Positions 1-64,000 of a stretch of DNA of 64,000 nt are shown here, in pieces. Where the stretch lies: NCBI GenBank assembly GCA_963575645.1, contig OY754468.1:26994465-27058464 (forward strand). The letters run 5' to 3'. The DNA is from Xanthostigma xanthostigma (taxonomy: Eukaryota > Arthropoda > Insecta > Raphidioptera > Raphidiidae). The notes below the pieces were generated by a model. The model was not told where the DNA came from. It did not search any database and saw only the letters and a program-made list of their open reading frames with translations. Every line of letters begins with the position of its first letter. Within the stretch, counting starts at the first letter, position 1. The translations under genes and the position numbers were made by a program.

Positions 1-185
1 GTTCAAAATATCTAGTAAATGAAAAATAATATCCCCGGTAAATACACTGACACAATGTGTTGCTACAGTTGTTAACATTAAATGGCGACTTCTGTTTATC
101 ATTACATCACTAGTACGTAATTGGTAATTTTACGTGTTTGCACACGTGTATGAAAAGTATTTTTGAAAATGAAAGTGCTTGTTGC

Positions 186-303
186 TTCAATTATAGTAAA
201 AAAGCGTGGGGTGCTTGATTTCCTTGATAGCTATTTATAAAATTAGAGTTACAATCAAAAATATAGTAATTGGTACCCCATGCTTTTTTATACTATAATT
301 GAA
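186..303. repeat. Short hairpin repeat
   Basis: The arm starting TTCAATTATAGTAAAAAAGC at 186 is repeated inverted near 275-303 (GCTTTTTTATACTATAATTG), with GGGGT/ACCCC also matching. This gives roughly 30-bp arms and a 55-base loop. A short inverted motif (TTTGCACACGTGT near 137, ACACGTGTGCAAA near 494) surrounds it. It is probably a miniature element; family unknown. Confidence 0.6.
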
Positions 304-886
304 TTATTTTGTAAATTATTATTTTCTACTTTTTAGTTCGGTTTGCTATTAACGCGTGTTTCTATTAGCTTTTTTAAACTATAATATATTTTCTTAATTT
401 TTAGTCTAAAAACGACATTAAAAAGTTAATTTTTTTTCGAAGTTTTTAAGTTCAATTTTTTTGTGAAATAATTGTATTGTCATCGGCCCTTGACACGTGT
501 GCAAATTTTCAAATTGATCAGACTTCTTGAAACTGGTAAAAATTACACTGAAAAATTTCTTTACATACATACAGGTCAAGCTAATATAAGCGTGTTAATA
601 AAAAAGGTAAATCGAAAACAACCTGGAGAGAGTTGACTGTAAAGAAACTAATTTCACACGATTGCAGAAAACGTATACCGAGAATTTCACGACGAATTCC
701 CCATTTAATAGTAATTGTTTAACAAAACGCACTGAACCTGGAAAACCTGTCATGAATATGCAAGAGCAATCAATATCAATTAATACATAATGGACCATTG
801 TACTGTTATTTCACATTTACGAGCATTTTAATAGCCTTGCGCTACGTACGTGTAATACTTGTATGAGAATAAACTCTAGTTCAGGG

Positions 887-1318
887 TAGTGATGAGAATA
901 AATCGAGAGATGATAATCGATTCATTCGATTATTAATATATCTCGAGATATCTCGATTATTATATACAATTAATAATTCATTCGATTAATATGAATCATT
1001 TTACTACAAACTTAACTACCGAATCGAATTACTACTAAAATTAGTCGAATGAATGAATCGAATAAATGCATGTATCGGAACGGAACACTACGAAACACTT
1101 CTAATAAGTACTACTGTAATAATCGAGATTCGAGAAAGACCATAGTAGCCAATCAACAGCTAGTAGCTACACATAAGTTGTGAGCGAGATAGATACTACT
1201 AATTTAGTAGTATCTATCTCACTCGCAAACTACTAAATTAGTAAAATATTTCGATTATGGCAATCATTCGATTACTAATGTCTCGATTATAAAAATATCT
1301 CGATTATTCCCATCACTA
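887..1318. mobile_element. hAT-like miniature element (432 bp)
   Basis: Ends TAGTGATGAGAATAA and TTATTCCCATCACTA are inverted repeats, flanked by GTTCAGGG and CTTCAGGA (6 of 8 bases alike), as expected of an old 8-bp hAT duplication. The interior is made of degenerate ATTCGATTA-like repeats on both strands, plus a near-perfect palindrome around 1182-1230 (GAGATAGATACTACTAA on the left arm). No coding capacity. Confidence 0.65.
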
Positions 1319-1605
1319 CTTCAGGACACGCTTTAAAATAATAAGTCGAGACTGTAACGTTGAAAGGTGGAGTGTTTGCAGTAGAAGAGATGCTAGCTTG
1401 AAAATAAATTGAATTAATATCTGGTATAAGGTGTAGCTAAAATCCAAGTGTAGATAGGTTCTGTAAGACGCAATGAAACTCATTTTCTATAGAGAAACGC
1501 GTACTTATAAATAATTAATAGTATAGCTATGAGGGGTGAAAATCGTATAAGATCGATTAGGGTCTCAGCATATTATATTACTTGTGTCATTTTTGTGGTA
1601 TGTAG
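1319..1605. other. Spacer, possible eroded 5' part of the LINE
   Basis: No frame or repeat boundary is recognised. The frame of the LINE at 1606 is closed by a TAG at 1603-1605, and no endonuclease motifs could be read upstream of it, so the 5' junction of the LINE may lie in this stretch. Confidence 0.3.
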
Positions 1606-3966
1606 TCAATAGACTTAAAGGGTTTCGTTGGTCATAAAGACAGAACTTTTGATAAAGATAGATATACACTCTATACGCTAACAGTTTGTCTGATTGAAAT
1701 AGGGAGATATCTTTATTTGAATGTTATCCAGATGGAACGTGCGAACAAATTAAATAAAAAATATTACACTAGAGATTTTTCAAATTTTAATGATTCTATT
1801 TTTACAAGAGATGTTAACAACTTTGACTGGTCATCTATCTTTTATCTGGAAGACGTAAATGACAAAGTTGCACAATTCGTTGCAAATGTAGACAATATTT
1901 TAGAAATCCATGCTCCGTACATCCTTCAGATAAATAAAAATAAGAAAACTGAAGCACCCTGGATTACATACGTCATAAAAATTATGATGAAAAAACGAGA
2001 CTTCGCTAGGAAAAAATATTTAAATGATAGAAAAATGTCAACCAAACAATACTATATCTCTTTAAAAAAACTAACACAGAAAGCAATTATTGCTGAGAAA
2101 AGAGCTTACTTCAATACGTTCATAAATAAAAATACCAACCCTAACTCGTTATGGAAAAATTTCAAGCAGTTACGATTTATGAAGTCAGCTTTAAATGATA
2201 TTCCTGAGTTCTTACAAAATTCTGATGATATCAATGACTTTTTTCTTAAGATAGCAAATGATAACAGTCTCAAAATAAACAACGATATCTTAAATAATTA
2301 CCTTAGTAATTATCATCCACGTGTAACTGAACAGTTTTCTTTTAGTTTGACTACAAGGGAGGAAATTTCTGAAATTCTGTCTACAATATCAACAAATGCA
2401 ACAGGTTTTGATGGTATTTCGATTAATATTTTGAAATTGTGTATGCCAGTCTGCTTAGATGTCTTACTAAATATTATAAATACATCCTTACTTGAATCGG
2501 TTTTCCCTAATATGTGGAAAATGGCATTGGTCAGGCCACTACCTAAAATCAACAATCCTAAAGAATATTCAGACTTGAGACCTATCAGCATACTTTGCGC
2601 AGCTTCGAAAATAATTGAAAAGATAGTGTACAGGCAAATCACATCATTTTTAATAAATAATAATTTGTTTCCCTCCCATCAATCGGGTTTCAGACGTCAC
2701 CACAGTACTGTTACTGCTCTTACATCTGTTGTTGATGACATTAGGTCTTACATAGACAATTCTCAATGTGCTGCTCTAGTGCTATTAGACTTTAGTAAGG
2801 CATTTGATACTATTGACCATGAATTATTGTTGGCAAAGCTGCATTATCTGGGCTTTTCAAATCAAACAACTTGCTGGTTCAATTCTTATTTATTTAATAG
2901 GCATCAGGCAGTCTCACTGAAGTCAAATAGTACGGAGTACTCTAATTTAAACTTTTTAAAAAACTCACGGGGAGTTCCTCAAGGGTCGATACTTGGACCT
3001 CTACTGTTTATATTATATATTTCTGACATAGAGAACTGTCTTACTTTCTGCAAAGTCCAGCAATATGCGGATGATACACAGATATACATGCCGTTTTGTC
3101 TTTCAGATAGCGACAATGCCATACAGCTGCTAAATCATGATTTGCAATCTATTAGTACATATAGTAGAGACCATGCCTTGCGATTGAATTCTTCCAAATC
3201 ATCAGTATGCTATATTGGCAGCTCTCAAACAGTAAAAAGTATTTCACATCTTACGCTATCAGTTTATATAAACAGGGAACTAGTTCCTAATGTTTCCTCA
3301 GCAAAAAATCTGGGCGTGGTATTTGACTGTCATCTGGATTTTGCAGACCATATAGCCTTAAAATTTAAACAGGCATTTTATAGATTAAGAGTAATCCGAA
3401 GGTTCGGAAATTTTATGACGACTGAAATTAAATCTAGATTGGTTAACACACTAATACTTCCGATAGTTGAGTACGGTGACGTTGTTTACTGGAGCTCATT
3501 AGATTTTACCACCAGAAATAGACTGCAAATGATGCAGAATGCATGTTTGAGGTTTATATATAATATATCATATAGAAATCATAATTTAACGCCATTAATT
3601 ATTAAACATAATCTTCTCAACATGTATCATAGGGGTTTGTTGCATTTCTGCTATTTTTTAGTAAAAATAGTAAAATCTAATGAGCCCCAGTATCTACTTA
3701 GAAAACTGTCTGCCAGTCAAAATCCTTATAGTCCCCGTTATGATTTATTTACATTGCCTTTACCTCACTCCTCTCAATTTCAAAAATCCTTTTCATATGT
3801 AGCCCCAAAACTTTTAAATGACATGTCCCAATCACCTGACTTGGCAGATATAACAAATAAAATTTTGAATCTGAAACCAGCCAAACTAAAAATACTAATA
3901 AAACAATTTGTTTATAAAAGGCAACTCAATACCAACAATTTTCGTGCCTGTGTGTTAACCAACTAG
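1606..3966 (+). CDS. Non-LTR retrotransposon reverse transcriptase (CR1/L2-like), 5'-truncated
   Basis: The frame is open from 1606 to the TAG at 3964-3966; the first in-frame ATG is at 1732, but this is an internal part of a longer ORF2. The early KYYTRDFSNFN and WSSIF stretch fits the linker that follows the endonuclease in CR1-group elements. Reverse transcriptase blocks follow in order: GFDGISINIL, DLRPISIL, HQSGFRRHHST, LLDFSKAFDTIDH (catalytic Asp codon 2788), SRGVPQGSILGPLLF and QYADDTQIY (catalytic YADD at 3064-3075). A C-terminal region typical of CR1/Jockey-like ORF2 follows. All three catalytic aspartates are present and the frame is uninterrupted over about 780 codons, so the copy is fairly young. 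The endonuclease domain is missing, so it cannot move by itself as it stands. Clade assignment (CR1, L2, Kiri or Daphne) is by resemblance only. Confidence 0.9.
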   Translation, partial: SIDLKGFVGHKDRTFDKDRYTLYTLTVCLIEIGRYLYLNVIQMERANKLNKKYYTRDFSNFNDSIFTRDVNNFDWSSIFYLEDVNDKVAQFVANVDNILEIHAPYILQINKNKKTEAPWITYVIKIMMKKRDFARKKYLNDRKMSTKQYYISLKKLTQKAIIAEKRAYFNTFINKNTNPNSLWKNFKQLRFMKSALNDIPEFLQNSDDINDFFLKIANDNSLKINNDILNNYLSNYHPRVTEQFSFSLTTREEISEILSTISTNATGFDGISINILKLCMPVCLDVLLNIINTSLLESVFPNMWKMALVRPLPKINNPKEYSDLRPISILCAASKIIEKIVYRQITSFLINNNLFPSHQSGFRRHHSTVTALTSVVDDIRSYIDNSQCAALVLLDFSKAFDTIDHELLLAKLHYLGFSNQTTCWFNSYLFNRHQAVSLKSNSTEYSNLNFLKNSRGVPQGSILGPLLFILYISDIENCLTFCKVQQYADDTQIYMPFCLSDSDNAIQLLNHDLQSISTYSRDHALRLNSSKSSVCYIGSSQTVKSISHLTLSVYINRELVPNVSSAKNLGVVFDCHLDFADHIALKFKQAFYRLRVIRRFGNFMTTEIKSRLVNTLILPIVEYGDVVYWSSLDFTTRNRLQMMQNACLRFIYNISYRNHNLTPLIIKHNLLNMYHRGLLHFCYFLVKIVKSNEPQYLLRKLSASQNPYSPRYDLFTLPLPHSSQFQKSFSYVAPKLLNDMSQSPDLADITNKILNLKPAKLKILIKQFVYKRQLNTNNFRACVLTN

Positions 3967-4122
3967 ATTAAATTTTTCTTCTTTTTGTAAATATGATTTT
4001 ATAAAGTTTTATGTACAGGGGCAGGAGGAAGATCAAACTCTAGTTTGATCCTGTCCCTATTGCCTAAATTTGTACATTTAGAGCAATAAACGTTTATTAT
4101 TATTGTTATTATTATTATTATT
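1606..4122 (+). mobile_element. CR1-like LINE, 5'-truncated, with simple-repeat tail
   Basis: The reverse transcriptase frame is followed by a 3' region with a perfect hairpin at 4031-4050 (GATCAAACT / AGTTTGATC), AATAAA at 4085-4090 and an ATT/GTT microsatellite tail (about 4094-4122). Short-repeat tails instead of poly(A) are typical of CR1/I-type LINEs. The 5' boundary is uncertain (between about 1530 and 1606) and I saw no clear target duplication. Confidence 0.8.
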
Positions 4123-4994
4123 AACATTAACGACACAATCTCGATAAAAGACGCAGATTTATATTTGCTTTCTTTGTGGGTTAACCTCTTGTTGAAATAG
4201 GTGACGCTTGGTGCATATTTTATATGTTCGTGATAAAGAAGGTCGATAACAACCAATCGAATGATTTATCGTAAATTTTCGAGCGAATTCGGATAAGTGT
4301 GTAATGTGGTGTATTTTTACTAAATGAGATCGATGTTTCTCTCTGTCTGCTTTTAGAGGGTCGGTTTGAAAAAGGGTTTCGCTCTATCGGATTTATTCCA
4401 TCTGAGAACTGGTTCCAATAGATCTGAATGATTAGCCTAAATGAAACTAGTGATGCCATAATTAGGAATTTTACACATAGGATAACTGCCGAATTGAGAA
4501 TCTTCTTTCCTTTAAGACTTCTTTTTTTTCCTTTTGAGGTACGGAACCCTAACCCTAAACAGAACAATTCTAAAACAATATTTATTTCGACAAACCGCGA
4601 CTTTTAAAATACGCGCGCTTTTTCACAGCCAATATAAACAAACTGAATTTTTCAAAGTTGTTGAAATGCTACGCTTAAACATCAAAGGTACAGCACGTAG
4701 CGTCGTCCTTAACAGATCTAATCTACTTTTCGTTAAAATACAGTATTAAGTGATATTTGGGGGGTGGTGTTAAACAAAGAAAGAATTAAAACGAATAGGG
4801 GTCGGAGCTTGTGACAGACAAATGTATCGATTTAATGGAGGATACTCTGATAAGAAAAGTTTAGGTCAACATAGATAAACCTTGTTAAGATAAACATAAT
4901 CATCTGTATGTGCTTTTTGCGCTTTCGTCAGTGATAAGAGTTTGTACTTCTGAACAAGCCACTGAAAAGTATACATATCACATGCAGTTTGTTA
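4123..4994. other. Intergenic, no gene seen
   Basis: Unclassified AT-rich sequence. Around 4538 a GAGGTACGGAACCCTAA string resembles 3' ends of insect LINE/SINE elements. Short frames here lack family motifs. Confidence 0.4.
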
Positions 4995-5605
4995 CAGTGT
5001 AATGCTGTATGGCACATACACTATTGGCGCCAGTCGGATGGCGAAACCTACGGGTCGGACAAAAATTGCTCGACGTTTCACATCACACTGAACAATTTGT
5101 TACCTTTTTTGAAAATGTTTATTTATATATGTGTGTCCGAGCTTTCGAAATGCTTAATTAACTTTCAAGAAATTATGTATATACGTCACATATATAAATA
5201 TTTCAAAAGAACTTAATTGGATGTCGTTAAGGCTTGTTTTGAAGGATTAGAAAGTGTTTTTGAGCCCAAAAATACCGACAAATTTCCGGAATTATTTAAA
5301 AAAAAGAAATATTTGAGTAAATATTAAAATGTGCCCCTAAAATGTTATCTTATTCGAACAAACAGGACTGTATTTACAAATTTGAAACACTAAAATAGTA
5401 ATTTGTTTATTTATTAAATTTAGTGTACATAGATATTGAATTGATCATAATATTGAAATTAAGAAAAAATATTTTGAGGTGTGTATTAAGGGGTTGAATT
5501 TTTATTTTGTTTAAAAACAAATTTGAGTTTACATAGTAAAGCATTTTTATTAGCAAATATTTTTGCGGAAGGGTTTGGCATTGCGACCGGAGTTTTTATT
5601 TTTAT
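4995..5605 (+). repeat. Dispersed repeat family R1, copy 1
   Basis: Begins near TGGCACATACACTATTGGCG, continues with GTCGGATGGCGAAACCTA and CTCGACGTTTC, then GAGCCCAAAAATACCGAC at about 5263, and ends near GGCATTGCGACCGGAGTTTT. The same blocks occur in the same order on the minus strand at 13036-12290, and the first block again at 63594. No coding frame; a non-autonomous element of unknown class. Confidence 0.7.
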
Positions 5606-5794
5606 TACTGTAGCACACGTTGCATTATGCATCACGAATGCACTGATAAAGTGTTATCACTAAAGTTGAATCAGTTTAAGTGTACAAGTTCCTGTTTACA
5701 CATTCTGGGTGGCCGGTTTAAGGAAATATTATACGAAAAATGACAAATCAACAACAAATATATATCTTTATAATACTACGTGACTACATACAGG

Positions 5795-6045
5795 CAAGAG
5801 CGTAGATATTTTTCTTTCTGGAGGGGGGGGGGGTAAATAAAGCAAAAAAATATTAATATCACACAAGACTACTCACGAAGAAAGGCGTCAAGTAAAATTT
5901 CAATTCTCAAACTAATTTTACAAATTCCTTTTTGAAAGAGTATTTCTAAATTTTATTGCTGTCAGGTATTCGTATTGTTTTTAGTTTAATTTTCTTTATT
6001 ATTATGAACCTGGGGGGAGTAATTACCCCCATATTTACGCTCTTG
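5795..6045. mobile_element. hAT-type miniature element family A, copy 1 (251 bp)
   Basis: Terminal inverted repeats CAAGAGCGTAGAT / ATTTACGCTCTTG, flanked by CATACAGG and CATACAAG (7 of 8 alike), an 8-bp hAT-style target duplication. Just inside the ends lie G-rich (GGGGGGGGGG) and CCCCC runs. Copies also at 31162, 46090, about 48165 and a fragment at 35433. Confidence 0.85.
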
Positions 6046-6053
6046 CATACAAG

Positions 6054-7474
6054 GTAAGAAAAAACAGTCTAACGTCAATTAATAAACCGAAATATTGATT
6101 GTAACTTGTAATTTCTATATTGCATATTTAATAATATTTATGTTAATAGTGGTAGTAGCAAAATGCCGATGCCAAGTTTTCTTTTTTTGTTTATTAAAAA
6201 AAAAAAAAAAAACAGTGCAAGAATATTATAAATTAAAGAAGAGAAAGTATGACAAAATATTAGTATGCTTTGCAGTTGAAAATTTTCCGAAGTTGTTTAA
6301 TTTTTCTCGCTGGGAACATGTATTTAAAAATGTAGTATAATATAAGTCGTCATTCATCTATGCATTTTGGGCAATGATTTTTTTGGCCGCCACTTTGAAA
6401 ATAAGAGTAATAATTTTATGTAGTATCTCCGTACTCGTAAATCTCACAAAAATTTTGTAGACTGCAATAATAAAGATAACAAAATTTTCAAGAGCTTTTG
6501 TTAATAACTTTTTGACGTAGCGTAAATAATAAAAACGTTATGAATATTTTAATTTTATCAATTTTAAACGAAAATACTTTTATTACTAAAAGTATTTGTT
6601 ACATACCGCACAGTTGCAGATAAGTGACAGCACCATTTTATCACTTCAAATGTGTTATTTGTCGTTTAATTGATTTTTATATATATTTTATTCGCTCTTT
6701 TGTATTCTGTAAATTTCCCGCTATAATATTTTGCCATATAAAGATAAACGCTTCAAAATATCTAGACAAAATCAAACAAAAAATCACTGCCTACCTAAAA
6801 TTCCCAGTTCACCCCTTTTTTCATCCATTTGATTGCACTATAAGTAAAAAATTTCTTATGATTCTTTATTCCGCCGTTTGCTGTTGACAAGAAGCTTTAT
6901 AAAAAATTACGTGGAAATGACGTAGAGAATAATTCAAATGTGTAGGCATTCATAACCGGTGTTGTTCCAAATCTTCTTGGTTTTAAGGCTTGTAGGCCGT
7001 GGTCCACTGGTATTTCAACCTGATGTTTCGTCTAATAGATTTGAAAGATAGTATGAGTGGCATCTTTGTCAATATAATATCAAGAAAATGGTTTTAAACA
7101 TATCATTATAATATAGAAAAAACTGACTAATTGCTCATGTTTATTTTTAGATAAAGAAAGGTCAGGTTTATGTGTCGTTAAAGAAATTTCATATTTATTT
7201 TCCGAAAAAGACATTTTTAGGCTTGGCTGTATTTTATAATATCGTTTACCAGGGGGTAAGGAGAGATCGGTTGAGAAATGTAGTATTTTACGAGAGAATA
7301 AGAACGACCGAAAAAGTCTTCAAATGTTTTACGTGATTTATATATAAGTACATAAATATAAATCCGCGAACCAATTCTGCAGAAATGAAAGTAACCTTGG
7401 GTCCTTTCTCTATACTGACTTAAAAATCATTTTTTAAGTGTTTCTGACACCTCTTTTTCTGATCCCTTTTTTTC
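6054..7474. other. Intergenic, no gene seen
   Basis: AT-rich, with an A-run near 6197. Small frames (for example near 6095 and 6624) have no family signature and low-complexity composition. Confidence 0.4.
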
Positions 7475-7586
7475 TAGATCTGTGAATTTTTAAATCTTTT
7501 CGGTTTTTAATGTAGATGTCTTTACGTGATTTATCGTATATACATCGACATTAAAAAAGGAAAAGATTTAAAAATTCACAGATCTA
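7475..7586. repeat. Hairpin repeat with ~45-bp arms
   Basis: TAGATCTGTGAATTTTTAAA at 7475 is matched inverted by TTTAAAAATTCACAGATCTA ending at 7586; the arms continue through the AAAAG/CTTTT stretch. A miniature foldback, family unknown. Confidence 0.7.
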
Positions 7587-7667
7587 AAATATATGACAAA
7601 ATACATTGACATTAATATATCAATAAAAACACTAGACATTAACCGGATATTTAAGCATTAAAATATA

Positions 7668-8307
7668 TCTATATATATAAAATTCTCGTGTCACAGTTTT
7701 CGTTGCCATACTCCTCCGAAACGGCTTGACCGATTTTGATGAAATTTTTTGTGCTTATCCGGTATCTATGAGAATCGGCCAACATCTATTTTTCATCCCC
7801 CTAAATGTTAGGGGTAGTCCACCCCTAAATTTTTTTTTTATTTTTTAGACAAAATTTTTAATTTCTATTTTTTTATGATACAACATACAAAAATACATAC
7901 AATCCTCAATTTTCACCCTTCTACGATCAACCCTTATTTTTTAATAGCCATTTTAGTAATTTAATCATTTTTCCTCTCCGGTCGAAAACTGATCAATCGT
8001 CATTTAATTAGTTATCCCCGCCAGATGTCTACAGGTGTCACTTCGCCAACATCTATTTTTCATCCCCCTAAATTTTTTTTCTTCCTTCCCCATTCGTTCT
8101 TTTGCACCGGGCACGACGGCGCAGCCGGAGTGCTCGACATACACACATATACGTCCATGTATATTTTAAAATAAATAAAATAGATAGATAGATGTTCCAA
8201 TTAAATTGTTTTATTATTTCACTTTATACGTAGCGAAGCACGTACAGGGCCGCTATATATATATATATTATACTGTTAGGCGGTACGAAGTTCGCCGGGT
8301 CCGCTAG
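7668..8307 (+). mobile_element. Helitron-like non-autonomous element (640 bp)
   Basis: Starts TCTATATATATAAAATTC and ends GCCGGGTCCGCTAG, inserted between A and T, the Helitron signature (5' TC, 3' CTRR, A^T target, no duplication). The 5' portion CGTGTCACAGTTTTCGTTGC and CGAAACGGCTTGACCGATTT is typical of this widespread insect family. No coding frame. Confidence 0.75.
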
Positions 8308-9743
8308 TATTATATATCCTTGATTTTTTAAATGATATTTGGCCTTGGTGTAATAAAAAGATCATTAGACTATAATAAAATAACAATTCATTTCTGATTG
8401 GTTGCTTAACATCTTTTAGTGTGAATTCTGTAACCGAAATTAATTATATTTAATTTAGTACCAGCCCTATCTTACATCTACATATACAGGGTTAAATTGA
8501 TATTTTTTGTATCTTTTTACGCCGGTTTCGGTGATGAAAACTGTAAAAGAGCTGAATCGAGTTTATAAATTTTGCTGTTGTTTCAAATGAAACATCCTGC
8601 ATATTTTTTGCTGAATTGAATAAGAACTATACTGCCTATACATTCACATTTTTTTGTCACCGAGTTACAGTTTATTGACTTTCTTTAGTCAGAATATGAG
8701 TTTCTTTCGATTGAATGTTAAAATATGCATAATTTCATTTGAAACAGTAAAGTTTATGACGCTATCTCAGAAATGTGGCATTCTATTGTTGTTTTTACAG
8801 TCGCATTCACCATTCAGCTTAAAAAGTTACTATACTTTATCCGTTTGGCCGAAATCGTAGTTCCATTAATAAAAATCTGGCTCACATGAACGGATTTCAT
8901 GCATAATTCTCTGTAGTTTTCTTGCAATTTTTATTCTTTAACGACCTTTTTATAGGTCTTAAATAAATGGAACTGCATCTTTAAAAATTATCTATTTTGC
9001 GCTAAATAAGAAACTAAAGAAAACCTGAAAAACAACATGGTTTTCCTATAATCTAAACAACCTATATTTTATATGATCATTTTTTTTTAAATTAAAATAA
9101 TTTTAGAAATAAGATGTCGGACATAGTTTTCTTTTATTAAAAAAGGAGCCCTTTATAACGACGTGCCACGTGATAAAAGCATGTTTTTAATTTTCATTTT
9201 ATTGGCCGCAGGGAAACCAGTGGAATCTTGAAATAGTTTAATTTCTTTATACTGTTTACTGAATAAATATCTTCTACTAAATTAATGTTAAAATTTACAT
9301 TAAAATTATTATTACGTGGTTAAAAATACATTTATATTATATATACAATACCTTGTTATTAGCAAAACAGTTTAATTGGAAAATTAATGTGTCACATGTG
9401 ATGGGTTGTGTCAACAAAATAAGCTTTTAAAATGTCATGTTTACTGGTTATAAAAAACTACCAATGGAAAAATATTTGCGGCGCTCATTCGGTCTTAAAT
9501 TATCAATATTTTTTTAGTGTCGCTAATGTATTCTCTAATACACATTTGAACACATTAAAGAAATGCTTGCTTTCTCCTCAGCACATTTATAATAGTAAAA
9601 AAAAACATTTTGTTAGTATGCTGTATCTATTTATTTTATATAAACACGGTATCGCAACAAATAGTATAGTGGCACAGGTTAATGACAGAGAATATACCTG
9701 AGAATAACTTCAAATCTAGAAACGTCTCTAGACGATATACCTA
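8308..9743. other. Intergenic, no gene seen
   Basis: Unclassified AT-rich sequence; frames at about 8654 and 9432 have no recognisable motif. Confidence 0.4.
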
Positions 9744-10947
9744 TATTCAAAGCAATGGCACGTCAATCCGGTGTCGGAGAGGCAACCGGATGGCGAGTGG
9801 TAATCTGGGCCTATGAGTGGTACAGAACCCCCTGGTAGCGGCCAAAGTGACCCCAAATGGACGGGGGCGGCGATATGGGGGTGGAGCAAAATCGAAAAAT
9901 GTTTGAAAAGGCAACCGGATAAAAATGCGGTTGCATTGAAGGAAATACCCTAATTATATAATAAATTTTTTTGCCATCCGAAACACGCGGGCCGTTTTTG
10001 CACTAGCGAATAAAAAAAAATAAAAAAAAAACTGAAAAGGCAACCGCTTCAAAATTAGTGAGCATACGTATTGACACCACCAAAGGTTGGCAAAAAATTG
10101 TCATCCGATCCTGATGGGCAGTTTCGGAGAAACAACCCCTCAAAGTCGCCGAAAAACCCTTTTTTTCGATTTTTTCAACAATAAGTAAAAAAACACACTA
10201 AAAATTGTTCAAATCGGATGGCATTCGAAATTTATACTGTCCTAAGTACAAATAATAGTGTATCAATGCCATCCGATTTCGATTAAATTTACCCCTATTT
10301 AGCCACCCCCCAAAACTCATGAAAATAACAATTTTATGCAGCGTATGGCATTATTTTTATTGTTATTGAGTTTTGGGGGTTGGCTAAATAGGGGTAAATT
10401 TAATCAAAATCGGATGGCATTGATACACTCTATTATTTGTACTTAGGACAGTATAAATTTCAAATGCCATCCGATTTGAACAATTTTTAGTGTGTTTTTT
10501 TTTACTTATTGTTGAAAAATCGAAAAAAAGGGTTTTTCGGCGACTTTGAGGGGTTGTTTCTCCGAAACTGCCCATCAGGATCGGATGGCAATTTTTTTCC
10601 AACGTTTGGTGGTGTCAATAAGTATGCTCACTAAATTTGAAGCGGTTGCCTTTTCAGTTTTTTTTTTATTTTTTTTTTATTCGCTAGTGCAAAAACGGCC
10701 CGCGTGTTTCGGATGGCAAAAAAAATTTATTATATAATTAGGGTATTTCCTTCAATGCAACCGCATTTTTATCCGGTTGCCTTTTCAAACATTTTTCGAT
10801 TTTGCTCCACCCCCATATCGCCGCCCCCGTCCATTTGGGGTCACTTTGGCCGCTACCAGGGGGTTCTGTACCACTCATAGGCCCAGATTACCACTCGCCA
10901 TCCGGTTGCCTCTCCGACACCGGATTGACGTGCCATTGCTTTGAATA
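9744..10947. mobile_element. Giant foldback (palindromic) element, ~600-bp arms
   Basis: The two arms run from TATTCAAAGCAATGG (9744) to CCATTGCTTTGAATA (10947), are nearly identical throughout, and meet at a loop of only a few bases near 10340-10350. The ends can be read as TTCAAAGCAATGG flanked by TA, as in Tc1/mariner-type targets, though TA is itself part of the palindrome. Each arm carries repeated short motifs (GGCAACCGGAT, GCCATCCGA and variants, about seven per arm). Frames inside are arm reflections, not genes. Confidence 0.85.
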
Positions 10948-10964
10948 CTAGAGAGTGAGGTGAA

Positions 10965-11040
10965 ATAAAAGTAAGTTCAAGAACTAAAACCCGACTACTG
11001 AAAAATAACTCTCTAAAAAGTATGAGACAAGAAATGCGGT
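10965..11040 (+). repeat. Half copy of the inverted-repeat element at 60096
   Basis: AAGTAAGTTCAAGAACTAAA, CCCGACTACTGAAAA and AAGTATGAGACAAG match one arm of the palindromic element at 60096-60345. Only one arm is present. Confidence 0.5.
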
Positions 11041-11869
11041 GAATGTGTTTTTTTACAGATTAAATCATTCTTAATTTTATAGCATAGTGTTTGCTATTGA
11101 TTTGTATAAAACACACAGTCATTGTTACAGTTACAAAGCTATATAAGAAACATTTATTTTCCAAAATTGTCACAGACTCAAACCCGAAACTTCCACTACC
11201 GCGGCGGATGATTAATCAGTTCGTCTACAATGACATTAGAAAAATAAATCATTCTAAGCATGTTTGCAACTGTATTCCACATACTCCGAGAACTACTTTT
11301 ACAATTGGGCATCGCAGGGTATGAACCTTCATTCTAGCGGAAGCTACTTTATAAAATAATGTAAATCGAATCAAAGGTGATATTTTTCCGGTTTGTTGAC
11401 TAAAGTCATAGAAATTTTCTACGTCGGTTTTACTCCTAAACTATAGCAAAGCACATTAATTATGGACATTAATACCATATCTTTTTATATTAACACACTC
11501 TGTTCATACTATTGTTTTTGAACCATAAAATTTGGAAAATACATTCCACTTGTAACGTAAGCAACTACTAAGAACAAATTCCAGCCAATTGAGTGACGGG
11601 ACCATTACAACTTCAAAATATTGACATTTGATATAGTATAATAAAGAAAGTGAAATTTCTGAAATCGCCTAAGGTGACGCAGGTAATGGCTAGTATTCAA
11701 TATGATATTTGCTAATCGTTGCCATGGTTACCTACATAATATGATCCACGTCATGTAAAAATTAATCAAAGCATGCTTAATAAGTTTATTCCTGACAGAT
11801 ATATAAAACAAAAGAACAGATGATTTCTTTTTTTTTCAACATTTTTCCGAAAAAAAATTTTTTTTAACG
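11041..11869. other. Intergenic, mostly unclassified
   Basis: Contains one block (about 11578-11625, ATTCCAGCCAATTGAGTGAC, GGACCATTACAACTTCAAAA) that recurs diverged at about 49627-49675, just after the second synapsin exon. Nothing else recognised. Confidence 0.4.
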
Positions 11870-12215
11870 AAACTTTCTTAAAAAAATAAATATAAATAAG
11901 CCGTTATGAAAAGTATATCATTATTATATAAAAAAACACAGTTATAGCACATATCTCTTCTTCCCCAAAAACAATACCTAGGGCTGTTCATTTTTGCATA
12001 CCAAACATCCTCCCAAGATTTGGTTTCAACCCGCTCATCTGTTTGACCTGTATCGTGCTCACAGACTAACAGACGCACAGACTTTTCCTAAAAATATGTT
12101 TTTTGGATTCGGGAGACCTCAAAACGAAAACATATTGTGAATTTTTTAAAAGTGATTTTTGACCTAAACTACCAGTCCCCATTTGCGGGTTGGAATGGTA
12201 AAAGTTTAAGAGGAG
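11870..12215. repeat. Dispersed repeat family R2, copy 1
   Basis: Shares ordered blocks with 63080-63375: TTATGAAAAGTA, CCAAAAACAATA, AGATTTGGTTTCAA, TGTTTGACCT, then GACCTAAACTACC and GGAATGGTAAAAGT. A shorter inverted piece lies near 53390-53460. It is probably the 3' part of a retroelement or a non-autonomous element; class unknown. Confidence 0.6.
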
Positions 12216-12289
12216 ACGTACCTTTTATAAACTCAGGAGTAAAACTCTTTTATTTACACTCCTTCTAATAAACCTTTACATTAATTTAA

Positions 12290-12823
12290 ACAAAAAAAAA
12301 AAACTCCGGGTCGCAGTGCGAAACCCTGCCGACATATAGTGTATTTGCTTTTATAAGCAGTGTGACTCTATTATATGAACTTAACTTTGTTTTTGGAAAA
12401 AATAAAAAAAATTATTCCTTAATACAACCCTTAAAACATTTTTTTACTTAATTTCAATACTACATATCAATTCAACATCTGTACCAAATTATATACACTC
12501 TTCAGTATGTAAAATCCATATCAGAAACTTGTGTTTTCATAAAATTTGTAAGTCCGGTCCTGTCGGGCCGATTTTATTAAAATTTTAGCAGCACATTTTA
12601 ATAATTACTGAAGGGTTAAATTTCAAATTTGCAACGGTTCCGAAAATTTTTTCGGTATTTTTGGGCCCGAAAACTTTTTTCAACCCCTAAATACCACCCT
12701 TAACATGGCCCGATTGGGCCCATTTTAAATAGGCTTCGTGCGGTGATGGATTTCAACATGTGGTCCAAATTTCGTTAAAATCAATTAACTCCTTCGAAAG
12801 TTATAGCCCGCACATATATATAT

Positions 12824-12910
<87 letters not shown>

Positions 12911-13036
12911 AACATTTCCAAAAATGGTGCCAAACTTCTTAGAAAGTTATGAAACGTCGAGAAATTTTGGTCCGACCCCTAGGTCCCGCCATCCGACCGA
13001 CGCCAATAGTGTAAGTGCCTTATGGCAAATACACTA
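12290..13036 (-). repeat. Dispersed repeat family R1, copy 2
   Basis: On the minus strand it starts TTAGTGTATTTGCCATAAGG, continues with the GTCGGTCGGATGGCGGGACC block and CTCGACGTTTCATAAC, and ends near CGCACTGCGACCCGGAGTTT. A TA microsatellite has expanded inside. The plus-strand edge at 12338 repeats TAGTGTATTTGC, hinting at short terminal inverted repeats. Confidence 0.7.
12813..12911. repeat. (TA)n microsatellite
   Basis: About 100 bases of almost pure TA repeats with a few AA or CA interruptions, within repeat family R1 copy 2. Confidence 0.95.
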
Positions 13037-13465
13037 AAAAACGTTTTACACATCTACAGCATCATTAATTATATTTATTATTCATAATTTTTTACGTACT
13101 TTAGCGTATAAGCTCGATGAATGCAGCAAGTCATCCATGATTTTTTTATATTAAACATAGAAACTTTGAAAAAAGTTCTTGAAATTCTTACGCATTTATC
13201 AACCTTGATAGTTAAAAATTTGCAAATCGGTTTATATTTACAGTCAGGCAAAAACAAACGAATAACGCAAATATAACACAGATGGCGCAAATGTAAACTG
13301 TTAAATTGAGCGTCTGCACGGAATTAACGATTAGATAATTAACTTAGAATGACGTTTTACAATTTCATCCGAATTAACTTTCGTGTGATGTTTTTTCAAT
13401 AACAAACTTTCAGGCTGTTTATAATATGTGTTAATGAATGATTTAGTAGTGTTTTCAGTGTATGT

Positions 13466-13660
13466 TGGAAAGGACCCCGTAAAAACCTTAAGGGATTTGG
13501 TTTTCGGTTAAATTGATCGAAAATAGTTTTATTTTATAATTTAAAGGTCACTAAGAAAAAGTGTCCATGGGCGCATAGCCTAAAAACCAATAGATTTTTA
13601 GCTACATATATATATGTTTAGCGAGAATTTAGATATAGGGATATCCATTTACCATCTAGT
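13466..13660 (+). repeat. Half copy of inverted-repeat element family D
   Basis: From AAAGGACCCCGTAAAAACC to GAATTTAGATATAGGGATA this matches one arm of the element at 55088-55604 (GGTCACTAAGAAAAAGTGTC, CATGGGCGCATAGCC, TTTAGCGAG). The second arm is absent here. Confidence 0.7.
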
Positions 13661-13981
13661 AATTCAGTGCTAAAAGTACTTTTACTTTCATCTTTGAAAG
13701 TCGTACCAGCAGCCGAGCATAAGTTTAGTGTCTGTAAGTGACTGAACTGAAGTTAATATGAAACTATCCTGACTTCTAATAGATATACGGAAGCCTTTTC
13801 CTGGTGTTTTTAATTTGCATCCAAAAAGAAATTGGATTTACTAATATTGTACGTAGACTACACATAAATGCTAAATAAAGAGCAGACTACTAGAAACTAG
13901 ATGGTTGAGGGCACAGAACAGTAAGTTGAGGGTTTTGGAAAATTAGGTAGCGTTTATCTCCTCACTTCTTTCAACATTTAA

Positions 13982-14401
13982 GAGTATTCGTCCCTGCAAA
14001 CACCCCCTGCACCCTTCATCTCAAATCTTTTCCCCTCGCCTAAAAACGGTTCGCGCTCTCCTGACGCTATTTTTAAAGCTAGAGGGTTCTAGTAGACGCC
14101 AAATGAAAGACAAAGAATCAGACTACAGATCCTTCAGGCGAATTTTTCGAAAATAAATTCCTGAAAAAACTTACAACCTTTTGAAAAAAATAATAAGTTA
14201 CGTAATATTTCACACATAGGCGAAACTGTTTTTCATAAAATTCGCCTGAAGGATCTGTAGTCTGATTCTTTGTCTTTCATTTGGCGTTTACCAGAACCCT
14301 CTAGCTTTAAAAATAGCGTCGGGAGAGCGCGAACCGTTTTTAGGTGAGGGGAAAAGATTTGAGATGAAGGGTGCAGGGGGTGTTTGCAGGGACGAATACT
14401 C
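13982..14401. mobile_element. TTAA-flanked miniature element, copy 1 (420 bp)
   Basis: The termini GAGTATTCGTCCCTGC and GCAGGGACGAATACTC begin inverted repeats of about 180 bp, and the element sits between TTAA and TTAA, the piggyBac/Kolobok-type duplication. A second copy of exactly the same length is at 51944-52363. Short frames inside are reflections of the arms. Confidence 0.9.
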
Positions 14402-15437
14402 TTAAACACTCGACAATAGATGAATGTGTAGAAAATTATAACACAAACTGATGATTCAAGTATTTGCAAATTTAAAAGGTTAAATTGAATGAAAATAATT
14501 TGTAATTTATTGTTGAACTTCGGTTCTCCTACTTTGTTATTTCAAATATTTACCTTCGTAATGCCGTTTGAAATCATTACTAAAAATAATCACTTTTTAT
14601 TTGAAATATGCATAACTTGAACAAAAAACTATTATGTCTATACTATCAGAGCTGGGCAATGCTGAGTGCTTATAGTGCTTGTAATGATGCTTTAAGGATT
14701 TATAAATGCACTAAGCATTTCTTAAAACAGATGCCGTATTCTTAGAGCACGGACGTACACGCGTGAACAGGCATTCTATGCGGATCTCTTCTATGAATGC
14801 CATTTATTTTCTTTATAAGGATTTCTGGAGTTATTAAAGGCTATATTAAATAAGAAAGTGCGCTACAACATATGTCTATCTTCATAATAAGCAATGCACA
14901 AATCCGGGGGACGCCGGACCAGGCTACTAATTTTAAACTATTGCAAAACAGTTTCCAATGCACAATAAAATTGATGATTAAAATCGTGATAATTTAATTA
15001 AAGCTGTTAAATATTGGCATACAAATAATGTCTATTATAGAGATGAGTCAAAAGTTTGAATTGTTACAACTGATGAAAACATTGTCGTTGAAGTGGAAAC
15101 TGATTTCCGATCAAAATACTTCCACATACTAACCAGGAATAAAGGAACCGGGAACGAGAATAAACTTGGTCTGTAGGATGGAATTATATGGCGGGGTATG
15201 TTAGCGGGATGTCGCTTGAGTGTTTTGATTCCACGCCTGTGGATCAATTTAATCAAAGTTTTTCGTTCAGGTGTTAATGAAATTAAAAAAAAAATCACTT
15301 TTACTCGAGGCAGAATAGAACAATCAGATACCACGACTAATAGACACCAACATTTGACCGTAATAACAAATAATACACCGAAGTATCACATCGTTGTTTT
15401 TTGTCACACTGGATTTCAATTAAAAAAATATGTAGAA
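14402..15437. other. Intergenic, no gene seen
   Basis: Overlapping frames on both strands near 15035-15485 lack family motifs. Nothing else recognised. Confidence 0.4.
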
Positions 15438-15784
15438 TCTATACTAATATATAAAGCTGAAGAGTTTGTTTGTTTGTTTGGTTGAACCCGCTAATCTCAG
15501 GAACTACTGGTTCGAATTGTTTTTTGTTGGATAGTCTATTTATCGAGGAAGGCTATAGGCTATATAATATCACGCTATGACTAACAGGAGCAGAGCATCA
15601 ATGAAAAATGTTGCAAAATATAACTCAAAATTTGTCCGTCCGACAAAAACTTTTGAACGGTAACTCCGATCATCATGAAATTTGGACTCAACATTCATCT
15701 CGGTAAACTAAGATGAATGTGCGTACTTATTCCCCCCCCCCAATCGTTCTTTTGCACCCGGGTGAAACCAGGCGGGACCGCTAG
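15438..15784 (+). mobile_element. Helitron-like element, second family, copy 1 (347 bp)
   Basis: Starts TCTATACTAATATATAAAGC and ends CGGGACCGCTAG, inserted between A and T. The 5' part has GAGTTTGTTTGTTTG, CTAATCTCAGGAACTACTGG and GAGGAAGGCTATAGG; the 3' part has TTGCACCCGGGTGAAACC. The same element is at 34126-34742. Confidence 0.8.
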
Positions 15785-16950
15785 TACTACATAAATCTAA
15801 TTATTACTTTAATGATAATTTTTATCATTTGAAAACAGTTAAATAAACCAGCCATATTAACTGATAAATTCAAAAAAATTTTAGAAATGTTGTTACTAGT
15901 ACTATAATATGCTTAAAATTAATAATAATAATAAAATGCATAATTTATAAATGTGTTTTTAAAATACGAAACCCTATGTCTCTAGTTATCTCATTCTAAA
16001 ACGTGATCTGACCGAAACAGCAACAGAGAACGGTGTTCCATCTTCAATGAACGCAGGTTTTTATAATTTAGTCTTTTCACACACAGCCGACCCGTTTATA
16101 GCCCGTGGCTACAATCGAATTGATTACACACAGTTTGTGTCTAAATATGCTCATAATTTTATTTATATATTCGTCACAAAAATTTTAAGTTTTGATCAAA
16201 ATTCAGTCTTACTCGGTTTCACCCGCACGAACGTCTAATTTACCGCAAGTTTACTTGCCTTAATATCAAAACGCTAATGACCAAAGCTGTCGAGCGTCTA
16301 TATAATATAGGTACTATATTCTCTCTCACATTAGCGCCTATTTTACCTGCAAATTTTCTCCCTTTTTGATTCATTTATTCCGAACGTAATTTGATAAGTA
16401 GCCTTTTTGCACATACCGCTAAACTAGCGGTATGTGCTTTATTATCGCTTTGTGCGTCAGAGCTGACTTTCGTTCATATAAGAAGTTATATCTAAGTTAA
16501 TTTCACACGAAATCCATTCAAATTGAAGCTTTTTGAAAAGAGGAGATTCTAATCTATAAAATAGAACCATTTTTAAATCAATTTGAGTTCATAAATACTA
16601 TTAAAATTGTAATTGAAAATCACAAACAGCAGTTGTCGGTTGGTCTGTACGTATGTACGTACGTACGTATGTACGTACGTATGTACGTACGTCACGACTC
16701 TACAGATCGCAATTTTGGTCGGATTGCCTTGGGTTATATTTTATTCACTTTGTTTACTATCAGACCAGAACCCTATTTAAATTCACTAAAATGTGTTCAG
16801 TAGTTTAATTTTTATAAACAGTTTTATTTTTTATTATTTTTGACAGCTAGGTAATAGTTTAAAACAATATAATAATTGCTGGTAAATACAGTGTAATCCA
16901 TAAAACAAGTGCTACACTTGTATACCGTGATAACACCACTAGACGTATTA
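15785..16950. other. Intergenic with a small hairpin and a microsatellite
   Basis: A perfect 12-bp stem hairpin (GCACATACCGCT / AGCGGTATGTGC) lies at 16409-16437, and a TACG/TATG simple repeat at 16646-16692. No gene seen. Confidence 0.6.
16646..16692. repeat. (TACG)n / (TATG)n microsatellite
   Basis: About 47 bases of GTAC-rich tetranucleotide repeats (TACGTACG, TATGTACG). Confidence 0.9.
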
Positions 16951-17019
16951 GGCAGCCGTGGCGCAATGGTTATGCCGTCGGATCCCCAAGGGCAAGGTCC
17001 TGGGTTCGAATCCTTACGA
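16951..17019 (+). repeat. tRNA-like sequence (tRNA pseudogene or SINE head)
   Basis: An A-box-like TGGCGCAATGG and a perfect B-box GGTTCGAATCC are spaced about as in a tRNA, followed by a T-rich tract. The acceptor arms (GGCAGCC at the start against CTTACG at the end) do not pair, so a working tRNA is unlikely. Confidence 0.55.
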
Positions 17020-18942
17020 TATCATTGATTTTTTTCTTTTTTTTTTCTTTTTATTTTGTTTTATTTTATTCCACTTGATATTAATTATATATTATATTAT
17101 GTATACTTAGTTCTTAATTTTTTTTATTTTTGCAAACTTAAAAAAAAATATTTTTTCAATTTTTAATTATTTATTTCTTTAAATTTTTAAATCTTGTTAA
17201 ATTTATTAAAAATATTTTTTAATTGTTATTTTTTTATCATACAGTGGAAAATTGCGGGATGTGCACTTTTGGTTTTGCCAACTATTTTAAATTTTGGTAG
17301 AAATAATGGTGTACCAATTTTCATCAAAATCAGTTTGGCCGTTTTCGAGTGATATCAGCACAGGTAGATAACCAAACATTTTCGAACCGCGTTCTCCCAT
17401 TTAACTATTAAAATAACGGAAACCGTGGATAACTGGCAAAAACGAAATTAAAATTTTATTCATCTGTGTGACATATTGACAATAAAATCTAGTTTCTACG
17501 CCAATGGGGGATAGACAAACAGTTGATACGTAAAGAAACCGCGACTTCTATGAATCAAAAATAGTTTAACTTTTAGAACAGATGGAGATTTCTTATTTAA
17601 TCAGGCTCCCTCTCTGACGCTAAAATAAAAACAAAACGAATCCGATATTACGATTGTTTGTATGTAATATAGGTTATAATATAGTAGGTATTACGTTACG
17701 ACAAAAGGATATTGAGCAGGTCCGGAATCTAAATTGCTTGAAAGTATCTATGAAACTATACATAATTTTGTTTATAGAATTGTATGAGTAACTATCTTTG
17801 ACAGGCTGCATTGTCTGGATTGATCCGGGCTACTCGGAACAAAATAAAACAAAGACACTGAAAAGTGTGAAATAAAAATAGTTTTTTTTTTTTTAAATTC
17901 ACCTAATCTAATTTATTAAAAAAGTGAGATAATTTATATCTCAAAGGGATTAGGCAGCGTTTTCGATGAAACCTCCCAGTCGGTATGATTTTTTCCGACA
18001 TCTTCTACAATCGTCGTGATATTTCAAGTAATTTACACAAAACATTAATAAATTGTACATATTAACCTTTCTCTTGATTCACTCCATTAGTGAAAACCGT
18101 ATGAAAATCCATTCGGAAGTTTTTGAGACAGACGCGGCAGAGGGACTTTGTTTTTTAATATGCAGTGATAATGATAATTGCGTCGACTTTTAACTGAATG
18201 TATAAAATGAGGAAGATTATTGTAAAATAAAACGGAAATTTATTTTCTCCTTATTAATGTTTTATATATGTACCTAACTTTGTGATAAAAGTGTCATTAA
18301 TATTGTTAGGTGATAACTGATAACTATTCAACAAATAGTTCTTTTTTACAAACTTTTTAAATTGAACGTGTTATTCAAGTCGCCATTATAATAAAAATAC
18401 AGTTTATATATAATTTACTCTATTATTTATATTTCCATTAACGCTTAAATATAGGTACATTACTACATATATTTGTCTACAATATTATTAAAGTTGGTCA
18501 ACTAATTTGTGTATGCTCTGTGTATGTGGCCAACAAGTTTTCATGCATATCAGAAAGGCATTTAATGTTGTATACGGGGTGTTTAAACAATTTCAAATAG
18601 TTTCAGTTGAAATAGTATATTGCACCACAAGGGCAGAAGGTTTAAGATTTTCAGCTACTCGAAAATTAAATGTTAATGAATCTGAAAAATTCTAAAAGAT
18701 TATTTTAAAATAAGGTACATTTAAATGGAGCTATTTTTTAAATTTTTTTATGATTTCATGCAAAATTTTTAGGTTTGTTTATAAAAATTTCTGAAACAAA
18801 GTAAAAAAAATGGCTCCATAAGTGCAATAAATAATAATCAATATTTCAAGATATCATGTCGACAGTGAGGCGCCATTTTTTCAATAAGACCTTTCAAAAA
18901 ACATATATTATATATATTATGTATATTCTATTTATAAAAAAA
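17020..18942. other. Intergenic, no gene seen
   Basis: T-rich start, then unclassified AT-rich sequence. Around 17830-17880 a block (CACTGAAAAGTGTGAAAT) resembles one near 25070. No frame with a family motif. Confidence 0.4.
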
Positions 18943-20828
18943 TTGGTTGTCTGTAAAGTCGGTTTACGGACGATAGTTTTACGTGATAACGTATTCCGCT
19001 CGAATATCATATTTAATAATCACGCACAGGGTCAGGCGGAACGTTAGGAACGTTACACTTTTTCGTGCATGCAGCCGGTGTTTCATCTTTTTATATTGAC
19101 GTGATTCATCAATTTATAAGAAGTTATCACGTCAAAAAAATGTTTTGATTTTTTATTTAAAACATTATAAGTGATTATACACAACTTATGCTTGTACAAA
19201 TTCAACTTAATATTCTCTAGTTTGGGAAAAATAATAATTGCCTAAAGTTAAAACATTTTTCCTAAACCTAACAGAAATTCATAAATAACATATATATATT
19301 TTTAGTTTCACTTATCAACAAGTTTTACATGTTGTAAAGAAAGAAATGTTTATTTTATTGTTTACAACAAAGGCAATGATATATTATACGTATCATTAAA
19401 ATTTTAGTTAAAGACGAAACTCCAAAATTATAGCCATGTCTTTTTTATAGCACATCCTGTATACCACTGCTCATACATGAAAGCTCCATGAGTAAACATG
19501 TAGATCTCTTCTCACATTACTTCCAGGTGGTCATTAATTATGCCGATAGCTGAATATGATCTTTAATTCACTATAATTATTTCATTTTTGCATTAATTTG
19601 TAAACTAATATTTTCAACTCTTTATGGACATGATGTCATCATAAAAATTCAACGTAACTTATTAAATTTTTTCCACACATATCTTTGCAACTTTCAATTT
19701 TATTGGCTGTATTTTCGCATGCTTTCGTGGAACACAACGATTTTTTAGTCCAAGAGGGTGTGGTTAAAAATTGTAATTTATTTAAAGGCTAGTATTTTGA
19801 ATAACTTGTATTTAGAATGCAAATAAAATATAATATACTAAGTAGTCAAAAAGTTAATGGTCGGAATACCTACTGCCGTCGGGGCACTTTAAATGTCAGA
19901 TCTCATTTTGATAAAATGACTTAGCCAGACTCGGAAAAAAAGTTGAAACTTCTACCGACTACTAAGTGGGTCGGTTCTGTCAAAATGACGTATGACTAGG
20001 GTGACCAACCGTCCCGGATTTTCCGAGGCAGTCCCGCATTAATATGTCTCGGAAAATGTTCCGGATTAGAGAAAATGTCCCGTATTATTATTACGCGAAT
20101 TTTACAACATTTAAATATAAAAGTCATTCGTTTTCGTACATAGTGATGGATACTAAATAAAAAAAAGGAAGTCTTCTCAGACAAACGATTTCTGTCCCTC
20201 TGTACCGCATTGTGTTCAACAAAAATGGTCACACGACGTATGTCTGTTTTTTGACGTGATAACGTCTTATAAATTGATGAATCACCAATCTTATAAATTG
20301 ATGAAACACCGGCTGCATGCACGAAAAAGTGTAACGTTCCTAACGTTCCGCCTGACCCTGTGCGTGCTTTTCTCGAAAACGGCCCTAACGATTTGGATGA
20401 AATTTACTGAAAAGGGATTTTGGGAGGCAAAAAATCGTTTTAGCTAGGTCTCATCTCTCGAAAAAATCGTTTTCATACAAATTGTATCATTATAAAAATC
20501 AATTTTTTGACGTATGAAAATACTTAAATATTGTAAGTAGGTTTTGGAATTTTATATATAAACAGTGAAACAATTGTTTTCAAAATATTATGACAATTAA
20601 TCTTTGAGACTTAAAATAAATACGAAAGAAAGAAAGTTAAAAAAAACAATTATCATTATATGTGGTGAGTATTTTAATACATAAAATTAACCTAAATTTG
20701 AAGCGAAAGATGCAATATCATAGATTCGAATTATTATAATTATTATATGTAGAATTTAGGTTATGTATTACGGAATACGTTATCACGTAAAACTATCGTC
20801 CGTAAACCGACTTTACAGACAACCAATT
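18943..20828. mobile_element. Long inverted-repeat element family E, copy 1 (~1.9 kb)
   Basis: Starts TTGGTTGTCTGTAAAGTCGG and continues GTTTACGGACGATAG, TTTTACGTGATAACG; the right edge carries the exact reverse complement ending GACAACCAA. Subterminal blocks (CGCACAGGGTCAGGCGG, CGTGCATGCAGCCGGTG, AATTTATAAG with TTATCACGTCA) are also repeated inverted around 19020-19135 and 20240-20365. No transposase frame is visible, so it is non-autonomous or deleted. A hAT element is nested inside (19995-20234). A second copy is at about 57694. Confidence 0.8.
19995..20234. mobile_element. hAT-type miniature element nested in family E (240 bp)
   Basis: Ends ACTAGGGTGACCA and TGGTCACAC, flanked on both sides by the perfect 8-bp duplication GACGTATG. 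The left end contains CCGTCCCGGATTTTCCG, which also occurs diverged and inverted at about 48613-48690. Confidence 0.8.
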
Positions 20829-21986
20829 TTTTTTCGTTAATTGATTTGATTGTAGATTAATTATAGATGCTCAATTTCATAAATTATATTCAATAATTTA
20901 GCACTGTAATCAAGCTTCAGATTTTACACAACACCATTTTTTTTAACTTCTTTTTTTCTTTTTGGGTTTTATTATTTAAAATGTTACAAAACTCACCAGG
21001 TTCTCATACAGTTTCATTAAATAATGAATCTGTTTGTCCTTTGAATTTTAAATCTTGTGTAGCATTTATTTACAGAATAAATTCGTCAATAATCAGTAAA
21101 AATATTATACCTTCGGAATGCGATACTTAAATTCTTCATCAATGCATTATTATAGTCGGCAGAAATCACAACAATATTATTTATTATTGACGTAGCATAA
21201 AAAACGATCATATTTCACATTTTCCGCATAACTAAATAAGGTCTCAGAGCCTACTTGAGTTTTATTATTCTCTGTGCAATAAAACTAATCTTACATTTTT
21301 ACACCTTAGGAATAATAAAAGCAATTTAAAAAAAAACTAATAGTCAAGAAGATATCAGGCTGTTGAAAAATTAGACATCTGTAAACATAAGCTCGGCCAA
21401 TAATTTTTAATTGCTCACAAATCACTGGTTCTGTCAGCAACATTTAGTGTCACAAAAAATAAAATAAGTATCAAGAAGAAACCGCTACTTCATGATTACA
21501 TATATCAACTGAACGTCACTATCATGATGTGACTTTTTCACTTCTAGTTTTTAATAATTATTTCATAAAACATTTTATTGATCTTAAATCTTGTAGATTT
21601 AGACTGATGATGGTAGGAATCTGAAAAATTTCTCTGAACTTAAACCTAGAGTGAAACTATTTATCCGGTAACTGGACGAATTTTTATTAATTCAGTAACC
21701 GAATGAATAATATATTTTTGTTAATCCATCAAACAGATGAATGTTATATTTTTATTAGTCCGGTAATCGTATATAGCCCCAAAATAAAATATCGTGAATA
21801 TGCATGATATATTACATATTATACTGAATAGTATATTGTGCAACTAGTGCGACAATGCCGCACGAGTTGCATATACTATTTTTTATTACAAATAAATTAA
21901 AATTCCCAGAACAAATGTTCAATTTTAAAATACACATTTTTTGCTGTCACATTCAATATTGGTAACTATGGTAACTCTGAATTTGG
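20829..21986. other. Intergenic, no gene seen
   Basis: Unclassified AT-rich DNA with no repeat boundary found. Confidence 0.4.
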
Positions 21987-22161
21987 GTGCGGCAAACAAT
22001 AATTTCAGTGCGATAAATAAAGTTTGCGCACGCAAATGAAATTTGCGTGCGGCAAACAATAATTTCAGTGCGACAAATAAAGTTTGCGCACGCAAATGAA
22101 ATTTGCGTGCGGCAAACAATAATTTCAGTGCGACAAATAAAGTTTGCGCACGCAAATGAAA
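21987..22161. repeat. Tandem repeat, 60-bp unit, about 3 copies
   Basis: Consecutive units are almost identical (one difference seen, GCGATAAATAA against GCGACAAATAA). Each holds GCGGCAAACAATAATTTCAG and AAGTTTGCGCACGCAAATG. The overlapping minus-strand frames here are translations of this repeat, not genes. Confidence 0.95.
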
Positions 22162-23395
22162 ATAGCCACTTCTCAACCGTAACAGCATGCGTAAAGATAC
22201 CACTTTTCCCGCATGAGTAATAAAAAATAAATATCGACATTTTGTGACTAATTAAGTGAAATGGAAAAAATAATCTTAAATAAGAAAAAAATTGGAAAAA
22301 AATCAGTGAATAAATAAACCGATAGCACATTTACTAATGTATTTTTATTTTCCATCAATAACAATGCAGATGTTTTAGGATATGCTGTATCTCGTATAAG
22401 TACACTTAAAAAAATCTATCAACGAAAAATAAAAAAGTTATTCATCCAAATAATTTCTAACAAGTAAAAAAAAATAATAATCAAGCCGGACATTATAATA
22501 TATAATCCACCAGTAGAATTAATAGTCATTTACCTAAACCTATAAAGGATCTATCGTGCCGTTTATTATAATATCCATAAACAGTCTCGTGTTCATTTTG
22601 ATGGCTAAAGCACCTTGCAACCTCTAAACAGAGCGGCTATCCCCTGGGACGCAACACTGATTCTGCATTAATTTTTTAAAAATCAAAGGGTATCAACATC
22701 CCTCGCGTTTGGGGAATTCACCCCTGCATCTCTCCGTTATTTCACTTCGCAAAAAACGCCATCCCAACACCTCTCCGCAAAGCACTCTTCTATAATTACA
22801 TGATCTAAATAATATCTAATTATTTCAACGTTTTTTTTCAATAAACTTTAAAATAATTTATTATGACATATTAAAGCTGCATTCGTTCTTAATTTATCAT
22901 CGGCTAAACCCCGATTTTTTGTGCAGACGATCCGCGTCCAACCTTTTTCCAATTTCAATACTACACATAAAGTCTGTTCTATTACACCAAAACAAAAAAA
23001 AGTATGTATTTTGTTCTTTTGCAAGATTTATAAGTAATTAATGCTAATGGATATTGCAGTTGATGTACCGTTTTATCTCTACAATTATTTACAGTATCAT
23101 ATATATTCATTTCTGAAGCTGTTCAGCAAATATAAAATAATATAAAAAGTATTTAAAAACGATACCAACAAATTTTGAGAAGGTATTCGCCAGTTGATTT
23201 AAAAAAAACCCTATTGAACGGGAGTCCGAAAGCTTTGTTTATGGAGTTACAGTTCTTTAAAAATTTTGATATTTCATGTGTGGCAAACCTGTCTGCAATG
23301 AAGTAGGTAAACAACAATTTATTTAATGTTCAGTAACAGGGTGTTTGCTTTTAAAAATTACAATAAAATCAAATATCCACAGAATATACCTATAT
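22162..23395. other. Intergenic, no gene seen
   Basis: Unclassified. A somewhat more GC-rich patch at about 22600-22790 has no coding or RNA signature that I recognise. Confidence 0.35.
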
Positions 23396-23884
23396 TGTTA
23401 CGCACACCAGCCGCCACTGATAATGCGCGCAGGTAGCAGGTATAAAGTTTTTGTAAAAGCAAGTAGAGAGAAGGATTTTCGAACATTCGAGAAAAAGCCA
23501 GCAGAAGTGCGTAAGAAGGTAGATTTTTTTTATTCCAGAATGTTCGATTACGCCGCAGCAGAGGTATAAATGAAACCGCGCCTGCAGTTTTTTAACAGTT
23601 GGACAGTGTGTGCTACCGAGTTCACAGTCAACAGATAGTGACATAAATCATTGATCTCACATATAAATTTTCGAGAGCGCTTAGATAAATAGTTCTTATA
23701 TAAATTTCTGTGTATGTAGTGACTGTATCATTTTTATTATTTAGAATTTAGTTGTTTTGTTTGTAACATTATTTTATTTCATTGTTATTATAGACAAGAA
23801 GTACTTTTTGTTTGTTTATTTGTCTTGTCATTGTATTGTTGTAAATAAATATTTTCCACCACATAAAAGAACAGTTTTGTTACA
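23396..23884 (+). mobile_element. Solo LTR, Gypsy-like (fossil)
   Basis: Runs from TGTTACGCACACC to TTTTGTTACA, with TG...CA ends, 489 bp, flanked by the 4-bp duplication ATAT. A TATAAA box near 23568 and a late AATAAA near 23845 fit an LTR read on the + strand. No internal region accompanies it, so it is a recombined remnant. The intact short duplication suggests moderate age. Confidence 0.75.
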
Positions 23885-24472
23885 ATATTATTATATTATC
23901 ATAGAAATATTTATTAAACTGTCAGTAGATTTACTTAACGATAATATATGATTTCAAAAACTGTTTTTATCACGTAGCGTTCCGGAATTCTTAAATTACC
24001 TACGTGCTTGCGCACGTTTGCAAAATACGATGATATAACATTTCCATTTTTGGTTATTGTAATTTGTAGCAGGAATGGTTTTCTTTATACATCTCATCTA
24101 CATAAATATTGACGTTTGAAACGACTCATACTAGTGGACACGAAACCGTAATTCGTCCACAGCATACCATATACGAAGCTTAATAATAAAAAAATGCGTG
24201 AGACTCACGCGCATTAAAAATGAAACTTCTTAGATTCTGGCATATGTTGATGATTTTAATATTGCAGGAAATGGTTATGTGAAATTTGTTACCGTGGCTA
24301 GAGAAAATGTTACGTATACACACAGTGCGCACTGCGTATGCGTGTAGAGTTCGCATAACGCTTTTAACGCTTTGACAGAGAGAGACTAGAAACGATTCGT
24401 CCTGTCTTTCCTCTCAACTGCCGGTTGAAGTCGGAAAAAGGGGAAAGGAATCGATTTTCATATGATCTAGGC
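23885..24472. other. Intergenic, no gene seen
   Basis: Contains one copy of CCTCTCAACTGCCGGTTGAA (24410), repeated directly at about 24708 on the other side of the next element. Otherwise unclassified. Confidence 0.4.
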
Positions 24473-24661
24473 CAGGCCGGCCCGCGAAGCATTTTAGAAA
24501 ATTAGTAAAATGCGGAAATAGAATGTGGGGACCTATTTTTTTTTGTTCTCCAAATGCGGAAATAGAATGTGAGGACCTTTTTTTTTGCTCCGCAAAGCCC
24601 GCCCGCGATCAAATTTTCATCAGCTATGTGGCCCGTCGATCAAAAGATTTGCCCGCCCCTT
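24473..24661. mobile_element. hAT-type miniature element family B, copy 1 (189 bp)
   Basis: Starts CAGGCCGGCCCGCGAAG and ends AAGATTTGCCCGCCCCTT, with the perfect 8-bp duplication ATCTAGGC on each side. Blocks CCCGCGATCAAATTTTCATC and ATGCGGAAATAGAATGTG are shared with the copies at 41037 and 44864. Confidence 0.9.
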
Positions 24662-24669
24662 ATCTAGGC

Positions 24670-26152
24670 CAATTTACAACCGTAGCGAAACAATCCTCCC
24701 ACCTTTTCCTCTCAACTGCCGGTTGAATTCGGAGAACGAAAACTACTCGAAAATTTAATTACAGTCCCACACTTTCCTTTTGTTTATCAACGCAACGATT
24801 TTTGTGGTTTCGCGAATTATTATATTGAATTTAGTGTAAAGTCTTTTTCCAATATTTCTCTAAAAACAATTTTTAACCGACTTTAAAAAATAGATTACCT
24901 ACATGTCAGATGAAATTTGTAATTTTCAATTGACAATAAAAATCTATTCTATTCGACCCACATGTGTGCAATTTCCTCAGGAGCTGCTGGACCGATTTAA
25001 ACGAAAAGTATACCGTGTTATTTAGAATTATATAAGGACGGTTTTTGTCAGTCGACTCTGAATAAAATAAAATACGAGTGCACTAAAAAGTGTGAAAGCA
25101 AAATAACCTTTCTCTTCGTTTTACAATCACCTTCCCTATCTAGATTTGATAAGTCAGCCTAAATACACTATTATGACTTTCAATTGCATGTAGGTAGGGA
25201 ATAAGGGATATGTAAAACGAAGAGAATTTTTTTTCAGATTTGTGAAGGGGCAGATATACTAAATAAAGCAAATTAACTTATAAAACCTCAGAATGTTGGG
25301 ATGAAAATGATATTCTTTAATTAAATATTTACGCGCAGAATACAAAATTATTTAATTTTCTTAAAAATATTATGGCGGCGGCTATTGAATGTAATGTTAA
25401 AAATTACCCTATTGAATATTCCTTTGTTTTTAACAAACAAATCTCAAGCTTCAAAGGAAAAATAATTTTTGTTATATATTTAAATCAAAAAGGCACATCA
25501 CTAAAATTGTAATAGAATAAAAAAAAAACTCGTCTTAGCGCAAAACCCTATTAACAAAATATCGTACTTGATTTATCTAGTGTTATATTCATGATAGTGA
25601 AAATAAATAAAAATAATAACAAAATATTCCTGAGTGGCTTTCCATCGTAACTACCTTTAAAGAGCTTTTCGCTGAATAAATAACACAAAAGTCACGATTT
25701 CAAAATATATATACATATAGTGTGTTCAATATTTTTATTATATATAATCTATTTGAAATTTTTTCAATAGGAAAGATTCATATTGGTTTTAAAAGTAATA
25801 TATTGGAAACTCATTAAGTAAATAAAAAAACTGTAGGTATTACATACTGTAATATTTAATATATTTTTTTGTTATGGTAATATTATAGAAATAACCGGTT
25901 TTTTGTGTATTCGAAGATTAATTTGAAGCATAGGTACCTATTATAAATGTGTTTTACCCGATAATGGTAAGGAGGGATGTGCTTTTTCAAAAAATATTGT
26001 TTGCTTGTTGTTAACTCTTAAACTAAATGTAAGACTTCAAAAACAAATAGAGTAGCAAAAGTATTTGCAATATTTAATTTTTAGTTAGTAGCAAAACATT
26101 TTTCAAAACTGGATAACTATTTGCATGTGAATTTTATTTAAAAAACCAGCGG
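24670..26152. other. Intergenic with one hairpin
   Basis: A hairpin at 25111-25225 pairs TCTCTTCGTTTTACA with TGTAAAACGAAGAGA and CCTTCCCTAT with a near match. The rest is unclassified and AT-rich. Confidence 0.5.
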
Positions 26153-26430
26153 AGCATGGACCTGAAAAGTCTGTTTTTCACAGAGTAGTGCACAATAGAC
26201 CAGCACCTGAAACCAACAACCAGCATCGACTGTCAATCGGTCACCTGCAATTTCTGTCTAACCTTGCTGGACCGATCTAGTGTGCTAGACATGTGTCATT
26301 TTCATTAACTCATTTGCATTGATAAAACTACTTAGTTCACGAAACCTGCATTAAAATTAACTGATTTGTGCTGGTCTAATGTATGACATCAGGCATGGTG
26401 CAGGTTTGCACTATACTGGTCCATGCTTGA
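26153..26430. repeat. Possible short-TIR element
   Basis: GGAGCATGGACC near the left and GGTCCATGCTTG near the right are inverted repeats about 275 bp apart, and the interior repeats ACCAGCA/TGCTGG-type motifs. No target duplication was identified. Confidence 0.4.
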
Positions 26431-26896
26431 CAAGTGTGCGCTTCTGATGACAAAAAATAAAATGTGGATTTGCGTTTAACGCGTCTATAGTTCAATCAAC
26501 GAAGACCAAATACTGCCAAATAGGGGAAATAATTCGTGTAAAAGCGATTTTTGGCATAGTTGTAGGGGATGGTGTCTGAAGCAACATACTCAAAGTACTG
26601 ATGGATGGGGGTGGAGCTAAGGGGTGGGGGGTGGCGTTAAGGTCCCCTTTTAAAGTTTTTCTTACATATCTCGTAAACGGTGGCTCATAACAAAAAAAAT
26701 TTTTTACTCAAGCAATCTACATAAAATTCTCTACAAAAAAGGTCCTGTACACTTTTTCGCTGGGATCAATATTTAACGAGATATCAAAGAAGAAAAGTTA
26801 ATTATATGCTCAATTCTCGCATTTTTACGTATTGGTTCAAACTGCTGGCGCACACGGCACGTTTCTGTAGCGTCGTCGGGCGCAAGGGACTGGCGG

Positions 26897-27548
26897 TAGA
26901 GGTGGTACAAACTGTTATTTTTTAATAACAGTTCCGTTCCGTTCCTGTTCCGCTTACAGAACAGTTCCAAAAACCTGTTACTTTTTAACAGTTCCAACGT
27001 TGGAACCTTGACATTCTCGGAATAGCTTGTAACATGCAACTTATAAAAATTTCAAATTATGAAATGTGTATGATTTGTATTGTTTCGTGAATTAATTCTA
27101 TTATTCAAGTTTAATAATTTAAGGTACCTAATTATTACAAATATACTTTTACAGAATGTAAGTAACAGTTGTTCTGCAGAATGCATATACTATGACAAAA
27201 TCAAATAATATTATTTCACCACAGTTCAATATTATTCGCGTATGTAATATAAAATGAATAAGCCGTCCAGTTTTGTCTGAAACTTTGCGACGCATGTTAA
27301 TGTGATGGTGTGATACTAAAATCGACTTTACGTGCAATGTACGCTAGGCGTAGGTAAAGAGCATAACTGTTGCAGTTTGCAAAGTAGGTACAATAATAAT
27401 TTACAACGGGAACGGAGAATGTTTATTTTATGCAGAAGAACAGTCGAAGCATTGGAACAGCCCGGAACAGGTATTTTATTATACTGACAACTGTTCCAAT
27501 CTGTTCCCGTCCCAAAATAACTGTTCCTAGTATTTTGTATCATCTCTC
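26897..27548. mobile_element. hAT-type element inserted in the TIR element (652 bp)
   Basis: Bounded by the perfect 8-bp duplication ACTGGCGG (26889-26896 and 27549-27556). Ends TAGAGGTGGTACAAA and TTTGTATCATCTCTC are imperfect inverted repeats, with GTTCC-rich blocks (ACAGTTCCGTTCC, GGAACAG) repeated inside each end. No transposase frame, so non-autonomous. Confidence 0.9.
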
Positions 27549-27556
27549 ACTGGCGG

Positions 27557-28835
27557 CAAGGTCACCGCCAACCAATCACGACGCACACGTGGAGTATGAA
27601 ATGGAACCCGTCCTCCAACGTTTCTACGATTTGCCATCAAAACATTACCTACGTCCAGAAACATTACGGTCCAAACTGTATGGTGGTTTTTGATGGTTAC
27701 AGTGATGTCAACAGCACTAAACGAGCAGAGCAGAAACGACGAGGTCTGACTAAAACGTCGGTTGATATTAACTGTAACGAAAATACGATCATCACTGTTA
27801 AACAGGAGCATTTCCTCGACAACGAAAAAAATAAAACGAGGCTGATTCAGTTCCTCACCGAGAAAATGACAGCAGCAGGGATTGAAACAACTGTTGCAAC
27901 AGGAGATGCTGATGGTACTATTGTCAGATGCGGGTTGGATAACTGTTGTAATAGTTGGGGAAAATGTCGACTTGATAGTCCTCCTCATGGGATTGGCTCC
28001 ACCAAATATTAACGTGTTCTTTATGAAACCAGGGCGTGGAAAGGTGGAAACCAAATTGTTTCCAGTGCGACAACTTCAACAGTTTCCACTTGCCAAGACA
28101 ATTCTCCTTCTCCACAGCTTCTCCGGATGCGACACCACCACTGCAATCCATGGAAAGAGCAAAGTGGGAATTGCTAAGCTGTTCACGGATAAACCAGACC
28201 TGACCCAAAAAATCTCAGACATTTTTAATGAGCCTTCAACATCACCTGAGAGTATTGAACAGGCCGGCGAGAAACTGTTTCTGGCAATTTACAAAGCGTC
28301 TAACCAGGAACAAAATCTAAATAAATTACGATACTCAGCTTTTTTGAGAGCATCAATGAATCCGAAATCAGATCAGGCCACTCTTCCTCCTACCAGAGAA
28401 GCTTCGAAGCAGCACTCGTTGAGAGTGTACCTACAGGTATCATTAACCACAGAAGTTGTCAAATATATATTAAATATATATTTGAGCTAAATACTTACGT
28501 TGATCGTATTACATCTTTTACAGATACAACAATGGCTCAGCAAGCCCCTACCACCTACTCAATGGGGCTGGGCCAGAGGAGACGATGGCATCCTAAAGTC
28601 GGTGACAACAAACGATCCTGTGGCACCCGACTCCATACTCATCAGCATATTTTGCCGATGTAGGACTGGGTGTGGGGTGCGATGCGGCTGCCGGAAAGCA
28701 GGAATTGCCCGCTCCAGTGTTTGCGGGGTATGCTCCGGCTCATGCACTAACGGAGCCCCAATCAAAAACACCGTCGACGATGATGTTGATGATGATATTA
28801 TGTTAGATTTAGAAGATAATAGGAATTTTTTTTAA
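27557..28835 (+). pseudogene. FEN/XPG-like (PIN-fold) nuclease with C-terminal CXC-like domain, frameshifted
   Basis: Frames at 27596-27945 and about 27945-28436 join across a +1 shift; an 87-bp GT-AG intron (28437-28523) leads to a second exon ending at TAA (28833-28835). FEN1-like blocks appear in order: VVFDGYSDVNSTKRAEQKRR (like FEN1 VFDGxPPxxK), ATGDADGTIV (like the EAEA block), VIVGENVDLIVLL (like EDMD) and FSGCDTTTAIHGKSKVGIAKL (like GSDY plus helix-hairpin-helix). Exon 2 begins IQQWLSKPLPPTQWGW, followed by CRCRTGCGVRCGCRKAG and VCGVCSGSC, a metal-binding CXC/TSO1-like cysteine cluster, and an acidic tail (DDDVDDDIM). One acidic position (Asn in GENVD) is not typical. I recognise the family as one found repeatedly in insect and cnidarian genomes. 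The nuclease assignment is my inference from motif order. The start is lost or upstream of the hAT insertion. Confidence 0.7.
28437..28523 (+). other. Spliceosomal intron inside the transposon gene (87 bp)
   Basis: The donor CTACAG/GTATCA and the acceptor TTTTACAG/ATACAA join VYLQ to IQQWLSK in frame, which is the expected continuation of the family. The intron itself has stops in the reading frame. Presence of an intron argues against a processed retrocopy. Confidence 0.75.
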
Positions 28836-29162
28836 TACATGCCATACCTACTCAAAGAACTGTATCTTTATTTTATTATTGACCATCTTCTTTCCTTCAC
28901 GTCTCATTAAATATTGATCCCAGCGAAAAAGTGTACAGGACTTTTTTTGTAGAGAATTTTATGTAGATTGCTTGAGTAAAAAAATTTTTTTGTTATGAGC
29001 CACCGTTTACGAGATATGTAAGAAAAACTTTAAAAGGGGACCTTAACGCCACCCCCCACCCCTTAGCTCCACCCCCATCCATCAGAACTTTGAGTATGTT
29101 GCTTCAGACACCATCCCCTACAACTATGCCAAAAATCGCTTTTACACGAATTATTTCCCCTA

Positions 29163-29553
29163 TTTTTGCTTCTTTGAGTGAACTACTATGTCAGTTCCTT
29201 ATATGAAATAATCATTTTCAATTAAAAAAACGAAACAAGCAAAATAAAAAAATTAAGTAAAAACGAAAACTCGACTAAGGCTATATATTAACAAAACAAG
29301 CTTCCAATATAAAAAGTAGTTGGTCTAAAAGATATTAAATTCATAATCAATTTCCAGATTTTGAAAGTGGAATTAAGATAAAATGGTAATCCAGTGCCAA
29401 AAAAGACTACTAAAAGATTTAAAGTCATATCATAAATTGAAACTTAGTGTCACCACACTCGTACATTAATACTGGATTTCTGAAACAATTTGCAAAGTTT
29501 AAAGTACATATAGGTACCTTAGCATTGATTTACTTCAAAAGACCACGCACTAT
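29163..29553. other. Intergenic, no gene seen
   Basis: Unclassified AT-rich spacer. Confidence 0.4.
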
Positions 29554-30022
29554 TTACATTAAAACGTGGCCTCGGCGATAATTGCAAATTTCTGTGGAAA
29601 AGAGTCATTTCTATGCTCTGGAATAAAGTTCATATTATAAAGACCCCAGCGGATTACCTGTACTTCGTATCGGGTTGTTTGTTTTAGGCCACCTTTAGCC
29701 TACTAATCTTGAATATTCTATGATTTGATGAGAGTTTTTGACTAGGTTAGGGGGTTCCGCAATCGAAAAATGAAAATCTACCACCACAATCGTGTTCAGC
29801 ATTCCCGAAAACGGGGGTTGGAGAGTGGTATGAGGTGAGGTGATCTCATCAAACTATAGAATATTCAAGATTAGTAGGGTAAAGTGGCCTAAAATAAACC
29901 ACCCGATACGAAATCCAGGTAATCTGTCAAGGTTTTTATGATCTAAACTTTATTCCAGAGGTTAGAAATAACTTATATTCACGGAAATTTTCAATTATCA
30001 CCGAGGCCACTTTTTAATGTAA
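29554..30022. mobile_element. Palindromic miniature element (469 bp)
   Basis: Starts TTACATTAAAACGTGGCCTC and ends GGCCACTTTTTAATGTAA; arms of about 190 bp include GGATTACCTG, TACTTCGTATCGGGT and CTAATCTTGAATATTCTAT. No frame. The target duplication was not resolved. Confidence 0.75.
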
Positions 30023-30770
30023 TTAGTACGCGGTTCTTTCAATTCTTTTTACCTTTGGAAGTCGTACTAGAAATCCAGCAATATTAATGTATTATAACAA
30101 CGTTTTTCACGACAATTTTTCATATTGGAAGCTACATTTTTTATCATTATAACCACTGTAAAAGTCACACATCACAAACTAAAAAGTTGAAACACATGTT
30201 ATTTGTATATTGAGATTATTGTGAAGTATGTCACAAGGTGCCTACCAAAAGATATATTCTTACGTTCACAACTCAACGATGCATAGTGCAGAGTGTTGCT
30301 AAATGAAATTTTCAGAACAGTTACTTGCTCACGAAATCTACAAACTTGACGCCCGGTATAAATCTTATTAATGAACAATTAATAATACACGTGCATAGTT
30401 TACATTTTAAGATGACATATGAGTACTCACCGATGATTTTAATTCAATGACTTCTCTCCCACGGTTCAAGTGGAGTTGCAGAGGTAAATGCAGATGTGGA
30501 TTGTGGTATGATTTATTCAATTCTTTATTCAAAATCACCACACACGTTCACTGCGGGACGCGGAATGGAACAATGCCTAGTAAAAACAAACACACGGTGA
30601 CTTCAACACTGGATGAAAAACTTAATGATCCACTCTTAAATGATACCTGGATACAGTCGACACTCGATTGTTTGCACGCTACTTAATTTACCGTTTTTAC
30701 TTCCGTAACGGAGTGAAAGTACAGTGATTGGGTCGAAGCTAAGCAGGAATAATTTAAGAGCAGTGACACT
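30023..30770. other. Intergenic, no gene seen
   Basis: A 79-codon frame at 30447-30686 with several cysteines shows no family pattern and no splice context that I trust. Nothing else recognised. Confidence 0.4.
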
Positions 30771-30998
30771 GTGACAAGACTATTAACAGGACACTGTCAT
30801 CCAAACAAACATCTGCACATCGTTGGCAATGTACTCTGTAGCAGATATATTGAAGCAGAAGAAATCATTGTAAAGCAATGCAATCACACAGACCAGATTC
30901 GAGAAGTTTTAGATTATCCCTTGCTGCTACCAAAGATATTAAAAGACGTCAGTATAATGACGATGATAGACTTTATATCTTGTCTACGGGTTAGCTAA
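30771..30998 (+). pseudogene. LINE ORF2 C-terminal fragment (after RNase H)
   Basis: TRLLTGHCHPNKHLHIVGN and a degraded CNHTDQIREVL stretch match the LLTGHxxLxxHLxxxG region and the following Cys/His knuckle (normally CxxC...HxxxxC) of I/R1/Jockey-type LINEs. The knuckle is broken. Only about 70 codons remain, and the copy is old. Confidence 0.65.
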
Positions 30999-31161
30999 AA
31001 ACTAATATAAAATAAGATCTTTTAGATCGCAGTGACTTCCTTCAGGCTCCTACCATTTAAATTTCTATCTTTTAGCGTCGAAAAACCGTGTTCGAAATAA
31101 GATCAAATAATGATTGTAATACCAGCAAAACTCAAAGAAAAGTACCTTACCGCATAGCGGC

Positions 31162-31440
31162 CAAGACCTAGATATGAAGGGTAAATGAGGTAATTATTCC
31201 TCCCCCTCCCCAGGACTATAATAACAAAAAATAAAACTGAAAATATTACGAATACATAACTAAAAAACAAAATTTAGACAATATTGCGAGAGCGCATTTT
31301 GAAACATAATTAATTAGTTTGGGAATTAGTATTTTGCTTGAAACCTTCCTTCCTCAGTACTCTTGTTTGATATTAATAAAACTTTAAAAAATATTGATTT
31401 TTTTGCTTTACCACCCTAGAAAAAAATATCTAGGCCCTTT
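31162..31440. mobile_element. hAT-type miniature element family A, copy 2 (279 bp)
   Basis: Perfect 8-bp duplication ATAGCGGC at 31154-31161 and 31441-31448. The interior shares AATAAAACTGAAAATA, ATACGAATA and TTTGGGAATTA with TATTTTGCTTGA-like text with copies 1, 3 and 4. Ends CAAGACCTAGATATG and ATATCTAGGCCCTTT have drifted from the family consensus. Confidence 0.85.
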
Positions 31441-31623
31441 ATAGCGGCTAGACATGTGTGTTTGTGGAACTTTTCTATCGTCCACAGTGACTTCTGTACG
31501 CATTGTAATAATAATATTTTCTTTTCAAATGTTTTTACAGTAAGGTCTCCAAGTTTAATTATTGTGGCATCAATCGGGTCAGTGATTTTGGAAATATACG
31601 CAATTTTGTGTTGTTGTATCATA

Positions 31624-32199
31624 TACAGTATGTAAACACGTAAGGTGCACATAGGGAAATTAGCATTGGGAAAAAATACTTGGATCAGAGTTAGCCATGA
31701 CTGCATTAATTGTTATTTCTATTGAATTATCGTGGTAATCTTGAAGATTTTTATTTTATTTTGATATATTTTTATTTTACTTGGCTTTTTTAATAATAAA
31801 AATCTCTTATAAATCATTATTTTAAATTTTTTGTACAAATATAAAACAAAAAAACAACTCCATCTATTTGGAAACATTTCATTCAAAAATTGTCTGACTG
31901 GTTTGACGTATGCGCGTTGGTAAATCAGTGACCCACTGTCTTTTGGTTCAACACGAATAGGCGGAGATATTTGATCTCGCACCATATTTAAGTATTTTTG
32001 GGAATTTAATGTCCCATTAATAAAAAAAGTCCGATTATGTTGTAATCATTTGAATATTTTCTTCGGTAGTATACACATTCATTTTGTAAAAGAATATTAT
32101 CTGTCAAATTGAAAATCAAGATTTCAAGGCTCACTCTGATCCAGTCATTTTTCCCAATGTTAATTTCCCTATGTGCACCTTACGTGTTTACATACTGTA
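31624..32199 (-). mobile_element. Tc1/mariner-like element, internally deleted (576 bp)
   Basis: Terminal inverted repeats TACAGTATGTAAACACGTAA and onward for about 80 bp, flanked by TA on both sides. Between them the minus strand keeps part of a transposase: HNRTFFINGTLNSQKYLNMV at about 32040-31980, then a diverged stretch, then VKPVRQFLNEMFPNRW near 31860-31910. These match the FLNGxLNSxxYLxxL and PVRxxLxExFPxRWIGR blocks of insect Tc/mariner-type transposases. Most of the catalytic DDE domain is missing, so the copy is dead. The frame leaving the left repeat at 31416-31706 does not add further recognisable transposase. Confidence 0.75.
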
Positions 32200-32632
32200 T
32201 ATGTACTTTCTGGCATATGCGCAAAAAATATTTTGCAGCATGAAAGTCATGTATGGTTCTCCTCAGAATCTTTATATCAGCCTTATTTTTATGATTAATA
32301 ATAATCGTTAGGGAATTTGTTTAGTTAAATGATTACTACATAATTGCAAAACTGTGTTACTATTGTATGTATTTGCATTTACCGGACAGCCAATTCGTAT
32401 TGTCTGACCTTAACCTCGTTTATCATTGACGATGTACTGGTTAATAATTAATCTGACAACGCTGTACCATTTATCTGAGTAATGATAAATAACCCTTATT
32501 TTTCCTAACATGACGAATAACCAAACAATCAAAGCACAGTCGAATGTTAACTGTACCAGAAATTATACCGTGTGGTTTCTTTTTGAAACAACGTAGTATA
32601 GACAGACTGTTCATTTAAAAAGTTATAAAAAA
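32200..32632. other. Intergenic, no gene seen
   Basis: Unclassified AT-rich sequence. Confidence 0.4.
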
Positions 32633-33285
32633 CCAGCGGTCCGTCCCGGTTTACCCGAGTTGCGATAGATATAATTCTGCGAAATGTATTTCGTTTGCGG
32701 CCCGGCGTCTGAACTAATAGTTTTGAGCAAATTCTATCAGATTGACGCTACGTGTTACTAAAACAGTTTTTTTTGACAAATTTTGTACAAGATCAGTTGG
32801 ACTAAGCAAGACACATTTATAAAATTTCATAAAAATCGGTTCATTGGTTTCGGAGATTAGCGCGGACAAACATCGTGACACGAGATTTTTATATAAGGGT
32901 GACCGGTAATTGCTCGTATTCCTCTCGGGAGAAGAAACTATGACTAATTTAGAATGATTTAACCTGATCATTTGGGGGTCGGAAATACGTCATTTTATAA
33001 TGACATTTCTGTGAAGAATTTTTATTTTTTTTTGTTTATTTATTGTAAGTTTTAACATACAAAATAAAATTTTTAGCTTTAGGAAGGTTGGCCAAAAAGT
33101 AAGAATTTTTTTTAATTTTAAACTCCCAAAATTTGGATTTTTGTAAAAATAAAACCGAAGTAGATTTTCTCTAAAATGACGCATTTCCGACCCCCAAGTG
33201 ATAGAGGTTAAATCATTCCAAGTTAGTCGTAGTTTCTTCTCCCGAGAAGAATATGAGCAATTACCGGTAATCCTTTATATATAGA
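32633..33285 (-). mobile_element. Helitron-like element on the minus strand, split by an insertion
   Basis: Read on the minus strand it starts TCTATATATAAAGG and, past the nested element, continues TATATAAAAATCTCGTGTCA, then GTCCGCGCTAATCTCCGAAA, and ends CCGGGACGGACCGCTGG (CTRR end). It is of the same general type as the copy at 7668. No coding frame. Confidence 0.7.
32902..33268. mobile_element. Palindromic miniature element nested in the Helitron (367 bp)
   Basis: Ends ACCGGTAATTGCTC and GAGCAATTACCGGT start inverted arms of about 100 bp that include CTCGGGAGAAGAAAC, TTAGAATGATTTAACC and GGGGGTCGGAAAT. It splits the Helitron close to its 5' end, so it is the younger of the two. Confidence 0.8.
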
Positions 33286-34030
33286 AAAGGTATTAGTAAA
33301 TATTGGCTATATACCTATCTCAATATTATACTATTTCGAATACAATAGCGTAATTGAGCCTGAGCTCTCCGAACATTTTGATTTGACACTTCTGTTGGCG
33401 GGAAATAACTTTTTAAATGAACACTCTGTATAATTGGGTATAATATATTAAAACAAATAAAATACTATACGTATGTAAATTCCAAATTATGTAAATATGC
33501 TTTATAATATTTACAGACGCTCACTAAATTAACAGTGCATTACAACAAAACACGATTACGAAATGTTTATTCCAGCAGTTAAACAGGTGTACTGTTTATT
33601 TCACAAAAAATATTGGTGCGAAATAATTATTATCAACCCATTAACAACCACTTCGATCAAAATAATTCTCGTACAATACTGAAGGGGTAACACAAATTAT
33701 CATTTACCTTTGTTTTCACTGTAATTTTTTAAACACTAACCGTAACCGCTAATAATTTCGAAGCGCGGTTTAAACTTTAAAAATTCGTCTGTTACAATCA
33801 AAACACACCGATATCGCGATATCTCTGCGTTCGTTCACCGTCGCAGTTGAACTGGCTAAGTCGACTTAAGCAATGCCGGCTTATATATTACAATATGAGA
33901 ACACGTCTCCTTTCTACGTAAGTAACAGTAGGGCTGGACAGAACAATCAGTCTTAAGGATGATTCTCACTACACATTCCATCTTCATTACATACCGGTTT
34001 CGTTCCGTTTACTTCCTAGTAGTTTATATG
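33286..34030. other. Intergenic, no gene seen
   Basis: Unclassified; no frames with family motifs. Confidence 0.4.
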
Positions 34031-34125
34031 CATGGGCGTATCCAGGGAAGGGTAGAGGGAGGCAGCTGCCCTCCCCCTCGATTTTGGGAAACGTCATAAA
34101 CCGTTTTGCTGAACATCCTCGATAA

Positions 34126-34742
34126 TCTATACTAATATATAAAGCTGAAGAGTTTGTTTGTTAGTTTGTTTGTTTGAACGCGCTAATCTCAGGAACTACT
34201 GGTTCAAATTGAATAAAATTTTTTTTGTTGGATAGCCCATTTACCGAGGAAGGCTATATAATATTACGCTACGACCATTAGGAGCGGAGCTTTAATGAAA
34301 AATGTTGGAAAAAGTATCTCAAAAATAAGCTTCTATTCATGTGAAATGCACTAACTAGATGTACTCATATTAGTGATGAAAGAACACAACCTCAGGTAGA
34401 TCAATCGGTAGCGCAAGCGACTGTCAATATCAGGGTCGTGGGTTCGAGCCCCACGTTGGGTGAATATATTTTTATTTTATTTTTTTATTTTTTACATTGC
34501 ATTCTTCTAAGGCTTACATTTAAATTTATTTTAATTTTATTTAATTCACTTAAAAAAAATTATTAGTTAAAAAAGTTTAAATACTGCTCTTTATCGACAA
34601 AAACTTTTTAACGGTAACTCCGATCATCATGAAATTTGGACACAACATTCATCTCGGTAAACTAAGATGAATGTGTGTACTCATGTCCCTTCCTTCCCCA
34701 TTCATTCTTTTGCACCCGGGTGAAACCGGGCGGGACCGCTAG
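34126..34742 (+). mobile_element. Helitron-like element, second family, copy 2 (617 bp)
   Basis: Starts TCTATACTAATATATAAAGC and ends GGGCGGGACCGCTAG between A and T. Compared with copy 1 (15438) it is about 270 bp longer because of an interior block around 34330-34600 holding a tRNA-like sequence and T-rich tract. Confidence 0.85.
34393..34463 (+). repeat. tRNA-like sequence (Asp-type anticodon loop), degenerate
   Basis: TCAATCGGTAGCGCAAGCG resembles a D-arm and A box, CTGTCAAT an anticodon loop (GTC, Asp), and GTGGGTTCGAGCCCCAC is a perfect T-arm with B box. The anticodon stem does not pair and the acceptor stem pairs only partly, so it is a tRNA-derived SINE head or pseudogene, sitting inside a Helitron. 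A related half copy is at about 38622 on the minus strand. Confidence 0.55.
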
Positions 34743-34979
34743 TTACTTATAAAATAGATGTCTAATTTAAATAAATGCATATTTAATATTTATGTTTATT
34801 TATTTGACTTATACCTATAAAACAGAATCTTCCGCGGGCGTTTCCCTACACACTACATACACCTAATGTTTCGTGCAGGTGGCTCCGTGAAAAAACAAGC
34901 GCGGAGGACCCGGATTAAGAAATTTCTAATTTGCACCCCCACCTCCGAGGCAAATGCTGGGTGCGCCCATGTTTATACG

Positions 34980-36520
34980 TATCTAGATTGTAATGCATTA
35001 TTTTAGGTACCAGTGTGACATTATGTTAAAACGTGCGTAAGCGAGTTTTAACACTTACACAATTCATAAAAGCACTATAACCGAGATACATACTACATTT
35101 TTTGCACATAACTCCTATATATTTTTGCACGTCATCACAAGTACAATTGTAATAAATTTAAGTTTCGTTATGGCACAAGAATCTAAGATTTAAATATGCA
35201 AATAAATAATATATTTTTTTTAATATTATTGTAATGTCAACAATGGGTGTTTCGTTGTATAATATTAATAGCCAACTACTAATAGCTATTTATTTGTATA
35301 CCTTTGTAATATTTTTGACAGTTCAGCCGTATTGGAATTATATGTGGACTGTTTACGATGGCATTGTGTCTCTTTTGCTCATATGGATTTAAGTGGCAAT
35401 TTACGACAGTATTACTATTGGATTGATAAAATCAAGGGCGTAGATATGGGGGAAAGGGATAGAGGGGAAAATTACGCCTCCCCAGGATTCATCAGGACCG
35501 CAGATAACTCTGTATAGAAATCGCCACCGTAACGTAAAAAAGCGGCATCCATTTACTTCTATGCATATGTTTTTTGTGACGTCTTTCACCGTCAATATTA
35601 CGGTAGCTATATTACTTTGAGGTATGCAGCGACGATCATTGGTCAATACAGTATCAATATTAGTCCCGCAGGTAAAATTCTTTTTGGTTTTTTGAAAAAA
35701 AAATCAATTCCTGAACTTCCGGCTTTTATTCTGTACTTTTTTTAAGGATTTTGTGTTTCAAAAGGAGATTACTAGCTGTATTATAGCAGTGGGCAATAGA
35801 TTTGTGTAAAAAATGAACACAAAACCTATCGAACTTGACTAAATAAGTATCGGAAGCTAAATATCAATACATATTATTAAAATAATTATGTGTTTTACAA
35901 TTTACTTATAATTACAAATAAAGCTAAGCTTTTTTGTGTTGATTTTTATCTATACATCCGCGTTCAATATTAAATTGGCTGTCTCCTGTCTGTTCAATTT
36001 CATTTTTTTAGAATTTTTTTTATTCGATTTGCTGCACGTGTCGCGTGAACTGCACACCCGTTTTAGTCAGTCCTAGTGGTCACATTAAGCCAATGCTATT
36101 TCTTCTCTTATTACTTAATCGAATTCTTCACATTATGATGACATTTTGCAGTGAAAAAAGTGTGTACCTGTTATATAACGATTTAACCTGACCCTATATT
36201 CTTTAACGTATGTAAAGCCTGTATCGCTATTCAACACACGATTCATAAAATTTGTCTGTATTATTGTTTGCTACCCACTATTTTGTAAGCAATAATTAAA
36301 AATTCCTAAAAATGCGTTCCGATATCGGCGATGAGTAATCTTTTTTTTCTTTCATTTTCAACACTGTGATTTATATAATTAACTGGTGCGAATTTATTTA
36401 GAGTTCATTAAGAACTGTTGATGACTGTTTCAAGTTGTGGCCGTAGGGAAAAACCTCTCATGCCGAATCTGTGATAAAATACGTCCAATGCAATCATCCA
36501 ATTTCATTCTGTACTAAAAC
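34980..36520. other. Intergenic with one repeat fragment
   Basis: 35433-35495 is a truncated end of hAT family A (CAAGGGCGTAGATATGGGGG, CCTCCCCAGGATTCATC). The rest is unclassified, with no supported gene. Confidence 0.5.
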
Positions 36521-37134
36521 TGTTGTAGTCCGTGGTGAAAATTATTTATTTACAATAATAAACGTTTAACAAAACAGTTAAACACATTAACGAAAGCGTA
36601 CTTTTTTAACTAAACAGTAATAGTAACGTTAACAGAAACAAAATAATGACAGTTCCAAATAATAAAATAAAAGAATAAGTAACAGAGAATATAGTCACTA
36701 AATTATGTACACAAAATATTTACAACACAAAAACACAACAAAGATTATCAAGTACACTTATTCACACTTGTCTATTAACTATATTCACACGATTATTTAC
36801 AAAAAGTCATTATGTAAAACCGGATTTATATAATTGCACTCAATGGTTTACACACACCAAAGTTTATTTATCTTCACAGTATAACTGAATGATTTATGTC
36901 GCGACGCCAGAGCACTTGTATCAACACATGAACAACTCACGAACAACTGACTGACCCGCTCACATTTTATAGCTTTGATCCCCGCCTGATCGAATCTTCT
37001 AGAAGAGCCGAGAACCTCTCTTTACTTGCATTGGCTTTTCTAGGCAATTCTATGAAGGTCGGGTTTTCTTGGCTATCTGTTTTCCATTATTGTTGTTGCT
37101 AGAAGATTTTACAGAACCCATAGTCGTCCCAACA
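36521..37134 (-). mobile_element. Solo LTR-like sequence, minus strand (fossil)
   Basis: On the minus strand it runs from TGTTGGGACGACTATGGG to ACGGACTACAACA (TG...CA, 614 bp). A TATAAAA box in GATCAAAGCTATAAAATGTG near 36969 and AATAAA further on are placed as in an LTR. Family (Gypsy, Bel or Copia) is not decidable, no internal region is present, and I saw no matching short duplication at the edges. Confidence 0.5.
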
Positions 37135-37824
37135 GGGAGCACGCAACAATTCAATGATCCCATTCTTCATTTTTTACTGCAATGAAAAGAGACAGTACTG
37201 TTAGGCTTGTGACATTAAGATGCAACACCCTGTATTTTGAAATGATTACGTAACTTATTTTTATACATGAAATCAAATTATTTTTCTTTAAAATCAGATA
37301 ACCTTTTGTAATTTCTGTAAGTTAAAATAAAATCATTTAACTTCAATTCATTATTAATATTTGATTAAAAAAAATAACATAAGGGTAACCAAGTTTCCGA
37401 TTTTTACCCAGACTGACCGGTCTTGTCTAACGGACCTCTATTGTTGTGGCAATGTTGTCCATCCGTTCATCCGTTTGTCAAAGGCTTCCAACTTATAAAC
37501 GAAATCAGGGGTCCAGTGCGATAACTCGATGTGCACAAATTTTGACTTTTTTTTAAGCCATAGAAAACCTAAAATTTTGACGTTCCAAAAAAACAAACTT
37601 TGCGGATTATTCACAAATTTCCTCAAAAATCCATAAAAAAATGGAACTACTTTTCGTCTTTCAATGTTATTTTTTTAATCTAACCAATCAGAAATCACAT
37701 ATATATACGTCATAGCAACTGGTGTAGAATTACTGCATTAATATCTCACTTTGTATACACGACCCCGTAATTGTTTTTTAATGAACTCCCTCCAAATGCC
37801 TTTATATATCTTGTGAACAAATGG
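37135..37824. other. Intergenic, no gene seen
   Basis: Unclassified sequence with short minus-strand frames lacking motifs. Confidence 0.4.
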
Positions 37825-38040
37825 ACCGATTTGGATGCGGTTTGCGGCAATCGACGCAGTCTTTTTAATCTAAGAAAGTAATTTATTACAAAAAAAAATC
37901 GATCTGTTAAACTACTACTAAACTTACGAATATTTCGATCACAATATCTCTTGAATACTAATGAACCGATTTTGATGCGGTCTACGGCAATCGACGTAGT
38001 TTTTTGAGAAGATTTTGGAATAAATCGGTTTAGTAGTTTT
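37825..38040. repeat. Direct repeat, two diverged ~85-bp units
   Basis: The segment with GATGCGGTTTGCGGCAATCG at about 37833 recurs as GATGCGGTCTACGGCAATCG at about 37973, with matching text before (TGGACCGATTT / TGAACCGATTT) and after (ACGCAGT / ACGTAGT). Such text is common in 3' parts of insect retroelements. Confidence 0.65.
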
Positions 38041-39279
38041 GAAAATATTCCAAAAAACAAATTTCTCAAAATTTTTTAAACTTATATTTTTGAGATTTCT
38101 CAAAATCTATTGGATCGAATCATTCCAAATTTTCAGGAAATATAAGTTATGCAAAGTCATTTCAGATGTCGCAAACCGAGTTTTAATCGGACACTCCGTT
38201 CAAAAATGATAAGAGGTTCACATGCACACACACATACAGCCCTACGGACATCATCGCCAAAATAGTCAGAATAGCTTCCTAGGACCTCAAAACGTTGGGC
38301 TCTGACGAAACCTCGATTTTTGAAAATCGGGGTGAAAATAACTTCCCGTTTTTTTTTTGTAAATCGTTGATTTTTATAGCGGGAAATTAATAATTTTAGC
38401 ACAATTAATATTGTGCATAAACAGTTTTGCATGTTGGCCATAAATATATTGTTCATTAATTAGATTTGACGTCTCATGTTGGATAGGCGAAATATATCTA
38501 ACCCATGTGTCACTTTATTACTTTGTTATTTCAATTATGATCTGAAACAATTTTTTTTTTTAAAAAATATGTGTAATGCAATAGAGAATAAATTAAAAAT
38601 AAATAACACAAGACTATACACCTTCACCCAACATGGGGCTCGAATCAAGACCCAGCAATTCGTATTTCTTTAAAGCAGGTCCAAAATTAGCAAGTAAACT
38701 GATTTTAAAATAGTTTTATTGTTTAATTTCGTAAATAAAGAATGTTGAAAATAAACATATTTTCACACAAATTTGACAGTGAGTTATTAAAATTGGCATG
38801 TTTGTAGAAATCCATATTGCATCCTGTGTAAAAAATAGCTCTGTGTTAATTTAAAATTCATGTTTCGCATATGTTTAAAATAGTATTTATTTTTGACTGT
38901 GTGTATGTACGCGATTATTTCTAGTATCAATTAATAGCTAATATAAACACGATAAAATTGATTATTTTGACCTTGGTCATGACATAATTGCTACTGTATT
39001 GTAATAACTAATAAGCCATAATGTACACTTAAAAAACGATTAATTGTTTTATAATTAATTTAACGTCAATTATAATCTTCGTCTGATTTATACACGATGT
39101 CTTCGAAGAAATGCTAACAAGTTCACGTACTGAAATGCCAATGTATTGTCAGAAAGTCTGCAGGTTCCACAATGACCTTAGATTGTGACCACACCTATTT
39201 CTTCATAAGAAAAACGTTACAGAATTTTAAATTGATCTTGTTTAAAAAATAACTGATGAAACGATATTTTATCAAAATT
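38041..39279. other. Intergenic with a half tRNA-like repeat
   Basis: Around 38170-38350 a block (CCCTACGGACATCATCGCC, GGGTGAAAATAACTTCCCG) resembles insect retroelement tails. At 38622-38660 the minus strand has TTCGAGCCCCATGTTGGGTG, the 3' half of the tRNA-like repeat of 34393. No gene seen. Confidence 0.45.
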
Positions 39280-39540
39280 GCCGAGCGGGGTGGCATAGTG
39301 GTGAGAGCACTAGACTCGCATTCGGGAAGTATCGGGTTCGAATCTTGGAGGGGGGAGGTATGGTTGGGACTTTTTCTTGCTGCCTCTCGCCGAGAAACGG
39401 TAATTCCAGATAAATATCGAGATGGTTCCTTATTCAAGGCCATGTCAAACTTCTATGCTCAAAATTTTCTACCTTATCTTAATGTCCCAAAATTCCTTCA
39501 TTCGCCCATTGCTATTATAATTAAGTAGAATTTTAAAAAT
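39280..39540 (+). repeat. tRNA-derived SINE
   Basis: The A-box region TGGCATAGTGGTGAGAGCAC, the anticodon-arm-like CTAGACTCGCATTCGG and the B-box GGTTCGAATC (39335-39344) are followed by a non-tRNA body (GCCTCTCGCCGAGAAACGG, AATATCGAGATGGTTCC). This is the layout of a tRNA-derived SINE. The 3' end is not clearly marked and no target duplication was seen. Confidence 0.7.
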
Positions 39541-40018
39541 GTAGAAAATAACGGGAAGCGTGATAGATGGAAAACAGAAATGGCGCAAATGGCGTCTGTT
39601 ATGAAATTAAGTCGAGAAACGAACATTAAACGCATTATTATTATATTTTGTCAAAACTGTCAGAAACCTTACGGGTCGGTCACATCGGCCACTTATTTTT
39701 TTAAGCATCAAGAAAGACCTTGGTAGTGTCAGATTCTCCGGAGGACACTCACTTAAACCTCTCCTCAATCTCCGCCGTGTGCCCCATCACGGTATATTGC
39801 CTAGCATGATATATAGATAGATGTTAAGATATTGTGTTAAGGTTCATGGTTCATCTCTAAAAATTCCCATCTCTAAAAATGTACAGAAGCACACTTTAAT
39901 ATAATATTAATTGTAAATTGTTTTTTTTTTTTAACATTTTCATGATGGGCGGCATCTCCCAGTTTTAAGAATGAACTTTCCTCTTCATTATTTACGTGAT
40001 GTTTTATTGAATCTCCGA
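39541..40018. other. Intergenic, no gene seen
   Basis: Unclassified; may include further decayed parts of the LINE fragment that follows. Confidence 0.35.
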
Positions 40019-40240
40019 TCATTTTTCTTCGTTTACTTGATTAGCGAGGTTATCGGACGTGAGCTCCTCTTCCAGTATGAGTGCCATTTCTATATGGCAT
40101 TTTAGTATATGTTTGGCTGTATCCTTCTCCGTCGTCCAGTATTTACAGATGTCTGTTTTTCCTATCCTGGTCAATAGCCCTGGACAAAAGTTTATCAGAT
40201 GACAACTCTCCTGACCTGATCTCACGCCTGATCTGATCAA
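40019..40240 (-). pseudogene. LINE ORF2 C-terminal fragment, minus strand
   Basis: The minus strand reads CPGLLTRIGKTDICKYWTTE and KDTAKHILKCH, matching the region after RNase H in I/R1/Jockey-type LINEs (HLxRIGKTDSPxC...EDTxEHILxxC). It is a short, decayed piece, 270 bases upstream of a synapsin exon but on the opposite strand. Confidence 0.6.
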
Positions 40241-40513
40241 ATCAACTACCAGATTAGGTGGTGTGTAGGGAGTTTTAGGATACTGATAATTCTCGATTTC
40301 ACGTGTTAATAATGCATGCTCATAAATCAGAACATACTCTTTAAAATTAAAAAATTTTTAGGTGAATTTTGAAAACTGTTTGGGTAAATATTGACAACAC
40401 TTTTGACAAATGAAGCCCTAGTGAACTTCAATACGCCCTAGGCCTCGAAAAAACATATAATACAGGTTAACGTTTTTCACCATGAAATAATTTTTCTTTC
40501 TTTTCCTTTTCAG

Positions 40514-40719
40514 TTAAGTGCACCGCGATATCCAGTTGTACTAAAACTGGGTCACGCTCACGGAGGACTCGGGAAAGTGAAAGTAGAAAACCATTCAGAC
40601 TTCCAAGACATGGCTAGTGTCGTCGCATTGGCCAACACCTACTGCACGGCTGAGCCTTATGTGGACTCAAAATTCGATATTCATGTTCAGAAAATCGGCA
40701 GCAATTATAAAGCTTTTAT
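40514..40719 (+). CDS. Syn: Synapsin, internal exon (domain C, first visible exon)
   Basis: This 206-nt exon follows a polypyrimidine tract and CAG and ends before a GTATGT donor. It is read from its first base and leaves two bases over (phase 2). The translation opens [18 protein letters not shown] and continues with GLGKVKVEN, then [16 protein letters not shown], and ends KIGSNYKAF. This is the conserved core of synapsin domain C, whose fold resembles ATP-grasp enzymes; the Gly-rich GHAHGGLGK stretch is the nucleotide-binding loop region of the family. Synapsins are neuronal phosphoproteins that coat synaptic vesicles, tether them to actin in the reserve pool and bind ATP. The split ATG codon formed with the next exon gives KAFMRKSISG, matching the family KAYMRTSISG. 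GC content is clearly above the flanks. Upstream exons (domain A, first half of domain C) were not found in the preceding 40 kb. Confidence 0.96.
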
Positions 40720-41036
40720 GTATGTATCACAATTCAAACTATTTTCCAAAATGTTTTTTTTTGTTTCCTTGAGATATTTGGTTAACCTGCATTTTTTCTG
40801 TTTTGAAATTATTCATAACTAGAGAACGGGAAATATGGATTATCAAGTTCTTTTTTTAAACTAGTGCGTAGAGAATTGAAAGATCTTTCGAATGAGGTGC
40901 AACATGATTCCCCATGTCAACTAAAAATTTCTAGTTGATAGTGCGTTTAATAGCATCTTTGGCATTGTCAAAAACTTCTTCGAATGATAGTTTATGTGAT
41001 AAAATTTTACCATGACTTTGTCCGAAAGCTTTATCT

Positions 41037-41314
41037 CAAGGGCGGGCAAATCTTTTGATCGCGGGCCACATAGCTGATGAAAATTCGACCGCGGGCCGTA
41101 TAGCTGATGAAAATTTGACTGCGGGCCAAAAATTTGCAGAGCAAAAAAAGGTCCTTACATTCTACTTCCGCATTTGAAGAGCAAGAAAAAAAAACAAAAA
41201 GGTCCTCACATTCTATTTCCGCATTTGCCATTTCTTTACTATTTTTCTAAAATTTATACAATGCTTCGCGGGCCGGACAAAATTGTGCTGCGGGCCGCCA
41301 TTTGCCCAGGCGTG
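41037..41314. mobile_element. hAT-type miniature element family B, copy 2 (278 bp)
   Basis: Perfect 8-bp duplication CTTTATCT (41029-41036, 41315-41322). Ends CAAGGGCGGGCAAATC and ATTTGCCCAGGCGTG. Contains GCGGGCC blocks and ATTCTACTTCCGCATTTG shared with copies 1 and 3. The minus-strand frame here is a translation of the repeat. Confidence 0.92.
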
Positions 41315-41322
41315 CTTTATCT

Positions 41323-43344
41323 CAATTAATTCAAAAGTTAACATTCGGGGGAGGGGACACTTGACATGCACACTGTATACTAATTTGAACAAGACTATCG
41401 GTTCATAATCCTGATGTGCTTATAAAGCTGTTATAGAATCCAATTTTTTTTTTATAATTAAACCACTCGAATTATGCGACTAATGTAAACCGAAGTTAAA
41501 ATTTAACGAAAAGCATAAATGTAATTGTGCGAGTGGCGTGTATCAGTTTCTAGTTTTGATACTAAAAGACTTAAGTCCTCTGTTACATTGAATATCTTCA
41601 ATCCTCTCGTCGTAAATATACTTGTGTCACCTAAAATTATATATTTATTTGTCTTCTTTTTTTATATACAGAGTGATTTTTAAGTTGATACTTTTAACAG
41701 CGTGTAGAAAAATAGACGAACAAATATTTTAAGTAACTTTTTTATCAAAACTCAAAAATAAGAGAGAAACAGCCGTTCAAAATTAAATTATTTTTTTTTT
41801 TTATTTTATTTAACTAAAACTAAAGCCCGGTTAACACACGCGAAGAAATATTAGCACGAATCGGAAATGTATCTCAAATAATTCGCGGAAGCATGTACAA
41901 AGCATGGCTACGACGCACGCATCTTTGTGTCCAACCAAACGGGGACAACTTCGAACAAGTTCTGTGAATACTAGATAATAACATAACATATTTCCATAGT
42001 GACATAACATAACGCCAGGACCGACCTCAAAACTTGATAAAATTTAATAAAACTGATAAAAAAGTTACTGGAAATATTTGTTCTTCTATTTGATTTCTTG
42101 CACTATGTTAAAAAAATCAATTAAAAAAACAAAATCATCCTGTATATATTTCATTTAAGGATGTATGAGGTATACAGTCGCAGGCAAAAGTATGTCCATA
42201 ATCGCATATTATAAGATATAGTAGCGACAATGTCATATTACATAACGGTACAATTTGTTAGATAGCAAAACATGTATTCACATATCTATAAGGTATGAAT
42301 GAGTAACTAGAAGATATCATAACATTTCATTGGTTAGTTGCCAAAAACGAAGCAATAGTTATGGTAAAAATGTTTATAAACCCTATGGGTGCGCTATTGA
42401 CAAGTGTGAATACGTATTTTTATAAAATACCTACTCTTTTTGATACTTATCAGCAAAAATTATTTGTTTCTCATGGTTTTCAAAGATGACAAATAGATAA
42501 AAATTTTGAATAGAACTTCGTAGATATGTGACAACATAGTCTAAAAAATTGAGAATTTTTCTTGGTGATATTACTATGTGTTTTACCGGTAATAAACTAT
42601 TATGTGTCATTTTACAATAAGAGTTCATGTTAATTTCATAAATATATGTATTTTATTAAGCTTATGTAAACTTACATGCAATTAATGTAATTAATTTTGT
42701 ATAAAATAAACGCCTTTCCAGTTGATATATAACAATTAAGAATTTAATGGCAGTTAAAATTATTTGTGAAGCTTAGTGACCGTTGAGGCGACAGCCTCTA
42801 GTGTCAAAATTCTGTCTGCAACATTTTACAAGCTATTTTTATCATAATTCATGATAAATGTTTTCGTCATTTAATATAAAAGTTTAATTATTATACGTTA
42901 TAAACCGGCATCCTTCAATAAAATGTTTATTGCAAATTAAAACTAAATAAATTCTCACTACCTGACATTTCTTAAATTCTGATTATTACAGCTTGTATTT
43001 GTAATTAATAATTTCCAGATACCACTGGTTTTATAGTTTAAAATTAACATAAATTGACACAATCAGTGTCTTAAAGACATTAATGAAGGAAATATAATTT
43101 CTAAAATGACTGCAATATTATCGTTGATATCTTACAGATCTAGAGTTAATGATGTGATTGAAATTATGGAGGTTTTTAAGTTACGGAAAAACGAGAGTTA
43201 ACGAGTTTTAACAGTCACATATCTACTTAATGGGTCATTTTACGACCGCCATATACAGATTTTATAAGTGCTTAGTTTATAGGGAGATGTTTTTATACAC
43301 TTTAATAGCAACTTTTTCGTTCAATGCAACAACAGAGCAAATTT
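41323..43344. other. Synapsin intron spacer
   Basis: About 2 kb of AT-rich intron without recognisable genes or delimited repeats. Confidence 0.4.
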
Positions 43345-43433
43345 CGGTTTTGTCTTTTTAAGAAACAAAATTGAAAAAAGGTGTGCCACAGCACGTACTT
43401 GAGGTATTATTTTAGAGACATATTATGTAGTTC

Positions 43434-43589
43434 TAATTGTTAGTAGAAGTTTTGTTCCAAAAAATAGCAAAATTTGCCATCTCAACTTGCATTGAGGCCC
43501 TGATGATGAAAATATATTTTTTCAAAACGTTGACCACAAGCTCCGGTAAAGCTTATTTTTCAATTGTTCCTCAACCAAATAAATCTTCA
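43434..43589 (+). mobile_element. Short retro-inserted fragment with 12-bp duplication
   Basis: 156 bp bounded by ATTATGTAGTTC on both sides (43422-43433, 43590-43601). The interior contains GCCCTGATGATGAAAATA and TTTCAAAACGTTGACC, text resembling the CTGATGA...GAAAC core that recurs in Penelope-like element ends. The 3' side ends in an A/T-rich AACCAAATAAATC. Origin by retrotransposition is inferred from the long duplication. Confidence 0.7.
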
Positions 43590-43621
43590 ATTATGTAGTT
43601 CATTCAATTTGGAACTATATT

Positions 43622-43940
43622 TAGCGGTGTAACTATACCGTTTGACGCCCGTGGCAAATTCATCGGATGGGCTCTATTCAATGAATGGCAAATTCATTGA
43701 ATAGGGCCCATCCGATGGAAAGAAGCTCAACCGACGTTATACATTTTTTTGTTTAATTTGGTTATGTATTTTAGTAGGTAACTTAAATTAATTGAATACA
43801 AAACTAATAAATTTTACTAAATGTTGTAATAATAGATGTTAGGATCCTCCTGTGCACACGGACTTCTCGGGCCGGGGGCCCCCTCCGGTTGGAGGACCGT
43901 GGCATTTTGACCGTCCTGCCACCCTATTGTTACGCCACTG
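43622..43940. mobile_element. hAT-type miniature element nested in the palindrome (319 bp)
   Basis: Ends TAGCGGTGTAACTATA and TATTGTTACGCCACTG, flanked by ACTATATT and ACTACATT (7 of 8 alike). A 20-bp-arm hairpin (GGATGGGCTCTATTCAATGA, mirrored) lies at about 43655-43728, and GC-rich GGGCCGGGGGCCCCC occurs near 43880. Confidence 0.8.
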
Positions 43941-44387
43941 ACTACATTATTACTATAGTCTAGCACAGACTTTAAGATATTCTAATGCTGGAAAATCTTT
44001 GCAATTAAGAGTTTTGAACGTTCAAGCATATTATAGCTAAGACGTTGGGATTTTCAATATCCATTATAACTTTCTCTTAAAAATGATTATTATACAGTAA
44101 ATCTATTAGTTTTGTTCGCATTTTTCTTTTTTTGACTTTTAGTAGCTGCAGTTATGAAAAAAGCAGATAAGTAAAAAAAAATTCTGTGTAAAACGGCTAA
44201 GGCTTTTTTTCACTTATCTGCGACTATAGTAATAATATAGTTCCAAATTGAATGAATTACATATGTCTCTAAAAAATATACTCCAAGCACGTCCTAGAAC
44301 GTGCTGGAACAACCCTTTTTTCAGTTTTGATTCTTGAAAAAAGAACGGTTCAGATGACGTGTTAATTTTTTTTTTATTTATTTAATC

Positions 44388-44480
44388 CCAAAATAATATA
44401 GTGATACATTTTTTTTATAAATTTTAAAGTTGGAATAATCCTGCTCAACTTGGCTGAAGCCAGCGCTAGGACAGGTGTAT
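44388..44480 (-). repeat. LINE 3'-end fragment, minus strand
   Basis: On the minus strand CCTGTCCTAGCGCTGGC and AGCCAAGTTGAGCAGGA match the 3' region of the LINE fragment at 53500-53995 (CCTGCCCTAGCACTGG, CCAAGTTGGACAGGA), ending in an A/T-rich tail. Confidence 0.5.
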
Positions 44481-44863
44481 AGGTTTAGGACGTGTAAAAA
44501 TAAAAAAAAAATAAATGAAAGTATAAATAGAAAAATATAAAAAATAAACAAAATAATATTTTTTTTGTCGTATAAAGATTTGCAGGGATAAGATCAAGAA
44601 TTAAACATTTACGAATAAAAAAATCAATAAATTTGAGTACAAATATTACGGAGCTCCAATTCAGATCACAAAACTATGAATGATCTGATTCTTTTTCACA
44701 TCCCAAATAATTGTAACTATCTGAAACAGTCAGTGTCAGTTAACCCATTAGGTGTACTAAGCACGATCTTTTGAGGAGAGTGCTATAGCAGTTTTTAACT
44801 GATGAGAATGGATTTGGGATGAAAAGTTAAGGGGATATTTGTAGGTACCAATATACCCTACAG

Positions 44864-45117
44864 CAGGCCTGAGCAAATGGCGGTCCGCGGGCCGGATCCG
44901 ACCCGCAGCACAGTTTTGTCTGGCCCGCGAAGCATTTTATAAATTCTAGAAAAATAGTAAAGAAATAGCAAGTCCCAAATGCGGAAAAAGTATGTGAGAA
45001 CCTTTTTTTTGCTCTGCAAATTTTTGGCCCGCGGTCAAATTTTCATCAGCTATGCAGCCTGCGGTCAAATTTTCATCAGCTATTTGGCCCGGCGATCAAA
45101 AGATTTGCCCGCCTCTG
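44864..45117. mobile_element. hAT-type miniature element family B, copy 3 (254 bp)
   Basis: Starts CAGGCCTGAGCAAATGG and ends AGATTTGCCCGCCTCTG, the reverse orientation of copy 2. Flanks CCCTACAG and CTCTAAAG share 6 of 8 bases, a decayed 8-bp duplication. Confidence 0.85.
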
Positions 45118-46089
45118 CTCTAAAGGCTTTTAAAATATGTAGAAGTGGGTCACGGTCAGTTAAAATATTCACTTTTTTGAACTTTGTTTTCTTATAATGA
45201 GCATCGCATGAAAAAATAATAAATTTACATTCCTATCCGAGATAATGATCGAATGCTTCAACATCGGGAAAAATAATGAGTGTTTTAAGTTGCTACTTAA
45301 ATATTTAGGAAAGCTGGTTCGTTATGACGACGTCTAGTACAAATGATACGACGCGTATAAAGAGCCTTTGAATAAAAGATCAGTCATCTTTGTTAGCTTA
45401 GGTAGCAAAGGCAGTACTTGACAACGTCAACAAACTGCAAATTTGATTCAAGAATCGTTGGGTATTTCTAAGTGTATACCTACTTCACAAAACAGCAACA
45501 AACATATACAAAAAGCAAAAGGAGTTACAAAAAAATTGTGTATTAAAGAAAATACTTATACAAATTATATAAAAAAATATATATAAAAAAAACTTCCTAC
45601 TTCTTTGGGAAGTTAATTGTATTATTATTTTTATGTTCCAAGGTCACTCAATATTTTTACACTATTTTTGAAAAGCCATAGAATATGTGTGTATACGTAC
45701 AATGTACATACGTGCGTGGTCATTTCTTTCTCAAACGAATTAAGATTATTAAAACCAATATGATCTAAAGGAATTTTTTTCAAAATCGGTCCAAGCGTCC
45801 TTTTTTTTAGTAAAAAAAACTGTAAAAAAGTTGATTTTACATATCTCGCGAAAAAAATGAAATCGACGTTGTTAGTGTGTACATCGAACGTGTTATTGTC
45901 ATTTTAATCAGGAAGACATTTTATCAAAACCGGTTCAGACGTTTAAACAAAATTACTGCAAAAAAGTGTATTTTAGGATTTTTTACAAAGATTTCTCGGG
46001 TTTAATTTGTTTAATAAATGTCTAATATTTACCATAGTCTACACTGGAAAGTTATTCGTGTGCACCTCATGGTTAGCACTTGTGGAGAC
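45118..46089. other. Synapsin intron spacer
   Basis: Unclassified AT-rich intron. Text near 45770-45960 (CAAAATCGGTCCAAGCGTCC, AAAACCGGTTCAGACG) resembles 3' parts of insect retroelements. Confidence 0.4.
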
Positions 46090-46344
46090 CAAGGGCGTAG
46101 ATGGGGGGGGGGGGGTAAAGGGGGTAATTGCCTCCTTCCAGGATCATAATAAAAAATAAAACTGAAAATAATACGAATATCTGGCTAAACAATAAAATTT
46201 AGAAATACATACCTACTTCTTAAAAAAATGGTAAAATTGGTTTGGGAATTAATATTTTGCTTGACACCTTCCTTCGTGAGTATTTTTGTGTGATACTAAT
46301 AAAACTTGAAAAAATATGATTTTTTTTAAATACCTACGCTCTAG
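46090..46344. mobile_element. hAT-type miniature element family A, copy 3 (255 bp)
   Basis: Ends CAAGGGCGTAGATGGGGG and TACCTACGCTCTAG, flanked by GTGGAGAC and GTGAAGAC (7 of 8 alike). Shares the full interior with copy 1 in inverse orientation. Confidence 0.88.
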
Positions 46345-46352
46345 GTGAAGAC

Positions 46353-47345
46353 CTAATACGCGACTCACCTCACTGCTCGCTTTTTATATTACCAAAAGCA
46401 TTTTCAAAACTTTCGTGGTTATAAATTAATATTTCACGGAATTTTTTCGGACACAAAACACCATTTTCCAAACTTTAGATATTCAGATACTTCGATCAAA
46501 ATCGGAGTACAAAAAGCGCGACCAAAAATTTATAATATATTTTATCATTTTATCTATGAACGCGTTTTCAAAATAAAAAAAACATATTTTTCACACTTCA
46601 CTCCTCCGCTTAGAGTGTGGCTATTTATATTATTAATATTTACCTATTCATTAAAAACCATTTTGCCTATAAAGTTGCGACATCATATTATATAAAAACG
46701 TCTTTTCGCATAAATCTCTATTTCTGTTTAAATCGCAAACAATCAACAAGTTTTTATTATATTCAATCATGAAATGTAACATAGGTGATGAGTAATGGTT
46801 TTATTGTAACAGTTTAATAGAGCTTGTATCAACATTCGAAGATGTTTTTTTCATGTGGCGCTAAAAATATCGAAAGAGGCTCATGACAGATTACTTAATC
46901 GAGTCGACAGAAATAGAATGAAGTGAGAAGATCGTGTTCAACAATTTATGAATGAATTTGCTGTCTAATCTGCTACAAGTCAATAAATATTACGTTCCGC
47001 TCTAAAAAACATGCTTGAAATTGATTAGAATCTTTGAAAATGTTACATTTGGGACGTATAGGAGTGTTTCATAAAAAAAAACCTCATGTATGCTATAATA
47101 GTATCTAACTGAAAATTAATCTTTTCTTTCACATAACGACCGAACCATCGTATTCTTAAACTAAATTTAAATTGCAATTTAATGAAGAGCTAAGCTAATC
47201 TTGGTCTTGCCACTTTTTGCAACCGAGACTGAACCTATGAAATAGAAATAGAGTTTATTATTATGGACCCTATGTAGGGTATTAATTTGTTATAAAAATA
47301 CAAATAATCAAATCTTTGATTAACGTCTGATTAGAACTCTTCAAA
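46353..47345. other. Synapsin intron spacer
   Basis: No gene or delimited repeat recognised. Confidence 0.4.
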
Positions 47346-47566
47346 AAATAAAATTATCGACCAATTTTTCAGACAATATATTAACAAAATATATAATTAA
47401 TACATTAACGTTTCAATCCGGATTTGGACCCCAAAAAATTATTTTTTATATTTTTTAGATCAGTTCTGAAGTAAGTCCAAATCCGGATTGAAACGTTAGT
47501 GTATTAATTATATTTTTTGTTAATATATTGTCTGAAAAATTGGTCGATAATTTTATTTATTAAAAA
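47346..47566. repeat. Hairpin repeat with ~88-bp arms
   Basis: AAAATTATCGACCAATTTTT at the left is mirrored by AAAAATTGGTCGATAATTTT at the right. The arms extend through GTTTCAATCCGGATTTGGAC with one-base differences, and the loop is about 40 bases. Confidence 0.85.
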
Positions 47567-47637
47567 TACAAATAAATATAAATATATGATTATTAATTAT
47601 AGTTTAGTCAATGAATGGGTCAAAATGGGGTGTATAG

Positions 47638-48050
47638 TACGTGAGCAGGGACCTAAGCGATTCCTTCAGAAATTTGTTCAAGATACTTAGGGAGGAAACA
47701 TACCAACCAAAAGTCTTGACATTGAGGAGGTGAGTCGGAGGGAGGGAGGTACAAAGAAGGTACCACCTCTGGGTTTTTAGCTTATATTTCGAACACGGTA
47801 CGTCGTAGGAAGGAAAATTATTATGCCAAATAAAATATCATACAATTTCATATAGCTTTTGTTCTACACACTTTTTTCAAATTCTCAACCGTTATTGAGC
47901 TACACGCTCCTGAAAAGTGAAATTTTTCAAAAAAAAGATTTTTACCTCACAGGTTTCATCAAACATTTCTTCATGTCGTCTAAACTATTCATCTTAGAAA
48001 GAAATTCTGAAGAAATCGCTTAGGTCCCTGCTCACGCACTCTACAACTCC
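47638..48050. mobile_element. Miniature element with ~60-bp inverted repeats
   Basis: ACGTGAGCAGGGACCTAAGC at 47640 and GCTTAGGTCCCTGCTCACGC at about 48020 are inverted repeats, extended by TTCAGAAATTTGTTC-like text. The interior (TTTTGTTCTACACAC, ACCGTTATTGAGCTACACGC) has no frame. Target duplication not resolved. Confidence 0.7.
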
Positions 48051-48164
48051 TTTATTGAGTGGACAATTAGTTACCACATATTTTTTAAATATGGGATCAA
48101 GACCAAAATCAAAACTCGACTCAAGGCTTTCTTTTCTTGGTAAAACAAAAAATTCACTATTTTT

Positions 48165-48390
48165 TAAGTTATATCACACAAGAGTAGATAATCATGAAGG
48201 AAGGTGTCAAACAAAATATTATTTCCCAAACCAATTTTACAAATTTTTTTCAAGAAGTATTTCTAAATTTCATTTTTTAGACAATTTTTTTTTTAAGAAG
48301 TGTTCCTAAATTTTATTTTTTAGCCAGGTACTATTCGTATTATTTTCAGTTTTATTTTTTTAATATGATCCTGGGAGTTAATTACACGTG
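48165..48390. mobile_element. hAT-type miniature element family A, copy 4 (degenerate)
   Basis: Same order of blocks as copy 1 (AAGGAAGGTGTCAA, AAACCAATTTTACAAATT, AAGTATTTCTAAATTTCA, GATCCTGGGAGTTAATTAC), with an internal duplication of the TTTCTAAATTT segment. Both termini are eroded. Confidence 0.7.
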
Positions 48391-49247
48391 CGCGTGGCAA
48401 TTTTTTTGAAAAAAATCCTTGTGTCATCTTAAAACAGAAATTTATTTTATATAATATTTATTTAGTAAACATTGATAATTATAAATAGGAATACATAAGA
48501 GAAATTAACAAAACAAAACTACTTTACTCACGGAGTGAATTTCTTTTATTGCAATGTTCTACTTATATATATAATCGAAAATTATAATATGTAACATGAT
48601 ATGATGAATTATCTAATTCGGGACATTTTCCGAGACATATATTAATACGGGACACGGGGCTTTAATCCCGGATGACTCACCCTAATCAACAGAGATCAAT
48701 GATTTTTTGCAAATAATTTATATGGAATTGTCAGGAAATTGACTGTTTATGTAATATATTTTCATGGATTTTTTAATAATAAGTTTTATGGCTTTAACGA
48801 ACAAATTGTTTTCAATTGAAGAATCATTAACTCTGAAAATTTTAAGATTTTGAACAGTACGCACGCAAATCTTGTTAGAGGTCCTAAAGTTCTATTTGAA
48901 ACAAATTTATATTTTTTTAATGAATAGGCCCAGAGACCTCACTGAGATAGACATTTGAAAAAAAAAATCATTATAACGGATCCATTTTTGTTATTATGAA
49001 CGAAAGAAAGTTCGACACAGAGAAGTAAACCACATTCTTTACGTTTTACAACCAGAATTTAATCTTATTTGGAAGACGATTTTCAACCATACCTCCATTT
49101 CCTTACGAAAAACGGAAGTAAAATAAACTAAGAACTCAGATATCTCATTTCGTGTGTATGTCGACTTTTTGGAAATCTTAAGAGAGATTCTGTGAAACAA
49201 AAGTGGTAGAACTAATTGATATTGACATTTCTGGTTTTATGTTCCAG
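48391..49247. other. Synapsin intron spacer with one fragment
   Basis: At 48613-48690 the minus strand carries a diverged end of the hAT element type of 19995 (GGGTGAGTCATCCGGGATT). Otherwise unclassified up to the exon. Confidence 0.45.
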
Positions 49248-49512
49248 GCGTAAATCAATTTCCGGTAATTGGAAAACGAACACCGGCTCAGCAATGCTGG
49301 AACAGCTGACGATGACCGAAAGATACAAGATGTGGGTCGATGAAGTTGCCGATCTGTTCGGTGGACTGGAGATATGCGCGTTGGAGATCATCGTCGGCAA
49401 GGACGGCAAAGAGCACATTATCGAGGTGAATGACAGCGCACTTACGTTAATGGGTGATTCGCAAGAAGAGGATCGACGACACATTGCCGAACTTGTCACG
49501 CACAGAATGCAG
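49248..49512 (+). CDS. Syn: Synapsin, internal exon (end of domain C)
   Basis: The 265-nt exon begins after TTCCAG and ends before GTAGGT. Its first G completes the ATG split from the previous exon; it ends on a codon boundary (CAG). The protein reads [19 protein letters not shown], then [20 protein letters not shown], then [30 protein letters not shown] and [16 protein letters not shown]. This is the C-terminal third of synapsin domain C: the [14 protein letters not shown] segment is nearly invariant in animals, and [14 protein letters not shown] holds the acidic region corresponding to the metal and ATP site in the vertebrate proteins (IIEVMDSSMPLIG). VNDSAL in place of the vertebrate VMDSSM is the arthropod type. 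An 8.5-kb intron lies before it and a 14.3-kb intron after it. The opposite-strand frame over this exon is only a shadow. Confidence 0.97.
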
Positions 49513-50356
49513 GTAGGTGTATACATTTGTTTTCTAAGCAGTTCATGCGAAGTTATGTGACTAATGCGTTCGACAGTTGAGTGAATATCGCACCGTGATA
49601 CGTGTACTGTACCACCATAGCTCAAAAAATCCCAGCCAAGTGGGCTACAGGACCATTTCAACTTCAAAAAGTCGGATTTAGACATGTATGAGAATAAAAT
49701 ATCTATGAAAATAATGAATTCACGGATTTAGTACTAAGGACCTGTTTTGTAGCAAATTTAATTCTCTACAAAATGCTGCTACCAAAAAAAAAATTATCAA
49801 CTATCCATTTTTCAGTAAAAACGTCGTTTTTCCCATGTTAATTAAATGGGAAACAAACTTGGTTTGCGCCGTTTACAGGTTTGATCTAGGGAGCTGAAAT
49901 TATGGGAGAATTTTTTTTAGGTTCAATTCTAAAACAATAATCAATGGGACCGAAAAGAAAAACAAAAAAACACCCTAGTGGCCATATTACGGTCAAATTT
50001 TAACACAACAAATTTTTCGTTCCAACATTTTAAAGGAAATTTTATCTATTTTTTTTCTATAAAGCAATGCCTATACCTGTCTCTGACACAAAAAAGTTTA
50101 AGGCAAAAAAGCAAAAAAAAAAACTATAAATCAAAATTTTAACGTTTTTGGCATATTTTTGGCATATTTAAATAAACTACTTCGATGGGAAATTCATTTC
50201 CCTACACGCGATATTATGAAAAAACTGAAAAGAGTGCATTTTCACCCCTACCTCTAATTTCCGCTCTGTAATTTAATAGCGCTCCGCGGTTTTTTCTTCT
50301 TAAATAACCCATTGACCGATTCCTGCAATAAAATCCCGTAAACGTCTTAGTTAAAA
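49513..50356. other. Synapsin intron spacer
   Basis: Directly after the exon, 49627-49675 (CCCAGCCAAGTGGGCTACAG) matches a block near 11578. The rest is unclassified. Confidence 0.4.
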
Positions 50357-50494
50357 ACATATTTAATATAAAAAAGATCAGCTTTTCAGGAAATATAGCT
50401 TGCGTTTGGTCTGCAGTATTGCCGGTTCGTTTCAGAGATAATAAACGCAAGCTAATTTTCCTGAAAAGCTGATCTTTTTTATTAAATATATTTT
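50357..50494. repeat. Hairpin repeat with ~48-bp arms
   Basis: AAAAAAGATCAGCTTTTCAG and TAGCTTGCGTTT on the left are mirrored by AAACGCAAGCTA and CTGAAAAGCTGATCTTTTTT on the right. The loop is about 40 bases. Confidence 0.85.
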
Positions 50495-51325
50495 AATCTA
50501 GTCGGGCACTACGGTTTTTTATTTTTTAATTTAATTATTAATGTCTTAACTTTTAATTAGATAGATTATTTTTCATTTTCTTCAACAAATTTGAGTGAAA
50601 AATATTAACACATGTCGCGGATCCGTCGCTTTGCCATAAAACCAATATTAAATATACTTACTTTTGAAGTCAATTAGTTATTTAAATAATCGATTAACCA
50701 CCCTAATTTTCAGAATTTGTTTAGGCGTATTTAAACTTCATATAAAAAAAAAGTCTTTTTTTGGTATTGTGTTCGTACTTTCTTTTGCAAAAATTTTATA
50801 CGTGAATATCTTAAAACTGCTGTTTTGAGTTACGGTGGTTTAATACTCGCGGAACGATATTTTTAAATTTATCGTTTGAAATTCGTTCCAATAATTAGCC
50901 TGGGCGATGAGCGGCGCCGTCTTTTTAATTTACCGTACGTTGTACAATATTTTTGACAAGTCTCATATTTTAATACTATGTTTTTAAAGGGTACACATAT
51001 TTTTTTTACCTCACTCCCCGCAATTTTCTGCTAGAGTGACTCGGTGAAATATTGCAAATTATGTCGCGGAAGCGACGCAAATGTCTAGTGTCAGCTATAT
51101 TTCATTTTTCTTGGTCAGATGTACATTTTTTTATTATATGTACATCGCCTTCGAATCTAATTGTTTCCACGTCTCTTGAAACAACATTTCAGCATAAACC
51201 ATGAATAAAACGACAAAGGATTATGCAAACTTTGCTTACCTAGCCTTCCATTACAGCGGCTACTTTCAACTCAAAAAGAGAGAGAGAGAAATAGTAGATT
51301 AATCATATTCAACGGTTTATGTTAT
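50495..51325. other. Synapsin intron spacer
   Basis: No gene or delimited repeat recognised. Confidence 0.4.
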
Positions 51326-51588
51326 GCCTCCACTACACACGTGGCCAGCACCGCCACTTACAGGCACTCACGAATGTGTAGAGGGCATATTCGTCGGTGC
51401 GTGAACATCATCGCCTGTAATCGGCAGTAATCGATTGATTGTCGGTACATCAAAGGAATGCGTGGCCAGCATCGTGCGCCCGTACACACAATCGGACCGG
51501 CACGATTGTGTGGAGGGCTAGGCAATCATCGCGGCGATGATAGGCACTTATTTGAGTGGCGGTGCTGGCCACGTGTGTAGTGGAGCCT
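51326..51588. mobile_element. GC-richer miniature element with inverted ends (263 bp)
   Basis: CCTCCACTACACACGTGGCC and AGCACCGCCACT at the left are mirrored by AGTGGCGGTGCT and GGCCACGTGTGTAGTGGAG at the right. Inside, ACAATCG...CGATTGTGT-type palindromes recur. Looks like a hAT miniature element, but the duplication was not resolved. Confidence 0.75.
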
Positions 51589-51943
51589 TTAGCGTCGAAA
51601 AACTCAAAACGACACTTTAACACACCAATCACAAGTTACATAATAAAATTTAATTAATTATTAATATACGTTCGACAACTAAGATCATTAGTATCTAAAT
51701 TAAAAATAATCATACACAATTTAATACTATTAATAATTTTACAAGGTTTAACAAAACAAAATTGCGTATTCAAGGGACGCGAGGCTGAAAACTGACAACT
51801 GTTCACTCTTGTACGCACAAGATTGCGCAATGCGCATACGATGGAGTATGGTATATAGAATTAGCGTAGGAGATGCACAAGATTTCTTTATCATTTATAC
51901 CGCACGTGCACTGGTACACGAAAATCTACTATATCGGGCTTAA

Positions 51944-52363
51944 GAGTATTCGTCCCAGCAAACACCCCCTGCACCCTTCATCTCAAATCTTTTCCCCTCG
52001 CCTAAAAACGGTTCGCGCTCTCCCGACGCTATTTTTAAAGCTAGAGTGTTCTGGTAAACGCCAAATGAAAGACAAAGAATCAGACTACAGATCCTTCAGG
52101 CGAATTTTTTGAAAAAAAATTCCCGAAAAAACTTACAACCTTTTGAAAAAAATAATAAGTTACGTAATATTCCACACGTAGGCGAAACTGTTTTTCAAAA
52201 AATTCGCCTGAAGGATCTGTAGTCTGATTCTTTGTCTTTCATTTGGCGTTTACCAGAACCCTCTAGCTTTAAAAATAGCGTCGGGAAAGCGCGAACCGTT
52301 TTTAGGCGAGGGGAAAAGGTTTGAGATGAAGGGTGCAGGGGGCATTTGCAGGGACGAATACTC
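51944..52363. mobile_element. TTAA-flanked miniature element, copy 2 (420 bp)
   Basis: The same 420-bp element as at 13982-14401, with only scattered differences. It follows TTAA at 51940-51943; the right flank reads AGAA, so the right TTAA has changed. Frames inside are arm reflections. Confidence 0.9.
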
Positions 52364-52527
52364 AGAACAAATTGTGACAGAACCAATCATTTAATTATTT
52401 TGACCTAATTGAATGCCAAATTACTTTTCTTATGTAACAATGCCAATTATTACACGTAGAACTGTATTCTTTCTCTCTTTGTGTCATAATTTTTGTTTTG
52501 TGTAAACTAATGGATATTTCTTTTTCT

Positions 52528-52775
52528 TCTGTACTATTATTATAAAAAGGTAGTTTGGATGTAGGAGGTAATCTCCGAAACTACTCTTCCGATTTCAAAA
52601 ATGTTTTCACCAGTATTTTGAATGGACCGAATGAACCTTCACGATGGACATAGGCTATAATATATTAATCGCGTTAAAATAAAAGTGCTTTTCGTGAAGA
52701 CCAATTTTGTAACGTAAGTCGACGAGAAAACGATGGCAATCTATAAATTCGTGAGAATCCGGACCGAACCGCTAG
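52528..52775 (+). mobile_element. Helitron-like element, third type (248 bp)
   Basis: Starts TCTGTACTATTATTATAAAA and ends CGGACCGAACCGCTAG before T. Interior GGAGGTAATCTCCGAAACTA and CTTCCGATTTCAAAAATG is typical of insect Helitron-like repeats. Confidence 0.6.
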
Positions 52776-53499
52776 TATTAAATAAGCACGTTAATAATTA
52801 CCTACCAGTTTTTTATTTGTAAAGCATTAATTTCGGTCTTCATCAAGAGAAAATAAAATTTGCGAGTTTTATAGGAAGAAATTTCTAAGAATGACTTGCT
52901 GAATTAAACATATTTTTTGTATTATTTTCTATGAAACAGAAAAAGAAAACTTTTATAGTCATAACAAAGGAGAAAGCACTAATTATTACTCTTAATTTTT
53001 ATTTATTTGTTGTATGCATAGGTGCCATTATGTGTTATATTGTAGTGTAATCTATTTGACTGCATGAGATATTATGATATGAATATGACTCACGGTAACG
53101 GGCATAATTAAGTAATTAATTCGAAAAATAAATATAGAATAAATTATTAACCCCGACAGTGATATCTTTTTTCCCCGTGAATAAAGCTTTTTACAGTAAC
53201 AAATAATAAATTATTTGTTAGAATTATTTCACGGAAATATGCAAATGTTAAGAGTATGGAATCTTTATTAGAAAAAAATGAAGTCAAAGTGAAACTGTAG
53301 GTATATAATTCGGTGCATCCCTAGTTCTTATACTGAAGTTTTTTTCCCCTAATAGTTAATTTTTCATAAGACCATTTTTTTTTACCATTTCAACCCACAA
53401 GTAGGGAATGGTACTAGTTTAGGTCAAAAATCACTTTTCAAAAATTTTATAATATCTTTTCGTTTTGAAGTCCCCCGAATTCAAATATACTACAAATCG
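52776..53499. other. Synapsin intron spacer
   Basis: Near 53390-53460 an inverted piece of repeat family R2 (CAACCCACAAGTAGGGAATG). Otherwise unclassified. Confidence 0.4.
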
Positions 53500-53995
53500 A
53501 ACAACTCTATGCTAAAACAATTCTATCCTTCTCACCACTCTGAGATCCAAACTTCTGTCAGTCATCCATATCTTACAAGGTGGAAAAACCATTATCTTGT
53601 ACAAATTCCAAAAATATCAAAAATCTTTGGCCAGAGACATATATATAGTGTTCCTTGCTCCAAAATTTTACTACAATTTACCTCACGAAATGAAAGTCAT
53701 TACCTACCAATAAAACAAAATTCAAAGCTAGAGTAACAAACTGGTTGCTGACCAATCCAGATGTCAAAGTAGTATTTCATAACCTAGCTGCCTAGCATAG
53801 CGGCATGACAGTGTACACACTTTACAAATACGCGCGCACTCGTTTTTTCTTTCAAATAGGTAAGCAATAACACATTCGTAATATTTTTGGACTCCTGCCC
53901 TAGCACTGGTCTCCCAAGTTGGACAGGAAATCCTCTTTTATGTAAACTACATTATATAAATTTGTACCTATATTTTGTTTGAGGAAATAAATAAA
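53500..53995 (+). pseudogene. LINE 3' end with C-terminus of ORF2
   Basis: The frame 53509-53736 reads SVSHPYLTRWKNHYLVQIPK and HIYSVPCSKILLQF, resembling the C-terminal THxYxTRxKxxL...SFxYxGPxLWNxLP block of CR1/Jockey-like ORF2. The 3' region CTCCTGCCCTAGCACTGG, CCAAGTTGGACAGG and an AATAAATAAATAATAAAT tail follow. The reverse transcriptase is missing. Confidence 0.65.
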
Positions 53996-55087
53996 TAATA
54001 AATATCTGGTGTACCCAACTTCATTCGCACTGGATTCTAAATATGGCCGACATACAATTTTCACCTGTTTTGAAAAACATACTTTATACTTTAGTATAGA
54101 TACAAATGTTGAATTTATCTATCACTTCTACAATTTGTGAGATATGAACATTATGTTAAAAAATTCTTCACCTCCTGTTGACAGCTTTAAGATTCGAATT
54201 TCAGAAACTCCTATCTTAGAGAGTGCTTTTGTCACAAACAAAATTACTGTTCACATTTCAAGTTTCTAGCATCAACGGTTTGATTCGTGTGTTGAGTCAG
54301 TGAGAAAATTATATTGATATTTTAATTTCACTTTTATTATTTATATTGATTATTATACGAAAAAAATATGCACTAATTTGTCAAGCTGAGATGTTTTACT
54401 CATTTTGTTAAACTTTTTAACAGTTGTCTGTTGTTATAAGATTTATTTATTATTTATGTCGAGGCCTGTATATTTCTTATTCGCGTGCGGATAATAACAT
54501 GTCACTAATGTCTTCCTGAATCTTCATTATATACTGTATTTAATAATGCAAAAACTACATAATCTGTGGCCAAGAGACAAAAACGCTTATGTCAAATCCA
54601 TGGTTTAATAATAATTCAATCGTGCATTCTATTTCCACTGCCAGCACTGCCGATTAGGTACACCTCTCAAGGCATCTTCCTGCAAATTACGATCATTGTT
54701 TTGAATGAAATTAATCCACTAAAGTAGGTACCCGTATTTAATATTTAAAAAAAATTGATCTCGTTTCTGAGTAAGCAGACTATTACGCATATTTAACTAA
54801 CATGAGTTTATTTAAATATTTTTCAATTTTTATTTATATTGTCTTTATTTTTTTCAATCAAACATGGAGGGGTGTTGCATTTTTGGCAGGTGAAAAGGCG
54901 AAGGGAGCAGGGGGAGAGTTTTCCAAAAGAACGTACTCGCGGAGTTGTTGGTGATCCTTGATTTTTAAAATCTTATCATTCGATATTTCTAAACTTTCAA
55001 AAATCTGTAAGATACTAAATAAAAGTATTTGATCCTTGCGAAAGGGGTGCGAGTAGTACACCTACGTAAGGCCTAGCAGCCCAGCGG
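53996..55087. other. Synapsin intron spacer
   Basis: Unclassified; the minus-strand frame at 54858-55061 has no family motif. Confidence 0.4.
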
Positions 55088-55604
55088 AAAAGCACCCCAC
55101 ACAAACCTTGTGGGATTTAGTTCTCGGTTAAATTGATCGAAAATGGTTTTATTTTATAGTTTAAAGGTCACTAAGAAAAAGTGTCCATGGGAGTGTAGCC
55201 CAATACATTTTTAGCTACATATAGGTACATTTAGCGAGATTTTAGATATAGGTAGGGATAGCCAAGGAATTCGCAAGAATGTTCCATGTTTTTTGTGCTT
55301 TTCTTTAGAAATAGAAAAATAGTCGAAAACTAGGTAATGTTGGAAGGTGTCACTCTATATATTATAAAATAATGTAATATTCGGATTCAGCACACTCGAA
55401 AACATATTTCTAGAGCTTAGGATTTTTTAAGATTGTGAATTCAATGGATATTCCTATATCTAAAATCTCGCTAAACATATCTGTAGCTAAAAATCTATTG
55501 ATTTTTAGGCTATGCGCCCATGGCCTTTAAACTATAAAATAAAATCATTTTTGATCAATTTAGCCGAGAACCAAATCCCGCATGAGGTTTGTGCGGGGCC
55601 TTTT
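55088..55604. mobile_element. Inverted-repeat element family D, full copy (517 bp)
   Basis: AAAAGCACCCCACACAAACC to the left is mirrored by GGTTTGTGCGGGGCCTTTT to the right. The arms of about 190 bp include TTCTCGGTTAAATTGATCGA, GTCCATGG and TTAGCGAGATTTTAGATATA. A single arm also occurs at 13466. Confidence 0.8.
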
Positions 55605-56164
55605 ACTGTACTGATTTTTGAAAAAAAAAACACATTTTTTGAACTGCATGTTTTATCTTGTGGCAAGTTTATTATTTAAAAATTTTCACACAAATTACTA
55701 AATGTTTGAAAACCGTATAAAAAGAAATAGATTCCAAAAAAAGTTTCAATAAAATAACATCGCTTGTTAATATTAAACTCCGAAAAAGGATATAATGTAA
55801 CTCGCATATTGTTAACAGTTTCCTATAGCCAATTATGTTGGGAAACAATAGTCTAGCTACGTTATGTACATAGGCATTCCGCGTATACAAGCATTGAAAA
55901 CATTTTCAACCCACATATAGTCACTAGTGTGCATACACTACCAGTGTCGGAGCGTGACTAAAAATCTATTTGTTTTTTAAGAAACGAAGAATTATTATGA
56001 CGTGTACATTTTAAAAGTGAAAACTTCTATAGGCTTAGGCACGTTAGGCGATTTTTGGATGGGTAAAATCTTATGAGTTCGCGTCAACGACATGCTAATG
56101 TTAACAGTATATATGTAGCTATACGTATGACGTGTTGCGCTTGGCCAGCAGTGAAAGTATAGAT
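55605..56164. other. Synapsin intron spacer
   Basis: No gene or delimited repeat recognised. Confidence 0.4.
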
Positions 56165-56770
56165 CCTTAGTTCCCAAAGTGGTCCAGGTGGACCCCCAGG
56201 GGTTCACGGGAGACTCGACGGGGGTCTACGTTGGCGTGACAAAAAAATGGGGGTTCACAATTCGTAAGCGGGGGTTCACCAAAATTTATCTTATTTCGAT
56301 AGTGAAGAACTAAAATGTTGGCTTGACTTTACCTATCAATGTAGGCAGATAATATTTTAAGAAGCTCAGCGACTGTTACTTGTAAAAACTCGCATATTCC
56401 ATATTCAGTTACCACTCCGAATGGAGAGTTTTCTAAATGAATTAAGTGAGAATTGATTGGTTCCTATGCTGTGAGTAGATGTCAATAAAGTAAAGTTGGA
56501 TGTAATCACTTTTTTGATTGGCCAACTTTACTTTTTTCACATTCGCTCACAGCACAATCAATTAATTAATTAACCAATCAATTCTCACTTATTTCATTTA
56601 GAAAACTTCCCATTTGTGGCTGGAACTCAGCCGCAACGCAAATTTCCATACTTAGATCTAATCTTCACATTTTTTGTAATGTAATGTTTTGAAATGTAGC
56701 TGTAGGGGGTCCACCGGAATCAGCTAAATTTTGAAAGCGGTCTATGAGAAAAAAAGTCTGGGAACCTTTG
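56165..56770. mobile_element. hAT-type element (606 bp) with nested palindrome
   Basis: Perfect 8-bp duplication GTATAGAT (56157-56164, 56771-56778). Ends CCTTAGTTCCCAAAGTGG and GTCTGGGAACCTTTG. G-rich GGACCCCCAGGGGTTCACGG near the left and GGGGGTCCACCGG near the right are characteristic of this hAT type. Confidence 0.85.
56421..56613. mobile_element. Palindromic miniature element nested in the hAT element
   Basis: ATGGAGAGTTTTCTAAATGA with AAGTGAGAATTGATTGGTT is mirrored by AACCAATCAATTCTCACTT and TCATTTAGAAAACTTCCCAT. The inner arms pair AAAGTAAAGTTGG with CCAACTTTACTTT. The boundary duplication was not resolved. Confidence 0.7.
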
Positions 56771-57240
56771 GTATAGATTATACTTATGTGTTATATACCT
56801 ATATAACTGGTGCGCGGGCAGCCAGTACACATACTCAAATGCATTGTATATACCCGACTGTAAGATATAATAATTATAATATGTAGAGCTGTAAAAGTGA
56901 CGAGAAATTGTGTACCCGTATGTATTCGTTACTTAAAGAACCAGTACCCGTTACTTCCGTATCGTTACGTTACTCGTTACTTTTCATACGACATACAATC
57001 GTGTACTAGCATCAAGCATGTATAAGAATCGTAACGAGGCGCGTCGCATTAGTGATACGGTATGACTTCGTTCGTATAACGTATAACCGCATCAAACGAG
57101 TCAAACTGACATGGATGCGAAAGATGCGAGTAACAAAATGAATTTGTAAGTAACGATTCGTTACTTCAAATCAGACGATGTACCCGTTACTCAGTAACAA
57201 ATACATACGGTTTGTTACAGGCGTTACAGCTCTAATAATA

Positions 57241-57364
57241 AGCAGCCAGAGAACGAACACAGAACTGTCACTGTCTTGCGCAGTAGCTCAAAAACTGATA
57301 CAAGCAGTTTCATTTTAGCTACTGCGCAAGACGGTGACGGTTCTGTGTTCGTTCTCTGGCTGCT
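57241..57364. repeat. Hairpin repeat with ~55-bp near-perfect arms
   Basis: AGCAGCCAGAGAACGAACAC and TCTTGCGCAGTAGCT are mirrored by AGCTACTGCGCAAGA and GTGTTCGTTCTCTGGCTGCT, with a loop of about 25 bases. It would form a very stable RNA hairpin if the intron is transcribed. Confidence 0.9.
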
Positions 57365-57693
57365 TGGAACATACCTAATATATCAATAATCAATATAATA
57401 CCTTATTAACACGCGTCCTCAATCCTTGTGGAAAGTTATTCAAAACCACTGTTATTTTAAAGTTTTAAGTTTTCACTTGTGTCGGCAGTTCTCCATGACA
57501 GCCTATTTTTGAGTACTTACACAGAAAAAAATCAACTACAATTTTCTGGTTTCACGTCCATTATTATTATGTTGGTAAATGATAGCGGGAAAGTGGACAG
57601 GGACATAAATCAAACACCTTATTTAGCTGTGTATAACGTTTCGCTGATGATCCCAGCTTCTTCAGATAGGTACTAAAAATTAGGAAAAAAAAA

Positions 57694-58190
57694 TTGGTTG
57701 TCTGTAAAGTCGGTTTACGGACGATAGTTTTACGTGATAACGTATTCCGCTCGAATATCATATTTAATAATACATAACCTAAATTTTAGTAGCTGTCAAA
57801 CTATATTTTTACCGACTAATAATTTGATCAACCAAAGCAAAATACATATTTTTAAGGTCAAACTATATTTTTACCGACTAATAATTTGATCAACCAAAGC
57901 AAAATACATATTTTTAAGCAATTATAAAAGACATTTAAAAGAATGTATAATATATATTATATATTTGTTAACAAACCGTATAATTTATCTGGCCATCTGT
58001 CAGATGTAGCTTTCGCTGGAACAGCTGAAAAAAATGTTGAACGCACACTACTCTCTGACGTCACGCGAGAAGAGAGAGACTATCGCTTATATCGCGCTCT
58101 CGCTTGCGGAACGTTACTCTTTTTCGTGCGTGCAGCCGGTGTTTCATCAATTTATAAGACGTTATCACATCAAAAATGTTTAGTTTAATA
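57694..58190. mobile_element. Long inverted-repeat element family E, copy 2 (partial)
   Basis: Begins TTGGTTGTCTGTAAAGTCGG with GTTTACGGACGATAG as in copy 1 and later carries CGTGCGTGCAGCCGGTG, TCATCAATTTATAAGACG and TTATCACATCA. The mirrored far end is missing. A 62-bp tandem duplication lies inside (57795-57918). Confidence 0.75.
57795..57918. repeat. Tandem duplication, 62-bp unit x2
   Basis: The unit starting GTCAAACTATATTTTTACCG occurs twice head to tail without a difference that I could see, so the duplication is recent. Confidence 0.95.
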
Positions 58191-58231
58191 ATTGTTAAAC
58201 TAATCATTTTTTTTAAATATATTTTCAGTAT

Positions 58232-58259
58232 CTGAAGAAGCTGGGATCACCAGCGAAAC
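58232..58259 (+). ncRNA. Hammerhead-ribozyme-like core (candidate)
   Basis: CTGAAGA, then A plus a GCTGG/CCAGC stem with loop GATCA, then GAAAC. This fits the CUGANGA...GAAA core except for one extra A before stem II. Stem III and the cleavage site could not be assigned. The mirrored copy is at 57638-57665 on the minus strand. Confidence 0.3.
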
Positions 58260-58326
58260 GTTATACACAGCTAAATAAGTAGTTTGATTTGTGTACCTGT
58301 CCACTTTCCCACTATCATTCACCAAC

Positions 58327-59630
58327 ATCAACTACAATCTCTATTGAGTCCGTGACTGTACACATAAATCTAAATTAAAAAAAAGTCAGTATTTTAGCAA
58401 CAAACTTAGTTTGATAGGTAAGTTTTAAAGTCGAAAATTAAAGAGAATAGTTTCCGTTTAAATGCCTCCAAATTATTTAAAATATGAACAAAAAATTCAA
58501 AAATTTGCTATGACAGTAAAATGTATGAATTAAAAATAATGTTTGAAAACTGAACACACTCCAAGAAATGATTAAACAATGTTTCCCTTAATTTTTCATA
58601 GGTCGGGAAGGTAAATGTAAATGTACGGGAAAAAATATTTTATATTTGTTTTTAATTTAAAATTAGAATAGTAAAAAGTGAAAGTGATATAATTAAATTC
58701 GAAGTTTTTATTGGAAGGTAAATTTTCTGTACCTCAAAACTTCTTTAATTTCAAAGCCATTCGCTACTCCACTGGTTAAAGTTGAGTTCGCGGACGGTTT
58801 GACGGTTGAAAAATGATGGCTATATGTCACCCGTTGTTTACAACGACTTTACAGAAATAATATAGCTTATCCATGTATCATGCGATAAACTTCAACTTAT
58901 TATATAACAACCATTGAAATGCGCCGCTACCTATTTCTGATAAACTATATCGCTACCCTTGAATTTTCCAGAACTATAATTAATACCGACATATATCGTT
59001 TTACCAAGCTCCATTCGTCAATTAAGCAAATGTAATCAAATTTAAAATACTATCTGAAACGGCAAATATTTGACATTGAAATTCAGCACCGACCAAAAAT
59101 AAAAGATCCGTTTTTCACTGCTGACTTCTTTTAATAGGATGTCAGCTCGCGTATTTTTTGTTATAGTACTTTTGTTTTCTTAAGGCCGCTAGAGGCTAGA
59201 AACACTGCTGGGATATCTGCTGGCCGGCAGGCTGGCTACGAGGCTGGAAATGACGTCACTGCGGGTTCGCCTGTTAGCTCAGCTTATGAATTTGAAAAAT
59301 TAAAACAGGGGCTATTTTTCTTGCTTTGTCCTCTGCTTGCTCTGAGCAAGAACCAGTTAGAAAACAGTATCTTGTCACGTGGGCAACATGAACAAACGTT
59401 CACAAACAAACGTGTGTTCTGTTCAGAAACAATAAACGTTCACTTTTGTTACCGGTCTAACGATCACTGCGCGCGCACCGAACCTATACCTACAAAACAA
59501 GCTTGAAAAGACATTTCGTGTGAAGCGAGCAGATCAACAACAATCAATAAAAAAACGCGCTAGAAACCTACTAGTCAAATCTAGCAAGGAATCTAGCAGC
59601 AAATCCAGCCTCGTGTGCAGCGGCTTTTAG
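58327..59630. other. Synapsin intron spacer
   Basis: Unclassified. GC-richer stretch near 59190-59280 and 59550-59625 with CTAGAAAC/CTAGCAAG-type repeats, possibly an eroded element. No gene seen. Confidence 0.35.
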
Positions 59631-59978
59631 TCCCTCCACACAGTCGACTGTTTTGCATTTCGAGTTTGAAACCGTTTCAGGATGCGACTGTGCATTCGGT
59701 TGATAGTTGATTGAGATTCTTTGTCCGTACACAAGCGCGACTGAATCTGTATTGACAAAGTTGAAAAAATTTCGCTACAGCATGCAACCATGCAACTAAA
59801 ACTGCTTCTCGACCTGCAAACACATTCGCGCACAACCAGTTTGACATTAGCTTCAAAGCGGTCGTGTTTCTATCGATCAAAATTGCGGCTCCCCATTCGC
59901 TAACGTACGAAAAGTCGCAAAGCGATCGCATTCTGAACCGGTTTGAAACTCAAATTGCAAAACTATCGACTCGTTTTA
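59631..59978. mobile_element. Inverted-repeat miniature element (~348 bp)
   Basis: GTCGACTGTTTTGCATTTCG and AGTTTGAAACCGTTTCAGGA at the left are mirrored with several differences by TTCTGAACCGGTTTGAAACT and CAAATTGCAAAACTATCGAC at the right. Minus-strand frames over it are non-coding. Confidence 0.65.
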
Positions 59979-60095
59979 AAAATGCATTTGAACGTCACTT
60001 CTTAAGAGACCTCTCTCACTGATGGTCTTCGATTGAGAAGGATCTTAAATTAAATTGTAAAAGTTACCTTCAGACACGCTGTAGAGTACTTTTAA

Positions 60096-60345
60096 AAAAA
60101 ATAAGTTCAAAAACTAAAAGCCGACTACTAAAAAGTATGAAACAAGAAAATATTTTCATCTGAGGATAACCGTGGTCATATGCCACCTATACCGTAACAA
60201 AACATTACATTTTAACAGTAGTAAGCGATCATAAGCTCTAGGGCAAAGTGTATCACACAATACATCTAGAGGGGCCTCAGATGAGAATATTTTCTTGTTT
60301 CATACTTTTCAGTAGTCGGGTTTTAGTTTTTACTTATTTTTTATT
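60096..60345. mobile_element. Palindromic miniature element (~250 bp)
   Basis: AAAAAATAAGTTCAAAAACT, CCGACTACTAAAAAGTATGA and ACAAGAAAATATT are mirrored by AATATTTTCTTGT, CATACTTTTCAGTAGTCGG and TTTTTACTTATTTTTT. A single arm is at 10965. Confidence 0.8.
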
Positions 60346-61195
60346 TGTTTTCAATTTGTTCCCCTCTGGGACCAAAATTCAAAAATAAATGTTGCCTATG
60401 TTACCCGGGACATAACAACGAATCGATTGACAACTTATTTATCAAAATCGGATGAATAGTTTAGGCGCTACGGTTTGTAAATACAAACATACTCATACAT
60501 ACATTGACTGCTAAACTCATAAACCTTCCTTTTGGCTTCACCATAGTCGGGGAAAAATATAAAAGTGTTTTCAGTAGGGATAACAATCATATTCAGAGGG
60601 ACGTTACGTTTGCACAATTTCTTTTTGTGTAATTTGGCTTGTAGCTTCCTTAATAGGGTTTATTATTACTAACTGTTTGACTTTAAAATATCAATCCTCG
60701 AATTAAAATACGATCGAGAGCGTGTATAAAAGTTTTCGGTGGAAGGAAGGAGCCCTTCTCTTCCGCCTAAAATTCTACTTAACAAGTTATGGATTCACTG
60801 GAGTTTTGTTAGAAAAGGACGCCGGTCTCTCTCTTTCTGTCTCCCTCTCTCTCTCCCCCCCTCTCTCTCCCCCTCTCTCTCATTTATTTATGAATGTTAT
60901 AAGTACGCACCGTAACTTTTAACCACTAAATAATGACTCCAGTGCACGTATTACGTTATGCATAGAAGAATGCATAATTTGTCGTGAAAACGTTGAATGA
61001 AACATATCATCTATAATGACGTAATTATTACGTATAGTACCTATAGTAAAGCAGACAGACTGGGGGCGGTTAGTGATTCATGTTTGGGAATCTCAAAGCC
61101 GACTGTATTCAATTTATTCGAAATTTGAAGTAGGTGTTGAACGCACGCCTGGAATTCCAATTTCCAATCCCGTGCCTATATTATGTTATATTGTA
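60346..61195. other. Synapsin intron spacer
   Basis: 60400-60560 (TTATCAAAATCGGATGAATA, CTGCTAAACTCATAAACC, TTTTGGCTTCACCATAGTCG) resembles the 3' end of a common insect retroelement. A CT-rich microsatellite lies at 60823-60880. No gene seen. Confidence 0.5.
60823..60880. repeat. (CT)n-rich microsatellite
   Basis: About 58 bases of CTCTCTC, CCCCCC and TCTCCCCC runs. Confidence 0.9.
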
Positions 61196-61568
61196 CTAGC
61201 TTTTACCCACCCTTGTGCTTGCATATATAACTAATGTCGATTTTGACAGAAACTTTAAACCCATGTTAGCTGAATTATTGAGATCGTCTCACATTTTTTT
61301 TTTGTTGGAAGGTACATTATAAATATGTTATGTACGAACTTTTTTGAAAGTTTTTACGACAGCTTTGTCTATAATAAAAAAATCCCAAAAGTGTGTTTTT
61401 TTCAATGGAATTTTGAACATTTATACCACTACCGAAATGACGTAGAAAATATTCGGTCAGTGATTGGCTGACAGATTTACTGTGTCATGCCTACTGATCT
61501 GTCAAATCGAAAATAAACCACAAGGAAGATATTTTATATGTATACATCTCTTTCTATAAATAAATAGA
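61196..61568 (-). mobile_element. Possible Helitron-like element, minus strand
   Basis: On the minus strand the segment starts TCTATTTATTTATAGAAAGA and ends GGGTGGGTAAAAGCTAG, with a CTAG end as in Helitrons. The interior is too diverged for certainty. Confidence 0.35.
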
Positions 61569-62339
61569 TCTGGCCGTCTTCTACATCATTATTTATTACT
61601 TATGCTCAGGAATCAGGATATAACAATGGAACAATATTGGTTTACAATGTATGAAAAATGATAAGACGTACCGCTCAAAATTACCATTTTTTAACGTAGG
61701 ACAACCATATTTTAGATACCTAGTATTGATAATATATTTTTATTCAAATCGATCCAGTCGTACTCGAGTGTTGTTTATACAAATATGTTTTTCTGTCTGT
61801 CTGTCAGTTTATACAAAAACAGAAATAAAGAAGAAGAAACACGTTTTTCAATCTAGGTGTGCAGTCAACACACAGTAAGCAAAACAAAAATTGTTATAAA
61901 TGTATGCAAATTTGATAAATAAATTATTTACATACGAAGGTTTAGGCTTGCACAAATGTGTCATAAGGTATTCTTAGAATTACATACCTATAGTTTATTA
62001 TTACTTGGTTCTCAGACGAATTTTAGATCAAAGAAAATGTGGTCTGATGTGAGAACACATCTATGTAAATATTTAGTTTCATTGGAAAATTACTCATTAA
62101 AGCGGACATATTTTAAAATTACTTTATCGTGTAGGTTTAGGTTATATCAGTTTATGACGTAAATAATTATGACGAAATTTAAAACAGCTGTGAAATCATA
62201 CATTTGCAGGATATCCGCAGACCTTCAGAAATTAGGAAACAGTATTTGTTGGCATAAAGCTTGACTATTTTTTTTTCTTTAATTAACGGTTGTCGGCTTG
62301 TAACACCGCAGCCTTTTGAGCTTATTGTGCTATCTCCCA
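61569..62339. other. Synapsin intron spacer
   Basis: No gene or delimited repeat recognised; the frames at 61651 and 61956 have no motif. Confidence 0.4.
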
Positions 62340-62960
62340 ATCTCTTATACCACTCGATCCAATAGCCTCGTTCCTTGAACTAGCTTGTGCAGTCCGTGGA
62401 CTGGATGATTGATATAATCTTCTCGACTCATTCTACATTGTACATAAATTATCTGTCTTCTATGATCCAAAGCCTCGCATTCACACAGAATATGATGCGC
62501 TGTTTCCGTCACCTTTGCACTGTCTGCACTTTAAGTCTCCGTTAAACAGTCCGATTCTTTGGAGGTGTCCTTTCAGGGTACAATGTCCTGTCAGAAGGCC
62601 TACCGCCAGACGAAGATTGTTTCTACTGAGTTGTAGTAGTTCTTCATTCATCTTCAATTTATCTTTAATAAAGTCTTGCCATGTTGCCGCCCGGAAATTT
62701 GATTCCAGATGGTCTTGTGCTGATTTTTTATCCATTCCCTTATTTGACCCCGTACTGTGCTTTTGGACACTCCCAGGTCAGGTTATGGGCCAATGTATGG
62801 AGTTGACTATCCTTTCCTCGCCAGCTCATCAGCTTCTTTGGCACCCACAGTAAAGCTACTAGCTGGTTACTTATTATACTTATTATTGTTATATTTCCAA
62901 ATGTGGGAAAATTTTCAACAAATGATTGACATATCAGCAATCCATTATCTATTTTCATAG
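62340..62960 (-). pseudogene. LINE ORF2 fragment with RNase H end, minus strand, frameshifted
   Basis: Read on the minus strand: ALLWVPKKLMSWRGKDSQLH (62740-62958) is a shortened version of the WVPGHxGxxGNExADELARKGS end of an RNase H domain. Then LRLAVGLLTGHCTLKGHLQR and IGLFNGDLKCRQCK (62481-62735), then in another frame ETAHHILCECEALDHRRQII and onward to a stop near 62342. Together they make the C-terminus of an I/R1/LOA-type LINE, with a Cys-His knuckle (CxxC...HxxxC). At least two frame changes and a deletion within RNase H; an old copy in the synapsin intron, antisense to the gene. Confidence 0.8.
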
Positions 62961-63079
62961 GTTTATTTTTATTTGAAATGCTTGCTATAGCCGCCAGACT
63001 TAATCGAATGAGATAATCTCTAATGAAATGTTGGTAGAGAATTAATTTTCGATATAACTTTAATAAGGCTCAAAAATTA

Positions 63080-63375
63080 TGTTTTTAAAAACTTCCTTGT
63101 AAAAATGAATGGAATAATAAGACAATTATGAAAAGTACATTGTTATAATAGAAAAAGCCCCGTAATTAGCACACATTTCATCTACGCATGCGCCGATTTT
63201 TTCCAAAAACAATAGAGCTCTTCCTATTTACATGCTAAACACCCTACCAAAATTTGGTTTCAATATTTTCAGGTGTTTGACCTAAATCGTGTTCACAAAC
63301 ATTTTTAATTTTGACCTAAATAACTGCCATTTCCGACTTGTGAAGTCGGAATGGTAAAAGTATTCATTTCGGTGC
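63080..63375. repeat. Dispersed repeat family R2, copy 2
   Basis: Matches 11870-12215 in order: TTATGAAAAGTACATTG, TAATTAGCACACATTTCATC, TTCCAAAAACAATAGAGC, CAAAATTTGGTTTCAA, TGTTTGACCTAAATCGTG, GGAATGGTAAAAGTATTC. Confidence 0.6.
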
Positions 63376-63593
63376 ATTTTTGTTATTGTGAACGAAATCA
63401 ATTTCACAAGGGTATACAGACACACTAACACACGCACGCACAGCCGTAATTCGAAAAAAAAACACTTTTTTTTATGTTTTGAGGATAGTAAAAGCGTAAT
63501 CTGATTTCATCTTTAATATAAGATTTTTCGACCCCTTTATTATCCTTACAGGTTACGAAAGTATATATTTAATATGTTCGAATTAGTCTATTT

Positions 63594-63740
63594 ACCATAT
63601 GGCACATACAATAATTGAGGCCGGTCGGATGGCGAGACCTAGGGGTCGGACCATAATTTCTCGACGTTTCGCAGTTTCCTGAGCGATCAGACACAATTTT
63701 TGGAAATGTTGATATATACTGGTTTGAAAGTATAAAACCG
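63594..63740 (+). repeat. Dispersed repeat family R1, copy 3 (5' piece)
   Basis: CATATGGCACATACAATAAT, GTCGGATGGCGAGACCTAG and CTCGACGTTTCGCAG repeat the first part of copies 1 and 2. It ends roughly 65 bases before the next synapsin exon. Confidence 0.65.
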
Positions 63741-63803
63741 AATAAAATATGTATAAATGCAAGGTACTATGTGGTGAATAATAAATATTATATGTTTTGG
63801 TAG

Positions 63804-64000
63804 ACATTCTGTCGACCAACAATGACAAAGACGACGTCACGTTCGAGTGTGTCTAGTGTCTCGTCATTGGCATCGCCTAGCGAGGAACGTAGCGGCGCGC
63901 TCAGCTCACTCGGCGGTCCTATCGCCGCTTCCACTGACTCGGGCATCGCGTCAGACTCCGTTGGCGGACATCCGTCGCTGAGCAGTGTCGGACGTCGAGA
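63804..64000 (+). CDS. Syn: Synapsin, exon starting the serine-rich tail (runs off the window)
   Basis: The exon opens after TTTTGGTAG and stays open to the window edge. In phase with the previous exon, which ended on CAG, it reads TFCRPTMTKTTSRSSVSS, followed by VSSLASPSEERSGALSSLGG and a Ser/Gly/Ala-rich stretch with STDSGIASDSVGG. In Drosophila synapsin the corresponding junction reads MQNVCRPSMAQT with SRSSVSS following, so the MQ-TFCRPTM join and the SRSSVSS block identify this as the linker after domain C. The region is low-complexity, probably disordered, and rich in Ser/Thr as expected of the phosphorylated tails of synapsins. Codons are strikingly GC-rich against the AT-rich intron. 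The donor site, the later exons and the C-terminal domain E, and in flies a read-through stop, lie outside the window. Confidence 0.93.

Follow-up and report, generated by a model that had tools for sequence, protein, structure and literature searches.

The mobile element at positions 26488 to 29185 of the window (the whole 64,000-nucleotide stretch of Xanthostigma xanthostigma DNA that was analyzed) is very probably an internally deleted cut-and-paste transposon, most likely of the AcademX type, that is mobilized in trans and whose full-length form, represented by the locus L022, has a DDE-like core. The original prediction was of a terminal inverted repeat (TIR) element in which a FEN-like nuclease joined to a CXC domain takes the place of a known transposase. 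The replacement of a transposase was not supported: L022 and its cousins encode a DDE-like region in the same polypeptide as the nuclease, which is probably fused to a DDE transposase and not a substitute for one. Full-length copies encoding a DDE transposase had been named in advance as evidence against the prediction; what was found comes close to this, namely full-length copies with a region that is probably of the DDE type and in some of them has weak, sub-cut-off similarity to Pfam DUF6589. The element represents a new family, probably of a known kind and probably not a new class; a deletion derivative can mimic a new transposon class.

The whole element spans 2,698 bp on the forward strand and is a deletion derivative that lacks the transposase-like core. 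Comparison with 21 other loci placed its termini at 26488 (TAGTTCAATCAACG...) and 29185 (...GAGTGAACTA), 20-35 bp further out than the 26521..29162 first proposed for the TIR element. The trinucleotide CTA is found on both sides of the insertion (26485..26487 and 29186..29188, no strand assigned) and represents the target site duplication (TSD). A 2-bp duplication of TA was considered and ruled out, as TAG...CTA are the element termini and the 3-bp duplications lie outside them. The inner TIR arms (26518..26781, forward strand, and 28902..29165, reverse strand) are near-identical, as had been predicted, with 260 of 264 bases the same by direct count; an inverted-repeat search of the window reported 274 nt at 97%. 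The outer ends, determined by comparison of copies, differ from one another in sequence: the left end, TAGTTCAATCAACGAAGACC..., occupies 26488..26517 on the forward strand, and the right end, which reads TAGTTCACTCAAAGAAGC... in reverse complement, occupies 29166..29185 on the reverse strand. The stretch 26876-27593 consists mostly of a nested miniature element (26897..27548, no strand assigned), which is bracketed by ACTGGCGG at 26889-26896 and 27549-27556 and has borders visible in 17 copies; we take it to be hAT-like from its TSD length and terminus. The first base of this nested element is T in 6 of the 17 copies, including the window, and C in the other 11. Three further features lie downstream on the forward strand, namely the FEN-like nuclease remnant (MKWNP...VYLQ, 27596..28436), an intron-like GT...AG insertion of 87 bp (28437..28523), and a CXC-like cysteine cluster with an acidic tail (28524..28835). 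Elsewhere in the window, an element-like sequence at 9744-10947 has 229-nt arms that are 100% complementary and a second inverted pair inside, and two copies of a hairpin-like repeat (13977-14430 and 51915-52363) have arms that are 92-97% complementary.

The same genome (623 Mb in 28 contigs) was searched for further copies, and the 21 comparison loci were drawn from the best 40 TIR matches, a choice biased to young copies. All 22 short copies (the 21 loci and the window) are flanked by matching duplications, 3 bp long in 20 and 4 bp long in 2. Random 3-mers in this DNA match at a rate of 2.3%, so chance is excluded, and a TIR element with a fixed short target duplication is supported. The 17 short copies that were aligned share both the deletion and the nested-element structure, which indicates that a single deletion derivative has been amplified. 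Fold-back structures were observed in 4 of the 21 fetched short copies (L001, L003, L011 and L014), with differing break points and with 3-bp duplications in each case; such structures are what interrupted repair of excision breaks would be expected to give. Among the matches listed, the nuclease remnant was present at no fewer than 65 loci, L022 included, at a protein identity of at least 88%.

L022 (C5:19370000) is a 5,634-bp element (L022:591-6224) with a single intact open reading frame (ORF) of 1,444 codons. It has the same inner TIRs as the window element, with arms of 275 nt at 98%, and near-identical outer ends. The window aligns with the left ~386 bp of L022 and then from L022 position 4709 onward. 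The 3,731 bp missing from the window (L022 978-4708) contain the transposase-like core, and the gap they leave is mostly occupied by the nested hAT-like element. The window gene corresponds to the last ~380 residues of the L022 protein, at a DNA identity of 93-95%, and the nuclease remnant is homologous to the C-terminal part of that protein. The lack of a transposase in the window copy is thus due to an internal deletion in this copy. A DNA search located the upstream coding DNA of L022 at a single genomic position. L022 itself has no TSD and its right terminus carries CG in place of TA, so it is perhaps not an active source.

Alignment of related proteins included L022 (1,444 aa), L023 (1,457 aa), L024 (1,520 aa), L025 (two ORFs) and L026 (two partial ORFs), with 38-43% identity to L022 in the aligned rows (39% for L024 and 43% for L025). 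A conserved upstream region and the nuclease lie in one ORF in L022, L023 and L024. The upstream region contains the blocks DNADxN...TxDG, FDQxL(Y/F)...RLGGFH and IEQ(x)xMR...GG(L/F)T...GRG, and is followed by DGG, FDGY, DAD, G(E/D/Q)D(V/I)DL and GCDTT and then by the cysteine cluster. We infer that the three upstream blocks hold candidate DDE-type residues within a putative DDE fold. Pfam scans of these proteins revealed no family above its curated cut-off. DUF6589, presumably a domain of Academ-type proteins, gave E 1.3e-5 and 24.6 bits in the central part of L024, just under the cut-off of 27. Weaker DUF6589 matches were identified in L037, L040, L041 and L039, those in L041 and L039 over the same short stretch; the scan gave no DUF6589 match in L022, L023, L025, L026 or L038, and none of the scanned proteins reached the curated cut-off.

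The same layout, with TAG...CTA ends and 3-bp duplications, recurs in two separate families, L024 and L025. L024 has TIR arms of about 1 kb, ends TAGTGCAGG and the TSD CAT, and L025 has TIRs, ends TAGCCCAGGG and the TSD TTT, with the termini and TSDs of both assigned by eye. With these two, the proposed association of gene and TIRs was seen in three families of this genome that are divergent from one another. No clear TIR was found in the stretches fetched for L023 and L026, and searches of viral and prokaryotic collections found no relatives. L037:12-4691 and L040:777-2627 belong to a deeper lineage whose transposase region is 27% identical; L037 has the nuclease-like motifs HEEAD, SDTD and GCDY behind a 1,076-aa ORF. 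At L034, L035 and L036, nuclease-CXC remnants lie beside inverted repeats, and matches to the L022 protein begin at residues 1006-1031. Among the other nuclease loci, 65 of 74 have no listed DDE match within 6 kb (the nuclease list holding the best 150 of 157 matches), and 44 of 55 DDE-region loci have no nuclease match nearby among those same 150 of 157. Special retention of copies with only the nuclease and CXC cluster was considered and not adopted, since DDE-only loci are common too among the matches listed.

To characterize the C-terminal domain we used hhalign profile-profile comparison with a FEN profile built from a small family (human FEN1 and host exons). This analysis gave a score of 29.9 (29.3 with inserts kept), whereas none of 200 column shuffles reached that score (the highest gave 24.7) and the reversed profile gave 14.9. 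When sliding windows of the L022 protein were compared, those reaching the C-terminal region scored 34.5 and 35.1, the preceding one scored 23.7 and the rest were below 20. Addition of three more families gave an E-value of 1.5e-4. The probability reported by hhalign itself was modest (9-51%), and for this reason we name the domain FEN-like and not a proven FEN. The aligned stretch covers residues 141-256 of human FEN1, with DAD/EAEA, EDVD/EDMD and GCDTT/GSDYC in register, pairings that agree with the original prediction. Three of the five acidic motifs are accordingly in register; IDGG and FDG fall outside the alignment and were matched by eye, in the same order as IDAS and FDG of human FEN1. 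The nuclease motifs quoted in the original prediction are present in the window, and its assignment of a FEN-like nuclease agrees with the profile comparison; judged from sequence, we regard the domain as FEN-like.

Other searches with this domain returned little. Pfam scans of the window exons and relatives contained no XPG family. The window exons gave no useful match in Pfam or in PDB sequence searches, and neither did the full-length protein, its alignment or the nuclease-domain alignment in PDB. A genome search with XPG_I identified five places, none among the listed transposon copies. The PIN-like family NYN_YacP was weakly touched by 2 of 7 members (best E 0.049). A match to RestrictionSfiI in one member (E 0.005, below the cut-off) was taken as chance. 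A single-sequence AlphaFold model of the window nuclease part was of low confidence (mean pLDDT 38).

The cysteine cluster of L022 reads FCRCTTGCGVRCGCRKAGIACSSVCGVC, and its spacing is similar, not identical, to the tesmin/TSO1 CXC pattern. One cysteine that L022 retains is replaced by arginine in the window copy. The Pfam TCR family matched 2 of 4 proteins at 9.0 and 9.4 bits (E 1.8-2.4), under a cut-off of 23.5 that none of the four passed, and gave no match in the other two. The proposed CXC/TSO1-like cluster is present and resembles CXC in its spacing, with TCR below cut-off and one cysteine lost in the window.

Transposition in this family may be pictured as follows. The full-length protein of ~1,444 aa would carry possible zinc ligands at its N-terminus, then the DDE-like core, the FEN/XPG-like nuclease and the CXC-like cluster. 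The core would cut at the TAG...CTA ends and join them to target DNA with a stagger of 3 nt, sometimes 4 nt. The cysteine clusters could help to bind the long TIRs, and the nuclease might trim flaps or cut the second strand. Short elements, including the one in the window, would be moved by the full-length protein supplied in trans. A stronger version assigns the FEN-like nuclease behind the DDE core, together with the CXC cluster, an essential part in transposition, with derivatives that retain only the nuclease and CXC cluster acting in trans; we consider this unlikely.

Analysis of the short gene revealed a broken remnant. A single spliced gene had been predicted, and a GT...AG stretch lies at 28437-28523, but a 17-bp deletion at 27940/27941 breaks the frame in the window, so that GDADGTIV is read in one frame and GENVDLIV in another. 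The same deletion occurs in 3 of the 17 aligned copies; these three (the window, L002 and L005) occupy different sites and have their own duplications (CTA, TAC and TGA, respectively); thus, the broken gene is dispensable in cis, which speaks for mobilization in trans. The remnant ORF begins with an ATG and, with the 87-bp GT-AG insertion taken as spliced, is intact in 2 of the 17 copies. Changes common to two or more copies comprised 15 nonsynonymous and 5 synonymous (pN/pS 0.88), and private changes comprised 30 nonsynonymous, 5 stops and 14 synonymous (ratio 0.73). Comparison of the short copies with L022 gave a ratio of 0.40-0.59, in which the L022 branch is included. These small counts fit a short gene under little or no selection. 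Every one of the 17 aligned copies carries the 87-bp insertion, and the eight relatives read at this site (L022, L023, L024, L025, L033, L034, L035 and L036) lack it, which makes it a candidate for a recent intron gain inside the transposon. Its borders form a near-repeat, CTACAG/TTACAG. In a genome search with the insertion, the best 40 of 65 candidates were scored and each was full-length at 99-100%; we take these to be family copies, since many lie beside nuclease matches.

These data also bear on a regulatory role, in which the truncated nuclease-CXC product would compete for the TIRs and so regulate or repress in trans, in the manner of truncated P-element proteins. The short gene retains the cysteine cluster, a putative DNA-binding part, and the ATG, with a frame that stays open to the end in the two copies if the GT-AG stretch is spliced, would allow such a product. 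Against this, only those 2 of 17 copies have an intact ORF, and pN/pS among the common changes, from 20 changes only, is near neutral. We consider a regulatory product improbable.

Assignment to a superfamily apart from Academ, in which a DDE transposase was joined independently to a FEN-like nuclease, is to be weighed against AcademX in the same way. It would account for the absence of Pfam matches above curated cut-offs, and the likeness to Academ is one of description, but in the accessible portions of the published descriptions the nuclease and the 3-4-bp TSD coincide with AcademX and the length with Academ; an independent origin appears quite unlikely. A mobility enzyme consisting of the FEN-like nuclease and CXC protein alone, defining a separate transposon class, would explain why the nuclease remnant occurs at 64 or more loci besides L022, the window included, and why nuclease-CXC remnants lie beside inverted repeats in other families (L034, L035 and L036). 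However, copies have spread even when their nuclease frame is broken, the short gene shows only a weak sign of selection, and full-length relatives have a conserved DDE-like region upstream. Copies with the nuclease only are also not special, given that 44 of 55 DDE loci lack a nuclease match among those listed; a separate class is highly unlikely. Capture of a host FEN1/XPG-family gene as a passenger of a TIR element, suggested by the FEN-like order of the acidic motifs, is the most improbable origin, as it is already disfavoured by the presence of the domain across divergent families (in several that are 38-43% identical it forms one polypeptide with a shared upstream protein), and none of the five XPG_I places (four of them examined with human FEN1) is among the listed transposon copies.

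An internally deleted, trans-mobilized AcademX-type element was therefore retained as the preferred reading and compared with known systems. AcademX is reportedly a lineage of the Academ superfamily described by Kojima in 2020, and its nucleases are of the XPG type. Among the papers searched, none contained both the words Academ and XPG, and AcademX occurred in one. With respect to the FEN1/EXO1/XPG/GEN1 nucleases, (E)DAD, EDVD, GCDTT and the G-K stretch that follows are aligned to EAEA, EDMD, GSDY and GIGPK of human FEN1; the domain differs from this group in being part of a transposon protein and in being missed by XPG_I, Pfam and PDB sequence searches. KolobokP and other Kolobok lineages that have accessory nucleases also combine a DDE transposon with an extra nuclease, but in the accessible part of the source the His-Me finger nuclease of KolobokP is a separate protein and the element architecture is different (PMC9587614). 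AcademH belongs to the same superfamily by name, and the weak DUF6589 similarity may link the two; in contrast, AcademH is described, in the portion of the source available, as encoding a helicase and generating 9-10-bp TSDs (PMC10045372), and no helicase family was among the Pfam matches here.

The closest correspondence is with AcademX. The same partial source describes AcademX as an Academ lineage that encodes a nuclease and generates 3- or 4-bp TSDs, and relates the differing TSDs of AcademH and AcademX to the helicase in the one and the nuclease in the other (PMC10045372). L022 likewise encodes a nuclease, FEN-like by profile comparison, and the short copies have 3-bp (20 of 22) or 4-bp (2 of 22) TSDs. 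The TIRs and full length also agree, with 5,634 bp in L022 compared with a mean of 5,565 bp for curated bivalve Academ elements, as given in the accessible text (PMC10294476). Differences are that the window copy lacks the transposase-like core and that the CXC-like cluster is absent from the available part of the published AcademX description. The under-described transposon class first proposed is, by that description, mostly covered by the existing name AcademX (PMC10045372). What has been gained is a well-delimited family: its ends are exactly placed, TSDs are identified, one full-length ORF is intact and derivatives number in the dozens. Such a family makes it possible to test what the nuclease does in AcademX-type transposons, including its link to TSD length. 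Taken together, the nuclease, the 3-4-bp TSDs and the 5.6-kb length fit the accessible published descriptions, and the L022-type element therefore probably belongs to the AcademX lineage, likened to it by description and not by sequence.
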